Program-made: the position numbers and the translations under genes
Notes under the pieces: generated by a model
The model's database searches: none
What the model saw: the letters and a program-made list of their open reading frames with translations, nothing else
What the model was told of the DNA's origin: nothing
Shown: positions 1 to 64,000 of the stretch, piece after piece
How the letters are laid out: the number at the start of each line of letters is the position of its first letter
Numbering within the stretch: the stretch's first letter is position 1
From: Bacteroidales bacterium
GTDB lineage: Bacteria > Bacteroidota > Bacteroidia > Bacteroidales > UBA932
Direction: 5' to 3'
Length of the DNA: 64,000 nt
NCBI GenBank assembly: GCA_017625535.1
Contig: JAGAKR010000019.1
Coordinates: forward strand, 1 to 64,000

Positions 1-11
1 AACGATTTCGC

Positions 12-96
12 ATGCAAAGAAACGCAAATACCGCAAACTGCTGTTTTATAGCATTTTAATTGCTGATATTTGCGTTTTATAGGGTTTTCTTTGCAT
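12..96. repeat. Imperfect inverted repeat downstream of mnmE
   Basis: Seen in sequence: an 11-bp arm at 12-22 (atgcaaagaaa) pairs with 86-96, and an 8-bp arm at 23-30 (cgcaaata) pairs with 67-74. Smaller complementary words (tgct/agca) lie in the central part. It sits just beyond the mnmE stop codon (mnmE is on the minus strand), so it could be a transcription terminator or mRNA 3' end structure. There is no clean T-tract after it. The window edge may cut a larger element. Confidence 0.5.
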
Positions 97-122
97 CCGT
101 TTTCAATTCAAAAAAGTGCCAT

Positions 123-1535
123 TTATTTTCCGATGCAAAACTTCCCAAATATATTCCCAAGCACCTCTTCGGTGTTGATTTCTCCAACAATGGAACCCAA
201 ATGATACAAAGCCTCCCTAATGTCTTGCGCAACAAGGTCGGTAGCAAGGTCAGAGGCCAAGCCGTCTTCTACGCGGTCAAGGGCTATTTGGGCGTCCATG
301 AGGGCCTGGTAGTGGCGGATGTTGCTTACAAGGGTGCCGCCGGCTGCTGCGGATGAGGAGAGGGCTTTCTGGCTCTCTACCAGCACTGACTGCAAGGCGT
401 CAATTCCCAACCCTTTTTTGGCCGATATAGGGAGTACTGCAATAGGGCCAAGGGTGTTTTTCACGCATAGGTCTTTGATTAGGTCCACCTGGGTGTCCAC
501 TCCGGCAATGGAGATTTCGTCCATTTTGTTGAGCAGTATGATGAGTTGCTGTCGGGAAGAGACTTTGTCTGTAAGGTTTTCCAGGCTGCTTTCAAAGTTT
601 TCCGGGCGGGTGGCGTCAAGGACCAGAATTACCACTGAGGCTGAGCGGAGTTTCTGGAATGTACGCTCAATGCCTATTATTTCTATGGTTTCTTTGGTTT
701 CGCGGATTCCGGCTGTGTCTATGAAGCGGAAGGTGATGCCTCCCAGGTTCATTGTGTCTTCAATTACATCTCTGGTGGTGCCGTGGATGTTGGATACAAT
801 GGCTCTTTCTTCCCCAACAAGGGTGTTCAGCAGGGTGCTTTTGCCGGTGTTTGTGGCACCTACAATGGCTACGGGCACGCCGTTTTTAATTACGTTTCCA
901 AGGCTGAAACTTTCAATCAATTGCCCCACACGCTGTGATACCTGTGCCAGAAGTGCCGAGAGTTGGCTCCTGTCTGCAAATTCCACCTCTTCTTCGCTGA
1001 AGTCCAGTTCCAGTTCCATAAGGGATACCAGGTTGAGCAGGTCTTGGCGCATTATTTTAAGTTCGCCTGAAAACCCGCCTTTCATCTGGTCAAGAGCAAT
1101 TCTGTGGGCGGCCTCGGTTTCAGATGCAATGAGGTCTGCAACTGCCTCTGTCTGGGCAAGGTCCATCTTGCCGTTCAGGAATGCCCTTTTTGAGAATTCC
1201 CCCGGCTCGGCCATCTTTACACCGTGCTCCAGCAGGAGTTTGAGTATCTCCTGCACTATGTATTGCGATCCGTGGCAGTATATTTCCGCACTGTTTTCCC
1301 CGGTATAGGAGTGTGGTCCCTGGAAAGTTACCACCATACATTCATCAATCAGCCTCTCACCATCCTTAATGGCCCCAAAGCGCATAGTGTAGGGTAGGGG
1401 AGCCTTTCCCCCCGCAGGGGCAAATATCTTCCCGACAATTTCCGGAGTCTCTTCTCCACTCAACCTTATGATTGCTATGGCACCCATTCCTGCAGGGGTA
1501 GCCAGTGCACAAATGTTCCTGTTCAAGAATTCCAT
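123..1535 (-). CDS. mnmE: tRNA uridine-5-carboxymethylaminomethyl modification GTPase MnmE
   Basis: Works with MnmG to install the (carboxymethyl)aminomethyl group on U34 of certain tRNAs in the cytoplasm. The 470-aa length is normal. Domains in order: N-terminal tetrahydrofolate-binding domain (about 1-120), helical domain, and an inserted G domain with P-loop GATNTGKS (about 226-233), GTTRD, DTAG followed by IRET, and NKMD. The protein ends in the diagnostic FCIGK, whose Cys is required for the modification reaction. The start is an ATG at 1535. It lies about 100 bp downstream of rlmD on the same strand. That gap holds one copy of a 19-bp repeated motif (1616-1634). Recognition is very secure. 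Confidence 0.97.
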   Translation of the reverse strand: MEFLNRNICALATPAGMGAIAIIRLSGEETPEIVGKIFAPAGGKAPLPYTMRFGAIKDGERLIDECMVVTFQGPHSYTGENSAEIYCHGSQYIVQEILKLLLEHGVKMAEPGEFSKRAFLNGKMDLAQTEAVADLIASETEAAHRIALDQMKGGFSGELKIMRQDLLNLVSLMELELDFSEEEVEFADRSQLSALLAQVSQRVGQLIESFSLGNVIKNGVPVAIVGATNTGKSTLLNTLVGEERAIVSNIHGTTRDVIEDTMNLGGITFRFIDTAGIRETKETIEIIGIERTFQKLRSASVVILVLDATRPENFESSLENLTDKVSSRQQLIILLNKMDEISIAGVDTQVDLIKDLCVKNTLGPIAVLPISAKKGLGIDALQSVLVESQKALSSSAAAGGTLVSNIRHYQALMDAQIALDRVEDGLASDLATDLVAQDIREALYHLGSIVGEINTEEVLGNIFGKFCIGK

Positions 1536-1615
1536 ACCTAATTTTTTTGTCGTTGACTTAAAAAAATTTTATTGCTGCAAAAAATATAAATTACAACACA
1601 TTAGGAGCCAATAAG

Positions 1616-1634
1616 TTGGAAATAATGTCAACGT
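1616..1634 (+). repeat. 19-bp repeated motif, copy 1
   Basis: TTGGAAATAATGTCAACGT. The identical 19-mer recurs at 31919-31937, and an 18/19 match lies on the minus strand at 31817-31835. Here aaataatg (1620-1627) also pairs with cattattt (1635-1642) across a 7-nt spacer, giving a dyad that overlaps the rlmD stop codon and lies upstream of mnmE. Its role is unknown. An operator or the remnant of a small repeat are both possible. Confidence 0.55.
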
Positions 1635-1636
1635 CA

Positions 1637-3043
1637 TTATTTTTTTAAACGCAGTGCAACCACATTCTCCACGTGGTGGGTGTGTGGGAACATGTCTACA
1701 GGGCGTACTGCGGTAATTTCGTATTTTTCGCTAAGGATGGCAAGGTCGCGGGCCTGGCTGGCAGGGTTGCAACTTACATATACCATTCTCTCTGGGGCAG
1801 CCTCAAGGAGCACTGCAGCCACATCGGGGTGGATGCCGGCGCGTGGAGGGTCAAGCACTACAATGTCGGGATGACCGTTCTCCTCTATGAATTTGCCTGT
1901 GAGCATATCCTTCATATCTCCTGCGTAAAAATGGGCATTCTCTATGCCGTTGTTTGCGGCGTTGAGTTTTGCATCGTCAATGGCCTCCTGCACATACTCA
2001 ATTCCCACAACTTTCCCGGCTTTTTTGCTCAGGAAGAGGCCAATTGTACCTGTACCGGTATAGAGGTCATACAACACTTCATCTCCCTGCAGGTCTGCAA
2101 ACTCACGCACTACACTGTATAGTCTGTAGGCCTGTTTTGAGTTTGTCTGGTAGAAAGATTTTGGACTGATGCGGAATTTTATATCCTCCATAGTGTCGTA
2201 GATACAGTCGTCTCCGGAGTATTTCACGCAAGGGAGGTCGCCAATTGAATCGTTCCTCTTGCCGTTTATCACATAGTGCAATGAGGTGATCTGAGGGAAG
2301 TTGGTTGCAAGCGCATCCAATAATGCGCAGCGGAGTTGCGCATCTTCGTAGGCAAACACCATAATCAGCATAACATCCCCGTTAGAGGCTGTGCGCACAA
2401 CCATATTGCGGAGGAATCCTACCTGCTCGCGGAGGTCAAAGAAACTGAGTCCGTGTTCAATTGCATACTCGCGCACAAAGTTGCGGATGGCATTTGACGG
2501 CTCTGCCTGCAGGTGGCACTCGCGGATGTCAAGCACTTTGTCAAAAAAACCGCTTATATGGAAACCGAGTCCCAGACGGTCTGTATCACTCAAAGCCTCA
2601 GGATCTTCACCTGTAAGGAGCCATCTGCGGTTAGAGAATGTGAATTCCAGTTTGTTGCGGTAGTTCTCAATCTCTTCAGATCCCAATATAGGTGTAATCT
2701 CTGGCAACTGGAGGTGTCCTATACGGGTAAGTTGGTCTACAACCTGCTGCTGTTTGTATTTCAACTGAAGTTCATATGGTAGTGCCTGCCACTTGCATCC
2801 TCCGCACACGCCGTAGTGTTTGCAGAACGGTTCCACGCGCAATGGAGATGGCTTTACCATATTTACCACCACACCCTCCATATAGCCGCTGCGTTTGCGG
2901 GTTAGCCTTACATCCACCACATCTCCCGGAATGCATTGCGGCACAAACAATACCTTGCCGTCTACCCTTGCCAGGGCATTCCCTTCTGCCGCTACAGATT
3001 CTATTTCCACGTTGTACAGGACAATTTTATCTTTTCTCTTCAT
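1637..3043 (-). CDS. rlmD: 23S rRNA (uracil-1939-C5)-methyltransferase, RlmD/RumA type
   Basis: SAM-dependent m5U methyltransferase of the TrmA/RlmD family, predicted to act on 23S rRNA. An N-terminal TRAM domain (about 1-60) is followed by the 4Fe-4S cysteines in CKHYGVCGGCKW. The C-terminal Rossmann methyltransferase has DPPRAG and the nucleophile motif VSCNPASQ. I place the start at the ATG at 3043 (MKRKDKIVLYN), which begins the TRAM domain. The open frame extends 20 codons further upstream, but that extension is AT-rich, non-conserved in look, and would cross the probable promoter. 468 aa. Family assignment is firm, but substrate position is inferred because Bacteroidota often carry more than one RumA paralogue. 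Confidence 0.92.
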   Translation of the reverse strand: MKRKDKIVLYNVEIESVAAEGNALARVDGKVLFVPQCIPGDVVDVRLTRKRSGYMEGVVVNMVKPSPLRVEPFCKHYGVCGGCKWQALPYELQLKYKQQQVVDQLTRIGHLQLPEITPILGSEEIENYRNKLEFTFSNRRWLLTGEDPEALSDTDRLGLGFHISGFFDKVLDIRECHLQAEPSNAIRNFVREYAIEHGLSFFDLREQVGFLRNMVVRTASNGDVMLIMVFAYEDAQLRCALLDALATNFPQITSLHYVINGKRNDSIGDLPCVKYSGDDCIYDTMEDIKFRISPKSFYQTNSKQAYRLYSVVREFADLQGDEVLYDLYTGTGTIGLFLSKKAGKVVGIEYVQEAIDDAKLNAANNGIENAHFYAGDMKDMLTGKFIEENGHPDIVVLDPPRAGIHPDVAAVLLEAAPERMVYVSCNPASQARDLAILSEKYEITAVRPVDMFPHTHHVENVVALRLKK

Positions 3044-3091
3044 TATGTGTTTTAGTATTAGAATAATGGGATCTTTTGCAATTTTAAAGAA

Positions 3092-3099
3092 CAAAAATA
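3092..3099 (-). promoter_or_regulatory. Putative -7 box for rlmD
   Basis: caaaaata on the plus strand reads TATTTTTG on the minus strand, matching the Bacteroidota -7 consensus TAnnTTTG, about 50 bp upstream of the rlmD ATG. No convincing -33 TTTG is seen. Confidence 0.4.
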
Positions 3100-3112
3100 A
3101 CAAAATAATTAG

Positions 3113-3120
3113 TATTTTTG
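3113..3120 (+). promoter_or_regulatory. Putative -7 box for the carboxypeptidase-regulatory-domain/GH9 operon
   Basis: TATTTTTG matches the Bacteroidota -7 consensus TAnnTTTG and lies 20 bp before the ATG at 3141. It favours that ATG over the longer open frame that begins inside rlmD. Confidence 0.55.
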
Positions 3121-3140
3121 GAGAAACCTATAATAGCACT

Positions 3141-4400
3141 ATGAGACATCATATACAAAGATTTTTATTATTGCCTGCAATGCTATTATTTGTATCAATG
3201 GCATTTGCTCAGGACCTCAAGACAATAAACGGCAAAATAGAGGATGCCTCAACCGGTTATCCGCTTCCGTTTGCCTCTGTCACCCTGCTTAATTCCACAT
3301 TTTCAAATGTTGCAAATTCAGAGGGGGAATTCTCATTGAAAGTGCCTGTGGAGAATCTCAATGATTCCCTGCTTGTAAGTTTCCTTGGGTACAGGAATCT
3401 GAAAGTTCCGGTGACTGAATTTATCGGGAAGAGGAGCAAGAGGATAAAACTTTACCCCACCACAATGGATATAAGGAGCATCACTGTAAGGACAGATGAT
3501 GCGGAAGACCTCTTCATTTCAGCATTCTCTTCAAAAGCCGTAAAGCACAATTATCCTACAGATCCTGCCGGAATGAGCGGATTCTACAGGGAAACCATAA
3601 AGAAGGGAAACAAATATCTCTCCCTAAGTGAGGCTGTTGTGGATATACTAAAGCAGTCATATACCAGTTCTTTCGGCGACAATATTGCAATATACAAGGG
3701 TAGGGGGAACACCAACCGCAATGCTGCAGATACCGTTTTTATGCAGTTGCAGGGCGGTCCGGTAACCTCGCTTCAGATGGATATAGTAAAGAATCCTTTT
3801 ATAGCAACAGATATGGTGGCAGCCACAGACCTGTATGAGTTCAGGCTGGGGCCGCTCGTGTTTATGGATGATTTGAACATCTACACAATAGATTTTAATC
3901 AGGCTCCGGGTGTAAAGGACATCCTCTTCAGAGGCCGCATTTATGTGGAGAGCCAGACCCTTGCTGTTGTAAGAATTGAATTTGATATGAATGTGGAGGG
4001 GCGTGATGATGCCTGGAAGTCATTTGTGCGCAAGAAACCGGATGATGTGCAACTTGGTGTTGATTGGGCAAAATACCAGATAAACTACAGGCAGAACGGA
4101 GAGAAATGGTATATGGATTATGCCCGTATAGACCTCCGCTTTACTGCAAAATATAAAGGTAAATGGCTCAAGAGCAAGTATGACATAATAACCGAACTTG
4201 CCATTACAGATACAGACAACAAGAGTGCCCTGAAGATTCCTGTGGCCGAAAGGTTCAGGATGAAGGACATTCTGCAGAAAGAGGTTGCAGATTTCCAGGA
4301 TGAGGATTTCTGGGAAGACTACAACATAATTGAACCGGATGCAAAAATTGAAAACATTATAAACCGAATTATCAGACAACTTAAAAAGGAGAGAGATTAA
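3141..4400 (+). CDS. Secreted carboxypeptidase-like regulatory domain protein
   Basis: A 419-aa exported protein. Residues 1-23 form a signal peptide ending AFAQ. A CarboxypepD_reg-like beta-sandwich follows, with the typical opening (INGKIEDASTGYPLPFASV, about 28-46) and a YRN-like strand pattern. The remaining 300 residues resemble the central, non-barrel part of DUF5686-type Bacteroidota proteins, but the C-terminal outer-membrane barrel of those roughly 800-aa proteins is absent. The start is the ATG at 3141. The longer open frame is antisense to rlmD and lacks a signal peptide. Its stop TAA shares its last base with the ATG of the GH9 gene, so the two are probably co-translated. The function is unknown; a periplasmic or surface partner of the glycosidase is an inference. 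Confidence 0.8.
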   Translation: MRHHIQRFLLLPAMLLFVSMAFAQDLKTINGKIEDASTGYPLPFASVTLLNSTFSNVANSEGEFSLKVPVENLNDSLLVSFLGYRNLKVPVTEFIGKRSKRIKLYPTTMDIRSITVRTDDAEDLFISAFSSKAVKHNYPTDPAGMSGFYRETIKKGNKYLSLSEAVVDILKQSYTSSFGDNIAIYKGRGNTNRNAADTVFMQLQGGPVTSLQMDIVKNPFIATDMVAATDLYEFRLGPLVFMDDLNIYTIDFNQAPGVKDILFRGRIYVESQTLAVVRIEFDMNVEGRDDAWKSFVRKKPDDVQLGVDWAKYQINYRQNGEKWYMDYARIDLRFTAKYKGKWLKSKYDIITELAITDTDNKSALKIPVAERFRMKDILQKEVADFQDEDFWEDYNIIEPDAKIENIINRIIRQLKKERD

Positions 4401-6196
4401 TGAAGAAACTGTTTCTTTCCGCAGCATTGTTGCTATGCGGAACATTGGTTGCTCAAGCAGATCAATGGATTAGGATAAATCAGTTGGGTTATTTGCCACA
4501 ATCAATAAAAGTGGCTGTATTTATAAGTGAAGAACCTGCTCAGGTTACAGATTTTGAAGTTGTTGATGCAACCACAGGCAAGACTGTAAAGAAATTGCAA
4601 AACGTAAAAGCCACAGGAAAATACGGCACAATGAACTCCACATACCGCCTCAATTTCACAGATTTTGAGACCAGCGGTAAATACTACCTCAAGGCCGGAG
4701 AGGCAAAATCCCCTGTCTTCCCGATAAATCCTTCCGTTTATGACGGAACAGCAGATTTCCTCCTCAACTACATGAGGCAGCAGAGGTGCGGATATAACCC
4801 TCATATTGAGGACAGTTGCCATACCCACGACGGATATATACTTTACCACCCTACCAAAACCGGACAGCACATAGATGTTACCGGAGGATGGCACGATGCA
4901 ACTGATTATCTGCAGTATACAACCACCTCTGCAAATGCAATATACCAGATGATGTTTGCATACCAGCAGAACCCGCAGGCCTTCAAGGATAACTATGATG
5001 CCCGTGGCCACAAAGGCTCAAATGGTATTCCCGACATCATTGATGAGATCAAATGGGGCCTCGACTGGCTCAACAAGATGAATCCGGAGCCGGGTGAGTT
5101 ATACAACCAGATAGCAGACGACCGCGACCACGCCGGAATGCGACTTCCAAATGAGTGTATGGTGGATTACGGTTACGGACCGGGGCAGGGGAGACCTGTC
5201 TATTTCTGCAGTGGTGAACCACAGGTAAGGGGTACATTCATGACTTCAACTACAGGTGTGGCAAGTACTGCGGGCAAATTTGCTTCCTGCTTTGCTATGG
5301 GTGCCCGTATCCTTGAGCCTTTTTACCCTGAATTTGCAAAACTTATCGGGAGTAAGGCAGATGCTGCATACCAGGAGGGTGTGAAGAAACCAGGTTATCA
5401 CCAGACCGCTTCTGTTCTGGCACCATACATTTATGAGGAGGAGAACTGGGTGGATGATATGGAACTTGGGGCTATGGAACTCTTCATTTCAACCAAAGAC
5501 AGTACATATCTTGCACAGGCAATTGAATATGGCCGCAAAGAGCCTGTAACCCCTTGGATGGGTGCAGACAGTGCAAGACACTACCAGTGGTATCCGTTTA
5601 TGAATATGGGGCATTACCACCTTGCAAAGATTGGTAATGAGAGGCTCAGTAAGGAGTTTGTAAGAAACATGCATACAGGAATCTTCAGAACCTGGCAGAA
5701 AGCCCTGGAGAGTCCGTATATGCACGGTATACCTTATATTTGGTGTTCAAATAATCTTACAACCGCTATGCTTACACAGTGCCGCCTTTACAGGGAACTT
5801 ACAGGTGACAACACCTATGCAGAGATGGAGGCAAGTATGCGCGACTGGCTCTTTGGCTGCACCCCTTGGGGAACCAGTATGGTTGTGGAACTTCCTTTGC
5901 ACGGAGATTATCCAACCCAGCCTCACTCATCATATCTGAACGCAGGTAAAGGGACAACAGTTGGAGGTTTGGTTGACGGCCCGGTATATTACAATATCTT
6001 CAAACATCTTGAGGGTGTGAATATGGACGGTATCCCTAACAGACCTGGTGAAGATTACGCAAGGTTCCAGCCAACTCTTATGGTTTACCACGATGCCATT
6101 GGAGATTACTCTACAAATGAGCCTACAATGGATGGAACTGCTTGCCTTACTTATTATCTCTCTGCTTTAGAGGCAGATGGCGCTAAACAGAAATAA
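4400..6196 (+). CDS. Glycoside hydrolase family 9 (endoglucanase-like), secreted
   Basis: A 598-aa secreted hydrolase, probably cutting beta-1,4-glucan or a related polysaccharide. The signal peptide is about 1-20. An N-terminal Ig-like cellulase domain (about 21-105, opening IRINQLGYLP) precedes the alpha/alpha-barrel catalytic domain. GGWHDATDY carries the pair of catalytic-base Asp residues (family form DAGD, here DATD). The acid Glu lies in STNEPTMDG near the C-terminus, where GH9 enzymes have TNE. The ATG at 4400 overlaps the upstream stop by one base. Nothing else polysaccharide-related such as SusC/SusD adjoins it, so this is not a classic utilisation locus. Family call secure, exact substrate not. 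Confidence 0.9.
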   Translation: MKKLFLSAALLLCGTLVAQADQWIRINQLGYLPQSIKVAVFISEEPAQVTDFEVVDATTGKTVKKLQNVKATGKYGTMNSTYRLNFTDFETSGKYYLKAGEAKSPVFPINPSVYDGTADFLLNYMRQQRCGYNPHIEDSCHTHDGYILYHPTKTGQHIDVTGGWHDATDYLQYTTTSANAIYQMMFAYQQNPQAFKDNYDARGHKGSNGIPDIIDEIKWGLDWLNKMNPEPGELYNQIADDRDHAGMRLPNECMVDYGYGPGQGRPVYFCSGEPQVRGTFMTSTTGVASTAGKFASCFAMGARILEPFYPEFAKLIGSKADAAYQEGVKKPGYHQTASVLAPYIYEEENWVDDMELGAMELFISTKDSTYLAQAIEYGRKEPVTPWMGADSARHYQWYPFMNMGHYHLAKIGNERLSKEFVRNMHTGIFRTWQKALESPYMHGIPYIWCSNNLTTAMLTQCRLYRELTGDNTYAEMEASMRDWLFGCTPWGTSMVVELPLHGDYPTQPHSSYLNAGKGTTVGGLVDGPVYYNIFKHLEGVNMDGIPNRPGEDYARFQPTLMVYHDAIGDYSTNEPTMDGTACLTYYLSALEADGAKQK

Positions 6197-6212
6197 TCAC
6201 ACAATTTATATT

Positions 6213-7505
6213 ATGTTAAATAGTACTTCTCAAAGGATACCTCTTCCCGAAAGATTGAGGCCAAGGAAACTGGAAGAGTATGTTGGGCAGGAACACCTTA
6301 TAGGACCCAATGCAATTTTGCGCAGAATGATTGAGGCTGGCAATGTCTCCTCTTTCATTCTGTGGGGACCTCCAGGTGTAGGCAAGACTACACTGGCAAG
6401 AATCATTGCATCCAAATTGGACCGTCCGTTCCATACACTCTCTGCCATCAGTTCCGGTGTTAAGGATATCCGTGAAGTAATAGATAAAGCCAAAGGTAAT
6501 TCACTTTTCAATACTGTGGCTCCAATACTTTTTATAGATGAGATCCACAGGTTCAGCAAAAGCCAGCAGGATGCCCTTCTTGGTGCTGTTGAAGACGGGA
6601 CATTCACTCTTATAGGTGCAACCACCGAAAACCCCTCATTCGAGGTAATAAGCCCTTTGCTGTCAAGGTGTCAGGTTTATGTACTCAAGGAGATGAGCGT
6701 TGAGAATCTGGATACCCTCCTGCAGCGTGCACTTACAGAGGATGAATACCTAAAGAAACAGAAAATTACTGTAAAGGAGAAGGAACTTCTGTTCAGATAT
6801 TCAGGTGGTGATGCCCGTAAATTATTGAATATTATTGAGATAATAACTTCTGGCTTCTCCCCTTCCGCAGAAATTACAATTGACAACCAACTTGTTCAGG
6901 AACGTCTGCAGGAGAATATTGCGCTGTACGACAAAAACGGGGAGCAGCACTACGACATTATCTCCGCCTTTATAAAAAGCATCCGAGGTTCAGACCCCAA
7001 CGGTGCCGTATATTGGCTTGCCAGAATGATTGCCGGCGGAGAAGATCCTATGTTCATAGCCCGCAGAATGGTAATTTCAGCCTCTGAAGACATTGGTTTG
7101 GCCAACCCCAATGCAATGCTTCTTGCGCAGGCCTGCCTCCAGACTGTGCACCAGATAGGAATGCCGGAAGGGCGCATTCCCCTGTCTGAATGTGCAATCT
7201 ACCTTGCAACCTCACCAAAGAGCAACTCTGCATACCTGGCAATAGATGAGGCACTTGCAACTGTAAGGAAAGAGGGTCCCCTACCCGTCCCTCTCCACCT
7301 CCGCAATGCTCCAACCAAACTTATGAAGGACCTTGGCTATGCTAAAGACTACAAATATGCCCATTCCTATGCCGGCAACTTTGTAGATCAGGAATTTCTT
7401 CCCGACAAACTCTCAGGGACAAAATTCTATGAACCCGGCCAGAACTCCAAAGAAGCCGACCTCCGCAAACGCCTTGCCGCCCTCTGGCAGAAATACAATT
7501 ACTAA
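6213..7505 (+). CDS. rarA: Replication-associated recombination protein A (AAA+ ATPase RarA/MgsA)
   Basis: AAA+ clamp-loader-like ATPase acting at stalled replication forks and interacting with SSB. 430 aa. Walker A is GPPGVGKTTLA, Walker B is in FIDEIHRFSKSQQDALL, sensor region GATTENPSFE, then the C-terminal tetramerisation domain with AIRGSDPNGAVYWLARM-like sequence (here KSIRGSDPNGAVYWLARM). The start is placed at the ATG at 6213 (MLNSTSQRIPLPERLRP), because the upstream in-frame codons overlap the end of the GH9 gene and add nothing conserved. One RTCGGGAAGA word lies at 7397-7406 (minus orientation). The gene is followed by the structured repeat beginning at 7538. Confidence 0.95.
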   Translation: MLNSTSQRIPLPERLRPRKLEEYVGQEHLIGPNAILRRMIEAGNVSSFILWGPPGVGKTTLARIIASKLDRPFHTLSAISSGVKDIREVIDKAKGNSLFNTVAPILFIDEIHRFSKSQQDALLGAVEDGTFTLIGATTENPSFEVISPLLSRCQVYVLKEMSVENLDTLLQRALTEDEYLKKQKITVKEKELLFRYSGGDARKLLNIIEIITSGFSPSAEITIDNQLVQERLQENIALYDKNGEQHYDIISAFIKSIRGSDPNGAVYWLARMIAGGEDPMFIARRMVISASEDIGLANPNAMLLAQACLQTVHQIGMPEGRIPLSECAIYLATSPKSNSAYLAIDEALATVRKEGPLPVPLHLRNAPTKLMKDLGYAKDYKYAHSYAGNFVDQEFLPDKLSGTKFYEPGQNSKEADLRKRLAALWQKYNY

Positions 7506-7537
7506 ATAAGAAGAATCTTTTCAACGACTAATCATTC

Positions 7538-7708
7538 AAAGGACAATCATTCCATGCTCAGGCCTGGAACCTGGCTGACAATCTATTGCATTTGAGCCGG
7601 ACTGAGGAACTCAGCAGCTGCGCTGCTTCAGACAGGCCTCAGTCTTGCGGCTCACCTGCAATGATTGTTTACGCCGTTTCCAGGATTCGCATGGCCCGAT
7701 TGTCCTTT
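7538..7708 (+). repeat. Structured repeat hairpin A1 (half of inverted pair A)
   Basis: A long branched hairpin. Outer helices are 7538-7548/7698-7708 (11 bp), ccatgc 7552-7557/7689-7694, and 7563-7569/7678-7684. The core runs from GGCTGACAATC (7573-7583) to GATTGTTTACGCC (7663-7675). Inner helices are attgca/tgcaat (7585-7590/7657-7662), tgagccg/cggctca (7593-7599/7648-7654), actgagg/cctcagt (7601-7607/7637-7643) and the apical agcagc/gctgct (7613-7618/7622-7627). The apical loop contains CAGACAG (7629-7635). The same architecture recurs in A2, B1 and B2. No reading frame is plausible here. The strand is that of the GGCTGR...TACGCC core. It could be an RNA, a bidirectional 3' end structure, or a non-autonomous mobile element. 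Confidence 0.8.
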
Positions 7709-7738
7709 ATATTTCCTTTCATAAACATATATCCATAC

Positions 7739-7950
7739 AGAAGACTAATACGGCTCTTTTAAGGAAAATGCGGGCACCTCTATTGCTCAGCGGCGTAAGC
7801 AATATGCAGTATGAGGCCTTAAGTTTCTGTCTGTTTGAGACAACTCTGTTGTCGAGTTAAGAAACAAGGCCTCATAATGTATAATTGCCAGCCATAGCTG
7901 AGCACTCTGAGGTGCCCGCATTGTTCCTGGTAAGAGAGTATTAGTCTTCT
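7739..7950 (-). repeat. Structured repeat hairpin A2 (inverted partner of A1)
   Basis: Mirror-oriented copy. Outer helices are 7739-7750/7939-7950 (12 bp perfect), 7767-7780/7909-7922 (14 bp perfect) and tgctcag/ctgagca (7784-7790/7898-7904). Read on the minus strand the core starts GGCTGGCAATT and ends ATTGCTTACGCC (7792-7893). Inner helices are 7811-7820/7866-7875 (10 bp perfect), gtttct/agaaac (7823-7828/7860-7865) and apical gacaac/gttgtc (7839-7844/7848-7853). The conserved apical word CAGACAG appears as ctgtctg at 7828-7834. The A1-A2 pair fills the 463-bp gap between convergent genes rarA and the CBM9-like lipoprotein, leaving about 30 bp between the hairpins. Confidence 0.8.
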
Positions 7951-7968
7951 ATCCGTTATATAGATAAA

Positions 7969-8793
7969 TTATTCAAAAATTAGTGTTCCGAAATGATCAG
8001 GCCTGTGGAAATTCGGCTTCTCAATGCGGATAGGATGCCAAGAAAGATAATGCTTCTGTGGCATATCATCACCGCATTTGTAGAAATTGGCCTTAATTGA
8101 GCGTCCTTTAAGAGGCTTCACCTCAGAAAGTGAATACAACTCAACAGGAAGAGCAACAGTAAGTTTCCAGGTATAAGGTTTACCACCGTTCTCGGCCTTT
8201 GTCTTTGTGCCAAAAGCCTCACTGCCAAGAGTTGACTCCCTCCTTATCTGTGAAAGCACATCATCCCCATAACGGGTACGGTCTGTCCTCTGGGCACCGC
8301 CTGCAAAAGTCCCTTTTCCAATGCAGTTGAGTTCAAGATTGTAGTATTCTCCACCCTCTCCTGGAATTGCAAAGAACTCCACACAAGAATCAGTATAAGG
8401 CTTGCTTCCAGCATCCTCTCCGTATGCAGCCTTAATGTCATCCTCAGTAACAAGGTACTGGATGTAAATCTCCTTCTCTGTATACCCTATGCGGAATTTT
8501 ACATCGGGAGTATAATCACCGTTATAACCCTCCCAGTTTACACAGGCAATCTGGTTGTATTCAACATTTTTTGCATTTAGAGCATCCTCAATCTCCTGTG
8601 TAGAAGGTTTCTCTGCAGTAAATTCAAGTTCTTTAACTATCAGTGTCTTGTCTTCCATTGTATTCTCTGTTATATCTTTCGCAGGCAGCACTTCTGTCTG
8701 CTTTTTGGTATTTGAGGAGTTGTTGCAGGAAACCAGTATTCCTGCAACAACTGCCATTGAGATGATTCTTTTAAGGTTAACGGTAGGGAACAT
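7969..8793 (-). CDS. CBM9-like (carbohydrate-binding family 9-like) lipoprotein
   Basis: A 274-aa predicted lipoprotein. The N-terminal signal ends in the lipobox ILVSC (Cys about 22), followed by an Asn/Ser/Lys-rich linker. The rest (about 60-274) resembles the CBM9-like beta-sandwich found in many Bacteroidota lipoproteins: a PDVKFRIGYTEKEIYIQYLV strand block, then DSCVEFFAIPG, and a C-terminal HFGTLIF. No catalytic residues are evident. It lies 5 bp downstream of the NagB/PIG-L gene and is probably the last gene of the tamL-kdsA-nagB operon. A role in binding sugars or cell-wall material at the outer membrane is inference. The family match is recognised by pattern only. Confidence 0.78.
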   Translation of the reverse strand: MFPTVNLKRIISMAVVAGILVSCNNSSNTKKQTEVLPAKDITENTMEDKTLIVKELEFTAEKPSTQEIEDALNAKNVEYNQIACVNWEGYNGDYTPDVKFRIGYTEKEIYIQYLVTEDDIKAAYGEDAGSKPYTDSCVEFFAIPGEGGEYYNLELNCIGKGTFAGGAQRTDRTRYGDDVLSQIRRESTLGSEAFGTKTKAENGGKPYTWKLTVALPVELYSLSEVKPLKGRSIKANFYKCGDDMPQKHYLSWHPIRIEKPNFHRPDHFGTLIFE

Positions 8794-8798
8794 GGCAA

Positions 8799-10691
8799 TC
8801 AGAATTTATATTTCACAAAAAGTTCAATAGCCTGATACTCCGCCATTCCCAATTTGTCATACAAAACTGCGGTATTGTGATTCCTCTCTTCTGCCCTCTG
8901 CCAGAATTCACGTTTGTCAGAGCCAGGGAACAGAGGACGGTCTTTCTGTGACTGGTGGCGGAAAATAGCCTCACGTTTGATTTCCACCTCCTCAGGACTT
9001 AATGGAACTGCCATTTCAGCCTCTGCTACATCCCACTCCTGCCATGCACCACGGTACATCCACAGACGGCAGTCCTTGAACCACTCTTCATTGCTCAATT
9101 CTTCACAGGCCTGGATAATTGCCTGGAAACATACCCTGTGGGTTCCGTGAGGGTCTGAAAGGTCACCGGCAGCAAATATCTGGTGAGGTTTCACCTCCTG
9201 CAGCAGATTTTTGATTATATCAATATCTTCCCTTCCAAGAGGTTTTTTCTTTACACCGCCTGTCTCATAGAAAGGCATCTCAAGGAAATGTACCCTCTCT
9301 TCAGGAATGTTAAGGTATCTGCAGGCAGAACGTGCTTCTCCCCTCCTGATAATTCCTTTTATCTCCCTCACATCCATCGGATCTGCCTCGCCAGGACGCT
9401 TCTTCTTCAATTCTTCTATCACATTGCGGTATTTGGCATCAGCTTCTGTGGCATCAAAGCCATAAATGCCGGCACTCTCACGGATAAAGTCCATATATTT
9501 GATTACATCGTGGTCAAATACTGCAATATTGCCGGATACCTGGTAGGCAATATGGAGTTCGTGCCCGTGGGCAGAGAGCCTTGCAACTGTACCTCCCATA
9601 GAGATTACATCATCATCGGGATGAGGTGAGAATACAATTACCCTTTTAGGGAACGGGAAAGCCCTTTCAGGACGGGTTGAGTCATCTGCATTTGGTTTTC
9701 CTCCCGGCCATCCAGAAATTGTATGCTGGAGGTCGTTGAATACCTTTATGTTTATGTTGCTTGCAGGGCCGTGTTCGGTTACAAGATCAGACATTCCGTT
9801 GTCGTTGTAGTCACGGTCTGTAAGTTTCAGAATAGGTTTCTCAAGTTTCTTGCAAAGCCAGAACACAGATTTGCGTATCATATAGTCTGTCCACTCGCAT
9901 TTGCCGGTAAGCCAAGGGGTATCTATGCGTGTGAGGTTTACAGATGCAGCATCATCTATTATAACACTTACATTGCCGTGCTGCTGAAGATATGATGCAG
10001 GGTTCTGGTCTGTAATGTTCCCCTCTACAAGTTTCTTTATTGAACCGGATTTACCTTCGCCCCAGGCAAGATAATAGATCTTTCTGGCTTCCATTATTGT
10101 ACCTATACCCATAGTAATTGCGTGGTAAGGGACATATTCAACTCCAAAGAAATCACTTGCCGCAGAAACTCTGGTGGTGTGGTTCATTGTAATAAGCCTT
10201 GTCCTTGAGTTGTATGGCGATCCAGGCTCATTGCTTCCCATTCCGCTGGTAATGAGGATGTCTATTCCTCCTGCCGAACGGATTTTATCTTCAAATTCCC
10301 TGCAATATTTTGCAACATCCTCCATTTTTGCACTTTCAAGGCAGTGGATGTTTTCACAAGGAATATCAGTAAGGTCAAAGATATACTCCTTAAGGAACCT
10401 GTAGTGGGTCTGGAGTTCATTCCTGTCAAGAGGATAATACTCATCTATGGTGAATATCTCAATATTCCTGAAACTGAGTCTTCCGCTCTCGTACGCCTTT
10501 ACCATATTCTCATATACAGGTATACAGGCAGAAGAGGCAGCCAGGGCCAAAACGCATTTTCCCCCTTCGTTAATTTTCTTGTTGGTCCTAATGATAATTT
10601 CATCCACTATCATTTTTGCAGCATCTTCCTGCTCACGGAAAATGCTTACCGGAATCTTTTCGTACCGTCTTGAAAATTCTGACAAGTTCAT
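8799..10691 (-). CDS. NagB-like/PIG-L (LmbE) deacetylase fusion with degenerate NagB domain
   Basis: A 630-aa two-domain protein normally annotated as glucosamine-6-phosphate deaminase in Bacteroidota. Residues 1-300 follow the NagB fold: DEYYPL (Asp83), NEPGS, NSRTR, then MGIGTIMEAR and LVEG. Two canonical features are missing: the phosphate-binding loop (family GSTP or GSSP) reads AASSAC at 51-56, and the ring-opening His (E. coli His143, in DGHIAFNEP) is replaced by TSGMGSNEP at 148-156. Residues 350-630 form a PIG-L/LmbE N-deacetylase domain with SPHPDDD (355-361) and DPHGTH, which look intact. The deacetylase half may therefore be the active part. It lies between kdsA and the CBM9-like lipoprotein, with short gaps. 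Confidence 0.82.
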   Translation of the reverse strand: MNLSEFSRRYEKIPVSIFREQEDAAKMIVDEIIIRTNKKINEGGKCVLALAASSACIPVYENMVKAYESGRLSFRNIEIFTIDEYYPLDRNELQTHYRFLKEYIFDLTDIPCENIHCLESAKMEDVAKYCREFEDKIRSAGGIDILITSGMGSNEPGSPYNSRTRLITMNHTTRVSAASDFFGVEYVPYHAITMGIGTIMEARKIYYLAWGEGKSGSIKKLVEGNITDQNPASYLQQHGNVSVIIDDAASVNLTRIDTPWLTGKCEWTDYMIRKSVFWLCKKLEKPILKLTDRDYNDNGMSDLVTEHGPASNINIKVFNDLQHTISGWPGGKPNADDSTRPERAFPFPKRVIVFSPHPDDDVISMGGTVARLSAHGHELHIAYQVSGNIAVFDHDVIKYMDFIRESAGIYGFDATEADAKYRNVIEELKKKRPGEADPMDVREIKGIIRRGEARSACRYLNIPEERVHFLEMPFYETGGVKKKPLGREDIDIIKNLLQEVKPHQIFAAGDLSDPHGTHRVCFQAIIQACEELSNEEWFKDCRLWMYRGAWQEWDVAEAEMAVPLSPEEVEIKREAIFRHQSQKDRPLFPGSDKREFWQRAEERNHNTAVLYDKLGMAEYQAIELFVKYKF

Positions 10692-10712
10692 GGCAATATA
10701 TTATTTATGTTA

Positions 10713-11537
10713 TTACAATATAACCTTTCTTATAGCAATAAGTTTACCCAGCAACTGCTCTACAAGATCAAGTTTAAGCATATTTGCACCGTCCGATTTT
10801 GCTTGTGCAGGGTTCGGATGGGTCTCCATAAACAGACCATCTGCCCCTACCGCTATTCCGGCCTTTGCAATTGTCTCTATCATCTGAGGCTGTCCGCCGG
10901 TAACTCCGCTGCTTTGGTTGGGCTGCTGAAGGCTGTGGGTGATGTCAAGTACCACAGGATAGCCGGTCTCCTGCATCTGAGGAATTCCCCTGTAATCCAC
11001 TATAAGGTCACCGTAGCCGAACTGGGTGCCCCTGTCGGTTAGGATAATGTTGTTGTTTCCGCATCCGGCCACTTTTTCTGCTGCAAATTTCATGGATGCA
11101 GGGGCAAGGAACTGACCTTTCTTTATGTTTACATATTTCCCGGTTGCCGCTGCTGCCTCAAGCAGGTCTGTCTGGCGGCACAGGAATGCAGGAATCTGCA
11201 GGATGTCAATGTCGTATGATGCAGCCAGTTCCGCCTCATTCGGGTTATGGATGTCTGTAACTACTGGTATCTGCAGTTCATTCTTTATATCTTTGAGTAT
11301 CTGAAGCCCCTCGCGGTCGCCTATCCCTGTGAATGATGAGGCTTTTGAACGGTTTGCCTTGCGGTAAGATGCTTTGAACACAAATGGAATCTGAAGTCTC
11401 TCACAAATATCCTTCAATTCCCTTGCTATCTGGTGTGTAATCTCCTCCCCTTCAACCACACAAGGGCCTGCAAGGAGGAAAAACATGTTGTTGTTGTACT
11501 CTTTAAGTAAAGGAAGCTGTATTTTATTCATATGCAT
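10713..11537 (-). CDS. kdsA: 3-deoxy-8-phosphooctulonate synthase (KDO-8-P synthase)
   Basis: Condenses PEP with arabinose-5-phosphate to KDO-8-P, the committed step to the KDO of LPS. The 274-aa length is usual. Family motifs visible: LAGPCVVE near the N-terminus, KASYRKANRS, TDIHNPNEA, QIPAFLCRQTDLL, KKGQFLAP, TDRGTQFGYGDLIVDYR, DITHSLQQPN and METHPNPAQAKSDG. The start could be the ATG at 11537 or the Met two codons later (11531). KdsC (KDO-8-P phosphatase) is encoded about 24 kb away at 35032. It sits between tamL and the NagB/PIG-L gene in a minus-strand run, consistent with an outer-membrane/LPS theme. Confidence 0.96.
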   Translation of the reverse strand: MHMNKIQLPLLKEYNNNMFFLLAGPCVVEGEEITHQIARELKDICERLQIPFVFKASYRKANRSKASSFTGIGDREGLQILKDIKNELQIPVVTDIHNPNEAELAASYDIDILQIPAFLCRQTDLLEAAAATGKYVNIKKGQFLAPASMKFAAEKVAGCGNNNIILTDRGTQFGYGDLIVDYRGIPQMQETGYPVVLDITHSLQQPNQSSGVTGGQPQMIETIAKAGIAVGADGLFMETHPNPAQAKSDGANMLKLDLVEQLLGKLIAIRKVIL

Positions 11538-11557
11538 AAGTGTTTCATTAATATTCT

Positions 11558-13897
11558 TTAGAACGGATATCCCACACCGAACTGTACTCCATAGTTCCCT
11601 TTTCTCAGCCAGCTGCGCGGTCCTTTCCAGTCATCTTCTGCTGGGTCATAAATCTTCATACCCATATCAAGCCTCAGCAGCACAAATCCAAGATTCAGTC
11701 GCAGACCAACACCCCAGTCGGTGGCAATGTGCCTGTAGAAAGTGTCAAACTCAAACAGACCCTCTTCACTTCGGGTAATGAGGTCATCCTCCCCATCAGA
11801 GCCTTTGGCCGAGTAATTTTTCTTTATGTTCCATACATTTCCGGCATCTGCAAACACCGCTCCCTCAAAGTTCCAGAAAAGTGGAAAACGGTACTCTATA
11901 TTGGCCTCAAGGCGCATATCTCCGGTCTGGTTAGGTATTGTAAAGGAAGTGTCCTCTTTTGCATAGCCAGGACCAACTGTCCTTGCCTGCCACGCTCTCA
12001 GACTGTATGCTCCGCCGGCCCAGAAGAGTTTCTCAAAAGGAAGTGTAACGGAGTTTCCGTAACCTATACCCACTCCTGCAAGGAATCTGGCCGCAATGGA
12101 ATGGTTCTCCTTTTTCCCGAACTTCCAGGTATATACAACAGAAGCCTCAGTCTTGTAATACTGTGAATAAGGGGAATCCCAGATGAGCCTCTCCCCATTC
12201 TCATTTACAGGCATGGCACTGTTGAACAGGCTCAACAAGTTTCCCGACAAATCATTCTGCCACCTCAGATAGAAATAACTGTGGGCAGGCTGTGGCGATG
12301 AGTCTGTGGTGTAATAGAAACTTGTTCCCATACCCAGATCAAAGTGGTCCCTGTATGAATTTATAAGGAAAGGGTCCTTAAGGCTCTCATAGAACCCCTC
12401 TTCCATATTGTAGATCTTTACAATGCTGGCCTGGATTGGAGATACCTTGTAGAAGAATTTGTCCCTGCTGCTCCATACATAACTGTAACTGCCGGAAATG
12501 ATGTTCCTTGCATATTCGGGCCTCTCCTGATAGTTGTATGAAAGGGAGAATTCTGTGCGAGGTATGTTGGTTGATTTGAATATCCTGTCGGGAAGAAGGA
12601 GGAAATTTGGGGTGCTCAGGGATGTTGATGCCCCGAACTCCGTTGCCCTCTTGTTATTGTTGAATCCGAACTGGAAGTCACCCATAAGGCTTACACTGAA
12701 CAGCTCCGCCCCCCTGAAGAGGTTCTTGTGGTAATATGAAACTGATGGTGAGATACCAAGCAGACCGCTTGAGTTTATGGAACTTTCAAGTCCCAGTTTG
12801 TACCCCTGCAGTTCTGATGCTGTGAGTTTCATATTGCAGTCTACTGTGCTTGAATCTGTCTGGTCCATCTGAATGTTCACACTGCTGAACAGGTTAAGAT
12901 TGGAGAGACGGGTATATGTGTCTGCAACCTGCTGTTCGTTGTAGAGGCTGTCCGGTTGCACATAGTTCATCCTGGTAAGAACTTTGCGCCTCAAAAGCAG
13001 ATTGTTGCGGTATTTTATCTTTATTCCGTGGTAATATGTGGAGTCTGTTGGACGGGTTATGTTCATTGCCGGAATTGCAACTACAGAATCCCCCACAAAC
13101 TCATATACAAGCGGATTGGACGGTTTCCTTACAGGTTCCATAGAAACCTCCCCTATCCGGTATATCCTATGCGGCCTTGCCTGTTGCGGAGTTTCGTTAC
13201 GGGTGTAATTCTTTATCTCAACTTTAAGGTCTGCACACCCCTTCTTCTTAAGTGTATCTGCGGTAAAGAAGAAGTAATTCTTTGAGAATCCGTAGAATCC
13301 TTTGTTCCTGAGAGACTGTGACATCTCTTCAGAGACATTGTTCAGATACTCTTCAGAGAGGAGTTCCCCTTTTTGTATTGAATTCTGCAGTGAATCTGCA
13401 AAAAACACCCTGCCCAGAAGGGTATCCTGGATTATGTATTCTATATCCTCTATAGGGTATTGTTTTCCGAGGGTAATGTTGTAGTTTACCGTTGTCTTCT
13501 TGTTTTCTGTAACGGTATTGTCAGTCACTTTGGAGCCGTAATACCCCTGGTACACAAGGTGGTTGCTTATATTCTCCTTGCTGCTCTCCACTAACTCAGG
13601 ATCAAATATCACAGGCTCCTGCCCTATCTTCTTCACAAAACGGTCCCAACCTTTCCCCTTGCCGTTCTGCCAGTTGTACACATCAAGGAAAGGGTTCCAT
13701 CCGAATATGAAATAAGTGTTAGGCTTCTGTTTCAGATAAGGTTCCAGTTCTGATGCCTGGTAACTTTGGGAATTGGTAATTCTAATGTTGTTGTCCTTAA
13801 GCCTGCTCTCTCCTTCGGGGATGAGTCTTGTTGTTGAACAGGCCGCCAGCAGGGCTGTGGCTGCCAACATAAGATATTTGGTTATGCGTACGGACAT
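11558..13897 (-). CDS. tamL: TamL-type outer-membrane lipoprotein (BamA/TamA family)
   Basis: A 779-aa outer-membrane barrel protein with a lipoprotein signal (LLAAC, Cys about 19) instead of a plain signal peptide. This is the hallmark of TamL, the Bacteroidota counterpart of TamA that works with TamB. POTRA-like repeats occupy about 25-370 and a D15/surface-antigen barrel the C-terminal 400 residues. The LFWAGGAYSLRAW motif corresponds to the conserved L6 region (family VRGF/LRGW type), and the protein ends GYPF with a terminal aromatic. I chose the ATG at 13897 (MSVRITKYLM) because it directly precedes the signal peptide. The open frame extends 10 codons further. A -7 box lies at 13925-13932. 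No tamB is visible in the window. Confidence 0.88.
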   Translation of the reverse strand: MSVRITKYLMLAATALLAACSTTRLIPEGESRLKDNNIRITNSQSYQASELEPYLKQKPNTYFIFGWNPFLDVYNWQNGKGKGWDRFVKKIGQEPVIFDPELVESSKENISNHLVYQGYYGSKVTDNTVTENKKTTVNYNITLGKQYPIEDIEYIIQDTLLGRVFFADSLQNSIQKGELLSEEYLNNVSEEMSQSLRNKGFYGFSKNYFFFTADTLKKKGCADLKVEIKNYTRNETPQQARPHRIYRIGEVSMEPVRKPSNPLVYEFVGDSVVAIPAMNITRPTDSTYYHGIKIKYRNNLLLRRKVLTRMNYVQPDSLYNEQQVADTYTRLSNLNLFSSVNIQMDQTDSSTVDCNMKLTASELQGYKLGLESSINSSGLLGISPSVSYYHKNLFRGAELFSVSLMGDFQFGFNNNKRATEFGASTSLSTPNFLLLPDRIFKSTNIPRTEFSLSYNYQERPEYARNIISGSYSYVWSSRDKFFYKVSPIQASIVKIYNMEEGFYESLKDPFLINSYRDHFDLGMGTSFYYTTDSSPQPAHSYFYLRWQNDLSGNLLSLFNSAMPVNENGERLIWDSPYSQYYKTEASVVYTWKFGKKENHSIAARFLAGVGIGYGNSVTLPFEKLFWAGGAYSLRAWQARTVGPGYAKEDTSFTIPNQTGDMRLEANIEYRFPLFWNFEGAVFADAGNVWNIKKNYSAKGSDGEDDLITRSEEGLFEFDTFYRHIATDWGVGLRLNLGFVLLRLDMGMKIYDPAEDDWKGPRSWLRKGNYGVQFGVGYPF

Positions 13898-13924
13898 TGC
13901 AACAGTATTACATTTCTCTTTACA

Positions 13925-13932
13925 CAAAAATA
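13925..13932 (-). promoter_or_regulatory. Putative -7 box for the tamL-kdsA operon
   Basis: caaaaata reads TATTTTTG on the minus strand (TAnnTTTG consensus), 28 bp upstream of the tamL ATG at 13897. Confidence 0.5.
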
Positions 13933-13980
13933 GGTTTTTTTGTTTAATTTTACGGATAAATATGAGGTAAGATTTCAGTT

Positions 13981-14712
13981 ATGCCGGCATTATCAGCAAA
14001 CAAAATAAAGTTTATCCGCTCACTTGCACAGAAAAAGTTCAGGGATGAGCACGGTCTCTTCATTGCAGAAGGTGAAAAGATAGTTTCAGAAGCCCTGGCA
14101 TCTGGGTACAAGGTGCGTGAAGTTTTCAGGGTGGAAGAGATTGGACGTGAGTGCATGGAGCGCATCTCCTGCCTCTCATCACCCTCCCCTGTCCTGGCGG
14201 TAGTGGAGAAACCCAATCTTACTCCCGACAGGATACTTGAAAATCTGTCGGGAAGAAAACCCCTGTACCTTGCATTGGACGGGGTGAAGGATCCGGGCAA
14301 TTTGGGCACCATTATCCGTGTGGCAGACTGGTTTGGGGTGGATGCAATTTTTGCAAGCCCCGGCACAGTGGAGGTATGGAACCCAAAAGTTGTACAGGCC
14401 ACAATGGGGGCAATCTTCCGCAAACAGGTAATCTATACTGATCTGGCTGATGTATGCAGAAAATTCTCTACCGCAGGCCTTCCGGTATACGGTACATTTC
14501 TGGATGGAAAGAACCTCTATGACAACCTCCCATCTGATGCCAAACACGGCCTTGTGGTAATGGGAAGCGAATCATTCGGCATCTCCCCTGCCCTGGAATC
14601 CCTTATCACCAACAAACTCCTCATCCCCCCTTACCCTGCAGACTCCGTTACATCAGAATCCCTTAACGTTGCAATTGCCACCGCAATCATCTGCGCCGAG
14701 TTCAGGAGGTAA
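13981..14712 (+). CDS. SpoU/TrmH-family RNA 2'-O-ribose methyltransferase
   Basis: A 243-aa SPOUT methyltransferase. An N-terminal substrate-binding domain (about 1-95) is followed by the knotted SpoU domain. Its three motifs are visible: LDGVKDPGNLGTIIRVADW (motif 1, about 100-118), VVMGSESFGIS (motif 2) and LIPPYPADSVTSESLNVAIA (motif 3). It probably methylates a 2'-OH in rRNA or tRNA; the site cannot be told from sequence. The gene is divergent from tamL with an 83-bp gap. A GTCGGGAAGA word lies in frame at 14247-14256 (encoding LSGRK). Its 3' end is followed by the HigBA inverted repeat. Confidence 0.93.
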   Translation: MPALSANKIKFIRSLAQKKFRDEHGLFIAEGEKIVSEALASGYKVREVFRVEEIGRECMERISCLSSPSPVLAVVEKPNLTPDRILENLSGRKPLYLALDGVKDPGNLGTIIRVADWFGVDAIFASPGTVEVWNPKVVQATMGAIFRKQVIYTDLADVCRKFSTAGLPVYGTFLDGKNLYDNLPSDAKHGLVVMGSESFGISPALESLITNKLLIPPYPADSVTSESLNVAIATAIICAEFRR

Positions 14713-14729
14713 TTTTTTACACTTTTGAT

Positions 14730-14779
14730 AAATTTGAAATACAGGAGAATTTGCATTAAAACTCTTGTATTTCAAATTT
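14730..14779. promoter_or_regulatory. Inverted repeat upstream of higBA (operator or terminator)
   Basis: 18-nt arms at 14730-14747 and 14762-14779 are complementary except for one position, separated by 14 nt. The right arm ends 8 bp before the -7 box TATTTTTG (14787-14794), so it covers the -33 region. A HigA-type antitoxin binding this dyad would repress its own promoter. It also follows the SpoU gene, so it may double as a terminator. Confidence 0.6.
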
Positions 14780-14786
14780 TATTTTG

Positions 14787-14794
14787 TATTTTTG
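14787..14794 (+). promoter_or_regulatory. Putative -7 box for higBA
   Basis: TATTTTTG matches TAnnTTTG, 17 bp upstream of the toxin ATG. Confidence 0.55.
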
Positions 14795-14810
14795 CTAAAA
14801 ATACGAGGAT

Positions 14811-15110
14811 ATGAGGGTTGTGTCGCATAAGAAATTGAGGGATTTTTACGAGAGCAAAGGATATGAGGATTCCAGAGTAGCGCTTGAGAGATGGTTTGAT
14901 ATTGTCCAGAAATCGCAATGGAAGAATTTTGGTGATATAAGATATGATTTTCCCTCTGCAGATTATGTGGGTAACCAGCATTATGTATTCAACATAAAAA
15001 GGAACAAATACAGATTGGTGGTTGTTGTAAAATTTACGATGGGGTATGTATTTATCCGTTTTGTTGGTACTCACTCCCAGTATGATAAAATTGATTGTTC
15101 AACCATATAA
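14811..15110 (+). CDS. higB: Type II toxin HigB-family mRNA interferase
   Basis: A 99-aa protein of the HigB toxin family (ribosome-associated RelE-fold mRNA endonucleases). Recognisable family features are the N-terminal MRVVSHKKLRDFYE, a W at about 29, the central NQHYVFNIKRNKYRLVVVVKF block, and the C-terminal FIRFVGTHSQYDKID with its conserved H-x3-YDK-like end. The ATG at 14811 follows a GAGGAT stretch, not a strong ribosome site. It is followed 11 bp later by the antitoxin, the toxin-first order typical of higBA. A dyad over the promoter suggests autorepression. Confidence 0.88.
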   Translation: MRVVSHKKLRDFYESKGYEDSRVALERWFDIVQKSQWKNFGDIRYDFPSADYVGNQHYVFNIKRNKYRLVVVVKFTMGYVFIRFVGTHSQYDKIDCSTI

Positions 15111-15121
15111 ATATCAGGATT

Positions 15122-15484
15122 ATGTTTGAAATTTCAGAACTCCAATATAAGTATGCATTGGCAAAAATTGAGGAACTGCTTCCTTTAACTGATGAATCAA
15201 CTCCAGTTAATGACAATAATTCCATTGAACTTTCAATTATGTCTGAGATTGTTATGGCGTATGAGAACAAGCATTTTCCTATTGAAAAGCCAACGATTGC
15301 AGAATTGATTGATCTTGCTTTGGAAGAGGCAAGCATGACCCAGAAGGAACTGGCCTCCAGGATTGGGGTCAGCCCATCAAGAATTAATGATTATATAACA
15401 GGAAGAGCGGAACCAACTCTTAAGGTGGCCCGCTCCTTGTGTAAAGTTCTGAATATCCAGCCTAACGCTATGTTGGGCTTGTAA
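15122..15484 (+). CDS. higA: HigA-type antitoxin with C-terminal XRE HTH domain
   Basis: A 120-aa antitoxin. The N-terminal half is an acidic toxin-binding region. The C-terminal half is a helix-turn-helix of the XRE class (TIAELIDLALEEASMTQKEL then ASRIGVSPSRINDYITGRAE, about 58-97). I prefer the ATG at 15122 (MFEISELQYKYA), since earlier in-frame codons overlap the intergenic spacer after higB. Its stop is immediately followed by the convergent rlmB stop. The pair is intact, with no frameshift or truncation. Confidence 0.88.
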   Translation: MFEISELQYKYALAKIEELLPLTDESTPVNDNNSIELSIMSEIVMAYENKHFPIEKPTIAELIDLALEEASMTQKELASRIGVSPSRINDYITGRAEPTLKVARSLCKVLNIQPNAMLGL

Positions 15485-16228
15485 TTATTTCCTCACCCTC
15501 TGTCTTACTGCTTCATAAAGGATTACAGAGGCGGCGGCAGAAACATTCAGTGAGCCTATGCTGCCGGCCATTGGGATTTTGGCCTCTGCGGTGGCAAGTT
15601 TGCGTACAGGGTCTGAGATTCCCTTGTCTTCTGCACCCATTACAATGGCTGTAGGGCCTGTGAGGTCCACGTCATACAGATACCCCTCGGCCTTCTCGGT
15701 TGCACAAACCATCTGTACATCACTCTGGAGCAGGTAGTATGCAGCAGTCTTAAGATTAGGTACTTTGCATACATTAATTCTCAACAATGCGCCTGCGGAT
15801 GTCTTTATGGCATCAGGGGTAATTGAGGCACCACCCTTTGCAGGGAGGATAATGCAGTCTACCCCGGCACACTCTGCGCTGCGGGCAATTGCTCCAAAGT
15901 TGCGCACATCACTTACACCGTCCAAAAGGAGGAACAATGGATTCTCTTTCTTTGCAAAAGCCTGCTCAACTGCATCCTCCAGCTGTACATACTCAACAGA
16001 TGGAATTACGGCAATTACACCCTGGTGGCGTCCGTGGGTAATCTTGTCAAGCCTTTCTACAGGTACAAACTGGAATGCAATCTGTTTCTCCTGCAGCAAT
16101 GAGAACAACTGCTGGAACTGCTCTCCGGTGAGACCTTTTTTCAAAAACACTTTCTCTATATTCTTTCCTGCAGAGATTGCCTCAAATACAGGATGCATAC
16201 CAAACAGGTAGTTTGTCTTCTCTTCCAT
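15485..16228 (-). CDS. rlmB: 23S rRNA (guanosine-2251-2'-O)-methyltransferase RlmB-like
   Basis: A 247-aa SpoU-family methyltransferase. The N-terminal L30e-like substrate-binding domain opens NYLFGMHPVFEAI, typical of RlmB. The SpoU motifs are LLLDGVSDVRNFGAIARSAECAG-like (starting about 102), IVMGAEDKGIS and IPMAGSIGSLNVSAAASVIL. The start chosen is the ATG at 16228 (MEEKTNYLFG). An ATG eight codons upstream overlaps the end of the ABC-F gene. It is the last gene of the valS-to-rlmB run and converges tail to tail with higA. The target G2251 is inferred from family resemblance. Confidence 0.92.
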   Translation of the reverse strand: MEEKTNYLFGMHPVFEAISAGKNIEKVFLKKGLTGEQFQQLFSLLQEKQIAFQFVPVERLDKITHGRHQGVIAVIPSVEYVQLEDAVEQAFAKKENPLFLLLDGVSDVRNFGAIARSAECAGVDCIILPAKGGASITPDAIKTSAGALLRINVCKVPNLKTAAYYLLQSDVQMVCATEKAEGYLYDVDLTGPTAIVMGAEDKGISDPVRKLATAEAKIPMAGSIGSLNVSAAASVILYEAVRQRVRK

Positions 16229-16244
16229 ATCTGTCAGTTTTAAA

Positions 16245-18206
16245 TTATTCACTCAATTTTGCCCACTCATCCATCTTCTCATCCAGTTCCCTCTTGGCAG
16301 TTTCATATTTTGCTGTAAGTTCAAGGATTTTGTCGGGAGCAGTAACATTGCAAAGTTCCTCTTCCAGACCTGCAATTATCCCCTCCAGTTCCTCAATCCT
16401 CTTTTCGCACTGTTCAATCTTCTTCTTCAGCCTGCTCTTCTCCCTCTCAATCTCCTTCATCTGCTGGTAAGTGAGTTGTGCCTGGGCCTTGTTTTCCTGC
16501 TTCCCGATAGTTTCATTGCCTGTAACCTTCTCTGCAACGGCGCCACCAGCGGAAGACTGTGAAGCCGGAGCCTTCCTCTCCAGTTCATTCAGGTTTTCCA
16601 ACCTTTTCCTTGCAAGGAAATCCTGCACACCACCCAGATGTTCCTTAACCTTTCCGTCCTTGAACTCATAAATCTTGTCTACAAGCCCGTCAAGGAAATC
16701 ACGGTCGTGAGATACTATTACCAAAGTGCCGTCGTATGCCTGCAGAGCCTGTTTGAGGATATCCTTGGATATAAGGTCCATATGGTTGGTAGGCTCATCC
16801 AATGCCAGCAGGTTATGCGGCTTTAGCATCAGTTTGGCCATTGCCAGACGGGCTCTCTCACCACCGCTCAATACGGCAACCTTTTTGTCTATATCCTCAC
16901 CCCTGAAAAGGAATGCACCCAGAATATCCCTCAATTTTGTGCGGATATCCCCCACTGCAATCTTGTCAAGGGTGTCAAACACTGTGTCATTCTTGTCCAG
17001 TACATCCTCCTGGTTCTGGGCAAAGTAACCCATATCCACATTATAACCTAAGCCGGCCTGGCCATCTATCGGGAAGAGTTCCTTTGTTATGATTCTCATA
17101 AGGGTGGTCTTTCCCTCTCCGTTCCTCCCCACAAAGGCAATCTTCTCCCCTCTCTCTATGGTTACATTCACTCCGTCTATAATCACTTTGCTTCCGTAAC
17201 CTATGGTTGCATCCTTTGCACTGAACACTATCTGTCCGCTGCGAGGCGCAGGGGGAAATTTCACACTCAGGGCACTCTTGTCCTCAATGTCCACCTCTAT
17301 CCTCTCCAGTTTGTCAAGCTGTTTTATGCGGCTCTGCACCTGGTTGCTCTTTGTGGCCTTGTAACGGAACCTCTCTATGAACTCCTCGGTCTTCTCAATC
17401 ATCTTCTGCTGGTTCTCGTACGCCGCCAACTGCTGCTGCATACGCTCGGCCCTCAGTTCCTTGTATTTGCTGTAAGGAACCTTGTAGTCATATATTTTGC
17501 CAAGCATAATCTCTACGGTACGCTTGGTAATGTTGTCAAGGAATTTGCGGTCGTGCGAGATGAGCACTATTGCGCCGGGAAAACTCTTAAGATAATCCTC
17601 AAACCACTCAATAGATTCAATGTCAAGGTGGTTGGTAGGCTCATCCAGCAGCAGTACATCAGGTTTGCGCAAAAGCACCTTTGCCAGTTCAATGCGCATA
17701 TTCCACCCCTGGCTGAAAGTTGCTGTAGAGCGCTCCAGTTCTTCCCTCTTGAATCCAAGTCCTGTAAGCACCTTTTCTGCCTGTGAACGTACCGGTTCTG
17801 CCTCAAGTATTGCAACACGGTCGTTGTATTCATTCAGTTTTACAATCAGATTATTGTACTGCGGTGAATCATAATCCGTACGCTCTGCAAGTTCCCCGTT
17901 TATCTTTTCAATCTTTTCGTGCAGTTCAAACAGTTCATTGAAGGCGGTAAGGGTCTCATCAATCACACTCTTGTCCTTGGCGTGCTCCATCTGCTGCGGC
18001 AGATACCCCAGAGTGAGCCCCGGAGGAACCATAATCTTCCCGGAAGTGGGGGAATTCAGCCCAAGAATAAGCTTCAGCAGGGTTGATTTACCTGCTCCAT
18101 TCTTCCCGACAAGTCCTATCCTGTCGTTGTCTGTTATATGGAAATTTATATCATTCAGCAACGTGAAACCGCCGAATGACACATTTACATTATTTATCGA
18201 AATCAC
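16245..18206 (-). CDS. ABC-F family ATPase (Uup/EttA-like translation factor)
   Basis: A 653-aa soluble protein with two ABC domains and no membrane segment, as in ABC-F ribosome-acting factors. The first domain has Walker A GKNGAGKS (about 35-42) and signature FSQGWNMR. The second has GRNGEGKT and LSGGERARLAMAK. The two are joined by the ABC-F linker (about 235-300). A C-terminal Glu/Lys-rich coiled coil (about 560-650) resembles Uup. The start is GTG at 18206 (VISINNVNVSFGG). No nearby ATG preserves the first strand, so GTG is very likely. It overlaps the tatC stop by 17 bp, suggesting translational coupling. Confidence 0.93.
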   Translation of the reverse strand: MISINNVNVSFGGFTLLNDINFHITDNDRIGLVGKNGAGKSTLLKLILGLNSPTSGKIMVPPGLTLGYLPQQMEHAKDKSVIDETLTAFNELFELHEKIEKINGELAERTDYDSPQYNNLIVKLNEYNDRVAILEAEPVRSQAEKVLTGLGFKREELERSTATFSQGWNMRIELAKVLLRKPDVLLLDEPTNHLDIESIEWFEDYLKSFPGAIVLISHDRKFLDNITKRTVEIMLGKIYDYKVPYSKYKELRAERMQQQLAAYENQQKMIEKTEEFIERFRYKATKSNQVQSRIKQLDKLERIEVDIEDKSALSVKFPPAPRSGQIVFSAKDATIGYGSKVIIDGVNVTIERGEKIAFVGRNGEGKTTLMRIITKELFPIDGQAGLGYNVDMGYFAQNQEDVLDKNDTVFDTLDKIAVGDIRTKLRDILGAFLFRGEDIDKKVAVLSGGERARLAMAKLMLKPHNLLALDEPTNHMDLISKDILKQALQAYDGTLVIVSHDRDFLDGLVDKIYEFKDGKVKEHLGGVQDFLARKRLENLNELERKAPASQSSAGGAVAEKVTGNETIGKQENKAQAQLTYQQMKEIEREKSRLKKKIEQCEKRIEELEGIIAGLEEELCNVTAPDKILELTAKYETAKRELDEKMDEWAKLSE

Positions 18207-18954
18207 GGCAAACCAAAATGCTTAATTCATACAAACCATACAGCGGCAGCCCCACTGCCATAAGGGTGAAAGGATCACCGCTTGGGGTAATGAATGCTGC
18301 AACCACAAGCATTACCACAAAAGCGTGCCTGCGGTATTTCTTAAGGAAACTTTTGGTGAGTATCCCAATTTTTGAAAGTATTACGGCAAGTGAAGGCATT
18401 TCAAACACCACTCCCATTATAAGGATGAGCCAGGTGAACATAGAAATGTAGGACTGCAGCGAAATCTGGTTGGCAACCTCATAACTCACCTGGTATGTTC
18501 CAAGGAACCTCAGTGTAAGGGGGAAAATGAGAAAATATCCTACAAGTACACCCAGCAGGAAGAGTACCCCTGAAAATGCGAAAGCAGCCTGGGCAGCCCT
18601 CTTTTCGTTTTCATATAGAGCGGGCTTTACAAAACTCCACAACTGGTATATGATGAACGGTATTGCAAGCACAAGGGCAAAATAGAATGTTGTGCTTACG
18701 TGTATGAAAAATTGTGCCGAAAGGTCTATGTTTATAAGTTCAAGATGAAATTCGGGAAGCATTGGCATATTCAACAGAAGCAGGGCCTTGTCTATAAGCC
18801 TGTACAGTACAAAGTCTGAATCTATTGGTGCAAACACCACAGTATTGAACACAAAATCCTTTGCCATAAATATTCCGGCCATAAGTACCGCAATAACTAC
18901 AGCAGAACGGAACAGCACCTTGCGCAGTTCGTCAAGGTGCTCCCAGAATGTCAT
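18190..18954 (-). CDS. tatC: Sec-independent protein translocase TatC
   Basis: A 254-aa inner-membrane core of the twin-arginine translocase. The conserved N-terminal cytoplasmic motif FWEHLDELRKVLFRS is present, and six membrane helices can be followed, with the family Phe/Pro-rich loop around FVKPALYENEKR. The ATG at 18954 is preferred over a TTG at 18969 that directly abuts the tatA stop. tatA lies immediately upstream, as expected. With TatA only and no TatB-like gene, this is a minimal TatAC system. Confidence 0.96.
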   Translation of the reverse strand: MTFWEHLDELRKVLFRSAVVIAVLMAGIFMAKDFVFNTVVFAPIDSDFVLYRLIDKALLLLNMPMLPEFHLELINIDLSAQFFIHVSTTFYFALVLAIPFIIYQLWSFVKPALYENEKRAAQAAFAFSGVLFLLGVLVGYFLIFPLTLRFLGTYQVSYEVANQISLQSYISMFTWLILIMGVVFEMPSLAVILSKIGILTKSFLKKYRRHAFVVMLVVAAFITPSGDPFTLMAVGLPLYGLYELSILVCRDFDK

Positions 18955-18969
18955 CTCCTTTTCGCCCAA

Positions 18970-19182
18970 TTATTTCTTCTCCTCTTTTTTGTCGTCAGTT
19001 GCAATGTCGGTGTTTATCTCATCCTCAATACCCTTCACACCGTCTTTGAAACTCTTTACACCTTTTCCTATACCCTTCATTAACTCAGGAATTTTCTTTC
19101 CTCCAAAGAGCAATAATACTATAAGTGCAATAACAATTACCTCACCGGCACCAAAACTGCCGAACAAAAGCAAACCTCTCAT
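18970..19182 (-). CDS. tatA: Twin-arginine translocase subunit TatA/E
   Basis: A 70-aa protein with one N-terminal membrane helix (about 8-25), the hinge FGGKKIPELMKGIGKG and an amphipathic helix (KGVKSFKDGVKGIEDEI), then a charged tail. This is the standard TatA layout; the FGxKK-PEL stretch is diagnostic. It is 11 bp downstream of the thioesterase and directly upstream of tatC. Confidence 0.95.
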   Translation of the reverse strand: MRGLLLFGSFGAGEVIVIALIVLLLFGGKKIPELMKGIGKGVKSFKDGVKGIEDEINTDIATDDKKEEKK

Positions 19183-19193
19183 ATAAGTATAAT

Positions 19194-19631
19194 TTAAAAG
19201 TATTTTTGCATAATCTCTGCGGCATAATCAGGAATCCTGCATGGTCTCCTGGTATCTGCCTTTATGAATCCAATCACCACTTCACCCTCTGCCACTGTTG
19301 CCCCTATCTCTGCAGGGAGTGTCTCGGGGTTCTGTGAACTCTCCTTCACAATCCTTGTCTTTATCTTCATTTTTGCCATTGGCATACTCTCCACACTGGA
19401 AATGATCCTCAATGTCTCTCCCATCCTGGATGGAGTCTTGTATGTGCAGAAAGTTGACACTACAGGGAGCATCACCCCCCTTCCCTCTATTTCACTTATC
19501 GGGAGCCCTATCTCTTCCAGCATCTTTATCCTGCCATATTCAAAATAGCGGATATAGTTGGAATGATGCACTATCCCCATAAGGTCGGTCTCGTAATATC
19601 TTACATCAATGGTACACTCTGTCTGTATCAT
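19194..19631 (-). CDS. YbgC-like 4HBT acyl-CoA thioesterase
   Basis: A 145-aa hotdog-fold thioesterase. The catalytic motif YYETDLMGIVHHSNYIRYFE (about 12-31) carries the Asp and the HHSNY stretch seen in YbgC/4-hydroxybenzoyl-CoA thioesterases. The substrate acyl-CoA is unknown. It is packed 1 bp after the Ca2+ ATPase and 11 bp before tatA, so it is surely co-transcribed. YbgC proteins often sit in envelope (Tol-Pal) operons elsewhere. Here the neighbours are the Tat genes. Confidence 0.9.
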   Translation of the reverse strand: MIQTECTIDVRYYETDLMGIVHHSNYIRYFEYGRIKMLEEIGLPISEIEGRGVMLPVVSTFCTYKTPSRMGETLRIISSVESMPMAKMKIKTRIVKESSQNPETLPAEIGATVAEGEVVIGFIKADTRRPCRIPDYAAEIMQKYF

Positions 19632-19632
19632 C

Positions 19633-22215
19633 TCATTTGCTGTTTAGTCTTGCAATAAACCTCTTTGCCTCACCAATCCAAAGTACAAGTGAAGTTCCTG
19701 CCACTATCATTGTCCAATGTTCCAGACTCAGAGGCTCTGTTCTGAAGAACCCTCCGCCAAACTGGATTATAATTACCTGCAATACAAGTATAAGTGCTGC
19801 AATTACAAGGAAATATTTGTTCTCGCCCAATTTGTGGAATGCGGAGTTGTTTCCTCCAAGTGTCCTTGCATTGAACATGTTCCAGAACTGCATCATCACA
19901 AATATAGTAAAGAATGCTGAGAGTTCATAAACTGTCATTTCACCATCGCTGTTCATCCATATGAGAAGGCCAAGCAGAATGGCAAGGAATATCAGCCCTA
20001 CACCAAAGATATTGAACATCATAGGCTTTGAAATTATGAAGTCATTTATACCCCTCGGCTTCTTCTTCATAACCTCTTTGTATGAAGGCTCGCTTGCCAG
20101 GGCGAGTGCAGCAAATGTGTCCATAATCAGGTTTACCCAAAGCATCTGGGTAACTGTAAGCGGGAACTCAATTCCAATGAACGGCCCAATAAGGGCTGTA
20201 AACAGTGCCACTACATTTATGGTAAGTTGGAACTGGATGAATTTCTGGATATTCAGATAAATCGAACGGCCCCATCTTACTGCAGTGGTAACACTTGCAA
20301 ATGAATCATCCAGCAGTATTATATCACTGGCCTCCTTGGCAACTGCTGTACCTGTACCCATAGCCAGTCCAACATCTGCATAGTTGAGTGCAGGTGCATC
20401 GTTTGTACCGTCACCTGTAACCGAAACAACCTGTCCGCTCTGCTGGAGCAGTTTCACAAGTCTCATCTTGTCTGCAGGCCTTGCACGGGACATCACTTTT
20501 ATATTAAGGGCAGCCTCTGTTGCCGCAGCATCATCAAGTTCTGAGAAAGCAGTTCCAGTAATGTGGTTCTTCTCAAGGGTGTCTCCCTCTCTCCACAAAC
20601 CTGCCTGACGTGCAATTTCAACTGCTGTAAGGGAAGTGTCCCCCGTAACAATTTTAACGGCAATACCGGCATCTGTACATTGTTGCATTGCTGCAGGTAC
20701 ATCGTGCCTTATAGGGTCTGCAATTGCCACAAAACCTGTATAATTGAATTTGTTTCCGTTTACAAGGTCTGCAATCTCTATGTCTGCATCAAGAAGAGGA
20801 ATATCAATTTTTGCAAAGGCAAGAGACCTCATTCCTTTCTCCTGATATTCCCTCACTTTTGCAAGTTCCTTCTCCACATCAAGGTTGCCGCATTTGCCGA
20901 AGATAATCTCCGGTGCACCCTTTATAAGCAGTGTAACTTTGTCGGGACAATCAAAATCTGCAATGGTGGCCATATACTTCCTCTCTGTGCTGAAGGGGAG
21001 CCTTTTTACCACTTTATATTTCAGTCGGAGTTCCTCGTATGAATAATTGTTTGCGGCCAGGTAGAGCAGCAATGCCCCCTCTGTAGGGTTTCCTACGGCA
21101 GATAGTTCCCCGTCAGGGTCCTTTTCAAGGAGTGCTGTTGAATTCAGGGCAATCTCACGGGCAAAATTTTCGTCGGGAGTGGCTGAATAATATTGTACCT
21201 GCATCTTGTTCTGGGTAAGGGTACCTGTCTTGTCTGTGCAGATTACTGTTGTTGCACCCATTGTTTCGCAGGCGTGCATTTTCCTTACAAGGGTATTCCC
21301 CGCAGTCATCTTGCGCATACTGTATGCAAGGCTCAGGGTAACGCTCATTGCAAGTCCTTCAGGAACCGCCACAACTATAAGTGTAACGGCAATCATAAAG
21401 AAACTCAGCAGCAGGGTCATATTCTCCAGTGTAAAGGAGAATGTAAGTATCCCCACAATGTAATCCCTTATTACCAGGGCAAGGAATGTAAGGCCTGCAA
21501 CTGTAAAGCCTATCTTCCCGATAACTCCGCTCAGTTTGTCCAACTGCCTGTTCAGAGGGGTTTTTGCACCGGTAAGTTCTGCCGCCTGACGGGCAGTCTT
21601 TCCAATCTCCGTAGCATCACCCACAGCGGTAACCTCCATAATTCCGTCACCCTCTGTAACGGTAGTGCCCCTGTAAATGCAGTTGGGTGAATATGTGCCT
21701 GCAAAATCCTTTACCGGAATGTGTGTCTTTCTGGAAGAAACAGATTCACCGTTCAGTGAGGATTCGTTTACGCTAAGTTCCATTGTCTCCAGAAGCCTTC
21801 CGTCTGCAGGAATCTCATCTCCCTGGGTTACAATTACAATGTCACCTACAACCAGATCATTTTTAGGAACCTGTGTAACGGCACCGTTCCTGTACACTTT
21901 TACCGGAACAGTGTCATTTATCTGATTAAGGATGTCAAACTCTTTTCCTGCCCTGTACTCATTTATGAATGAAAGGAATGTGGCAAGGAATACAGCCAAC
22001 AGGATACCGAAACTCTCAACCATTGAGCCGTGGAAATATCCTGTTATGAAAGACAATGCTGTTGCAAAAAGCAGCAGTTTGATTATCGGGTCATTGAATT
22101 TCCCCAATAACAATTTAACCCAACTCTCCCTTGCGGGGGGAGTCAGGTCATTGGAGCCGTGGGCGGCTCTACTTTCTTGTACCTCTTTATCAGATAATCC
22201 TTTATATGATTGCAT
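19633..22215 (-). CDS. Calcium-translocating P-type ATPase (PMCA-like)
   Basis: An 860-aa P2-type cation ATPase. Residues 1-60 form the cation-ATPase N-terminal domain. The actuator domain contains LNGESVSSRK (family TGES). VPEGLAMSVTLSLAYSM is the M4 ion-binding segment (PEGL). The phosphorylation site is ICTDKTGTLTQNKMQ. The hinge is TGDGTNDAPAL, and there is a C-terminal cluster of six helices. Ca2+ is the best guess (PEGL plus NLIMDTFAALALA in M6, as in bacterial and PMCA-type Ca2+ pumps). Na+ or H+ cannot be excluded. It is 5 bp after valS on the same strand. Confidence 0.9.
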   Translation of the reverse strand: MQSYKGLSDKEVQESRAAHGSNDLTPPARESWVKLLLGKFNDPIIKLLLFATALSFITGYFHGSMVESFGILLAVFLATFLSFINEYRAGKEFDILNQINDTVPVKVYRNGAVTQVPKNDLVVGDIVIVTQGDEIPADGRLLETMELSVNESSLNGESVSSRKTHIPVKDFAGTYSPNCIYRGTTVTEGDGIMEVTAVGDATEIGKTARQAAELTGAKTPLNRQLDKLSGVIGKIGFTVAGLTFLALVIRDYIVGILTFSFTLENMTLLLSFFMIAVTLIVVAVPEGLAMSVTLSLAYSMRKMTAGNTLVRKMHACETMGATTVICTDKTGTLTQNKMQVQYYSATPDENFAREIALNSTALLEKDPDGELSAVGNPTEGALLLYLAANNYSYEELRLKYKVVKRLPFSTERKYMATIADFDCPDKVTLLIKGAPEIIFGKCGNLDVEKELAKVREYQEKGMRSLAFAKIDIPLLDADIEIADLVNGNKFNYTGFVAIADPIRHDVPAAMQQCTDAGIAVKIVTGDTSLTAVEIARQAGLWREGDTLEKNHITGTAFSELDDAAATEAALNIKVMSRARPADKMRLVKLLQQSGQVVSVTGDGTNDAPALNYADVGLAMGTGTAVAKEASDIILLDDSFASVTTAVRWGRSIYLNIQKFIQFQLTINVVALFTALIGPFIGIEFPLTVTQMLWVNLIMDTFAALALASEPSYKEVMKKKPRGINDFIISKPMMFNIFGVGLIFLAILLGLLIWMNSDGEMTVYELSAFFTIFVMMQFWNMFNARTLGGNNSAFHKLGENKYFLVIAALILVLQVIIIQFGGGFFRTEPLSLEHWTMIVAGTSLVLWIGEAKRFIARLNSK

Positions 22216-22220
22216 CTTGT

Positions 22221-24974
22221 TTACTTTTTAAGCAGCGCTGCAATTCTGTTGTGAAGGTTCTCCAGTTTTGTTGTTGCATCTGCCTGCTTCTTGCGCTCCA
22301 TTGCAACAACATTCTCAGGTGCGTTGTTTACAAACTTCTCATTTGAGAGTTTTCCGTTCACCTGTTTGAGGAATTTCTCAAAATACTCAATCTCTGCCTT
22401 CATCTTTGCAACCTCCTCCTCTACATTTATATGTTCGTTGAGCGGTACAAAGAACTCGCTGGTCTTTATCATAAAGTTCACACCCTGCGCATCTGCATCA
22501 AATGCATCAACTACATTAATGTTGGTGATGTTTGCAAGTTTCTTTATGATTGCATCCATAGAAGCGTTATAAGGTGCCTTTGCAAAAATCTCAAGTGCCT
22601 CTTTTGGAGATATCTGTTTGCTCTGCCTTATGTTCCTCACGTTCATTACAATCTGCTGAGCATTCTCAAACTGCTCAAGCAAATCTGCAGAGAAATTGTT
22701 TCCTGCAGGAACACTCTGGAACATAATTGTCTCACCCTCCTGGCGCCTGCTCAGGTTCTGCCACAACTCCTCTGTGATGAACGGCATAAACGGATGGAGT
22801 ATCCTCAGCAATGAGTCAAAGAAGCCTTTGGTTGCATTGTATGTTGCAGGATCAATTCCTGCCCCGTATGCAGGTTTCACCATCTCAAGATACCACGCGC
22901 AGAAATCATCCCAGAACAGTTTGTAGATTGCCATAAGGGCCTCAGACAAACGGTATTTGCCAAGAAGGTCCTCAATCTCAGCACTTACTTTTGCAAGCAT
23001 TGCATCAAACCACTCCACTGCAACTCTTGCACTTTCAGGCTGCTGTGCGTTCCCGTCAACATTCCAGCCGCTTACAAGACGGAATGCATTCCATATCTTG
23101 TTGTTGAAGTTCCTTCCCTGCTCGCACAAAGCCTCATCAAAGAGGATGTCATTTCCTGCAGGGGCAGAGAGCATCATACCCATACGTACCGCATCCGCGC
23201 CATATTTTGCAATGAGTTCAAGAGGGTCAGGTGAGTTTCCAAGTGATTTTGACATCTTGCGTCCCAACTTGTCCCTTACAATACCTGTAAAGTACACATT
23301 CTTGAACGGCATATCTTTCTTGTACTCATAACCTGCCATAATCATTCTGGCTACCCAGAAGAAGATGATGTCCGGTCCGGTTACAAGGTCGCTTGTAGGG
23401 TAGTAATAATTCAGTTCTTCATTGTCGGGATTATTGATTCCTCCGAACAATGAAAGTGGCCATAGCCAAGATGAGAACCAGGTATCCAGTGCATCATCAT
23501 CCTGTCTGAGGTCTGCTGCTGTAATGTTCTCATACCCGGGGATTGCCTTTGCAAGTTCAAGTGCCTTTTCCGCTGTTTCAGCCACTACAAACTTCTCCTC
23601 CCCTTCTGCTGTTGCAGGAAGGAAATATGCTGGGATTCTGTGGCCCCACCACAACTGGCGGCTGATGCACCAGTCCTGGATGTTGCTCAACCAGTTGTTG
23701 TATGTGGTCTTGTATTTTGGAGGATAGAACTTGAGTTCATCATTCATTACAGGTGGAAGTGCAATGTCTGCAAAATGCTGCATGTTCAGGAACCACTGCA
23801 TACAAAGACGTGGCTCAACTGCAGTGTCTGAGTTCCTTTCCGAATAACCTACCTTATTCTGGTAATCTTCAACCTTCTCAAGAAGCCCTGCTGCCTCAAG
23901 ATCCTTTACAATCTGTTTGCGTACTGCCATACGGTCCATACCCACATACATTCCTGCGGCTTCGCTCAATGTTGCATCAGCATTGAAAATGTCAATTGTC
24001 TCAAGATTGTGGGTTTTGCCCAACATATAGTCATTGGTGTCGTGGGCTGGGGTAACTTTAAGACAACCTGTACCGAACTCAATCTCAACGTATCTGTCTT
24101 CAATTACAGGAATTGCGCGGTTTACAAGTGGAACAATCACCTTTTTCCCTTTCAACCAGGTGTTTTTAGGGTCTTTAGGGTTGATGCACATTGCGGTATC
24201 ACCCATAATTGTCTCCGGACGGGTTGTTGCAACAACAGCATAACGTCTGCCCTGCTCATCCCTGTGAAGGATCTGGTGTTTTACAGTGGCATCAAATGGG
24301 TCTGAAGGCTGCAATGTTACAGCATCCGCCTCCTGGCCGTCTGTGCTTCCTGCCTCTTCCTCCACAAAATATTTGAGGTAATAGAGTTTGCTCTTCTCAT
24401 CCTTGTATATAACCTCCTCGTTGCTCAAGGCTGTCTGGGCTTTAGGATCCCAGTTCACCATTCTCAACCCTCTGTAGATAAGTCCTTTGTTGTAAAGGTC
24501 CACAAATACCTTAATTACACTTGCGCTCCTCTCTTCATCCATTGTGAATGCTGTCCTGTCCCAGTCACAACTTGCACCAAGCTTGCGCAACTGTTTCAGG
24601 ATGATTCCGCCATGCTCGTTTGTCCAGTCCCACGCATGCTTGAGGAATTCCTCCCTGGTAAGGTCACTTTTCTTTATCCCCTGCTCAGAAAGTCTCTTCA
24701 CAACCTTTGCCTCTGTGGCAATAGATGCGTGGTCTGTGCCGGGAACCCAGCAGGCATTTTTACCCTTCATCCTGGCTCTGCGAACCAAAATGTCCTGGAT
24801 TGTGTTATTCAACATATGACCCATATGAAGGACACCAGTTACATTCGGTGGAGGTATTACAATTGTATATGCCTCTCTTTCATCTGGTTCTGAGTGGAAG
24901 AACTTTTTCTCCAACCAATATTCGTACCACTTGTCCTCAATTTGGGCCGGGTTATATTTTGCAGGAATTTCCAT
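22221..24974 (-). CDS. valS: Valine--tRNA ligase
   Basis: A 917-aa class Ia synthetase charging tRNA-Val. The HIGH motif appears as HMGHMLN (about 51-57), the editing (CP1) domain carries [12 protein letters not shown], and the second catalytic motif is [12 protein letters not shown]. After an anticodon-binding domain the C-terminal about 70 residues form the ValS coiled-coil arm. The start ATG at 24974 begins [17 protein letters not shown], the canonical opening. It is the first gene of the long minus-strand run, with a -7 box at 25019-25026 giving a leader of about 40 nt. I see no T-box, which is expected in Bacteroidota. Confidence 0.98.
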
Positions 24975-25018
24975 GATAATAATTACACTTTAAATTTCTC
25001 AAAAAACAATTAAGCACG

Positions 25019-25026
25019 CAAAGTTA
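25019..25026 (-). promoter_or_regulatory. Putative -7 box for valS operon
   Basis: caaagtta reads TAACTTTG on the minus strand (TAnnTTTG), 45 bp upstream of the valS ATG. Confidence 0.5.
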
Positions 25027-25073
25027 ATGAAATTAAATATGATGCAAAATTCTATATTAAAGAAAATTATTAG

Positions 25074-25081
25074 TACATTTG
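25074..25081 (+). promoter_or_regulatory. Putative -7 box for etfB-etfA-acyl-CoA dehydrogenase operon
   Basis: TACATTTG matches TAnnTTTG, 58 bp upstream of the etfB ATG. It is divergent from the valS promoter. Confidence 0.5.
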
Positions 25082-25138
25082 CTCGTTAATATGAAAGAAA
25101 CTATAAACCTATACGAGAAAGCATAGATTGATACGGTT

Positions 25139-26014
25139 ATGACAAAAAAATTAAAGATTGTTGTTCTGGCAAAACAAGTGCCGGACACCAGAAATGTCGG
25201 TAAAAATGCTATGACCCCGGAGGGAACAGTAAACAGGGCAGCTCTTCCGGCTATTTTTAATCCAGAAGATATGAATGCCCTTGAGCAGGCATTGTACATC
25301 AAAGACCAGAACCCAGGTTCAGAGGTACTTCTCCTTACAATGGGACCTTTCAGGGCTGCTGATATCATTAGGGAAGGACTTTTCAGAGGCGCAGACGGCG
25401 GAGTCCTCCTTACAGACAGAAAATTCGCAGGTGCAGATACATTGGCCACTTCTTACGCCCTTTCTCAGGCAGTTAAAAAAATCAACCCTGACATAATCCT
25501 TGCAGGCCGCCAGGCAATTGACGGAGATACCGCACAGGTAGGTCCTCAGGTTGCTGAGAAACTTGGCATCCCTCAGGTTACATACGCAGAGGAGATTCAG
25601 GAGATTACAGATACAAAAGTTACAATCAAGAGAAGACTGGAGAGAGGTGTTGAGGTTGTTTCCTGCACACTTCCTTGCCTTGTTACAGTTCACGCTACTG
25701 CAGCGCCTTGCCGTCCAAGACACGCAAAACAGGTGATGAAATACAAATATGCAAGGACTGTTACTGAGGATACAGCAGAAGGTGCAAACTACCTGCTTCC
25801 ATTGTCGGATTATCCTTACCTAAAGATTACTGAGTGGGGTACTGCAGATGTAGGTGGCGAGGATTCAAGTTACGGTATGGCCGGTTCACCTACTAAAGTG
25901 AAGAAGGTTGAGAACATTGTATTCCAGGCAAAAGAGGCAAAGAAACTTACCGCTTCTAATGAAGATATAGATTCTTTGATTTCTGAACTTCTTGCAAACC
26001 ACACTATTGGCTAA
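25139..26014 (+). CDS. etfB: Electron transfer flavoprotein beta subunit (EtfB/FixA)
   Basis: A 291-aa beta subunit of a heterodimeric FAD/AMP flavoprotein that carries electrons from acyl-CoA dehydrogenase. N-terminal IVVLAKQVPDTRNVG and the LAGRQAIDGDTAQVGPQVAEKLG stretch are characteristic. It is somewhat longer than ordinary EtfB (about 250-265 aa), as in anaerobe Etfs. It is followed by etfA (28-bp gap) and acyl-CoA dehydrogenase (2-bp gap), which makes the partner obvious. Whether the complex bifurcates electrons (second FAD in EtfB, ferredoxin reduction) cannot be settled by eye. Confidence 0.93.
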   Translation: MTKKLKIVVLAKQVPDTRNVGKNAMTPEGTVNRAALPAIFNPEDMNALEQALYIKDQNPGSEVLLLTMGPFRAADIIREGLFRGADGGVLLTDRKFAGADTLATSYALSQAVKKINPDIILAGRQAIDGDTAQVGPQVAEKLGIPQVTYAEEIQEITDTKVTIKRRLERGVEVVSCTLPCLVTVHATAAPCRPRHAKQVMKYKYARTVTEDTAEGANYLLPLSDYPYLKITEWGTADVGGEDSSYGMAGSPTKVKKVENIVFQAKEAKKLTASNEDIDSLISELLANHTIG

Positions 26015-26042
26015 CATAGTATTAATTTGAAAAGAGAACAAA

Positions 26043-27059
26043 ATGAACAACATTATAGTATTTTGCGAAACAGACAACGGCAAATTGTGCGATGTGAGCC
26101 TGGAACTTCTTACTAAGGCAAGATCTTTGGCACAAACTCTGAACTGTGATTTGGAGGCTCTGCTTATAGGTTATAATGTAGAGAATCTGCAGAACGAACT
26201 ATACCAGTATGGTGTAAAGACAATCCATCTTGCAGATGACAAGCAGCTTGAGTTCTTCAGAACACTTCCATACGCTTCAATTGCAATTTCATTGTTCAAA
26301 CAGGAGCAGCCTCAGATTGCACTCTTTGGTGCAACCTGCATTGGCCGTGATTTGGCTCCAAGAATTTCAAGTGCACTTCACAGCGGTCTTACTGCAGATT
26401 GTACATCACTTGAGATTGGTGACCACCAGGATGCAAAAGGCAACAGATGGGAGAACCTGCTGTACCAGATCCGTCCTGCATTTGGAGGAAACATCATTGC
26501 AACAATCGTTAACCCTGACCACAGGCCTCAGATGGCAACTGTACGTGAGGGTGTAATGAAGAAAGAGGCTCTTGAGGCTCCAGTTGCAGGATGCATCAAA
26601 AAGATTGATGTAAACTCAATCCTTACAGATGCGGATATGGCTGTAGAGATAATTGAGAGACACATTGAGGAGAAGAAAATAGATATAAAAGGTTCACAGA
26701 TTATTGTAGCCGGCGGTTACGGTGTGGGCAGCAAAGAGAACTTCGGCCTTGTATTTGAACTTGCAAAAGTACTTGGTGCAGAGGTTGGCGCTTCACGTGC
26801 TGCTGTAGATGCAGGTTTCTGTGAGCACGAGAGACAGATTGGACAGACAGGTGTTACTGTAAGGCCTAAACTGTTCATTTCAGTTGGTATTTCAGGTCAG
26901 ATCCAGCACACTGCAGGTATGGACCAGTCATCAATGATCATCTCAATCAACAATGATCCTAACGCTCCTATCCATCAGATAGCAGACTACTCTATCATTG
27001 GAGACCTTAACGAAGTATTACCTAAGATGATTGCATCTTACAAAAAACACAGCAAATAA
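26043..27059 (+). CDS. etfA: Electron transfer flavoprotein alpha subunit (EtfA/FixB)
   Basis: A 338-aa alpha subunit with the FAD-binding C-terminal domain. The signature is GASRAAVDAGFCEHERQIGQTG (about 250-271), then PKLFISVGISGQIQHTAGM and the IVSINxDPxAPI-type end (here IISINNDPNAPIHQIADY). The N-terminal domain pairs with EtfB. Start ATG 26043. No ferredoxin-like extension is present at the N-terminus. It is immediately followed by acyl-CoA dehydrogenase. Confidence 0.95.
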   Translation: MNNIIVFCETDNGKLCDVSLELLTKARSLAQTLNCDLEALLIGYNVENLQNELYQYGVKTIHLADDKQLEFFRTLPYASIAISLFKQEQPQIALFGATCIGRDLAPRISSALHSGLTADCTSLEIGDHQDAKGNRWENLLYQIRPAFGGNIIATIVNPDHRPQMATVREGVMKKEALEAPVAGCIKKIDVNSILTDADMAVEIIERHIEEKKIDIKGSQIIVAGGYGVGSKENFGLVFELAKVLGAEVGASRAAVDAGFCEHERQIGQTGVTVRPKLFISVGISGQIQHTAGMDQSSMIISINNDPNAPIHQIADYSIIGDLNEVLPKMIASYKKHSK

Positions 27060-27061
27060 TT

Positions 27062-28792
27062 ATGGCAAACTTTTATAGAGATAATTCAGATTTGAAATTT
27101 CAGTTCAAGCACCCTTTGATGGGGAAGATTGTTGAACTGAAAGAGGATAATTTCAAGGATTTTGGCAAATATGATTATGCTCCTGCCAATGTTGAAGATG
27201 CAATAGACTCATACGACAGGGTAATGGAGATTATCGGTGAGATCTGCGGTGACGTACTTGCCCCTAACGCAGAGCAGGTAGACCACGACGGTCCTGTTTG
27301 TGCAAACGGCAGAATAACATACGCTGCAGGTACACAGCAGAACCACGATGCACTTACAAAGGCAGGTGTTTACGGCTTGAGCCTTCCAAGGGAGTACGGC
27401 GGATTGAACTTCAGTATGGTACCTTACGTTATGGCTGCTGAACTTGTTTCACGTGCAGATGCAGGTTTCGCAAATATCTGGGGCCTGCAGGACTGTGCCG
27501 AGACTATCCACGAGTTCGCATCAAAAGAGATAAAAGAGGAGTTCCTTCCAAGAATCAATAAAGGTGACACCTGTTCAATGGACCTTACAGAGCCTGATGC
27601 AGGTTCAGACCTTCAGTCAGTAATGCTCAAGGCAACTTGGGACGAGGAGAAACAGATGTGGTTCCTCAATGGTGTAAAACGTTTCATCACCAATGGTGAC
27701 GCTCAGATCAAACTTGTACTTGCCCGTTCAGAGGAGGGTACAACTGACGGCCGTGGCCTTTCATACTTTGTATATGACAAGGCTTGGGGCGGTGTAACAG
27801 TAAGGCGTATAGAGAACAAACTTGGTATCAAAGGCTCCCCTACTGCCGAACTTGTATTCAAGAATGCCCCTGCAAAACTTGTAGGTGACAGGAAACTTGG
27901 TCTCATCAAATATGTAATGTCATTGATGAACGGTGCAAGGCTTGGTGTTGGTGCCCAGTCTGTAGGTTTGTCTGAGGCTGCATACAGGGAGGCTTTGAAA
28001 TATGCCCACGAGCGTGTACAGTACAAGAAGGCAATCATCAATTTCCCTGCTGTATATGAGTTGTTGGCAGTAATGAAGGCTAAATTGCAGGCATCACGTG
28101 CAATCCTTTATGAAACAACAAGATTTGTTGACATTTACAAAGCATACAACGCAATTTCTGAAGAGAGGAAACTTACCCCAGAGGAGAGACAGGAGAACAA
28201 GAAATACAGCAAATATGCTGATATGTTCACTCCAGTGCTCAAGATGATGTCTTCTGAGTACGCAAACCAGAATGCGTATGATGCAATCCAGGTACACGGC
28301 GGTTCAGGTTTCATGAAAGAGTATCCTGTTGAGAGACTTTACAGGGATGCAAGAATCCTTACCATCTATGAGGGTACTTCACAGTTGCAGACTGTTGCAG
28401 CAATCAGATATGTTACCAACGGTTCATACCTTGCAAAAATCCGCGAGTATGAGGCAATGGAGTTCAAACCTGAGTATGCTGCACTTAAAGAGAAACTTGT
28501 TGCAATGACCGCACAGTACGAGCAGGCTTGCGAGATGGTTCAGGGCAAAGGTGAGGAGTACATAGATTTCCACGCAAGAAGACTTGTGGAGATGGCTGCC
28601 CACATCATTATGTCTTACCTTCTTATCATTGACGCACAGGTTGATGAGTCATTCGCAAGATCAGCAGAGGTTTACACAAACAAATCAGAGGCTTGGAACA
28701 ACGAGAGGGCTTCATACATTGCTGCCTTCAAACCAGAAGACCTTGCTGCATTCTCAGCAATCAAAGAAGAGTACGTAGCAGAAGAGAACTAA
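27062..28792 (+). CDS. Acyl-CoA dehydrogenase family protein, long form
   Basis: A 576-aa FAD enzyme, longer than the about 380-aa short-chain enzymes because of a C-terminal extension (about 430-576). Core motifs: CSMDLTEPDAGSDLQSV (FAD/substrate loop), a VHGGSGFMKEYPVERLYRDARILTIYEGTSQLQ-type region, in which the Glu of IYEGTS is the usual catalytic base position, and ARLGVGAQSVG. It probably oxidises or, in the reverse sense, reduces a short acyl/enoyl-CoA with EtfAB. In fermenters such an operon serves butyrate or amino-acid pathways. Chain length is not inferable here. Its stop is followed by a GTCGGGAAGA word (28795-28804) and a terminator hairpin. Confidence 0.92.
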   Translation: MANFYRDNSDLKFQFKHPLMGKIVELKEDNFKDFGKYDYAPANVEDAIDSYDRVMEIIGEICGDVLAPNAEQVDHDGPVCANGRITYAAGTQQNHDALTKAGVYGLSLPREYGGLNFSMVPYVMAAELVSRADAGFANIWGLQDCAETIHEFASKEIKEEFLPRINKGDTCSMDLTEPDAGSDLQSVMLKATWDEEKQMWFLNGVKRFITNGDAQIKLVLARSEEGTTDGRGLSYFVYDKAWGGVTVRRIENKLGIKGSPTAELVFKNAPAKLVGDRKLGLIKYVMSLMNGARLGVGAQSVGLSEAAYREALKYAHERVQYKKAIINFPAVYELLAVMKAKLQASRAILYETTRFVDIYKAYNAISEERKLTPEERQENKKYSKYADMFTPVLKMMSSEYANQNAYDAIQVHGGSGFMKEYPVERLYRDARILTIYEGTSQLQTVAAIRYVTNGSYLAKIREYEAMEFKPEYAALKEKLVAMTAQYEQACEMVQGKGEEYIDFHARRLVEMAAHIIMSYLLIIDAQVDESFARSAEVYTNKSEAWNNERASYIAAFKPEDLAAFSAIKEEYVAEEN

Positions 28793-28820
28793 TCTCTTCC
28801 CGACAGTATATAAACATTGC

Positions 28821-28850
28821 GAGGCTGGCCCATAAGGTCAGCCTCTATTG
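28821..28850 (+). terminator. Terminator of etf-acyl-CoA dehydrogenase operon
   Basis: gaggctg (28821-28827) pairs with cagcctc (28839-28845), extended by gcc/ggt pairs, and is followed by a T-rich stretch (tattgtatttacccctttt). It is 28 bp after the stop codon. Confidence 0.7.
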
Positions 28851-28899
28851 TATTTACCCCTTTTATATTTTCAACTTTACCTCCCTTTCACTGCAAAGT

Positions 28900-29065
28900 T
28901 CCACAAAATGGCCTTCGGTTTGGCTGGCAATCCATTACATCTGTGCCGTATTTCCTGACTCACAGATGCCCCAGCTTTTCTACAAAGAGGCATCTGCTCA
29001 AACAGACGGAAATTTTACGGCACATCTGCAATGATTGCCTACGCCACCTCAGGATATTTTGTGGA
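28900..29065 (+). repeat. Structured repeat hairpin B1 (half of inverted pair B)
   Basis: Outer helix tccacaaaat/attttgtgga (28900-28909/29056-29065). The core runs from GGCTGGCAATC (28922-28932) to GATTGCCTACGCC (29033-29045). Inner helices are tgtgccgta/tacggcaca (28942-28950/29016-29024), tttcc/ggaaa (28951-28955/29008-29012) and apical cagatgcc/ggcatctg (28963-28970/28989-28996). The conserved apical words are GACTCA (28958-28963) and CAGACGG (29003-29009). Compared with A1 the helices have entirely different sequence but remain paired, while the basal and apical loop words are kept. That is the covariation expected of a selected structure. Confidence 0.82.
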
Positions 29066-29088
29066 CATTGCTGTTCCAGGATCATATA

Positions 29089-29258
29089 CAGGAGAAAATG
29101 TCTCTATGTGAATCCTGGAACGGCGTAAGCAATCATTCTGGGTGAGCCGGCCGGTTCAGGCCTGTCTGAACAACAAAGTTGTGAGTTCCTGAACCAGGCT
29201 CAACCAGGATAGATTGCCAGCCAGGTGGAAGGCTGAACATAGAGATATTTTTCTCCTG
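29089..29258 (-). repeat. Structured repeat hairpin B2 (inverted partner of B1)
   Basis: Outer helices are 29089-29098/29249-29258 (10 bp) and tctctatg/catagaga (29101-29108/29238-29245). On the minus strand the core starts GGCTGGCAATC and ends GATTGCTTACGCC (29122-29222). Inner helices are tgagcc/ggctca, ggttcagg/cctgaacc (29153-29160/29188-29195) and apical acaac/gttgt (29170-29174/29178-29182). CAGACAGG appears as cctgtctg at 29161-29168. The flank GAATCCTGGAA before GGCGTAA (29110-29127) is nearly the same as the reverse complement of the A1 3' flank. Also ttccaggat (29074-29082) pairs with atcctggaa (29112-29120). The pair lies between the convergent acyl-CoA dehydrogenase and copA genes. 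Confidence 0.82.
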
Positions 29259-29289
29259 ATAAAAAAGTAGTGTATAAGAATTTATATGA

Positions 29290-29490
29290 TTACAGCACCT
29301 TGTAACCTTCTTCCTCTACTGCGGCTTTAAGTGTCTCGTCTGAAACCTCGGCAGAAAGGGTTACAACTGCTGTGCCTTGTTTGAAGTCAGGAACAGCCTC
29401 TTCAACGCCTGGCAGTGCCTCAAGGGCTTTCTTTACGTGTCTTTCACAGTTGGGGCACATCATCCCCTCAATTCTCATTGTCTTTTTCAT
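29290..29490 (-). other. Possible internally initiated CopZ-like reading frame inside copA
   Basis: The ATG at 29488-29490 is in frame with copA and starts a 66-aa complete HMA domain (GMMCPNC). Eight nucleotides upstream lies GGAGG (minus strand gtggaggaaaagatt before ATG), an ideal Shine-Dalgarno spacing in a genome where such sites are rare. Free CopZ made from the 3' part of copA is inference. Bacteroidota ribosomes are known to rely little on such sequences. Confidence 0.4.
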
Positions 29491-31776
29491 AATCTTTTCC
29501 TCCACTATTGTTGTTTTATCAATAATATCATTATTCTCCTTTATCTTAATGAAGTTCAGCCTCAATGCATTCATAACAACACAGAAACTTGAAATGCTCA
29601 TAGCGGCGGCGCAGAACATAGGATTGATGCTCCAACCCATCAGCGGCTCAAAAACCCCTGCAGCAAGGGGGATTCCAATGATGTTGTAACTGAATGCCCA
29701 GAACAGGTTCTGGTGTATATTCCGCAATGTACCGCGGCTCAGTTTTATTGCAGCAGGCACATCGGCCAGGGAACTCTTTACCAGCACCACATCTGCCGAA
29801 TCAATTGCAATGTCCGTACCTGCACCTATTGCAATACCCACATCTGCCCGGGCCAACGCAGGGGCATCATTTATTCCGTCCCCAACCATTGCTGTAAGGC
29901 CGTTCTGCTGCAGTTCCCTTACAATATGTCCTTTTTTGTCGGGAAGAATACCTGCAAAAATTCTCTTTATACCGGTCTTCTTTCCAACTGCTTCTGCTGT
30001 ACCCCTATTGTCTCCGGTAACCAGGGCAACCTCAATTCCCATTCTGCCAAGTTCCTCCACCGCAGAGGCACTCTCCTCCCTAATCGTATCTGCAACTGCC
30101 ACAATTCCAATGAATTTCCCATCCAAAGCAAATGCCATTGGGGTCTTCCCCTGCTGGGCAAGTTCATCTCCCTTGGCAGCCGCAGCGGGCGGAATGATTC
30201 CCTCCATATATTTCAAACTTCCTCCCGACAGTTTCTTCCCGTCCAGTACGCCGCACAACCCGTTCCCCGGGAAAATCTGGAACTGGGAAACAGGTGAAAT
30301 CTCCACACCCTGTTTCTCAGATGCCTCTACAATGGCCTTTCCAAGGGGATGCTCGCTCTGTTTTTCCAGTGAACCGGCATATTTGAGCAACTCAACTGCT
30401 GTAACCCCCTCTGCAGGGAGAATGTCAGTTACAGAAGGGTGTCCGCTGGTAACTGTACCGGTCTTGTCCAGTGCCACATATTTCACTTTGCCTGTAATCT
30501 CCAGCGAAGTGGCATTCTTGAAAAGGATACCGTTGCGGGCCCCGATGCCGGTTCCAACCATTATGGCAACCGGAGTTGCAAGTCCAAGAGCGCAAGGGCA
30601 ACTGATTACCAGAACAGAGATACCTCTCTCCAGCGCATATCCCAGTTCTGCCCCTGCAAGCATCCATACCACAAAAGTAATTGCAGCAATTGCAATGATT
30701 CCAGGGACAAAAACTGCAGATACTTTGTCTGCAACCTTTGCAATTGGGGCTTTGGAAGCAGAAGCATCGCTCACCATCTGTATGATTTTGGAAAGGAGGG
30801 TCTCTTCCCCTACCCTTGCAGCCTCGCATTTAAGGGCGCCGTGGAGATTGATTGTCCCTTGCGACACATTCTCTCCAACACTTTTCTCTACAGGGATGCT
30901 CTCTCCGGTAAGTACCGATTCATTTACAGAACTGAATCCCTCCACAACCTTGCCGTCTGCAGGCATTGTTTCTCCGGGGCGGACAATGAACACATCCCCC
31001 ACCTTTATCTCTTCTACAGGTACAGTAACCTCTTTTCCGTCTCTTATAACCGTTGCATTCTTAGGTGATAGTTTTACCAGTGCCTCCAGAGCATCTGTAG
31101 TTTTCCCTTTGGCCTTTGCCTCAAGCAGTTTTCCCACAGAGATAAGGGTAAGCACCATAGCGGCAGACTCAAAATAGAGGCTGTGCAGCAGATGCATTGC
31201 CTCATCCTGCTTCCCTGTGATTATCTCCCCAGACATCTTCATAAGGAGGAATGTGCTGTACACAAATGCAGTTGCAGAGCCAAGCGAAACCAACGTATCC
31301 ATATTTGGTTTCCTGTTCACCAGCCCCTTGAATCCGCTTATGAAGAACCTCTGGTTCACAACCATAATGGCTGCAGCCAGAATCATCTCCACAATTGCAG
31401 TTGCCACAGGATTTGCCGCAAAGAACTGCGGCAGCGGGAACCCCCACATAACAGCACCCATTGTAATATACATCAGGCCCATCAAAAGGACCACAGAAAC
31501 GGCAAGCCTCCCCGCACCACTCTCATTATCTTTATTTGCCTTCTTCTCTGATTGCTCCTTCTTCCTTCCGGCTCCCTCTGCCACCGACGCCCCATACCCT
31601 GCCTTCTCAACCGCCCCTATCACCACCTGAGGCTCCACATCCCCCTCCACAACCATTGAATTAGCCAGCAGATTCACACTGCATCCCTTAACCCCCTCCA
31701 CTCCCGAAACCGCCTTCTCCACCCTTGTGCTGCACGCCGCACAACTCATTCCAGTAACATTATATCTCGTTGTCAT
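29290..31776 (-). CDS. copA: Copper-exporting P1B-type ATPase with fused C-terminal CopZ-like domain
   Basis: 828 aa. An N-terminal heavy-metal-associated domain (TGMSCAACSTRVEK, CxxC about 12-15) is followed by eight membrane helices and an actuator with TGES. The transport motif SCPCALGLATPVA (CPC) is typical of Cu+ ATPases. The phosphorylation site is DKTGTVTSG and the hinge GDGINDAPALARAD. After the last helix a short linker leads into a second, complete HMA domain (66 residues from MKKTMRIEGMMCPNCERHV) that looks like a stand-alone CopZ chaperone. The start at 31776 (MTTRYNV) is preferred over 31785 because a -7 box at 31796-31803 would leave almost no leader for the latter. Cu+ export is firmly predicted. 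Confidence 0.93.
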   Translation of the reverse strand: MTTRYNVTGMSCAACSTRVEKAVSGVEGVKGCSVNLLANSMVVEGDVEPQVVIGAVEKAGYGASVAEGAGRKKEQSEKKANKDNESGAGRLAVSVVLLMGLMYITMGAVMWGFPLPQFFAANPVATAIVEMILAAAIMVVNQRFFISGFKGLVNRKPNMDTLVSLGSATAFVYSTFLLMKMSGEIITGKQDEAMHLLHSLYFESAAMVLTLISVGKLLEAKAKGKTTDALEALVKLSPKNATVIRDGKEVTVPVEEIKVGDVFIVRPGETMPADGKVVEGFSSVNESVLTGESIPVEKSVGENVSQGTINLHGALKCEAARVGEETLLSKIIQMVSDASASKAPIAKVADKVSAVFVPGIIAIAAITFVVWMLAGAELGYALERGISVLVISCPCALGLATPVAIMVGTGIGARNGILFKNATSLEITGKVKYVALDKTGTVTSGHPSVTDILPAEGVTAVELLKYAGSLEKQSEHPLGKAIVEASEKQGVEISPVSQFQIFPGNGLCGVLDGKKLSGGSLKYMEGIIPPAAAAKGDELAQQGKTPMAFALDGKFIGIVAVADTIREESASAVEELGRMGIEVALVTGDNRGTAEAVGKKTGIKRIFAGILPDKKGHIVRELQQNGLTAMVGDGINDAPALARADVGIAIGAGTDIAIDSADVVLVKSSLADVPAAIKLSRGTLRNIHQNLFWAFSYNIIGIPLAAGVFEPLMGWSINPMFCAAAMSISSFCVVMNALRLNFIKIKENNDIIDKTTIVEEKIMKKTMRIEGMMCPNCERHVKKALEALPGVEEAVPDFKQGTAVVTLSAEVSDETLKAAVEEEGYKVL

Positions 31777-31795
31777 ACCTCTCATAATTTCATAA

Positions 31796-31803
31796 CAAAG
31801 ATA
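31796..31803 (-). promoter_or_regulatory. Putative -7 box for copA
   Basis: caaagata reads TATCTTTG on the minus strand (TAnnTTTG), 20 bp upstream of the chosen copA ATG. The 19-bp motif at 31817-31835 occupies the -33 region just upstream, suggesting it could be an operator. Confidence 0.55.
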
Positions 31804-31816
31804 ACCATATTTTCTG

Positions 31817-31835
31817 ACGTTGACATTATTTACAA
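31817..31835 (-). repeat. 19-bp repeated motif, copy 2 (inverted relative to copy 3)
   Basis: Minus strand reads TTGTAAATAATGTCAACGT, 18 of 19 identical to the copies at 1616-1634 and 31919-31937. With copy 3 it brackets a 121-bp segment like terminal inverted repeats. Confidence 0.6.
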
Positions 31836-31872
31836 TTTGTTGTAAATCTGTTATTTATAAAATTTAATTTAC

Positions 31873-31880
31873 TATCTTTG
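31873..31880 (+). promoter_or_regulatory. Putative -7 box for the membrane protein at 31928
   Basis: TATCTTTG matches TAnnTTTG. It predicts a start about 40 nt before the ATG and so supports the 31928 start codon. Confidence 0.5.
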
Positions 31881-31918
31881 TATATAACTGAATTTGTAAC
31901 CATTTGTTAATCTGCTGA

Positions 31919-31937
31919 TTGGAAATAATGTCAACGT
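31919..31937 (+). repeat. 19-bp repeated motif, copy 3 (overlaps start codon)
   Basis: TTGGAAATAATGTCAACGT, identical to the copy at 1616-1634. The ATG of the following gene lies inside it (31928-31930). Confidence 0.6.
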
Positions 31938-32497
31938 TACAAAAAATATACAGGATGCCATTCAAGGAGGTCATTACTTTTGGCAGTGTCTGTGCTTTTA
32001 TATTATCTCTGTCTACCTTGGCATTGGCAATTTATCTTACATTATTTGCTTTGGCTCATACTCACAATATTTTCATTACTCCTTGGTGGGCACATCTTCT
32101 TGTTATTACATCCATATTGGAATTATGGTTGTTCGGGGTTACTTACTTCACGACTTTCTGTTATCTGATTCTGTATGATGACAAAATGGTAATCAAGAAC
32201 ATATTCTTTCCTTTCTACTCCAAGAAAATATATTTCCGTGACCTTCAGAACAAGAAGATTGTAAGGGTTTTCACTCATAATTATGCAGTAAGATCCCCTT
32301 ATTCAACACGTATGATTACACTCTATAAAAAAGGGAAGAAATGGCCTGAGAAAGGTACTTATTATTATCTTAAGCTTGTATATAAATCAGATCTGGTAGA
32401 GATTGCCTCCTTTTTGAAGGAGAAAGGCATTGATGTGGTTGTTTCCAACAAGACATCAGTTCACAGCAGTATTTTGGATAAATCAGGTATTGATTAA
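31928..32497 (+). CDS. Hypothetical membrane protein, two N-terminal helices
   Basis: 189 aa, no family recognised with certainty. Two hydrophobic segments (about 17-45 and 55-83 of the ATG-initiated protein) are joined by a short loop, then a basic cytoplasmic-looking domain (YDDKMVIKNIFFPFYSKKIY followed by a beta-rich stretch, about 85-170). That arrangement resembles small PH-like membrane proteins of the bPH/DUF304 type, but I do not claim it. The start is the ATG at 31928, inside the 19-bp repeat; a TTG nine bases upstream is an alternative. Divergent from copA with a shared 142-bp upstream region, so co-regulation by copper is possible but untested. Confidence 0.6.
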   Translation: MSTLQKIYRMPFKEVITFGSVCAFILSLSTLALAIYLTLFALAHTHNIFITPWWAHLLVITSILELWLFGVTYFTTFCYLILYDDKMVIKNIFFPFYSKKIYFRDLQNKKIVRVFTHNYAVRSPYSTRMITLYKKGKKWPEKGTYYYLKLVYKSDLVEIASFLKEKGIDVVVSNKTSVHSSILDKSGID

Positions 32498-32502
32498 CTT
32501 TG
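32495..32502 (+). promoter_or_regulatory. Putative -7 box for the DUF2520 gene
   Basis: TAACTTTG (TAnnTTTG) starts on the stop codon of the preceding gene, 83 bp before the ATG at 32585. Confidence 0.45.
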
Positions 32503-32584
32503 CAGCAATATAACAAACTCTATTTCATCCCTACTCTGGCCGCAAAATGGACATTTTAGCCGTAAGTAACAATAATTGAATCAA

Positions 32585-33373
32585 ATGTACAGAATAAATA
32601 TAGTTGGTGCCGGAAATGTGGCATACAGGATGGCCCTGTTTCTCCAGGGGGCAGGTCATAGTGTAGAATGTGTCTACGCAAGGGACATTGAAAAGGCCGA
32701 TAAGGTTGTAAGGGCGCTCAAGCGTACCAGAAGCAATGCAATTGCCACAACTGATATCAGCACACTCCCCCAAACAGACATTACAATTATTGCCGTAAGT
32801 GACAATGCCATTGCCAGTATTGCGTCACAATTGCCCCACAAAAGTGCATTTACCGTACATACCAGCGGGGCAACCCCTATGTCTGTCCTGCAGGAGGCGG
32901 GCCTTCAAAACACAGGCGTTTTTTACCCGCTTATGACACTCAGCATGAACAAGGACCTGGATGTGGGCCTTGTGCCGTTCCTTATTGAAGCAAGTGCCCT
33001 TGAAGGTATTGAAATTCTCAGGAACATTACCACCTCCATCAAAGCCGAATATAAGGTTTGTGATTCAACCAAACGCCTCCAGTTCCATACTGCTGCAATT
33101 TTCACAACCAACTTCCTCAATTATTCACTCTCCCTGGCATATGACATTGCCAGCCCCGATTTTACCCTCCTTCTCCCAAGTGCCATTGAAAGCATACGGA
33201 AAGCCTTCCTGAATACCCCTGCCGTATCCCAGACAGGCCCGGCCAGAAGAGGTGATACCAATACAATTGATAAACATAAAAAAATCCTGTCTGAAGAGAA
33301 ATTCAGGGAGCACCTTCAGGTGTATGAATTCCTTACAGACAAGATTTTAAAAAAGTATAATCCCGACAAATAG
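32585..33373 (+). CDS. Rossmann-like/DUF2520 domain protein
   Basis: 262 aa. The N-terminal nucleotide-binding fold opens INIVGAGNVAYRMALFL (GxGxxA type, as in NAD(P) reductases of the ProC/PanE superfamily). TIIAVSDNAIASIA and HTSGATPMSVL follow. The C-terminal helical DUF2520 domain includes RLQFHTAAIFTTNFLNYSLSLA and the TGPARRGDTNTIDKH motif, a hallmark of this family. The true reaction is not known; pantoate-type reduction is sometimes guessed. The ATG at 32585 is preferred to a TTG three codons upstream. In other Bacteroidota it commonly stands directly before kdsC and maf. Here an opposite-strand SLC13 gene intervenes. Confidence 0.85.
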   Translation: MYRINIVGAGNVAYRMALFLQGAGHSVECVYARDIEKADKVVRALKRTRSNAIATTDISTLPQTDITIIAVSDNAIASIASQLPHKSAFTVHTSGATPMSVLQEAGLQNTGVFYPLMTLSMNKDLDVGLVPFLIEASALEGIEILRNITTSIKAEYKVCDSTKRLQFHTAAIFTTNFLNYSLSLAYDIASPDFTLLLPSAIESIRKAFLNTPAVSQTGPARRGDTNTIDKHKKILSEEKFREHLQVYEFLTDKILKKYNPDK

Positions 33374-33374
33374 T

Positions 33375-34886
33375 TTAGATCAGCCCGTTTGATCCAAGCA
33401 GGATAAGCATCAGGTATCCCAGTACAATACCTATGATGCCAACCCATATGCCAACCTTCATCATATCCTTCTGCTGGATGAAACCGGTTGAATGTGCAAG
33501 GGCATTAGGTGGAGTACTGATAGGGAGTATCATAGCCATTGATGAACCTATTGCCACACCAATCAGCATTACTGCAACTCCGCCAAACGGCTCAAGCTGC
33601 CCGCCCATTGCAGTACCTACGGTGCCAAGGATAGGGACAAGCAATGCCGCACTTGCAGTATTTGAAATGAAGTTAGACATTGCGTAGCACAACAAGCCGC
33701 CACCAATAAGAACTGCCATTACTGGCCAGGTGTCAAATGGAATTGAAGAGATGAGATGTTTGGCAAGTCCGGTCTCGTTAAGTGCAACTCCCAATGCAAA
33801 ACCGCCTGCAACCATCCACAGTACAGACCAGTTGATCTCCTCAAGATCCCTTCTTCCTATAACACCAATTGCGCAGAATACACCAATTGGGAGCATTGCA
33901 ACAACATTGGAATTCACACCAGTATATTTGTCGGTAATCCACAGCAGCACTGTAAGGGCAAATGTAATGTACACAACAATTGAACGCCAGTCTTTCTTAG
34001 CCTCGCCCTCTATTTTAAGTTCTATCCTCTTCTGTTTGAAAGGGAAAAGTTTCATAAGAAGCAGCCAGCCCAGGAACAATACTACAATTGTAAACGGAAG
34101 CATGAACATCATCCATTCACCGAATCCCATATTCAGGTTCAACCCTGCAGGGTCATTGAGGTATTTCAATGCAATTGCATTTGGAGGGGTTCCTATTGGG
34201 GTTCCCAAACCGCCCACATTTGCTGCAACAGGGATAGCCATTGCCAGGGCTATCTTTCCTTTACCGTCTGCAGGAAGAGCCTTGAGCACCGGTGCAAGGA
34301 ATGTAAGCATCATTGCCGCAGTTGCAGTATTGCTGAGGAACATTGAGAACAGGCCAGTTACCACTATGAAACCCAGCAGTACAAAGTTTGAATTGGTTCC
34401 GAAAGGTTTGAGAAGTATCCTTGCAAGGGCACCGTCCATACCGGTTTTTGTTGCTGCAATTGCCAGGATGAAACCGCCAAGGAAGAGCATTATTATAGGG
34501 TCTGCATAACAGTTCAGCAAAGAGTTGTATTTGATTAGCGTTCCAAGCTGTTCAGCTTCATATCCCTCCCTGAACAGCCACAGCGCACTGTCTGAGCAGG
34601 TGAAAAGAAGCAGTACAATTACCATTGTGGAGGTAACCCAGGCAGAAACTCCTTCCAGTATCCACATTAGGGTTGCAAACACAAATACTGCAATGACCCT
34701 CTTTTCGATGATTGTAAGCCCCTCTATACCAAAAGCTGATACCGGCATAAGGAGTATTGCAAGTGAAACAATGATGGGAACGGCAAGCCGTATAAGCGTA
34801 GAAGAAACGCTTTTTTTGTATTTAGGGTCCTTTTTCCTGTTCTGGTATTTCTCAACCAGCTGGTAACCCAAGAATGATTTGAACAT
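33375..34886 (-). CDS. SLC13/DASS family Na+:di- or tricarboxylate symporter
   Basis: A 503-aa inner-membrane carrier with about eleven to twelve hydrophobic segments arranged as an inverted repeat. Both halves contain the Ser-Asn-Thr carboxylate/Na+ binding motif: FLSNTATAAMM in the first half and FISNTASAALL in the second. The conserved GTPPNAIAL and STPPNALAHSTG loops are also present. Likely substrates are succinate, malate or fumarate, so export or uptake of fermentation acids is plausible next to a PEPCK-based metabolism. The stop lies 1 bp from the convergent DUF2520 stop. The -7 box is at 34912-34919. Confidence 0.9.
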   Translation of the reverse strand: MFKSFLGYQLVEKYQNRKKDPKYKKSVSSTLIRLAVPIIVSLAILLMPVSAFGIEGLTIIEKRVIAVFVFATLMWILEGVSAWVTSTMVIVLLLFTCSDSALWLFREGYEAEQLGTLIKYNSLLNCYADPIIMLFLGGFILAIAATKTGMDGALARILLKPFGTNSNFVLLGFIVVTGLFSMFLSNTATAAMMLTFLAPVLKALPADGKGKIALAMAIPVAANVGGLGTPIGTPPNAIALKYLNDPAGLNLNMGFGEWMMFMLPFTIVVLFLGWLLLMKLFPFKQKRIELKIEGEAKKDWRSIVVYITFALTVLLWITDKYTGVNSNVVAMLPIGVFCAIGVIGRRDLEEINWSVLWMVAGGFALGVALNETGLAKHLISSIPFDTWPVMAVLIGGGLLCYAMSNFISNTASAALLVPILGTVGTAMGGQLEPFGGVAVMLIGVAIGSSMAMILPISTPPNALAHSTGFIQQKDMMKVGIWVGIIGIVLGYLMLILLGSNGLI

Positions 34887-34911
34887 AGTGTTAGGTTAAT
34901 TATATATATTA

Positions 34912-34919
34912 CAAATATA
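34912..34919 (-). promoter_or_regulatory. Putative -7 box for the SLC13 gene
   Basis: caaatata reads TATATTTG on the minus strand (TAnnTTTG), 26 bp upstream of the ATG. Confidence 0.5.
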
Positions 34920-34984
34920 TCATTAATTCGTTAATTGCCAAATATTAAGAGAAAGTTTACAAGCCAATTGCATTAAAATCCACA

Positions 34985-35014
34985 TTGCGGAAGGGAACAT
35001 TTGATGTATCTTTG
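34985..35014 (+). promoter_or_regulatory. Putative promoter of kdsC-maf
   Basis: TTGC at 34985-34988 and TATCTTTG at 35007-35014 are separated by 18 bp, close to the Bacteroidota -33/-7 arrangement. It predicts a very short leader before the ATG at 35032. An in-frame GTG at 35014 would lie inside the -7 box and is rejected as start. Confidence 0.6.
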
Positions 35015-35031
35015 TGGAAAATACAATTACA

Positions 35032-35601
35032 ATGAGCAACTATAAGACAAAACTAAAGGAGATAAAAGGATTTGCATTTGATGTGGACGGTGTATTTACA
35101 GACGGACAGGTGCTTGTGATGCCGGATGGTGATATGCTCAGAAGCCACAATGCCAAGGATGGTTTCGGTCTCAGATGGGCCATCCTCAGAAAATATCCTG
35201 TTGGCATAATTACAGGTGCCTACTCCGAATCTGTAAGAAAGAGATTTGAAGGTATAGGAGTTGAGCCTGAAAACATTTATTTGAAATCAAGGGACAAACT
35301 TCCTGATTTCCATAACTTCTGCAAAAAGAACGGCATAACTCCCAAAGAGGTTGTTTTTGTAGGCGATGACGTTCCCGATATTCCGCTGTTGAAAGCCTGC
35401 GGACTTGCAGTATGTCCTTCAGATGCTGTTCAGGAAGTTAAAGATGTATGTGATTATGTTTCCTTGTATCCAGGCGGAAGAGGATGTGTGAGGGATATAA
35501 TTGAACAGGTCCTTAAGATTCAGGGTAAATGGGAATTTGATGCTGAATTGTATGAGGGCACTTATGGTAATGGCAAGTCCAAAAAGGATCAGGAAAAATG
35601 A
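35032..35601 (+). CDS. kdsC: KDO-8-phosphate phosphatase (HAD family, KdsC)
   Basis: Removes phosphate from KDO-8-P to give KDO for LPS. 189 aa with the C0-type HAD fold. The nucleophile motif is FDVDGVFTDG (about 15-24), then KDGFGLRWA, a GIITGAYSES motif II and GDDVPDIPLLKACGLAVCPSDA as the acid/Mg motif. All match KdsC. The glycine-rich tail PGGRGCVRDIIEQVL is the segment that in KdsC tetramers reaches into the neighbour's active site. The stop overlaps the maf ATG (ATGA), so the two are translationally coupled. Confidence 0.93.
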   Translation: MSNYKTKLKEIKGFAFDVDGVFTDGQVLVMPDGDMLRSHNAKDGFGLRWAILRKYPVGIITGAYSESVRKRFEGIGVEPENIYLKSRDKLPDFHNFCKKNGITPKEVVFVGDDVPDIPLLKACGLAVCPSDAVQEVKDVCDYVSLYPGGRGCVRDIIEQVLKIQGKWEFDAELYEGTYGNGKSKKDQEK

Positions 35602-36191
35602 CAATTGGCGGTATATTGTCGGGAAGAAGAATCATTCTTGGGTCTGCCTCTCCCCGCAGGAGGGAACTCCTTGCAGGACTTGGGGTGGATTTTGCTGTAG
35701 ATACAGGCAATACATTTGAAGAGATTGCCCCTGAAGGGCTTCCATACAGCGATTACCCTGAATTTATGGCAAAAGGGAAATCATACGGTTTCCACAGGGA
35801 ATTGCAGGATGATGAGATTCTCATTACTGCAGACACAATGGTCCTTTGCAGTGATGAAATTATGGGGAAGCCTGCAGACAGGGATGATGCCATAAGGATG
35901 ATCCGCAAATTGTGCAATAATACCCATTCGGTACTCACAGGTGTATGTATCCGCAGCCTTGAGAAGGAGATGTGTTTTACCGCTTCTACAGAGGTCACTT
36001 TCGGAGACCTTTCAGATGAGGAGATTGAGTATTATATAGATACATACAAGCCATATGACAAGGCAGGTTCATACGGGGTTCAGGAGTGGATAGGTTATGC
36101 GGGTATAAAACGTATAGAGGGGTCGTTCTTTAATGTTGTAGGACTTCCGGTACATTTGCTTTACACAAACTTGAAAGAGTTTCTCAAATAG
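35598..36191 (+). CDS. maf: Maf-family nucleotide pyrophosphatase
   Basis: A 197-aa house-cleaning nucleotide pyrophosphatase. The opening ILGSASPRRRELL (about 13-25) is the Maf signature; ADTMVLCSDEIMGKP and YKPYDKAGSYGVQEWIG complete the active-site set (Asp of the ADT motif, KAGxYxxQ). Proteins of this subgroup hydrolyse dTTP/UTP and modified forms. A GTCGGGAAGA word encodes LSGRR at its N-terminus (35618-35627). The ATG overlaps the kdsC stop. Confidence 0.94.
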   Translation: MTIGGILSGRRIILGSASPRRRELLAGLGVDFAVDTGNTFEEIAPEGLPYSDYPEFMAKGKSYGFHRELQDDEILITADTMVLCSDEIMGKPADRDDAIRMIRKLCNNTHSVLTGVCIRSLEKEMCFTASTEVTFGDLSDEEIEYYIDTYKPYDKAGSYGVQEWIGYAGIKRIEGSFFNVVGLPVHLLYTNLKEFLK

Positions 36192-36193
36192 AA

Positions 36194-36219
36194 AAGGCTG
36201 CCCTACGGCAGCCTTATTT
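36194..36219. terminator. Bidirectional terminator between maf and recQ
   Basis: aaggctgcc/ggcagcctt hairpin with a 4-nt loop, flanked by a T-run on the plus side and an A-run on the minus-strand exit. Its stem overlaps the recQ stop codon (36203). Confidence 0.75.
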
Positions 36220-38098
36220 TGTCTCCCTCATTTATTGCGGCATTGTTGTCTATCATCTCCCTGAGCACCTGCAGGTAGAGTTTGTACTCATCTCCAGCAA
36301 TGGTCTCAATCTGTGATATGCCCATTGTCCCGTTCTCCTGCAGCAACCTTACAATATGTGCCTCCACACTCCTTTTCCTCAGACCGATATTTGAATTGTT
36401 GCGGTTCCTTATACACACATCACATATTCCGCAGTCATTTTCAGTCTCTTGTCCAAAATAATCAATCAACTGGCGGCTGCGGCATATCTCATCCTCCTTT
36501 ACGTATGAAATCATACTCTCAATCCTCTTCTGGAACAGCCCTTTCCTCTCTTCATACCTTTTGGGTGAAATGTACAGATTTGATTCAAGCAGTCTCTCGT
36601 TGTTCATTATTATAAGCGGTGTACGTACCCTTGGGATATATTTTATAATACGGAGTTTAGAGAGCTGTTTAAGTTTCTCCTTTACACCAACCGGTGAATC
36701 CGTTGTAACCCTGGCAATATACTCCTCATCTATTGATGTGAGCCTTGAGAAGAGTGCTGTATAAATCCTCAGAATGGATTTGATGAACTTGTCAAGTTCC
36801 GGATTGTCTATCTGCACCCTGTAGAGTTCATCCCTCCCCACAATGAACATTATCTTTGAAGGGTTGTCCATCTCGTCCGTAAGTTCCCAGTACCCCTCCT
36901 GCTCTATATATTTGGTTGCGTAATATGCAGAAACGGAATTCAATGAGAATTTCTTGGAGAACTCCACCAGATTGAACTTGTTCACACTCTCCCTTCCGTC
37001 TTCATACGGTATGTTCAAATAAATGAAGACTTTCTGGTATATATCCTTTATGTATTCAAGGTCGGGAAATGAAACTGTATGTATCTGTCTCAGTCTCTGT
37101 ATGTCCGTACTGTTCCACAGAAGTGTTGCATATGCCCTCTCCCCGTCCCTTCCGGCACGTCCTGCCTCCTGGAAATATGCTTCAAGGCTGTCGGGAAGAT
37201 CATAGTGGACAACAAACCTTACATCCGGCTTGTCTATTCCCATTCCAAAGGCATTTGTTGCCACAATCACTCTGGTTTCATCATTTTTCCAGGCATCCTG
37301 TTTTGCCTCCCTCAGTTCTTTACCCAGTCCTGCGTGGTAAAAGTCTGAAGTTATGCCATTTTGGCGCAAAAATGATGAGATCTCCTCGCATCTTTTCCTC
37401 TCCCTTACATACACAATGCCTGTCCCCGGAACCCCGTTGCAGATTTTAAGCAGATTCCCGAACTTGTCATCCACGTTACGTACCACGTAAGAGAGGTTTT
37501 TTCTTTCGAATCCCGACGAAATCACATTGGGAGCCTGGAAATCCAGACACCGCATAATGTCATCCGCCACTGACTTTGTGGCAGTTGCGGTAAGGGCAAT
37601 TACCGGCACATCCCCTATCAGTTTCTTTATCTCCTTTATTTCAAGATATGCGGGGCGGAAATCATACCCCCATTGGGAAATGCAGTGGGCTTCGTCCACC
37701 ACAAGGAAATTTATCTCCATCCTCTTTACCCGCTCTTTGAAAAGCGGTGTATGGAGCCTTTCCGGAGAGACATACAGGAACTTGAAATCCCCATATATTG
37801 CGTTGTCCAATGTGATGTCTATCTTGCTGTAAGGCATTCCGGAATAGATTGCCAATGCTTTGATCCCCTTGCTGTTGAGATTCTGTACCTGGTCTTTCAT
37901 AAGGGCAATCAGCGGCGAAACCACAAGACACAATCCCTCGCGGGCCATTGCAGGTACCTGGAAACATACCGATTTTCCACCGCCCGTAGGCATAAGTGCA
38001 AGTGTATCCTTCCCCTCCAGGGCAGAATTTATTATCTCCTCCTGCATTGGCCTGAACCCGTCATAGCCCCAATATTTCTTCAAAATCCCTGCAATCAT
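36203..38098 (-). CDS. recQ: ATP-dependent DNA helicase RecQ
   Basis: A 631-aa superfamily 2 3'-5' helicase. Motif I MPTGGGKSVCFQ (about 35-46), motif II VVDEAHCISQWGYDFRP (DEAH box plus the RecQ aromatic loop), motif V/VI FGMGIDKPDVRFVVHYDLP and QEAGRAGRDG. The RQC zinc site uses the Cys of CRSRQ plus CGICDVC. The C-terminal tail is short, with no obvious HRDC domain, so this is shorter than E. coli-type RecQ by one domain. Divergent from pckA, with a -7 box at 38119-38126. Confidence 0.94.
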   Translation of the reverse strand: MIAGILKKYWGYDGFRPMQEEIINSALEGKDTLALMPTGGGKSVCFQVPAMAREGLCLVVSPLIALMKDQVQNLNSKGIKALAIYSGMPYSKIDITLDNAIYGDFKFLYVSPERLHTPLFKERVKRMEINFLVVDEAHCISQWGYDFRPAYLEIKEIKKLIGDVPVIALTATATKSVADDIMRCLDFQAPNVISSGFERKNLSYVVRNVDDKFGNLLKICNGVPGTGIVYVRERKRCEEISSFLRQNGITSDFYHAGLGKELREAKQDAWKNDETRVIVATNAFGMGIDKPDVRFVVHYDLPDSLEAYFQEAGRAGRDGERAYATLLWNSTDIQRLRQIHTVSFPDLEYIKDIYQKVFIYLNIPYEDGRESVNKFNLVEFSKKFSLNSVSAYYATKYIEQEGYWELTDEMDNPSKIMFIVGRDELYRVQIDNPELDKFIKSILRIYTALFSRLTSIDEEYIARVTTDSPVGVKEKLKQLSKLRIIKYIPRVRTPLIIMNNERLLESNLYISPKRYEERKGLFQKRIESMISYVKEDEICRSRQLIDYFGQETENDCGICDVCIRNRNNSNIGLRKRSVEAHIVRLLQENGTMGISQIETIAGDEYKLYLQVLREMIDNNAAINEGDKIRLP

Positions 38099-38118
38099 AT
38101 TCCCGATATTTATATATG

Positions 38119-38126
38119 CAAATGTA
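38119..38126 (-). promoter_or_regulatory. Putative -7 box for recQ
   Basis: caaatgta reads TACATTTG on the minus strand (TAnnTTTG), 21 bp upstream of the recQ ATG. Confidence 0.5.
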
Positions 38127-38185
38127 GCAATTTTTCTGGCAAAGAATTTGATGTCATACGAGGCATCAGATAAAGCTATTTTGGC

Positions 38186-38193
38186 TATATTTG
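38186..38193 (+). promoter_or_regulatory. Putative -7 box for pckA
   Basis: TATATTTG matches TAnnTTTG and predicts a leader of about 95 nt before the ATG at 38295. The leader contains no riboswitch I recognise. Confidence 0.45.
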
Positions 38194-38294
38194 CAACCCA
38201 ATTATTAATGTGGTGGACCTCGGGTCTGTTTATTCCATTGATTTTTGGAAATAGAAGTAAAGTATTATAAACCTTTTATAAATTATAGAATTAT

Positions 38295-39899
38295 ATGTCA
38301 CAGATTGATTTGAGCAAGTACGGTATTACCGGCGTTAAAGAAGTGCTTTACAACCCTTCTTATGATGTTCTTTATGCAGAGGAGACCAAACCTGGTCTTG
38401 AGGGATTTGAGGTAGGTCAGGTAACTGAGTTGGGCGCAGTAAATGTAATGACTGGCGTATACACAGGCCGCTCACCTAAAGATAAGTTCTTTGTAATGGA
38501 CGAGACTTCAAAAGACACCATCTGGTGGACTTCTGAGGAGTACAAAAACGATAACAAACCTGTTACAAAAGAGACTTGGGCAGAGCTTAAGAACATTGCA
38601 CAGAAAGAGCTTTCAAACAAGAGGCTTTATGTAATGGATACTTTCTGTGGTGCAAACGAGAACACCAGAATAAAGGTGCGTTTCATTATGGAGGTAGCTT
38701 GGCAGGCACACTTTGTTAAAAATATGTTCATCCGTCCTACTGAGGAGGAGCTTGCAAACTATGGTGAGCCTGATTTCGTAGTTCTTACAGCTTCAAAAGC
38801 TAAAGTTGAGAACTACAAGGAACTTGGCCTCAATTCAGAGACTGCAGTTGTATTCAACCTTACAGAGAAAATGCAGGTTATCATCAATACCTGGTATGGT
38901 GGTGAGATGAAGAAAGGTATGTTCTCATATATGAACTATCTTCTTCCACTTAAGGGCATTGCTTCTATGCACTGTTCAGCAAACACCAACAAAGACGGTG
39001 AGACAGCAATCTTCTTCGGTCTTTCAGGTACTGGCAAGACTACCCTTTCAACTGATCCAAAACGTGAGTTGATCGGTGACGATGAGCACGGTTGGGATGA
39101 TGACGGTATCTTCAACTTTGAGGGTGGCTGCTACGCTAAAGTTATCAACTTGAGCAAAGAGGCTGAGCCTGATATTTACAACGCTATCAAGAGGGATGCA
39201 CTTTTGGAGAACGTTACAGTTGATGCAAACGGCAAGATTGACTTCTCAGACAAGAGCGTAACTGAGAATACCCGCGTTTCTTACCCTATCTACCACATCA
39301 ACAACATCGTTAAACCAGTTTCTAAAGCACCTGCTGCAAAGAAAGTTATCTTCCTGTCAGCTGATGCATTCGGTGTGCTTCCTCCAGTATCTATCCTTAC
39401 TCCAGAGCAGACCAAATACTACTTCTTGTCTGGTTTCACCGCTAAATTGGCTGGTACAGAGCGTGGTATCACCGAGCCAACCCCTACTTTCTCGGCTTGT
39501 TTCGGTGCTGCATTCCTTTCACTTCACCCAACCAAATACGGTGAGGAACTTGTTAAGAGAATGGAGCAGTCTGGTGCAACCGCTTACCTTGTAAATACAG
39601 GATGGAACGGTACAGGAAAACGTATCTCAATTAAAGATACCCGTGGAATCATTGATGCTATCCTTGACGGTTCTATTGACAAGGCAGAGACCAAAGAGAT
39701 TCCATTCTTCGGTTTCAAAGTTCCTACTGCTCTTCCAGGCGTAGACTCTGGCATCCTTGATCCAAGAGACACTTACGCAGAGGCTGCACAGTGGGAGGAG
39801 AAAGCAAAAGACCTTGCAGGCAGATTCATCAAGAACTTCAACAAGTTCACTGGCAACGAGGCAGGTAAAGCATTGGTTGCAGCTGGTCCACAGCTATAA
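38295..39899 (+). CDS. pckA: Phosphoenolpyruvate carboxykinase (ATP)
   Basis: A 534-aa enzyme interconverting PEP + CO2 + ADP and oxaloacetate + ATP. In Bacteroidota it runs in the carboxylating direction towards malate, fumarate and succinate. The P-loop [11 protein letters not shown], the kinase-2 [22 protein letters not shown] and the N-terminal TGRSPKDKF substrate loop are all intact. The codon choice is noticeably biased to GCA, CTT and AAA compared with the neighbours, as expected for a highly expressed gene. It is followed by a strong terminator. Confidence 0.98.
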
Positions 39900-39926
39900 T
39901 CAATTCTTTCACGGCTATAAAAATTA

Positions 39927-39957
39927 AACCGGGGCGTTTGTAGCGCTCCGGTTTTTT
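39927..39957 (+). terminator. Rho-independent terminator of pckA
   Basis: aaaccgg...ccggttt stem (about 39927-39953, GC-rich, one internal mismatch) followed by TTTTTT. It lies 30 bp past the stop. Confidence 0.8.
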
Positions 39958-39961
39958 ATAT

Positions 39962-40044
39962 TTTGTGCAGAAAAGCAGTAATTTCTGCACAAACTTCAAT
40001 ATCAAACACAACTTTGTGCAGATATAAGGATGAATCTGCACAAA
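39962..40044. repeat. Two tandem inverted repeats built on TTTGTGCAGA
   Basis: First hairpin: tttgtgcagaaa (39962-39973) with tttctgcacaaa (39982-39993), 12 bp perfect, 8-nt loop. Second: tttgtgcagat (40013-40023) with atctgcacaaa (40034-40044), 11 bp perfect, 10-nt loop. The arms of the two hairpins share TTTGTGCAGA. The element lies between convergent pckA and the VanX-like gene, beyond the pckA terminator. Confidence 0.75.
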
Positions 40045-40056
40045 CAGATTGGGACA

Positions 40057-40752
40057 TTACGGTATAAGTTTGAAGTTTTCCCTTGCATATTTGGTTGGTC
40101 TGTTGTCAAAATGCCACCACTCTTCATCTATTGTAAGGAATCCGCTCTCTGTCATAACTTTTCTCAGAAGAAGCCTGTTCTCAAGTTCCTTTTTGGTAAT
40201 TACCCCTTCATCAATCAATTGCTGTTCAATGTTGGTACGGCTGTGGTCGGCAAAGCAGTCATACTCTGCCCCCATTGGAATAGGATGACCTGTGCAATCT
40301 ATTATTGTAACGTCAACAGCATTTCCAAAGTTGTGGTTTCCGCCCCCTCTGGCAGGATTTGCAACAAAGTCCTCCATATCTGTCCCTTCTACACTGTTCC
40401 ACATATCCTGCTGTATGCTTACCGGACGTGCTGCATCATATACTATAAGATTAAGGTCGGGACGGATGCTCTTCAACAGTTTGTTTGCCTTTACAAGTTT
40501 TTCAGCAGTCTCAGGGAGCATGAATGCTTTCTTCACATCTTTATATAGCACTTTACCCATAAAGTTGTACGGTTTAGCGTAAATCAGGTCAACTGCAAGA
40601 GTTGAATCAAGGTCGTGGATATCTACGAGTCCCATTGCCCGCATTTCAGCCTCTTTAGGAGAGTCGGCCTGAGTGTCTGCAGGATTCGACAAATTTTGGC
40701 AGCAGGAGTAAAAAATAATAGAAAATGTTAGGAGATATAAAATTTTTTTCAT
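40057..40752 (-). CDS. D-Ala-D-Ala dipeptidase (VanX/DdpX, peptidase M15D), exported
   Basis: 231 aa. An N-terminal hydrophobic segment ending FYSCC suggests a lipoprotein or exported form. The M15D catalytic domain has YDAARPVSIQQDMW (Arg/substrate loop), the zinc ligands in GNHNFGNAVDVTI (His and Asp) and EEWWHFD (catalytic Glu and third zinc His). VanX-like enzymes outside vancomycin clusters serve peptidoglycan dipeptide recycling. No van regulators or ligases are nearby, so resistance is not implied. No clear -7 box was found upstream. Confidence 0.9.
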   Translation of the reverse strand: MKKILYLLTFSIIFYSCCQNLSNPADTQADSPKEAEMRAMGLVDIHDLDSTLAVDLIYAKPYNFMGKVLYKDVKKAFMLPETAEKLVKANKLLKSIRPDLNLIVYDAARPVSIQQDMWNSVEGTDMEDFVANPARGGGNHNFGNAVDVTIIDCTGHPIPMGAEYDCFADHSRTNIEQQLIDEGVITKKELENRLLLRKVMTESGFLTIDEEWWHFDNRPTKYARENFKLIP

Positions 40753-40850
40753 AATTTTGAATTATTAAAATATAATATAATTTCTATTCTGAATTATATT
40801 GTAAATTTAAACATAAATAATGATAAATTGTTGGATTAAATAAAAACGTC

Positions 40851-41348
40851 ATGAAAAAAGTAAATTTCAAAAAACATCCTGTAAACCTTTCAGGTACACT
40901 TCCAGAGGTTGGAAAACCTGCACCTATATTCAATCTTGTAAAATCTGATCTTGCAACATTGTCACTTGAAGACCTTAAAGGCAAAACACTAGTACTCAAC
41001 ATCTTTCCGAGTCTTGACACCGGCGTGTGCGCAACAAGTGTGCGTAAATTCAACCAGTTGGCTTCCAATATGAAAGATACACTGGTTCTGGCAATTTCTA
41101 AGGACCTCCCTTTTGCCCATTCACGTTTCTGCACAACTGAAGGAATTGAGAATGTAATACCGCTTTCAGATTTCAGAGCAACATCTTTCTCTACAGATTA
41201 CGGTCTTCTGATGGGAGACGGCCCGCTACAGGGACTTCTTGCAAGAGCCGTAATTGTAATAGACCCGGAACTCATTGTAAGATATGTACAACTTGTTCCT
41301 GAAATCACTCAGGAACCTGACTACGACGAAGTATTGAGACATCTATAA
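40851..41348 (+). CDS. tpx: Thiol peroxidase (Tpx, atypical 2-Cys peroxiredoxin)
   Basis: A 165-aa peroxiredoxin reducing H2O2 and organic peroxides with thioredoxin. The peroxidatic Cys is in SLDTGVCATSVRKF (about 57-70) and the resolving Cys in SRFCTTEG (about 94). The N-terminal VNLSGTLPEVGKPAP is the Tpx hairpin. Full length, single-gene unit. It is followed by a very strong dyad (41361-41409). Together with the flavodiiron protein at 61043 it forms the oxidative-stress complement visible here. Confidence 0.96.
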   Translation: MKKVNFKKHPVNLSGTLPEVGKPAPIFNLVKSDLATLSLEDLKGKTLVLNIFPSLDTGVCATSVRKFNQLASNMKDTLVLAISKDLPFAHSRFCTTEGIENVIPLSDFRATSFSTDYGLLMGDGPLQGLLARAVIVIDPELIVRYVQLVPEITQEPDYDEVLRHL

Positions 41349-41360
41349 AGTTGTTGAGAA

Positions 41361-41409
41361 GATAATTTTAAATATAGGGACAGCGTCGTCCCTATATTTA
41401 AAAATTATC
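41361..41409. terminator. Large near-perfect dyad, probable terminator of tpx
   Basis: Arms at 41361-41381 and 41388-41409 are complementary over about 21 bp with a single bulge and a 6-nt loop (agcgtc). It is A/T-rich at the base and has no separate T-run, so it may act as an mRNA 3' structure as well. Confidence 0.65.
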
Positions 41410-41424
41410 TTAAATTTAATTGCC

Positions 41425-41432
41425 TAACTTTG
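41425..41432 (+). promoter_or_regulatory. Putative -7 box for the patatin gene
   Basis: TAACTTTG matches TAnnTTTG, 18 bp before the ATG at 41450. Confidence 0.5.
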
Positions 41433-41449
41433 CCTGAAAGACTATTTAA

Positions 41450-42328
41450 ATGCAATTCATATTAGATGAGAAATCCTCCCTTATTCTTGAAGGAGGAGGA
41501 ATGAGAGGAGTATTCACCTGCGGAATTCTGGATAACTTTATGGAAAGAGGAATAAAATTCCCTTTCTCCATTGGTGTAAGTGCAGGTGCATGCAACGGCC
41601 TCTCATATATGTCAGGACAAAAAGGAAGGGCAAAATACAGCAATATAGACCTGTTGGACAAATACCATTACGTAGGCCTCAAGTATCTCTTCACACAGAG
41701 GAACATAATGGACTTTGACCTTTTGTTCAACAAATTCCCCAATGAAATAATCCCATACGATTATAAGAAATACGCCACTGTAAAAGAGCGGTTTGTAATG
41801 GTAACTACCAACTGCAATACAGGCAAGGCAAATTATTTTGAAGAGAAGGATTCTCCGGAGAGAATCATAGAGATAGTACGTGCATCAAGCAGCCTCCCTT
41901 ATGTATGCCCAATTGCATATGTAGACGGAATCCCTATGCTCGACGGCGGCATTGCAGATTCAATCCCCGTAATGTACGCCAGAAACCAAGGGTTCACCAA
42001 CAATCTGGTTGTCCTTACCAGAAACAAAGGGTATAGGAAAGAAGCGGATGTCAAAAAATCTCTGGCAGCAAAATTGCTTTACAGAAAATACCCTGAACTG
42101 CAGGAGGCTCTATCAATGCGCAATACAATTTACAACAAGACCCTGGATTTTATAGAGGAAAAGGAGGAGAAAGGGGAAATCCTTGTACTGAGGCCCCAGA
42201 GGCCACTTGAGGTAGACAGAGTGGAGAAAAATACCGAAAAACTCACTGCATTGTACCGTGAAGGTTATGAGATTGCCTCAAGGATTGAATTTTTTCTTCC
42301 CGACGGTAGAAAAATTCACATGGAATAG
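41450..42328 (+). CDS. Patatin-like phospholipase family protein
   Basis: A 292-aa cytoplasmic-looking lipid acyl hydrolase. The oxyanion loop EGGGMRGVFTCG (about 14-25), the nucleophile elbow GVSAGACNG (Ser about 45) and the catalytic Asp in LDGGIADSIP form a complete Ser-Asp dyad. It lacks a signal peptide. The C-terminal third (about 205-292) matches the DUF6363-like extension common to short bacterial patatins, with RPQRPLEVDRVEKN. The substrate lipid is unknown. A GTCGGGAAGA word lies near its end (42295-42304, minus orientation). NagA starts 44 bp downstream. Confidence 0.92.
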   Translation: MQFILDEKSSLILEGGGMRGVFTCGILDNFMERGIKFPFSIGVSAGACNGLSYMSGQKGRAKYSNIDLLDKYHYVGLKYLFTQRNIMDFDLLFNKFPNEIIPYDYKKYATVKERFVMVTTNCNTGKANYFEEKDSPERIIEIVRASSSLPYVCPIAYVDGIPMLDGGIADSIPVMYARNQGFTNNLVVLTRNKGYRKEADVKKSLAAKLLYRKYPELQEALSMRNTIYNKTLDFIEEKEEKGEILVLRPQRPLEVDRVEKNTEKLTALYREGYEIASRIEFFLPDGRKIHME

Positions 42329-42329
42329 T

Positions 42330-42337
42330 TAAATTTG
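42330..42337 (+). promoter_or_regulatory. Putative -7 box for the nagA pair
   Basis: TAAATTTG matches TAnnTTTG, just after the patatin stop and 35 bp before the nagA ATG. Confidence 0.5.
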
Positions 42338-42372
42338 TAGAGATTATAAACAGAATATAAAAACACAAAGAT

Positions 42373-43530
42373 ATGCTTACGCAAATTATAAACGGAAAGA
42401 TCCACACGCCACAAGGATGGCTTAAAAACGGATCGGTAATTATAAGTGACAACAAGATACTTGAGGTATCCAATTGCGACCTTGCTGTAGTAGGTGCAAA
42501 AATTGTTGATGCCAGAGGAATGTATATTGTACCGGGAGGAGTTGAGATCCACGTGCACGGTGGTGGCGGCAGGGATTTTATGGAAGGTTCAGAGGATGCT
42601 TTCAGAACTGCTGTGGCTGCCCATATGCAGCACGGTACAACCAGTATCTTCCCTACCCTCTCTTCATCAAGCATCCCAATGATAAAGGCTGCTGCAGAAA
42701 CCACTGAGAAATTGATGGCAGAGAAGGACAGCCCTATTTTGGGTCTCCACCTGGAGGGACATTACTTCAATATGAAGATGGCTGGAGGTCAGATTCCTGA
42801 ATACATAAAGAATCCTGATCCAAACGAATATATTCCTCTGCTTGAGGAGACAAACTGTATCAAGAGATGGGATGCTTCTCCTGAACTTCCAGGTGCACTC
42901 CAGTTCGGAAAATATGTCTCTTCCAAAGGTATCCTTGTTTCAGTGGCACACACCCAGGCTGAGTTTGAGGATATAAGGGCCGGTTTTGAAGCTGGCTACA
43001 CCCACGCAACACACTTCTATAATGCAATGCCTGGCTTCCACAAAAAGAATGAGTACAAATATGAAGGTACAGTAGAGTCAATCTACCTTATGGATGATAT
43101 GACAGTAGAGGCTATAGCGGATGGTATTCACGTTCCTCCTACAATCTTGAGGCTCATCTACAAAGTTAAAGGTGTTGAGAAGACAGCCCTCATTACTGAT
43201 GCACTTGCCTGCGCAGCCAGCGACAGCAAGACTGCTTTTGACCCAAGGGTAATTATAGAGGACGGAGTATGCAAACTGGCTGACAGATCTGCACTTGCCG
43301 GAAGTATTGCAACTATGGACCGCCTTATCCAGACTATGACGCTTAAGGCTGAGGTCCCTTTGTTTGACGTAATAAGGATGATTTCAGAAACTCCATCAAA
43401 GATTATGGGCGTATACGACAGAAAAGGTTCATTGGAGAGGGGAAAAGATGCCGATATACTTCTTCTCGACAATCATCTTGAAGTACGTGGCGTATGGGCA
43501 ATGGGTAAAATGGTTAAAAATTTTGAGTAG
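42373..43530 (+). CDS. nagA: N-acetylglucosamine-6-phosphate deacetylase, complete active site
   Basis: Deacetylates GlcNAc-6-P to GlcN-6-P in amino-sugar or cell-wall recycling. 385 aa, amidohydrolase fold. All expected residues are present: HVHGGGG (His60 and His62, two-metal type as in B. subtilis NagA), Glu128 in HLEGHYFN, His193 in AHTQAEF, His214 in THFYNAM, and the catalytic Asp276 in ITDAL. It is followed 3 bp later by a paralogue that starts almost identically (MLTQIINGKI) but has lost these residues. The neighbouring patatin and lipoprotein are not obviously related in function. Confidence 0.93.
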   Translation: MLTQIINGKIHTPQGWLKNGSVIISDNKILEVSNCDLAVVGAKIVDARGMYIVPGGVEIHVHGGGGRDFMEGSEDAFRTAVAAHMQHGTTSIFPTLSSSSIPMIKAAAETTEKLMAEKDSPILGLHLEGHYFNMKMAGGQIPEYIKNPDPNEYIPLLEETNCIKRWDASPELPGALQFGKYVSSKGILVSVAHTQAEFEDIRAGFEAGYTHATHFYNAMPGFHKKNEYKYEGTVESIYLMDDMTVEAIADGIHVPPTILRLIYKVKGVEKTALITDALACAASDSKTAFDPRVIIEDGVCKLADRSALAGSIATMDRLIQTMTLKAEVPLFDVIRMISETPSKIMGVYDRKGSLERGKDADILLLDNHLEVRGVWAMGKMVKNFE

Positions 43531-43533
43531 TAT

Positions 43534-44673
43534 ATGCTTACACAAATTATAAACGGCAAAATTTTCACTCCAAACGGTTGGTTGGAAGGAGGCTCAATAA
43601 TATTGAGCGATTCAAAGATTCTGGAGATTGCCAACAGTGACCTTCCAAGGGTTGGTGCGACCATTGTAGATGTAAAAGGAGATTACATTCTTCCGGGATT
43701 CGTTGCCATGAACATCCACGGCGGTGGAGGCAAAGCATTCAAAGAGGGAACACGTGAAGCGTTTGACATTGCAACAGATGCCCATCTGAAACATGGTGCA
43801 ACCACCATTTTCCCTACAATCTATACAGCCAAGACTGAGAAGATCTACAACTCAGCAAAGGTTTGTGAAGAGATAATGAAAGAGGGCGGTTCACCTGTTA
43901 AGGGAATTCACGTTGCAGGACCATACTTCAACCCCAATATGGTGAAAAGTTTTCCTGGTGCAAAAGATCCCGACAAAGAAGAGTATACCAAGATTCTTTC
44001 TGAGACAAACTGCATAAAGAGATGGGACTTGTCACCTGAATTGCCTGGTGCATATGAGATGGCTAAAATCCTCAAATGGAAGAATATTGTGGCTGCAATC
44101 ACCCATACTCAGGCTGAGTTTGAAATTGTAAAAGAGGCTTATGACGCCGGTTTCACCCACGTATCACAACTCTACAATGCAATGCCCGGATTCCATAAAC
44201 GTGGAGAGTACAAATATGAAGGTACTGTAGAGAGCGTTTTCCTCCTGGATGATATGGGAGTTGAAATTACTGCAGACGGAAGACACCTTCCTGCTACAAT
44301 CCTCAGACTTGTGTACAAGCTCAAGGGCGTTGAACACACCAGTCTGGTTACAAATGCCCTCAAATATGCCGCATATGACGGGGATGTGGAGGCAGATTCA
44401 GACTTCATCATTGAGGACGGAGTATGCAAACTCAAAGACCACTCATCCCTTGCCGGCAGCATTGCAACAATGGACAAAGTTGTTAAAGTTGCAACAGATG
44501 CAGGAATTCCTTTTGAGGATGTAATAAGGATGGCTACTGAAACTCCTGCAAAAGTGATGAACTGCTTTGACCGTGTAGGCTCATTGGAAGAGGGCAAGGA
44601 TGCAGACATTGTCCTTATGAACAAGGATCTTGAAATTACAGGAGTCTGGAGCCAGGGCAAGAAATATGTTTAG
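43534..44673 (+). CDS. NagA paralogue lacking the metal and catalytic residues (probable pseudoenzyme)
   Basis: A 379-aa intact reading frame clearly homologous along its whole length to the preceding NagA, with the same start MLTQIINGKI and the shared blocks THTQAEFE, YNAMPGFHKRGEYKYEGTVES and GSIATMDK. At the active site, however, the HxH is NIH (Asn60), the metal Glu is Ala128 (HVAGPYFN), the metal His is Gln212 (SQLYNAM) and the catalytic Asp is Asn274 (VTNAL). His62 and His191 remain. With no metal site and no general acid it should not deacetylate. The reading frame is undamaged, so it is probably retained as a binding or regulatory partner. Its last bases overlap the next gene. Confidence 0.88.
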   Translation: MLTQIINGKIFTPNGWLEGGSIILSDSKILEIANSDLPRVGATIVDVKGDYILPGFVAMNIHGGGGKAFKEGTREAFDIATDAHLKHGATTIFPTIYTAKTEKIYNSAKVCEEIMKEGGSPVKGIHVAGPYFNPNMVKSFPGAKDPDKEEYTKILSETNCIKRWDLSPELPGAYEMAKILKWKNIVAAITHTQAEFEIVKEAYDAGFTHVSQLYNAMPGFHKRGEYKYEGTVESVFLLDDMGVEITADGRHLPATILRLVYKLKGVEHTSLVTNALKYAAYDGDVEADSDFIIEDGVCKLKDHSSLAGSIATMDKVVKVATDAGIPFEDVIRMATETPAKVMNCFDRVGSLEEGKDADIVLMNKDLEITGVWSQGKKYV

Positions 44674-45646
44674 ACTTCTGTTGATACATATTGTGGGTAT
44701 CCTGGTTTTTACAGGTTGTGTATCGCCGCTTGAAAAATCGGTTATGGTGCCCCTTGAATCAAAAGAACTTGATAAAGTTGCCGGGGAAGACATCTCTTTC
44801 CTGGCAACTTATTCTATTGTGCAGGACAAATGGAACAGGATGGATTCGTCTGCAGATTCTGCAAGATGGGCTCCGCTTTCATATGCCAGGCTGCACTCAT
44901 TCATAAAAACTACAGAGAGTGCGCAACTCAACTCTCCCCTCTTTACAAAATTGCGTGCAGAATGGGAAGAGATGAACAATTCCAACAATGCATTAGCGGA
45001 TTCTCTCATCATAAAGTGGAAAAGTTATCTGGAGGAAAACTCCCCAGACTCTCTGGTATCCGTTTCCCTGGAAAATATTGAATTTGAAAAGATAAGGAAC
45101 ATAAAAAAGGAGATTGACACCCTTGTAAAAGTACAGCTCAAACTAAGGAGTGCCGGAATTAGGATTGATTCGGTCAAACTCTCTTATGCCTTCAATCAGG
45201 AATTTGCTTTAGATTCTCTTGCTTCCGATACATTGGGACAACCTATACAGACCAATTGGCTTTTTCTGCAGAAAAGATTCACAGACAGCATTTCTGTAAA
45301 AGTGTACCCTGTACTTCCGCAACAGATGAAAAATCTGCTTATAAACAAGGATTCATCTGCAATGTTCCGTTATGCGCTGCAGTCGGTATATTCAGATGGC
45401 ATCGTCTACAATATGGATACACTCCAGAGCAAAGTTCCGGAACCTGTACTTGCATTCATACTCGCCGAAAAGGAGACAGACTCACCGGTGTTTGATTCTA
45501 CCATATACAGGGAGAGGATAATAAAGGAACTTGTCAACCCCAACTATATATCCCAAGGTGCATATCTGAGACTGAATGCCCAGGAGTACTACAGACAGAT
45601 AGATTCACTTGCATTCAGTTATCTCAATTACAAGGGTGGCTGGTAA
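44666..45646 (+). CDS. Hypothetical lipoprotein coupled to the NagA paralogue
   Basis: 326 aa with a lipoprotein signal (hydrophobic 3-16, lipobox VFTGC, Cys about 18). The mature part is predominantly helical and acidic, with repeated Asp/Ser-Leu turns; I recognise no family. The ATG at 44666 overlaps the NagA-paralogue stop by 8 bp, implying translational coupling. An upstream in-frame ATG would lie well inside that gene and put a hydrophilic stretch before the signal, so it is rejected. Its 3' end overlaps the convergent fau gene by 19 bp. Function unknown. Confidence 0.7.
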   Translation: MFRLLLIHIVGILVFTGCVSPLEKSVMVPLESKELDKVAGEDISFLATYSIVQDKWNRMDSSADSARWAPLSYARLHSFIKTTESAQLNSPLFTKLRAEWEEMNNSNNALADSLIIKWKSYLEENSPDSLVSVSLENIEFEKIRNIKKEIDTLVKVQLKLRSAGIRIDSVKLSYAFNQEFALDSLASDTLGQPIQTNWLFLQKRFTDSISVKVYPVLPQQMKNLLINKDSSAMFRYALQSVYSDGIVYNMDTLQSKVPEPVLAFILAEKETDSPVFDSTIYRERIIKELVNPNYISQGAYLRLNAQEYYRQIDSLAFSYLNYKGGW

Positions 45647-46200
45647 ACAGTACATTCTGTAACTACAACATCAAGCGGTCTGTCAAACTCCTCACAAGGA
45701 ATACTGGGGACTATCTGGAAGTTGAACCCCAAACCTATCATCCTGCATTTCAAATTTGGGATAAGGCGGTCATAGAATCCCTTTCCCCTGCCCAGCCTGT
45801 TGCACTCAGCATCAAATGCAACTCCTGGAACAATGGCAAGGTCCACTTCAGATGGGGATGCACATTCATTTCCTTGCGGTTCCTCTATATTGCAATACCC
45901 CTTTTCCATATTTCCGGGAACATACTCCTTCAGGATAAGGTTGTCACCCTCCACTACAGGGAGGAGAATCTTCTTCCCCCCTTCCCTCCTGGAACTCAGT
46001 CTCCTCAGGAGGAACTCAGTGTCAACTTCATCGGGAAGAGAGGCATAAAGGAGTATTGTGCCTGCATTGGAAACCTCTTCCATAGCAAGGACCTTCTCCC
46101 CTATTGCCTGGGAGAGGGAAATTTTCTCTTCTGCTGAAAGTAATCCCTTCCTGGTGCGGATCTCTTTGCGGATTTCCTTTTTCTGCTCCTTTAAATCCAT
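45628..46200 (-). CDS. 5-formyltetrahydrofolate cyclo-ligase
   Basis: A 190-aa enzyme converting 5-formyl-THF to 5,10-methenyl-THF with ATP. The N-terminal KKEIRKEIRTRK stretch (phosphate contact), LLYASLPDEVDTEFL and the family signature GVAFDAECNRLGRGKGFYDRLI (about 127-148) are all present. It overlaps the 3' end of the upstream-strand lipoprotein gene by 19 bp (tail to tail) and is preceded 11 bp upstream by marC on the same strand. Confidence 0.95.
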   Translation of the reverse strand: MDLKEQKKEIRKEIRTRKGLLSAEEKISLSQAIGEKVLAMEEVSNAGTILLYASLPDEVDTEFLLRRLSSRREGGKKILLPVVEGDNLILKEYVPGNMEKGYCNIEEPQGNECASPSEVDLAIVPGVAFDAECNRLGRGKGFYDRLIPNLKCRMIGLGFNFQIVPSIPCEEFDRPLDVVVTECTVYQPPL

Positions 46201-46211
46201 AAATTGAACGT

Positions 46212-46850
46212 TTATCCAAGGAAAGAGTAGATGAACGGCCTTATACCAGCCATAAAGAACTCTACGGCAATCACCATTATTATAAGTCCCATAATCCTGA
46301 GCATTACATTTATGCCGGTTTCTCCAAGATAACGTACAATCTTGGTTGAAAATGCAAAAATGATGTAGCAGAAAACAAGAACAACTATTACAGCCGAAAC
46401 AAAAGCCACTTTGTGTGCAATTGTCATTGCATCCTCCATAAGGACTATGGCATTTGTAATTGCACCAGGGCCGCAGAGCATAGGTATTGCCAACGGGGTA
46501 ATTGCTATATCTTTTGCAGCCTTGTGCACTTCATCTTTTCCTCCTTTGATTGGAGAGAGCCTTGCATTCAGCATATCAAAACCTATTACAAAGAAAATTG
46601 CACCACCCACTATTCTGAAACTGTCTACAGATATGCCGAAGAACTTGAACAGGAACTGTCCCGAAAACGCAAATCCGCATAAAATGAGGAATGCTGCAAA
46701 AATGGCCCTGCGTGCAATTTCCAGTTTCTGCTTCTCTGTAAGTTCAGATGTGAGCCCAAGAAAAACCGGCAGAATGCTTATAGGGTTTACCAATGTAAAG
46801 AACGAAGTGAATACCAACAGGGCATAAGGCAAAACAGAGTCAAGTTCCAT
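46212..46850 (-). CDS. MarC-family (UPF0056) integral membrane protein
   Basis: 212 aa, about six membrane helices. Family features are the FFTLVNPISILPVFLGLT opening and the PLAIPMLCGPGAITNAI motif in the second half. Function is not established for any MarC protein; the name does not imply drug resistance. I place the start at the ATG at 46850 (MELDSVLPYA), where the family normally starts. The open frame continues 41 codons upstream over the promoter region of the divergent WYL gene, which is unlikely to be coding. Confidence 0.88.
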   Translation of the reverse strand: MELDSVLPYALLVFTSFFTLVNPISILPVFLGLTSELTEKQKLEIARRAIFAAFLILCGFAFSGQFLFKFFGISVDSFRIVGGAIFFVIGFDMLNARLSPIKGGKDEVHKAAKDIAITPLAIPMLCGPGAITNAIVLMEDAMTIAHKVAFVSAVIVVLVFCYIIFAFSTKIVRYLGETGINVMLRIMGLIIMVIAVEFFMAGIRPFIYSFLG

Positions 46851-46904
46851 ATCCGGGGATTTGTTTAAATGATGAACAATATATATAATATCAACGCAAA
46901 ATAA

Positions 46905-46936
46905 TTGCGCTATAAAGATAGTAATTATTATATTTG
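46905..46936 (+). promoter_or_regulatory. Putative promoter of the WYL-acetyltransferase-WYL operon
   Basis: TTGC at 46905-46908 and TATATTTG at 46929-46936 are 20 bp apart, fitting the Bacteroidota -33/-7 spacing. The ATG at 46958 follows 22 bp later. Confidence 0.6.
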
Positions 46937-46957
46937 TATAGAAATAAAATTTTTCAT

Positions 46958-48058
46958 ATGGGCAACTCTTCAAACGCTTTGCTCAGGCACAGGACAATTG
47001 ATGCTTGTCTGAGGGACACTAAAAACAAATATACATTGCTCGACCTCATAAATGCTTGTTCCCAGGCTATAAAGTTGAAGAATGGCAACAAAAGCGGTTC
47101 CAGGAACAAGGTATCTGTAAGATCACTCCAGTTGGACCTTCAGATTATGCGCAGCAAAACCAAAGGATATGGCGCACCTATAGTTGTGTATGAGCACAAG
47201 TATTACAAGTACAAAGACCCTAACTTCTCAATCCAGCACGCAAAGGTAGGAAAGGAGAATCTCCTCTCAATTGCAGAGATGGTGGATACCCTCAAGCATT
47301 ATACCTCATTTGAAGAACTTTCCAATTTGCGCAACATTACAGAGGTGCTGGAGGAAGAGATAAATGCAAAGATGCAGAAAAGGAGCAGTGTGGTTTCATA
47401 TGAAGAGAAACGCAACCCTCTTGGCCTGGAGTATTTTGACACACTCCACGATGCCATAATAAACCGTAAGGCTCTTTGCATTGGATATTATTCATCCCGT
47501 TCCAACAATATAATGAGCATCATCTTCTACCCTTTCTACCTTAAGGAATACAAGGGAAGATGGTATGCACTCGGCTACAAGGACGGCCTGCAGGGAGTAT
47601 ACAAATTGCCTTTGGACAGGATAAGGGACTATTCATACTCAATCCTCCCCTTCCCCGACGAGTATACCTTCAATCCCGACGAATATTTCAGGGATATAAT
47701 AGGTGTAACCCGCCTCACAGGAGAGCCAAAAGAGATAAGATTCCTTGTAAAGAACAAGTTGGCCCCTTTCTTTAAGATTAATCCTATCCACCACAGCCAG
47801 AAAATAGCATACAGGCACGAGAACGGAGATTATGAATTTACAGTGAACATAATCCCCAACAGGGAGTTCTATAATCTGATATTCGACTGGCAGCCCAACA
47901 TCCAGATAATTTCTCCTCGTGAAGTGGGCATTTCTGCCAATGAAAGGGTAACGGAAATTGCAGACCAGTTGCCGGATTATTCACTTCCAAAACCAAAGGA
48001 AGAGACACAGGATGAAAACTCCTGGGACAACGGAATAAATCTTTTTTCAAACTTATAG
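46958..48058 (+). CDS. WYL-domain transcriptional regulator (first of two)
   Basis: 366 aa. The N-terminal region (about 1-100) contains a winged-helix-like segment (IDACLRDTKNKYTLLDLINA, then SRNKVSVRSLQLDLQIMRS) used for DNA binding. The middle and C-terminal part is a WYL sensory domain (GRWYALGYKDG, then the RIRDY and FNPDEYF motifs) and a WCX-like end. WYL proteins bind nucleic acid or nucleotide ligands and commonly regulate defence or DNA-damage functions. Here the partners are an acetyltransferase-like gene (4 bp downstream) and a second WYL regulator, with no defence genes next to them. The ATG at 46958 is preferred over an earlier codon lying in the promoter. Confidence 0.85.
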   Translation: MGNSSNALLRHRTIDACLRDTKNKYTLLDLINACSQAIKLKNGNKSGSRNKVSVRSLQLDLQIMRSKTKGYGAPIVVYEHKYYKYKDPNFSIQHAKVGKENLLSIAEMVDTLKHYTSFEELSNLRNITEVLEEEINAKMQKRSSVVSYEEKRNPLGLEYFDTLHDAIINRKALCIGYYSSRSNNIMSIIFYPFYLKEYKGRWYALGYKDGLQGVYKLPLDRIRDYSYSILPFPDEYTFNPDEYFRDIIGVTRLTGEPKEIRFLVKNKLAPFFKINPIHHSQKIAYRHENGDYEFTVNIIPNREFYNLIFDWQPNIQIISPREVGISANERVTEIADQLPDYSLPKPKEETQDENSWDNGINLFSNL

Positions 48059-48062
48059 CATA

Positions 48063-48737
48063 ATGAATTCAAATACCAGAACCATCATCAATCTGAATAC
48101 CTGGGATAGAGCAAAAAGCTACGAGTTTTATAAAAACTTCATAAATCCACAGGTAAGCATAACGGCAGAAGTGGAGTGCACGGCTGCATTCAACGACTGC
48201 AAGGAGAACAACACATCATTCTTCCGAAAATATGTATATGCCATCCTCCGTTCAGTAAACGAGATAAAAGAACTCAAATACAGGATTGAGAAGGTGGATG
48301 GTGAAGAGAGGGTTGTATTATATGATAAAATCTCTGTACTTGCCCCTGTAAAGGTTGGAAAGAACGGCGAATTTACCACTATAAAGGTCCCTTACCACCT
48401 TACATTTGAAAAGTTCAACAAGGTTATGGATGAGATTGTAACTGCAATTGATCCAGATGATCCTGAACCTTATTTTGTTGAAGAGGACCAGGAGAGGCGC
48501 GGATTTTCCGATATGGTTGTAATAAGCGCACTTCCAGACCTGCACTTCACATCTGTTACAGCAACACAATCGTGCAGTTTCGGTTCCCGTAAGCCTCTTA
48601 TCAATGTGGGTAAGGCAATAATGAAGGAGGGAAAAATGATGATGCCTGTGGCAATTTCATTCCACCACGGCCTTTGCGACGGCTACCATATAAGCAAATT
48701 CTTTGCACTTATTGAGAATTACCTGAGAGAATTATAG
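48063..48737 (+). CDS. CatA-like O-acetyltransferase (chloramphenicol acetyltransferase fold)
   Basis: A 224-aa homotrimeric CAT-fold protein. The catalytic His motif is SFHHGLCDGYHISKFF (family HHAVCDGFH), the structural FTSVTATQSCSFGSRKPL region is also recognisable, and the N-terminal WDRAKSYEFYKNF is the usual CAT opening. Whether chloramphenicol is a substrate is unknown. Many Bacteroidota homologues are housekeeping proteins of unknown target. It sits between two WYL regulators in one operon, spacing 4 and 3 bp, which suggests regulation by them. Confidence 0.85.
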   Translation: MNSNTRTIINLNTWDRAKSYEFYKNFINPQVSITAEVECTAAFNDCKENNTSFFRKYVYAILRSVNEIKELKYRIEKVDGEERVVLYDKISVLAPVKVGKNGEFTTIKVPYHLTFEKFNKVMDEIVTAIDPDDPEPYFVEEDQERRGFSDMVVISALPDLHFTSVTATQSCSFGSRKPLINVGKAIMKEGKMMMPVAISFHHGLCDGYHISKFFALIENYLREL

Positions 48738-48740
48738 ACT

Positions 48741-49643
48741 ATGGACCAGCCCAAGATAGAGAGGATGCTTCGTCTTATGATGATGCTCACCGCAAACAAC
48801 AGGTATACCATTGAGGAGTTGTCGGACAAACTTCAGACATCTCCCCGCACCATTTACCGCTATATAGACACCTTCAAGGAGGCGGGCTTTGTTGTTTCCA
48901 AACAAGGGAATCATTTCAGGCTGGACAAGAAATCGCGTTATTTCAAGGATATCTCACAACTTGTACACTTCACAGAAGAGGAGGCATATATCCTCAATTC
49001 TGCCATTGAGAGTATAGATCCAACCAATGTGATAAAGCAGAACCTGAAAGCCAAACTTGCATCTGTATATGATTTCAGGATGCTTGCAGAGTGTGTTGTA
49101 AAGGGTGAGAATGCCCGCAATGTGAACTCAATCATTGAGGCAATAGAGGAGAAAAGGCAGATTGTACTTAAGGATTACACTTCTGCACACAGCAAGAAAG
49201 TGTCTGACAGGCTTGTGGAACCTCTTTCATTTACCACAAATTATATACAGGTTTGGGCTTATGAAGTATCATCGGGAAAAAACAAGTTGTTCAAGGTTTC
49301 AAGGATAGGCTCCGTTGAGATTCTTGAAAAGCCTTGGGAATTTGAAAATGAACACAAGGAGGGGCTTATGGACCTCTTCAGGATAAATAGTTTTGAGCAG
49401 ATTCCCATAAAACTGAAACTCGGGCTCCGTGCCGCTTCCCTCCTTGTAGAGGAGTACCCTCTTGGTGAGAAATTCCTCACACCTCTCCAGAATGACCCTT
49501 CCCATTTTATCCTGGATACCTGGGTGTGCGGCTATGAAGGAGTTGGAAGATTCATACTGGGTCTTCTGGATGACATTGAGATTCTGGAGGGTGATGGCCT
49601 TAAAGAGTTTTTGAAGGAGAGGATGCAGATGGCAAGATTCTGA
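48741..49643 (+). CDS. HTH-WYL transcriptional regulator (second)
   Basis: 300 aa. The N-terminal winged helix of the HTH_11/DeoR-like type (RMLRLMMMLTANNRYTIEEL, then SDKLQTSPRTIYRYIDTFKE, about 7-46) binds DNA. A WYL domain (about 140-215, PLSFTTNYIQVWAYEVSSGK) and a C-terminal WCX extension follow. It differs from the first WYL gene in having a short recognisable HTH. Last gene of the operon; a bidirectional terminator follows 8 bp after its stop. Confidence 0.87.
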   Translation: MDQPKIERMLRLMMMLTANNRYTIEELSDKLQTSPRTIYRYIDTFKEAGFVVSKQGNHFRLDKKSRYFKDISQLVHFTEEEAYILNSAIESIDPTNVIKQNLKAKLASVYDFRMLAECVVKGENARNVNSIIEAIEEKRQIVLKDYTSAHSKKVSDRLVEPLSFTTNYIQVWAYEVSSGKNKLFKVSRIGSVEILEKPWEFENEHKEGLMDLFRINSFEQIPIKLKLGLRAASLLVEEYPLGEKFLTPLQNDPSHFILDTWVCGYEGVGRFILGLLDDIEILEGDGLKEFLKERMQMARF

Positions 49644-49647
49644 ATAT

Positions 49648-49674
49648 AAAAAAGAGACCTTCCGGTCTCTTTTT
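49648..49674. terminator. Bidirectional terminator between the WYL operon and the HAD gene
   Basis: aaagagacc (49651-49659) pairs with ggtctcttt (49664-49672) around a ttcc loop, flanked by A-run and T-run on the two sides. It lies between two convergent stops 32 bp apart. Confidence 0.85.
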
Positions 49675-49675
49675 C

Positions 49676-50542
49676 TTATCTGTATCCCCTGCGCTTGAAC
49701 TCCTTCTTAAGTTTCTGCAGGTCATCGTCTGCCTTTATCTTGCAGATTATCCCTTTTACAAGGGTGTCAAGGTTCTTGCCGGGAGAATAGTCTGCCGGGC
49801 ATACATAATCACATCTCTCCTGGCTGAGTATTTTCTTTGCAATCTCCCTCTTCTTTTCATTCTTGGGCTCATAAACTGCAATTGTATTTCCGCCCATTGA
49901 TTTTATCAGTTTCATACAAGGGACATCGGTTTCGCCATCTCCAAAGTAAACCATATTGGCAAACGGAACCCTCTTTTTGGAATCTGGCATAGATTCATTG
50001 ATCTTTACAGAATCCCTTATTGTAAAGATACCCTTGTTTATCTTGTAGAGGAACTGTGTTTTGTTGGTATAGTTCACTGCAGCGGCAGGCCACTGGGCAT
50101 CCCCCTTCTCATCATAGTAGTATGAACTTGCAAAGATTGTCTTGAATTCATCAGCAATGGGAGTCCCTTCTATCATTTCCTTCATTCCCGACGAATTTAT
50201 GTAGTGTTCCACAATCACACCGTGATCCATTCCAAAATCACTTATCCTGCGGAACCACTCCTTCACCCCCTGGAAAAGTTTCACATCTTCGCCATATTTC
50301 TTGAGGCTCTCCCTCTTGATTGGAATCCCCCTCTCTTTGGCCTTTTCCAGCATAAGGAGCATATATACAAGCACGTTGTCGGAATCCTGGTTCTGTGCCA
50401 TTACGGCTGTCTGCCCCCAGAAATCCTCCTTCTTCTCCCCTACACTCTCTATAAATGAATACTCCTGCATATTGCCGGCTGCAAGAGTGCCGTCAAAATC
50501 ATAGATAAGTGCCACTATAGGCAATTTTGTCCTGCTTCTCAT
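49676..50542 (-). CDS. HAD-superfamily hydrolase
   Basis: 288 aa, substrate unknown. HAD motif I is ALIYDFDGTLAAGNM (about 11-25, nucleophile DFDGT). A long helical cap domain follows. Motif IV is MVYFGDGETDVPCMKLI, with the GDGxTDxP pattern of phosphoserine-phosphatase-like HADs. The ATG at 50542 is chosen; a GTG three codons upstream is possible. A -7 box on the minus strand at 50570-50577 supports this start region. No metabolic neighbour suggests the substrate. Confidence 0.82.
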   Translation of the reverse strand: MRSRTKLPIVALIYDFDGTLAAGNMQEYSFIESVGEKKEDFWGQTAVMAQNQDSDNVLVYMLLMLEKAKERGIPIKRESLKKYGEDVKLFQGVKEWFRRISDFGMDHGVIVEHYINSSGMKEMIEGTPIADEFKTIFASSYYYDEKGDAQWPAAAVNYTNKTQFLYKINKGIFTIRDSVKINESMPDSKKRVPFANMVYFGDGETDVPCMKLIKSMGGNTIAVYEPKNEKKREIAKKILSQERCDYVCPADYSPGKNLDTLVKGIICKIKADDDLQKLKKEFKRRGYR

Positions 50543-50569
50543 CCTTGTCACACAGTTGTTTATTATTTA

Positions 50570-50577
50570 CAAATTTA
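50570..50577 (-). promoter_or_regulatory. Putative -7 box for the HAD gene
   Basis: caaattta reads TAAATTTG on the minus strand (TAnnTTTG), 28 bp before the ATG. Confidence 0.5.
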
Positions 50578-50589
50578 AGAAAACCATTG

Positions 50590-50597
50590 TACATTTG
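50590..50597 (+). promoter_or_regulatory. Putative -7 box for the EamA transporter
   Basis: TACATTTG matches TAnnTTTG, 26 bp before the ATG at 50623. It is divergent from the HAD promoter. Confidence 0.5.
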
Positions 50598-50622
50598 CAG
50601 CAAATCTGAAAAATAATCTCAT

Positions 50623-51552
50623 ATGTGGGTTTTCCTTGCATTTGTTTCTGCCTTCTTTCTGGGATTCTATGATATAGCAAAAAAGAAGTCCCTGAATGGG
50701 AATGCTGTACTTACGGTATTGTTCTTCAATACCATATTCGGGGCTCTCATATTCCTCCCCTTTACAATTGTATCTGCAGTTTCACCTGATACAGTACAGG
50801 GGAGCGTCTTCAATGCCTCATTGAGTGCATCTGAAGGAATTCTCCCGGCAATCTCTCCATTAAAGGCACATCTGCTTGTTGTACTCAAGACCTTCATTGT
50901 ACTCAGTTCCTGGATAATGGGATATTATGCACTCAAGCACCTCCCAATTACCATTGCTGGTCCTGTAAATGCCATAAGGCCGGTGCTTGTACTTATGGGT
51001 GCTGTGCTCCTCTTTGGGGAGAGGCTCAATATGCTCCAATGGTGCGGTGTTGCAGTATCTTTGTTCTCCCTTTTCCTGCTGAGTCTGTCGGGAAGAAAAG
51101 AGGGGATAGACTTCAAGACAAACAAATGGGTTTTCATACTTTTTGGGGCGGTAATTATGGGGGCAGTGAGCGGCCTTTATGACAAATACATTATGAAGAT
51201 GCTCCCTCCCCTTTTTGTGCAGAGCAGGTTCAATCTGTATCAGGTTGTGGTGATGGGTGGCATTCTCCTTTTGATGAACAGACATTCATCTGCAAAATTT
51301 GAGTGGAGATGGTGGATACCGCTAATCTCCATTTTCATCTCCATTGCTGATTTCGCATACTTCTATTCCCTCTCTTATGAAGATGCACTCATTGCTGTTA
51401 TTTCTATGATAAGGAGGGGCAGTGTGATTGTATCATTTGCAGCCGGGGCTCTGCTGTTCAGGGAAAAGAATCTGAAGGCAAAGGCTTTGGACCTTGCCCT
51501 TATTCTGGTTGGATTGGCATTGCTCTGCTGGGGAAGTGTTATAGGGAATTAG
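50623..51552 (+). CDS. EamA/DMT-superfamily transporter
   Basis: 309 aa with about ten hydrophobic helices in two five-helix repeats. The second repeat starts near FILFGAVIMGAVSGLYDKYI, and GPVNAIRPVLVLMGAVLLFGERL is the typical EamA end-of-repeat motif. It probably exports or imports a small metabolite; the substrate is unknown. The loop between repeats carries a GTCGGGAAGA word (51087-51096, LSGRKE). It overlaps the convergent MATE gene by 14 bp at the 3' end. Confidence 0.88.
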   Translation: MWVFLAFVSAFFLGFYDIAKKKSLNGNAVLTVLFFNTIFGALIFLPFTIVSAVSPDTVQGSVFNASLSASEGILPAISPLKAHLLVVLKTFIVLSSWIMGYYALKHLPITIAGPVNAIRPVLVLMGAVLLFGERLNMLQWCGVAVSLFSLFLLSLSGRKEGIDFKTNKWVFILFGAVIMGAVSGLYDKYIMKMLPPLFVQSRFNLYQVVVMGGILLLMNRHSSAKFEWRWWIPLISIFISIADFAYFYSLSYEDALIAVISMIRRGSVIVSFAAGALLFREKNLKAKALDLALILVGLALLCWGSVIGN

Positions 51553-52888
51553 TCTGTTTCCTGAATTTCCTCATATGATATAGCATCATTGAGGCAGAAA
51601 CCACGCAGGAAATGAGGTCTGCAAGTGGCATGCTTGCCCATATGCCGTCAAGTCCAATGAATTTTGGAAGAATCAGCATCAGAGGAAGCAGGAAAATGAG
51701 TTGTCGTGTAAGGGAAAGGAAAATTGCAGTTCCGGCATACCCAATACTCCTGAAGAAATTTGATGTAACCATCTGGAATCCCACTATAGGGTAGAACATA
51801 AATGAAATCCTGAGCCCTTTTACAGCCTCTTCTATAAGTTCCGGATCTGATGTGAACATTCCAACCAACTGGTGCGGAATTATTTCTGCAATGATGAAGC
51901 CTGTTGTAGTAACGGCTATTGCACAGAATGCGGTGTGTTTAACTACATTCTCAAGCCTGCTGTAGAGTTTTGCCCCAAAGTTATAACTTGCTATTGGCTG
52001 CATTCCCTGGTTGAGCCCCATTACCACCATTATGAAGAGGAATGTGAGTTTGTTAACTATTCCATAAGCGGCAATGGCAAGGTCTCCTCCGTATTGTTTG
52101 AGCCCCTGGTTGAATACAATCACTATAAGGCAGGCTGTGGAGTTCATGAAGAAAGGGGACATACCCACTGAAAGGATTCTTTTTACAATTGTTTTCTGCA
52201 GACTGTAGCCACCCTTCTGGAAATGAACAACGTGGTTACGGTTGCACAATACATAAATTACCCACGCAAGTGAAATTCCCTGTGCTATTATGGTTGCAAT
52301 TGCAGCCCCCTTTATACCCCACCAGTAGATGAACATAGGGTCTATTGCAGCATTTATGAGCACTGTGAGTATTGATGCATTCATTGCCTTACGCGGCAAT
52401 CCTGTAGCCCTGAGCACAGCATTGAGGGCAAAATATGTATGTGAAATGATGTTTCCGTAAAGGATTACCTGCATATATTCCCGGGCGTGGGGAAGTGTGT
52501 TCTCACTTGCACCGAAGAAACGTAGTATAGGATCGAGGAATGCAAGAACCCCAACCATATAAAGGATCCCTATAATGAAATTCAGGGTAACCACATTGCC
52601 AAGAACCTTCTGTGCCATAGGGTAATTCTTCTGCCCAAGGTATATCCCTATATTGGCAGATGCACCCACAGCAATAAGGGAACTGAAGGCGGTGCCAAGG
52701 TTCATAAGTGGAAAAGTAAGTGCGAGTCCGGCAAGTGCATAACCTCCCGCAAACTGCCCTATGAATATGCTGTCTACAAGATTATACAACGAGGAGCAGC
52801 TCATTGCAATTATTGAAGGTACAGCATACTGCCTGAGCAGTCTGGAGATCTTCTCTTTTCCAAGTTCCAAAGGTATGCCGGCTTGCAT
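51539..52888 (-). CDS. MATE family efflux transporter (first copy)
   Basis: A 449-aa, 12-helix multidrug/toxin extruder in two homologous halves. Opening GKEKISRLLRQYAVPSIIAM and the NLVDSIFIGQ motif are typical of the DinF-like bacterial MATEs; NQGMQPIASYNFGAK appears in the second half. It is closely similar to the MATE gene at 53528 (same opening, same NQGMQPIAxYNFGA), so the pair is a paralogous duplication with the cytidylate-kinase-like gene in between. The substrate is unknown, and Na+ or H+ coupling cannot be told. Confidence 0.9.
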   Translation of the reverse strand: MQAGIPLELGKEKISRLLRQYAVPSIIAMSCSSLYNLVDSIFIGQFAGGYALAGLALTFPLMNLGTAFSSLIAVGASANIGIYLGQKNYPMAQKVLGNVVTLNFIIGILYMVGVLAFLDPILRFFGASENTLPHAREYMQVILYGNIISHTYFALNAVLRATGLPRKAMNASILTVLINAAIDPMFIYWWGIKGAAIATIIAQGISLAWVIYVLCNRNHVVHFQKGGYSLQKTIVKRILSVGMSPFFMNSTACLIVIVFNQGLKQYGGDLAIAAYGIVNKLTFLFIMVVMGLNQGMQPIASYNFGAKLYSRLENVVKHTAFCAIAVTTTGFIIAEIIPHQLVGMFTSDPELIEEAVKGLRISFMFYPIVGFQMVTSNFFRSIGYAGTAIFLSLTRQLIFLLPLMLILPKFIGLDGIWASMPLADLISCVVSASMMLYHMRKFRKQTNSL

Positions 52889-52890
52889 TG

Positions 52891-53538
52891 CTATTTAATC
52901 CACCCTTTATCCTTAACTATCCCTTTGATTATATTTACACAACCCTCTATGCCCAGAAGTGAAGAATTCAGGCAAAGGTCATAAGATGAAGCAGCCCCCC
53001 ATTTCTTGTAGGTGAAATAGTTGTAGTAACTTGCCCTCCTGTTGTCGCTTTTCTCCAGAAGTTCCAACATTTCTTCTCTGCTGTATTTTTCAGCATCCTT
53101 TATCTTGTTGTGTTCCAGTAGCCTCTCAACCCTGTCTTCCCCAGATGCAGTAATGAATACATTAAGGCAGTTCCCCCTATCACGCAGAATATAGTCTGCA
53201 CAACGTCCCACAAAAATCGCAGGACCATCATTTGCAATCTCCACAATGCAGTTGCTCTGTATCCTGAACAGTTCTTCCCTGTTTATTCCCGACGAAGCAC
53301 CGTATTCACTGTACAGCGAACCCATAATTCCGCTGAAGAAGCCAGATATGAACTTGGACCCCCTCCTTTCATCTATGTTTGCAAAAATCTCCTTGCACAA
53401 ACCGCTCTCTCTTGCAGCAATATCCAACAGCTGCTTGTCATATTGCGGTATCCCCAGTTCTTCAGACAATCTCTTTGCAATCTCAAGGCCACCGGCCCCT
53501 TTCTCGCGTCCTATTGTAATGTAGAATCTAGTTTCCAT
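52891..53538 (-). CDS. Cytidylate-kinase-like family protein
   Basis: 215 aa, a P-loop kinase relative. The N-terminal loop reads GREKGAGGLEIAKRLSEELG instead of the GPSGSGKST loop of Cmk, which is the normal form for this subfamily but lacks the classical Lys-Ser/Thr. VGRCADYILRD and RRASYYNYFTYKKWG are other family blocks. The phosphate acceptor is unknown. It overlaps the downstream end of the second MATE gene by 11 bp and is 2 bp from the first MATE gene, so all three are one operon. Confidence 0.85.
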   Translation of the reverse strand: METRFYITIGREKGAGGLEIAKRLSEELGIPQYDKQLLDIAARESGLCKEIFANIDERRGSKFISGFFSGIMGSLYSEYGASSGINREELFRIQSNCIVEIANDGPAIFVGRCADYILRDRGNCLNVFITASGEDRVERLLEHNKIKDAEKYSREEMLELLEKSDNRRASYYNYFTYKKWGAASSYDLCLNSSLLGIEGCVNIIKGIVKDKGWIK

Positions 53539-54889
53539 ATTGATCAGCAGTTTTGAATTTCATGATTTGTGAATATAACATAAAGAATGATACAATGCTT
53601 GAGAGTGCATCAGCTACGGGCATACTCATCCATATACCGTTGGTCTGGAAGAAATGAGGCAGAATGAGCAGACAAGGGAGGAGGAAGAGCAATTGCCTGG
53701 TAAGTGAGAGGAAAATGGCCTTTCCTGCCATACCAACACTCTGGAAAAAGTTTGATGTAACCATCTGGAACCCTATTATAGGGAACATCATAAAGACAAT
53801 CCTCATTCCCGATATTGAATGCTGTATAAGTTCTTCATCGGTAGTGAAAATCATAACCAGCTGCCTTGGGAAAAGTTCGGCAACCAAAAAGCCCAATGTC
53901 ATTATTACGGTTGCGCAGAAAATTGTAAGTTTCAGCACCCTGTCAACTCTCTGGAACTCTCTTGCTCCAAAGTTGTATCCTGCTATTGGCTGCATTCCCT
54001 GGTTAAGGCCCATCACTATCATTACAAATACAAATGATATCCTGTTCACTATACCATAGGCACCAATTGCAAGGTCTCCTCCGTGCCTCTGGAGTCCCTG
54101 GTTTATGAGTATAACTATAAGGCAGGCGGCAGTATTCATAAAGAACGGTGACATTCCTATGGAAATCACATCCTTCACAATCCTGCTCTTGAGTTTGAAT
54201 ATTCCCCTCTTGAAATGTATCACAAGGTTTTTGTCGGAGAAGATTCTGGTAATCCATATGAGTGCGGAGGTCTGTGCAATGATTGTGGCCCAGGCGGCAC
54301 CTTTTATACCCCAGTCAAACACATAAATGAAGAGAGGGTCAAGCACAGTATTTATTATTACTGTATATATTGTGGCCATCATTGCCTTGCGCGGCAATCC
54401 GGCAGATCTCATTACAGCATTCAGCCCCAGATACATATGGGTTATTATGTTTCCGTACAGAATAACCTTCATATAATCCCTTGCATACCCTATTGTGTTT
54501 TCACTGGCCCCAAAGAAATAAAGGATAGGATCAAGGAATATGAGGAATACAATTGTATAGAGAAGGCCTATAATTAAATTGAGTGTAACCACATTTCCCA
54601 GCACTTTCTGGGCCATTTCATAGTTCTTCTGCCCCAGAAGCATTGAAATTGTTGCAGATGCACCAACGCCCACAAGGGCTCCGAATGCCGCACCAAGATT
54701 CATCATAGGGAATGTGAGGGCCAGGCCGGCAATTGCAAACTTGCCCACTCCGTGCCCTATAAAGATGCTGTCAACCATATTGTACAGCGATGATGCCGTC
54801 ATTGCTATGATTGCCGGAACAGCATATTGTCTCAATAATTTGGAGATTTTTTCGGTCCCCAGTTCTGTAGGTACTCCAGCTACTGCCAT
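53528..54889 (-). CDS. MATE family efflux transporter (second copy)
   Basis: 453 aa, 12 helices, strongly similar to the MATE at 51539 along its length (GTEKISKLLRQYAVPAIIAM, NMVDSIFIGHG, NQGMQPIAGYNFGAR). The ATG at 54889 is preferred over a TTG at 54907, because the -7 box at 54910-54917 would leave no leader for the latter. It is the first gene of the MATE-kinase-MATE operon. Confidence 0.9.
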   Translation of the reverse strand: MAVAGVPTELGTEKISKLLRQYAVPAIIAMTASSLYNMVDSIFIGHGVGKFAIAGLALTFPMMNLGAAFGALVGVGASATISMLLGQKNYEMAQKVLGNVVTLNLIIGLLYTIVFLIFLDPILYFFGASENTIGYARDYMKVILYGNIITHMYLGLNAVMRSAGLPRKAMMATIYTVIINTVLDPLFIYVFDWGIKGAAWATIIAQTSALIWITRIFSDKNLVIHFKRGIFKLKSRIVKDVISIGMSPFFMNTAACLIVILINQGLQRHGGDLAIGAYGIVNRISFVFVMIVMGLNQGMQPIAGYNFGAREFQRVDRVLKLTIFCATVIMTLGFLVAELFPRQLVMIFTTDEELIQHSISGMRIVFMMFPIIGFQMVTSNFFQSVGMAGKAIFLSLTRQLLFLLPCLLILPHFFQTNGIWMSMPVADALSSIVSFFMLYSQIMKFKTADQYGN

Positions 54890-54909
54890 ATCAGTTTTAT
54901 TTTGCAACC

Positions 54910-54917
54910 CAAAGATA
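54910..54917 (-). promoter_or_regulatory. Putative -7 box for the MATE operon
   Basis: caaagata reads TATCTTTG on the minus strand (TAnnTTTG), 21 bp upstream of the ATG at 54889. Confidence 0.55.
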
Positions 54918-54927
54918 CAAAAAAAAG

Positions 54928-54970
54928 GGAAGTCGTGTCACGACTTCCACTGTACCCGAGACACGACTTC
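54928..54970. repeat. Palindrome with a third complementary arm (GAAGTCGTGTC)
   Basis: ggaagtcgtg (54928-54937) and cacgacttcc (54939-54948) form a 10-bp palindrome around one base. A further gacacgacttc (54960-54970) pairs with gaagtcgtgtc (54929-54939). The left arm can therefore pair with either right arm. It lies just after the hsp20 stop (minus strand) and before the MATE promoter, so termination of hsp20 transcription is the simplest role. Confidence 0.65.
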
Positions 54971-54973
54971 ACG

Positions 54974-55399
54974 TCATTTTACCTCAATCTGTTTCTCAAC
55001 CGGTTCAATTTTGTCGGGATTCTTCTTTGGAATACAGATGTCCAGAACACCGTTGCAGACTTTGGCTTCAATTTTATCTTTGTCAACATTCTCCGGAAGG
55101 ATGAGGTTCTGCTGGAATTGTGTATATGAGAACTCTTTCCTCAGGTATCTTCCTTCCTTGTCTTTCTCCTCCTTCTTATTCTCCTGTTTTACATTTACTG
55201 TAAGGAGGTTGTCATTGGTGATTTTAACTGTAAAATCATCTTTTGACAGTCCCGGTGCTGCAATTTCCACTTTGAATTTGTCGTCTGATTCAATGATGTT
55301 GATTGGTGAAGTTGAATGCATCCTCTCCACCCAGTCGCTCCCTATGAAATCGTTGAATATTGAAGGGAACCAGCTCTGATTCTTTTTGGTTGGTAACAT
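54974..55399 (-). CDS. Small heat-shock protein, Hsp20/alpha-crystallin family
   Basis: A 141-aa ATP-independent holdase chaperone. A short N-terminal arm (about 1-35) is followed by the alpha-crystallin domain (DDKFKVEIAAPGLSKDDFTV to the L6/7 loop ENKKEEKDKEGRYLRKEFSY) and the strand GVLDICIPKK. The C-terminal tail PVEKQIEVK carries the weak IxI-type anchor (IEV). Single-gene unit, no clear TAnnTTTG box upstream, so it may use another sigma factor or control. Confidence 0.93.
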   Translation of the reverse strand: MLPTKKNQSWFPSIFNDFIGSDWVERMHSTSPINIIESDDKFKVEIAAPGLSKDDFTVKITNDNLLTVNVKQENKKEEKDKEGRYLRKEFSYTQFQQNLILPENVDKDKIEAKVCNGVLDICIPKKNPDKIEPVEKQIEVK

Positions 55400-55463
55400 A
55401 ATTTTTCATTTAATTTGTGTATTGGAATAACAACCGGGGAGAATATTGGTTTAAATTGCGGAG

Positions 55464-55943
55464 ATGAAAATCAACAAGACAAATGCTGCAAGGATATTGG
55501 ACAGCAAAAAGATAAATTTTGAACTTGTCCCTTATACAGTGGATGAGAGCGATCTTGCCGCAACTCATGTTGCGGCCGAACTGGGTGAGGACATTGCACA
55601 GGTATTCAAGACACTGGTGCTCAGGGGAGACCGTAACGGGCTCCTTGTGTGTGTGATTCCTGGTGACAAGGAGGTGGATCTTAAGAAGGCAGCAAAACTG
55701 TCGGGAAACAAGAAAGTTGAGATGATTGCAATGAAGGAACTCCTCCCTCTTACAGGTTATATAAGGGGAGGATGCTGCCCAATTGGCATGAAAAAGCCTT
55801 TCCCTACCTGGATACATTCCACCTGTATGGATTTCCCTTTTATCTATATAAGTGCCGGAGTAAGGGGACTTCAGTTGAAAATTGCCCCACAGGATCTGTT
55901 GGATGTTACAGGCTCTGTTGTTGCAGACCTTATTGCAGAGTGA
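55464..55943 (+). CDS. ybaK: Cys-tRNA(Pro)/Cys-tRNA(Cys) deacylase YbaK
   Basis: A 159-aa trans-editing enzyme that hydrolyses mischarged Cys-tRNA(Pro). YbaK features: NAARILDSKKINFELVPY opening, the QVFKTLVLRGD block with the catalytic Lys, VCVIPGDKEVDLKKAAKLSG, and GGCCPIGMKKPFPTWI followed by ISAGVRGLQL. Full length. Its stop abuts the convergent GH13 gene (0-bp gap). Confidence 0.94.
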   Translation: MKINKTNAARILDSKKINFELVPYTVDESDLAATHVAAELGEDIAQVFKTLVLRGDRNGLLVCVIPGDKEVDLKKAAKLSGNKKVEMIAMKELLPLTGYIRGGCCPIGMKKPFPTWIHSTCMDFPFIYISAGVRGLQLKIAPQDLLDVTGSVVADLIAE

Positions 55944-57638
55944 TTACAGTTCAAATCTGAGGATTGCAACGCCGTATTTGTTGAACTTCACCTCAAGTTG
56001 TTCATACGGGTTCAATAGGCCGTAAGGTATCTGCCAGTATCTGAAGAACTCTTCTGGGAGGTTCACTTTTGCAGATTCATATCTTTGTGAAAAGTCTGCA
56101 ACCACTATTACAAGTTCCTTCTTATCTACAAAGGAGCCTCCGTTTGCAAGTATGTTGCCTCCCCTGTGGAAAGAATCTGTCCCTCCGTCCCATTTTCTTG
56201 CAAATACAAAGCATTTGTCTGTATCAAACGCCGGGTTGTTGAAGTTTGCGTATTGGAGGTCATACGTGTCGCCTTTTGTTATGGCGCTGCATCCCATTGC
56301 AAATGAAAGCATCTCCCTGTATGTCTCAAGAAGTTCAGCCTCATCCTCATTAAGTTTCCCTTTATGCATCCTTACTATGCTTGGAGCCGAACACCAGTCA
56401 AAAATTGATGTACGTCCGTCCCTGCCGCTGAAACCCTCCTGGAGCATTCCCCTCTCCCCTACTTCCTGGCCGCAATAAATCATAAAAGGGGCCTTGTTGA
56501 GCATAAGTGATACCGCAAGCGATGGAATTGCCCTGAAAGGGTCATAAAGGTTGAAGTCAGATGCAATGCGCTGCTCATCGTGATTTTCAAGGAAATTGAG
56601 CATCCTGTTCTGGAAATCATTTACAGATTGCCAGCAGCCGGTAATTGAAGATGCCGGTGGTGCTCCCCATCCTCCGTTCAAGGCATATGCAGAGTGCCCT
56701 TGGGCAACACTCTTGAGTGTATCATAGAGCCCTACTTTATCGTAAAGGTAATCGAATCCTCCACGGTAAAGATATGAGTTGTATTCAGCCGGATTGTATA
56801 CTTCGGCAATGAACTGCACTTTAGGATATTTCTGTTTTACATCCTTTATGCACCATTCCCAGAACTCTACAGGAACAAGTTCTGCCATATCACAACGGAA
56901 TGCATCAATCCCTTTGGATGCCCAGAAACACAGGATTTCATTCATCATATACCATGTCTTTGGTATAGGGAAGAAATGTTTCGTACGGCCTCCCATATAA
57001 TCCACACCATAATTGAGTTTTACTGTTTCATACCAGTCATTCTGTGTAGGGTGTGCGGTGAAGCAGTCATTGCCTGTTGCCCTTGCCGGACGTTCGTTGT
57101 ATGTTCCCATAGAGAACATTTCGCCTGGCAGATAATAGAAGTTGTTCTGCTGTGAGAATATGTTCGGATTGTCTCCTATACCGAATTCCCTGCCCCAGAA
57201 AGGGATGGAATCTGAATTGTATTCCCTTGCAAGGTGGTTGGGGACAAAATCAAGGACCACTTTAAACCCCGCATTATGTGTGCGTAGTACAAGGTCCTCA
57301 AATTCAGCCATTCTGTCTGGAACAGAATCGGCGAGATATGGATTTACATCATAGTAGTCCTTAATTGCATAAGGTGAACCTGCTGCACCTTTTACAACCG
57401 AAGGGTCCTCCTTCTTTATGCCGTACTCTTCAAAGGACTCTTTTGTGGCGTGTTCAATTACACCTGTATACCAGATATGTGATGCGCCAAGCGAATGGAG
57501 GTGTTCAAACACCTCATCTGTAATGGAGGAGAATTTGCCTGTACCGTTAAATGACAAAGAGCCGTTGGAAACACAATTTTCATTAGTGTTTCCAAAGACT
57601 CTAAGCAACAACTGGTAAATGATGAATTTCTGCTCCAT
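55944..57638 (-). CDS. GH13 alpha-amylase-family enzyme, cytoplasmic
   Basis: 564 aa, no signal peptide, so it probably acts on glycogen or maltodextrin in the cytoplasm. The (beta/alpha)8 barrel has region I DFVPNH, region II GIDAFRCDMAE (Asp nucleophile), region III FIAEVYN (acid/base Glu) and region IV NFLENHDEQR (Asp). A C-terminal beta domain ends in the last about 80 residues. It is 11 bp downstream of the PPi-type phosphofructokinase gene, which ties it to sugar catabolism. Specificity (hydrolase or transferase) cannot be read off. Confidence 0.9.
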   Translation of the reverse strand: MEQKFIIYQLLLRVFGNTNENCVSNGSLSFNGTGKFSSITDEVFEHLHSLGASHIWYTGVIEHATKESFEEYGIKKEDPSVVKGAAGSPYAIKDYYDVNPYLADSVPDRMAEFEDLVLRTHNAGFKVVLDFVPNHLAREYNSDSIPFWGREFGIGDNPNIFSQQNNFYYLPGEMFSMGTYNERPARATGNDCFTAHPTQNDWYETVKLNYGVDYMGGRTKHFFPIPKTWYMMNEILCFWASKGIDAFRCDMAELVPVEFWEWCIKDVKQKYPKVQFIAEVYNPAEYNSYLYRGGFDYLYDKVGLYDTLKSVAQGHSAYALNGGWGAPPASSITGCWQSVNDFQNRMLNFLENHDEQRIASDFNLYDPFRAIPSLAVSLMLNKAPFMIYCGQEVGERGMLQEGFSGRDGRTSIFDWCSAPSIVRMHKGKLNEDEAELLETYREMLSFAMGCSAITKGDTYDLQYANFNNPAFDTDKCFVFARKWDGGTDSFHRGGNILANGGSFVDKKELVIVVADFSQRYESAKVNLPEEFFRYWQIPYGLLNPYEQLEVKFNKYGVAILRFEL

Positions 57639-57649
57639 TATGGAGTTGT

Positions 57650-58882
57650 TTACCAGTTAAGGATCTTCTTGAAGTCGTACTCCTCAGGATTAGGAACATA
57701 TTTCTTGCAAGCCTCATACTCATCAACTGTAATGTAGTTGAGAATATGGTCAAGAATCTGCTGTACTTTATCTGTATGGATATTGACTGCACGTGGCGGA
57801 ATCTTGCCGGTAGCAGGATCCTGCATATCTTTCAGGTAAAGTGATTTGATGTTTCCGTTCAAGTCGAGGTAAACCATACATCCTGTAACACCCTCAGTGA
57901 AGAGTTTGTATACACCCATACCCAACTGTGAGCAGTACATGAGGTCATAACCTACAGGGGTAACGCACCTTACCTCATAACCGATCTCTACCGGACGGGT
58001 CTTAACCTTGATGCCCAATGATTTGAGTTTGTTCTCAACCATATCGTTGAACATCTGTGCCTTTGAAATCTTGCCAAGCTCAGGGTGGCCGTGGTCATCG
58101 TAAGTGAATTTCACTCCGCGCTCCAACAGCTCCTCGTGTGAAAGCTCGTGGAATACACCCTCTGAAATCATGATTGCACCGTGAGGAACACCCATAATCT
58201 TTCTCTTGAGGATAGAAGAGATTGCAAGGTTGATGATCTTGTCTGCAGTGATTGTAGTCTTGTTGAACATCTCTGGGATTACAATCATAGGATAGTGGCA
58301 AGAAGCACCGATACCAAGGGCAAGGTGACCTGCCGAGCGTCCCATTGCAGAAACTACAAACCAGTTTGCGCTGGTTCTTGCATCCTCATATACAGTAGCC
58401 GCAATTTTGGTACCCTCTGCTTTTGCAGTGTGGTAACCGAAGGTTGGGATATTCTGAGGAAGAGGAAGGTCGTTGTCAATTGTTTTAGGAACGTGGATGT
58501 TTGCAATAGGATAGTTCTTTGCCTCAAGGAACTTTGCAATCCTGTTTGCAGTTGAAGCGGTATCGTCACCACCTACTGTAACAAGAAGCTTGATATTGTT
58601 CTGTACAAAGAAATCCAAATTGAAATTCTCCTGGAAATCCTGGTCTGATGGTTTGAAACGGCTCATCACAAGATAAGAACCGCCCCTGTTGAACATCCAG
58701 TCTGCAGTTGTGAAATCAAGTTCTGTAAAGTTAGGATCTGGTGAGAAAAGACCTTTGTAACCGCCATGCAAACCAAGAACCCTGTACTCGTTCTGAAGGA
58801 AAGTCTTTGCAATACTGCCAACTACGGTGTTCATTCCTGGAGCAGGACCACCACCTGTAAGGATAACAATCGATTTTTTCAT
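57650..58882 (-). CDS. Phosphofructokinase of the PPi-dependent type (PFP)
   Basis: 410 aa, catalysing fructose-6-P to fructose-1,6-bisP. The phosphoryl-donor determinants are GGDDT (Asp107, where ATP enzymes have Gly) and PKTIDND (Lys133, where ATP enzymes have Gly). Both are the residues known to favour pyrophosphate and exclude ATP. The TIDND motif carries the catalytic Asp, and MGRSAGHLA is also present. PPi use saves ATP and makes the step reversible, common in anaerobes. Operonic with the GH13 gene. Codon use is biased as in strongly expressed genes. Promoter box at 58930-58937. Confidence 0.92.
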   Translation of the reverse strand: MKKSIVILTGGGPAPGMNTVVGSIAKTFLQNEYRVLGLHGGYKGLFSPDPNFTELDFTTADWMFNRGGSYLVMSRFKPSDQDFQENFNLDFFVQNNIKLLVTVGGDDTASTANRIAKFLEAKNYPIANIHVPKTIDNDLPLPQNIPTFGYHTAKAEGTKIAATVYEDARTSANWFVVSAMGRSAGHLALGIGASCHYPMIVIPEMFNKTTITADKIINLAISSILKRKIMGVPHGAIMISEGVFHELSHEELLERGVKFTYDDHGHPELGKISKAQMFNDMVENKLKSLGIKVKTRPVEIGYEVRCVTPVGYDLMYCSQLGMGVYKLFTEGVTGCMVYLDLNGNIKSLYLKDMQDPATGKIPPRAVNIHTDKVQQILDHILNYITVDEYEACKKYVPNPEEYDFKKILNW

Positions 58883-58929
58883 TTTCTTAATTTTATTTCT
58901 TGTTGTTATTTCTTTCGTTATTCGGGCCG

Positions 58930-58937
58930 CAAATTTA
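58930..58937 (-). promoter_or_regulatory. Putative -7 box for the phosphofructokinase-GH13 operon
   Basis: caaattta reads TAAATTTG on the minus strand (TAnnTTTG), 48 bp before the ATG at 58882. Confidence 0.5.
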
Positions 58938-58958
58938 CATTTTTATTAAAAATATACC

Positions 58959-58966
58959 TATTTTTG
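58959..58966 (+). promoter_or_regulatory. Putative -7 box for ligA
   Basis: TATTTTTG matches TAnnTTTG, 20 bp before the GTG start at 58986, and supports that start. Confidence 0.55.
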
Positions 58967-58970
58967 TTAG

Positions 58971-61028
<2,058 letters not shown>

Positions 61029-61042
61029 TTGACAATATAAAT

Positions 61043-62230
61043 ATGAAAAGCATTTGTATCAACAACAACATCCATTATGTTGGAGTGAATGACAGAAAGA
61101 AACATCTGTTTGAGAACAACTGGCCATTGCCATACGGAGTATCATACAACTCTTATCTCATTAAAGATACAAAGAGTGCCCTTATAGATACAATTGAATA
61201 CGGCAGCAATGACAACTACCTTAACAATATTGAGAGGATTCTTGAAGGCTCTCCACTGGATTACCTTATTGTAAACCATATGGAGCCCGACCATTCAAGC
61301 ATGATTGAGTGTGTGCTCAGAAGATTCCCTGATGTTAAGATAGTAGGAAATGCACAGACCCATAAAATACTCAAACTGTACTTCAATATTCCCGACAGTT
61401 CACTCCTTGTTGTAAAGGACGGTGAAGTTCTGGATCTTGGAGAACACAAACTCTCTTTCCACTTTATACCTTGGGTGCACTGGCCTGAAACAATGGTAAC
61501 ATACGATCAGACAACCTGCACATTGTTCTCCTGTGACGCTTTCGGCGGATTCGGAACTCTTGACGGAAGCATCTTTGATGATGAGAATGATTTTGAAGGG
61601 CACTACAAGGCAGAGATGTTGAGATACTACTCAAATATTGTGGGCAAATACAGCAATATGGTGCAGAAAGCCTTTGCAAAACTTCAGGGTGTGGAGATAA
61701 AGATGATTGCACCGTCTCACGGACTTGTATGGAGAGGAAATCCTGGAAGAGTGCTTGAACTCTACAGCAAATGGTGCAATTGGGAATCTGAGAAAGGTGT
61801 AGTCATTGCATATGCAAGCATGTACGGCAATACTGAACAGATGGCAGACCTCATTGGTGCAAAACTTGGTGCAAAAGGAATTCCTGTAAGGACCCACGAT
61901 GTTTCAAAGAGCCACGTCTCTTATATGCTGGCAGACATCTGGAAAACAAAGGGTCTTATCCTTGGAACCTGTGCATACAATACCCAGATGCACCCAATGA
62001 TGGAGCATTTGTGCAATGAGATAAAACTTATTGCCCCTAAGGACAAGGTGCTGTCTGTATTCGGCAGTTCTACCTGGAATGGTGCAGGTGTAAAGGCTCT
62101 TGTAAAATATGCCCCTGAAATGGGAATGGAGATTACAGGCACACCGCTTGAAATTATGGGTTCCGCTACTTTTGACAAACTCGACAAGGCTGCTGATGAG
62201 TTTGTGGAGCAGTTCATTGCAGCACTTTAA
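61043..62230 (+). CDS. fprA: FprA-type flavodiiron protein (O2/NO reductase)
   Basis: A 395-aa cytoplasmic A-type flavoprotein reducing O2 to water (or NO to N2O) in anaerobes. N-terminal metallo-beta-lactamase-like domain with the di-iron ligands in NHMEPDHSS (HxExDH), VHWPETM, SCDAFGGFG and PSHGLVWRG. C-terminal flavodoxin domain (about 250-395) with the FMN loop YASMYGNTEQM. No rubredoxin extension, so electrons come from a separate rubredoxin or flavoprotein not in view. The gene starts 12 bp after ligA. Fits the oxygen-sensitive hydrogenase chemistry implied by hydG nearby. Confidence 0.94.
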   Translation: MKSICINNNIHYVGVNDRKKHLFENNWPLPYGVSYNSYLIKDTKSALIDTIEYGSNDNYLNNIERILEGSPLDYLIVNHMEPDHSSMIECVLRRFPDVKIVGNAQTHKILKLYFNIPDSSLLVVKDGEVLDLGEHKLSFHFIPWVHWPETMVTYDQTTCTLFSCDAFGGFGTLDGSIFDDENDFEGHYKAEMLRYYSNIVGKYSNMVQKAFAKLQGVEIKMIAPSHGLVWRGNPGRVLELYSKWCNWESEKGVVIAYASMYGNTEQMADLIGAKLGAKGIPVRTHDVSKSHVSYMLADIWKTKGLILGTCAYNTQMHPMMEHLCNEIKLIAPKDKVLSVFGSSTWNGAGVKALVKYAPEMGMEITGTPLEIMGSATFDKLDKAADEFVEQFIAAL

Positions 62231-62254
62231 TGGATTATTTATCGGGAAGAAGAT

Positions 62255-62620
62255 ATGGAAATAAAAAATACATTCAGAGTTGATATTGTTGTGCAGGATT
62301 GTGATACTGCAATTGCACACAAATCGGGAGGACTCCCTGTTTATGCCACTCCTGCAATGATTGCATTGATGGAGAATGCTGCATTCACTTTGCTTAAGAA
62401 TGAAGGGAAGGACAGCGTTGGCACAGAGATGAATGTGAAGCACACCAGGGCCTGCCTTGTTGGTGCAAAAGTTTATGCACTGGCGGAGGTTGTCTCTGTT
62501 AACGGCAACTGGGTTAACTTTAATGTTTCCGCTTTTGATGAGAAAGGGGAAATAGGGAGCGGAGTGCATACACGCTACATTATTGACAGCGAAAAATTCA
62601 TGGCTAAACTGAACAAGTAA
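62255..62620 (+). CDS. Hotdog-fold thioesterase (FlK-like)
   Basis: A 121-aa single hotdog domain of the fluoroacetyl-CoA-thioesterase-like group. The characteristic block is VYATPAMIALMENAAFTLL (about 29-47, Glu within helix) and GTEMNVKHTRACLVGAKV (His about 63), corresponding to the FlK Thr/Glu/His set. Substrate unknown; fluoroacetate is unlikely. It follows fprA by 24 bp (which contains an ATCGGGAAGA word at 62241-62250) and precedes the BrkB gene by 1 bp. Confidence 0.85.
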   Translation: MEIKNTFRVDIVVQDCDTAIAHKSGGLPVYATPAMIALMENAAFTLLKNEGKDSVGTEMNVKHTRACLVGAKVYALAEVVSVNGNWVNFNVSAFDEKGEIGSGVHTRYIIDSEKFMAKLNK

Positions 62621-62621
62621 A

Positions 62622-63605
62622 TTGAAAGACCTTATTGAAGAAATACAGGAATTCTACGACTGGTTTGTCAAATTCATTACAGATGACATATGGCATCTGA
62701 ATCTTGATGATTTTGGCAAGGCAAAGAAGAAATTCATAAAGTACCTTAAAGTGGCATTGATTACGGTTAAGGAGGCTGGGATAAACCATCTTGGCCTGTA
62801 TGCCTTTTCCCTGAGTTTCTTTTCCACTATGTCTATGGTCCCTTTTGTTGCAGTGGCTTTTGCAATTACAGACGGATTCGGACTTAAGGACAACCTCCAG
62901 GAGATGCTTCTGGAGTATTTCTCAAACAATAAGGATATTGTGCAATATATAATTCAGTTTGCAGAGAACATTGTTACAATCAGCCAGCAGGATGTCTTTG
63001 GAATTGTGAGCCTGGGGTTCTTCATTGGCACCATCCTTTGGCTGATACTTAACGTGGAGAAGTGTTTCAACCTCATATGGAAGGCGGAAAGGGGAAGGTC
63101 AATTGCAAAGAGGTTCCTTTATTATTTTGGGGTGCTGGCAATTGCACCGCTCCTCATTACCATTTTCCTTTCGCTTTCACTTATGTTCACCAAGACTTTT
63201 GATGCTTATGATTTTAATATTCAATGGCTTGAGTCTGCCGGGTTCTTGATAAAGTGGGGCTCTTTCTATGGGATTATGACATTGTTCTTCACCATCATCT
63301 ACAAATATGTGCCTAATGTTAAAGTTAAGTTCCCTGCTGCATTTTTTGCTGCACTAATTTCTGCACTTGCATTTGTGGTATGGCAGTACCTGTATGTGGA
63401 GACACAGGTGTTCGTTTCCAGAATGAATACCGTGTACGGTGCCTTTGCGGCAATACCGCTCTTCCTCATATGGATGAATGTAAGTTGGACAATAATACTT
63501 ATAGGTGCTGAAATATCTCATGCCTACCAGTATGAGAGCAGTTATTTGTCTGAAGACAACTACAAGGAACTTGAACAGGAGGTTATTAAAAAGACAAATC
63601 TATGA
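62622..63605 (+). CDS. YihY/BrkB-family integral membrane protein
   Basis: 327 aa with about six membrane helices. The family pattern is visible: LGLYAFSLSFFSTMSMVPFVAVAF-like first helix, then WLILNVEKCFNLIWKAERGRS, and FPAAFFAALISALAFVVWQYLY with YGAFAAIPLFLIWMNVSWTIILIGAEI. The start codon appears to be TTG at 62622. No ATG precedes the first helix, and an in-frame stop lies just upstream. Function unsettled (once mis-called RNase BN). Its stop overlaps the hydG ATG (ATGA). Confidence 0.88.
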   Translation: MKDLIEEIQEFYDWFVKFITDDIWHLNLDDFGKAKKKFIKYLKVALITVKEAGINHLGLYAFSLSFFSTMSMVPFVAVAFAITDGFGLKDNLQEMLLEYFSNNKDIVQYIIQFAENIVTISQQDVFGIVSLGFFIGTILWLILNVEKCFNLIWKAERGRSIAKRFLYYFGVLAIAPLLITIFLSLSLMFTKTFDAYDFNIQWLESAGFLIKWGSFYGIMTLFFTIIYKYVPNVKVKFPAAFFAALISALAFVVWQYLYVETQVFVSRMNTVYGAFAAIPLFLIWMNVSWTIILIGAEISHAYQYESSYLSEDNYKELEQEVIKKTNL

Positions 63606-64000
63606 TTAAAGGAGTTAAGATAAATATGGAATTGCCGGCAGATGCAGTCAACTTCATTGATGATGACAAACTGCAGGGGCTGCTGGCACAGACAAAGGAG
63701 GACTTGCCAAGGGCAAGGGAACTCTTCAAGAAAGCGTTGGACAAGAAGCCTCTTACTGTAGAGGAGACAGCAGTTTTGCTTGCAATAGAGTCTGAAGAGG
63801 GTTTGAAAGAACTTTTTGATGCGGCAAGGGAACTTAAGAGGATGGTTTACGGGAACAGGATTGTATTGTTTGCTCCGCTGTATGTAGGAAACAGTTGTGT
63901 GAACAACTGCAAATATTGCGGATTCAGGAGGGATGCAAAGGGAATAGTGAGAAAAACCCTTAACCAGCAGGAACTTGAAGCTGAAATAGAGAATCTTGAA
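63602..64000 (+). CDS. hydG: [FeFe]-hydrogenase H-cluster maturase HydG (5' part, runs off window)
   Basis: The first 133 codons of a radical SAM protein continue past the window edge. FAPLYVGNSCVNNCKYCGFRR carries the CX3CX2C cluster cysteines in the HydG/ThiH context, and the N-terminal RARELFKKALDKKPLTVEETAVLL segment is typical of HydG rather than ThiH. HydG cleaves tyrosine to make CO and CN for the H-cluster, so the organism should have an [FeFe]-hydrogenase. The ATG overlaps the BrkB stop by 4 bp. HydE, HydF and the hydrogenase itself are presumably beyond the edge or elsewhere. ThiH is the alternative. Confidence 0.87.
   Translation, partial: MIKGVKINMELPADAVNFIDDDKLQGLLAQTKEDLPRARELFKKALDKKPLTVEETAVLLAIESEEGLKELFDAARELKRMVYGNRIVLFAPLYVGNSCVNNCKYCGFRRDAKGIVRKTLNQQELEAEIENLE

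Follow-up and report, generated by a model that had tools for sequence, protein, structure and literature searches.

Inverted intergenic hairpin pairs with covarying stems and nearly fixed loop words in Bacteroidales, candidate non-autonomous mobile DNA

Folded single strands are recognized by the enzymes of the IS608, REP/RAYT and attC systems. The attC sites serve recombination in the form of a folded single strand; their stems vary, few of their bases are fixed, and 5' RYYYAAC and 3' GTTRRRY arms lie at the hairpin foot. According to the available parts of the respective reports (PMC2229807, PMC2267715), the YPAL or RU-2 elements of Yersinia are intergenic, 168 bp in length and fold into a long stem-loop; they have filled and empty sites, and their targets lie in or beside dyad symmetry. 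The CIR repeats of Caulobacter and Brucella, as outlined in the accessible text of PMC2229807, consist of two long stem-loop arms joined by a linker, are intergenic and expose a GANTC motif. The length of REP sequences is given as 20-40 bp in a portion of PMC3733652, and an excerpt of PMC6006769 attributes 'atypical secondary structures', with copies elsewhere in the genome, to RAYT subclass 2.6 of Bacteroidetes. As far as these excerpts go, YPAL/RU-2 and, in two-armed form, CIR represent a known kind of element, the long intergenic palindrome that has both filled and empty sites. The Bacteroidales and Bacteroidetes literature available in excerpt, including PMC2864571, covers REP sequences, MITEs and structured RNAs and offers no recognizable description of the hairpin family reported here.

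The window, that is, the whole stretch of 64,000 nucleotides that was analyzed, lies on contig C13 of a 2.18-Mb Bacteroidales draft genome of 31 contigs (G000, hereafter the own genome); the carriers among its relatives are Bacteroidales MAGs. It contains two inverted hairpin pairs. Pair B (B1 on the plus strand, B2 on the minus strand) spans positions 28890-29263, with an acyl-CoA dehydrogenase gene to the left (27062-28792, plus strand) and a heavy-metal P-type ATPase gene to the right (29290-31785, minus strand), whereas pair A (A1 plus, A2 minus; 7538-7962) sits between genes for an MgsA-type AAA ATPase and a CBM9-domain protein. Each hairpin forms a rod whose helices vary in sequence and are mostly Watson-Crick, with the nearly fixed unpaired apical words AACTC and TCARACA, to which the hairpin type denoted hp1 adds a fixed basal loop, TG / YTAC. 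The family occurs in two forms: short units comprise one hairpin, and in long forms of about 500 nt hp1 is followed by a spacer and by a second hairpin, hp2, which is inverted relative to hp1, with a terminal helix closing the whole. The features of the window are as follows, the bit scores being those of cmsearch with a covariance model (R1) built on 12 units of the own genome, and the outer ends of B1 and B2 being estimates from the fold:

7538-7708, plus strand: A1, hp1-type hairpin, core 7557-7692; detected as inverted repeat I4; 141.4 bits
7738-7962, minus strand: A2, diverged hairpin inverted relative to A1, core 7776-7910; detected by folding; 94.4 bits
28806-29287, no strand: stretch present in the window, with about 35 nt instead in the relative G024 (empty site)
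28821-28845, plus strand: terminator-like hairpin, 3' of the left acyl-CoA dehydrogenase gene and 5' of B1
28890-29071, plus strand: B1, short-type hairpin with a long apical arm, core 28906-29061; detected by folding; 107 bits
28922-28932, plus strand: B1 basal 5' word GGCTGGCAATC (GGC helix, TG loop, GCAATC helix)
28957-28962, plus strand: B1 unpaired conserved 5' word GACTCA
28997-29005, plus strand: B1 unpaired conserved 3' word CTCAAACAG
29033-29045, plus strand: B1 basal 3' word GATTGCCTACGCC (CTAC unpaired between GATTGC and GCC)
29078-29263, minus strand: B2, hp1-type hairpin inverted relative to B1, core 29106-29238; detected by folding; 139.6 bits
29122-29134, minus strand: B2 basal 3' word, GGCGTAAGCAATC on the plus strand
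29162-29170, minus strand: B2 word TTCAGACAG (CTGTCTGAA on the plus strand)
29183-29187, minus strand: B2 word AACTC (GAGTT on the plus strand)

Both regions fold far better than shuffled sequence, with z-scores for B of -9.2 (RNA, plus strand), -9.9 (RNA, minus strand) and -8.4 (DNA parameters) and for A of -14.3 (RNA, plus strand); none of 100 shuffles folded as well as the native sequence in any of the A and B tests. The four hairpins named in a preliminary description of this DNA, which was made from the sequence alone, are thus real, and the second-helix sequences quoted there are correct and paired. The extent given for pair B (28900-29258) was right as to location, the folds reaching slightly further. 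The unpaired words reported as fixed were retained in a looser form, (A/G)ACTC(A/G) on the 5' side and TCA(A/G)ACAG on the 3' side: for the supposed CAGACAG, B1 and A2 read CAAACAG, and for the basal GCAATC/GATTG, A1 reads ACAATC/GATTGT. B1 and B2 do not represent a single duplicated plan. Among the matches listed, B1 is closest to short units of other species and B2 to hp1 of the ~500-nt composites of the own genome, so that pair B is a short-type unit beside an hp1-type unit, the two being mutually inverted like A1/A2 and like a third inverted pair of the own genome, on contig C22 (L085). Pair A resembles the C22 pair (about 75% identity over 381 nt by blastn, among the matches listed); therefore, a pair can act as one unit.

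A blastn search of the B region against the own genome produced 23 matches, many of them overlapping or partial. Model R1 resolves 15 hp1-type units with unrelated flanks, including the inverted C22 pair, and there are six distinct hp2 hairpins, four further matches being the same places on the other strand. Four of the copies lie at contig ends, as two pairs with identical cores (L092 and L093; L086 and L087). Because recent repeats break assemblies, the true copy number is probably higher than 15.

We examined 14 of the long forms (composites), from four genomes (G000, G006, G007 and G024). In all 14, both hairpins were located and are inverted relative to each other, with a gap of 74-131 nt. 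Read on the opposite strand, hp2 follows the plan of hp1: AACTC and TCARACA flank an apical stem, and the base is TTACCGCC. Its core can be written AACTC..TTTTAG..CTAAC..TCRRACA. Cross-detection supports the kinship of hp1 and hp2, in that R1 recovers the distant hairpin L183 (E = 0.002) and the model of hp2, R2, touches one unit of hp1 (E = 0.03). Among the matches listed, composites at different loci share 92% identity over 500 nt in the own genome (L091 and L094) and 95% over 484 nt in G024 (L068 and L069), the lowest value among own composites being about 78%. The terminal helix also varies in a paired manner when copies are compared by eye. A MITE derived from a DDE transposon would have fixed terminal inverted repeats; several composites end in inverted repeats (of the CCTTCAATT/AATTGAAGG type, by eye) that differ between copies. 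The outer arms diverge so strongly that the element lacks the sharply defined ends of a classical transposon.

The element does not appear to be a coding one. Two TTG-start ORFs (113 and 103 aa) overlap B1, but the cores have no common open frame: 18 of the 43 cores are open in any frame and 13 in the best single frame. A word resembling a Shine-Dalgarno site in hp2 differs between families and was discarded for that reason. At L077:4117-5053, a gene lies between two hairpins in inverted orientation (4117, plus; 4984, minus), one of them full and the other without its apical part. It had been considered as a transposase and was rejected because it encodes a 128-aa fragment from the C-terminus of a type I restriction subunit (PF11867).

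The preliminary description had claimed helix covariation with conserved loops. In the alignment of the 12 units of the own genome, 94.5% of 453 helix cells pair, compared with 85.5% when shuffled and 23-43% when partners are slid, and 36 cells changed on both sides. The alignment of 49 rows was cleared of an antisense echo, a chance hit and a pair of deletion forms, and the collapse of identical rows then left 43 distinct units from ten genomes of the genus. In a version of 47 distinct rows from the ten genomes that still contains those four rows, and with the alignment fitted to the model, 93.7% of cells pair (80.1% when shuffled, 29-44% when slid), with 233 two-sided changes, 14 one-sided changes and 107 unpaired cells among 1710. 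The 43 units behave likewise: among 1631 helix cells, the pair-keeping changes are two-sided in 224 and one-sided in 12, 101 cells are unpaired, and 1518 are Watson-Crick, 12 G-T and 34 A-C, so that pairing is mostly kept in the additional genomic copies. We also applied our own version of the R-scape null, which is tree-based and relies on Fitch reconstruction, 60 simulated alignments and an independent MAFFT alignment. Four column pairs reached E < 0.05, all within the consensus helices and none elsewhere; specificity is good, and power, at four of 34 structure pairs, is low. The covariation claim is borne out by both the counts and this test. In an arm-swap test, own arms fold at a mean of -24.0 kcal/mol, compared with -9.3 kcal/mol with arms from unlike copies, and outdo every swapped partner in 64 of 74 copies, 10 units having been excluded for want of a match to a regular expression that demands the core words.

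The words ACTC, TCARACA and TACGCC are unpaired and nearly invariant in the units: the majority share is 0.95-1.0 in the ACTC, TCA, ACA and TACGCC columns and 0.74 and 0.77 at the A/G positions, compared with a mean of 0.82 in paired columns and 0.71 in the helix beside the apical loop. Stems that vary yet mostly stay paired, together with nearly fixed loops, suggest a partner that recognizes the folded strand. Template-switch correction of quasi-palindromes during replication could produce apparent covariation with no selection on structure, and the scarcity of intermediates among the changes is what hairpin-templated correction would give. Palindromes are known to break at direct repeats, and two derivatives, L077 and L084, lack the apical part, the break in L077 lying at CATCTG direct repeats. 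Such correction would, however, erase the mismatched loops, which are the most constant columns; the loop words persist even across families, where the contrast taken over the model columns as a whole is, however, modest (0.72 for unpaired and 0.63 for paired columns, six representatives). Because the loops are fixed, we regard correction as a very improbable explanation when taken by itself, and it may still act along with selection.

Conserved internal loops inside variable helices are also typical of structured RNAs, and the hp2 core is kept in several families. The hairpins could be transcribed, alone or at transcript ends, with the fixed loops binding protein or RNA and dispersal being by paralogous copies. 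Read on the opposite strand, the helices hold 34 G-U against 12 A-C cells, at 14 against 5 positions, a weak hint of RNA drawn from non-independent cells, and two sigma-70-like sites are present in 28700-29400 against 0.8 in shuffles. A Bacteroidales consensus promoter pattern occurred in none of 45 units with 0.2 expected, which is uninformative. On either strand, however, wobble accounts for at most about 2% of cells, and so little of it fits pairing selected in DNA better than pairing selected in RNA. Moreover, hp1 and hp2 lie on opposite strands in every composite, a terminator-like hairpin precedes B1, and at the gathering score Rfam 15 has no match in the window or in five composite loci, and its sole matches in the 12 loci from other families are two tRNAs; with a loose E-value, 28850-29300 yielded two weak plant or animal matches and nothing else. 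A function of the DNA strand is favored over one of RNA because a common reading frame is lacking, wobble is rare and hp1 and hp2 lie on opposite strands, and we consider the RNA explanation, the strongest of the alternatives, unlikely. If it were true, the hairpins would form a structured RNA class without a match in Rfam 15.

Both pairs had been noted to occupy convergent intergenic regions, and this position is favored by the element in the genus. Of 33 gaps with the element, 23 are convergent, 9 co-directional and 1 divergent, compared with 6, 30 and 19, respectively, of 55 gaps without it (convergent 23/33 against 6/55, p = 2e-8, the p-values being approximate because genes were called simply as longest ORFs and some loci, such as L065 and L066, are orthologous). 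Relatives from other families have nine convergent and nine co-directional loci, so that the bias is shown for the genus only. The suggestion that the position reflects a role at transcript ends finds no support at locus B, because a terminator-like hairpin of the left gene (28821-28845) precedes B1; a scan of 28700-29400, with 0.7 expected from shuffles, produced one further, weaker candidate, on the minus strand inside B1 (29008-28991). Insertion tolerance, the other suggestion, fits the position better. Near-identical terminator-like hairpins (GAGGGTGACCCAAAAGGTCACTCTC, by eye) flank the element at the unrelated loci L078, L096-L099 and L084, and similar ones are present at sites without it. 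The right flank of L090 and the region upstream of L190 seem, by eye, to contain other long hairpin-like repeats, and the genus may thus have more than one family of this kind.

Polymorphism for presence and absence is seen at locus B. In G024, the flanking genes are adjacent, with about 35 nt replacing 481 and a terminator-like hairpin between them; the right flank of this empty site is about 69% identical, and no target-site duplication is resolved there. The insertion L065/L066 is common to G024 and G007, and among the 10 genomes searched, G000, G006, G009 and G022 match the left gene just to its end, which falls short of full empty sites. Locus A was rejected as a second empty site, its flanking genes being non-adjacent in relatives that have both on one contig.

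The strong convergent bias also speaks for a function in the host chromosome, in which the hairpins, extruded or folded in DNA, would bind an architectural or repair protein or insulate convergent genes and be kept for that. One left gene, common to G022, G024 and G006, bears a hairpin element of differing type, and the binding of gyrase and IHF to BIMEs, described in the available part of PMC2267715, provides a precedent. Against this stand the 27 of 37 genus genomes that lack hp1 and the empty site at locus B, and insertion tolerance predicts the same positional bias; we therefore consider a chromosomal function quite improbable.

We lean slightly toward reading the hairpins as solo or paired copies of a non-autonomous mobile DNA whose ends, in the form of folded single strands, would be read by a trans-acting enzyme; the evidence for the anatomy is strong, and the mechanism we infer. 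Mobility is indicated by dispersed copies, unrelated flanks, patchy spread, identical cores at separate contig ends and the empty B site. One DNA strand would fold, for example on the lagging strand, and expose the unpaired words; a putative enzyme supplied in trans would recognize these words and mobilize the element. Under this scheme, the DNA fold and the loop words would be under selection, and the stems could drift freely in sequence as long as their arms stayed matched. Copies collect 3' of genes, for the most part in convergent gaps, presumably because insertion is tolerated there. Bacterial intergenic repeats are usually recognized by conserved sequence, whereas here the fold and a few loop words persist and the stem sequence is free. 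If the mobile DNA reading is true, gut Bacteroidales have an undiscovered enzyme that reads folded single-stranded DNA; the hairpins are its natural substrates, and the loop words are a direct bait for it.

Like YPAL/RU-2, the element is a long hairpin present in many intergenic copies, with some sites filled and others empty. It differs in that loops and pairing are kept and the stem sequence is not, and in its inverted two-hairpin composites, its core shared across families and its lack of a common reading frame; no target-site duplication was seen here, whereas YPAL has variable ones in the passages at our disposal. With CIR it has in common a two-arm intergenic plan, but its fixed words are internal loops and its stems covary. 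REP, BIME and REPIN sequences are likewise extragenic imperfect palindromes found as inverted pairs, and hp1 has an unpaired YTAC (GTAR on the other strand) near its foot. A GT[AG]G foot was not found, however, the GTAR word (CTAC/TTAC on the unit strand) being unpaired but within a longer helix; the rods measure 100-200 nt, not 20-40 nt, and show no co-occurrence with RAYT genes and no hairpin at 12 RAYT-like loci. GTTRRRY- and RYYYAAC-like words occur here near the apex and, by inspection, in the reverse of the attC arm order; an identity as integron attC was rejected on this ground, and neither a cassette array nor an integrase was in evidence.

Within the genus, hp1 is present in 10 of 37 genomes, the own genome included, and in none of 24 genomes of other families. 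An exact hp1 pattern matched 37 stretches among the species genomes of GTDB r220, all from Bacteroidales MAGs (ten isolates), a count that may omit the window's own records; the RGIG records among them are ruminant hindgut samples, and three SIG records state no source. Of 39 genus genomes, model R2 matches 8, among them G036 weakly and over a short length, and R3, which models the hp2 core with distant members included, matches 7. In all, 12 of the 39 are carriers, or 13 if the weak G036 is counted. Over the order, R3 matches 6 of 295 genomes: the own genome, G112 and G216 (one family), G246, G290 and G269, the last by a single weak match (E = 1e-4). Among 395 genomes of the phylum, the own genome alone matches; such absences in the order and phylum sets are soft, because the filters were strict. 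In viral contigs, the hp1 pattern had no match, and the hp2 pattern matched seven contigs, none of them confirmed by R3.

The hp2 core is thus found in five sampled genomes from four other Bacteroidales families. They keep AACTC, TTTTAG, CTAAC and TCRRACA, some with single-base variants, on stems whose extremes are the GC-rich ones of G216 and the AT-rich ones of G290. Because the core recurs across families with very different stems, the similarity reflects more than recent duplication, as the preliminary description had argued; its observation is confirmed, and its interpretation overall is partly supported. Loop words kept across families could equally be contacts of RNA or of protein. We tentatively entertain, as a less than even prospect, that the core AACTC..TTTTAG..CTAAC..TCRRACA, present on very different stems in at least five families, marks a Bacteroidales system of single-strand hairpin recombination, or a structured RNA class no less new, with its own partner enzyme. 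The GC-rich relatives in G216 (L222:5612-9061, L223:4212-8736 and L224:5246-8877) number two to four per 3-5 kb, sit between accessory genes and are accompanied by partial copies; such clusters may mark a variable island. A cassette array was rejected for these clusters, whose neighbors are mixed (BACON, DUF4143 ATPase, ORF6N), and for the other genomes, where the neighbors are ordinary by eye.

The preliminary description had also pointed to a transposase or RAYT-like gene as a possible partner. Over 17 carriers, the RAYT profile NF047646 had no match above the curated cut-off, which may be strict for Bacteroidetes RAYTs; 12 carriers have some match at E <= 0.01, and G005, G012, G112, G216 and G246 have none. 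At E <= 0.001, PF01797 is absent from the carriers G005, G012, G017, G021 and G035 and present in many non-carriers, the drafts being 78-99% complete. Neither R1 nor R3 matched in the 38,901 bases of the 12 RAYT-like loci. A RAYT partner was therefore rejected: Y1/RAYT genes do not track the element, and no hairpins lie beside the RAYT-like genes of these 12 loci. The largest recurrent family among 399 neighboring ORFs covers six loci, and the 10 recurrent-neighbor proteins checked are products of ordinary genes (AMP-binding enzymes, methylmalonyl-CoA mutase, M16 and M28 peptidases).

Finally, the word TTCCCGACA is over-represented in this DNA, with 16 occurrences in the window against 0.3 expected (about a fifty-fold excess; for example, at 28797-28805 and 29937-29945) and 71 in 400 kb of genus loci plus the window. 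It is found on both strands, within genes as well as between them, and in this resembles a DNA-uptake or Chi-like word; a literature search for uptake words of the phylum turned up nothing relevant. In a search of 200 nt around the 14 composites, the word lies within 150 nt of eight (L066, L068, L069, L071, L072, L074, L086 and L088), and all nine of these adjoining words are oriented toward the element. By eye, it stands about 6-8 nt ahead of the terminal repeat at L065, L066, L072, L074 and L088. Its presence near the composite ends may reflect a target preference or just the habit of this word of following stop codons.
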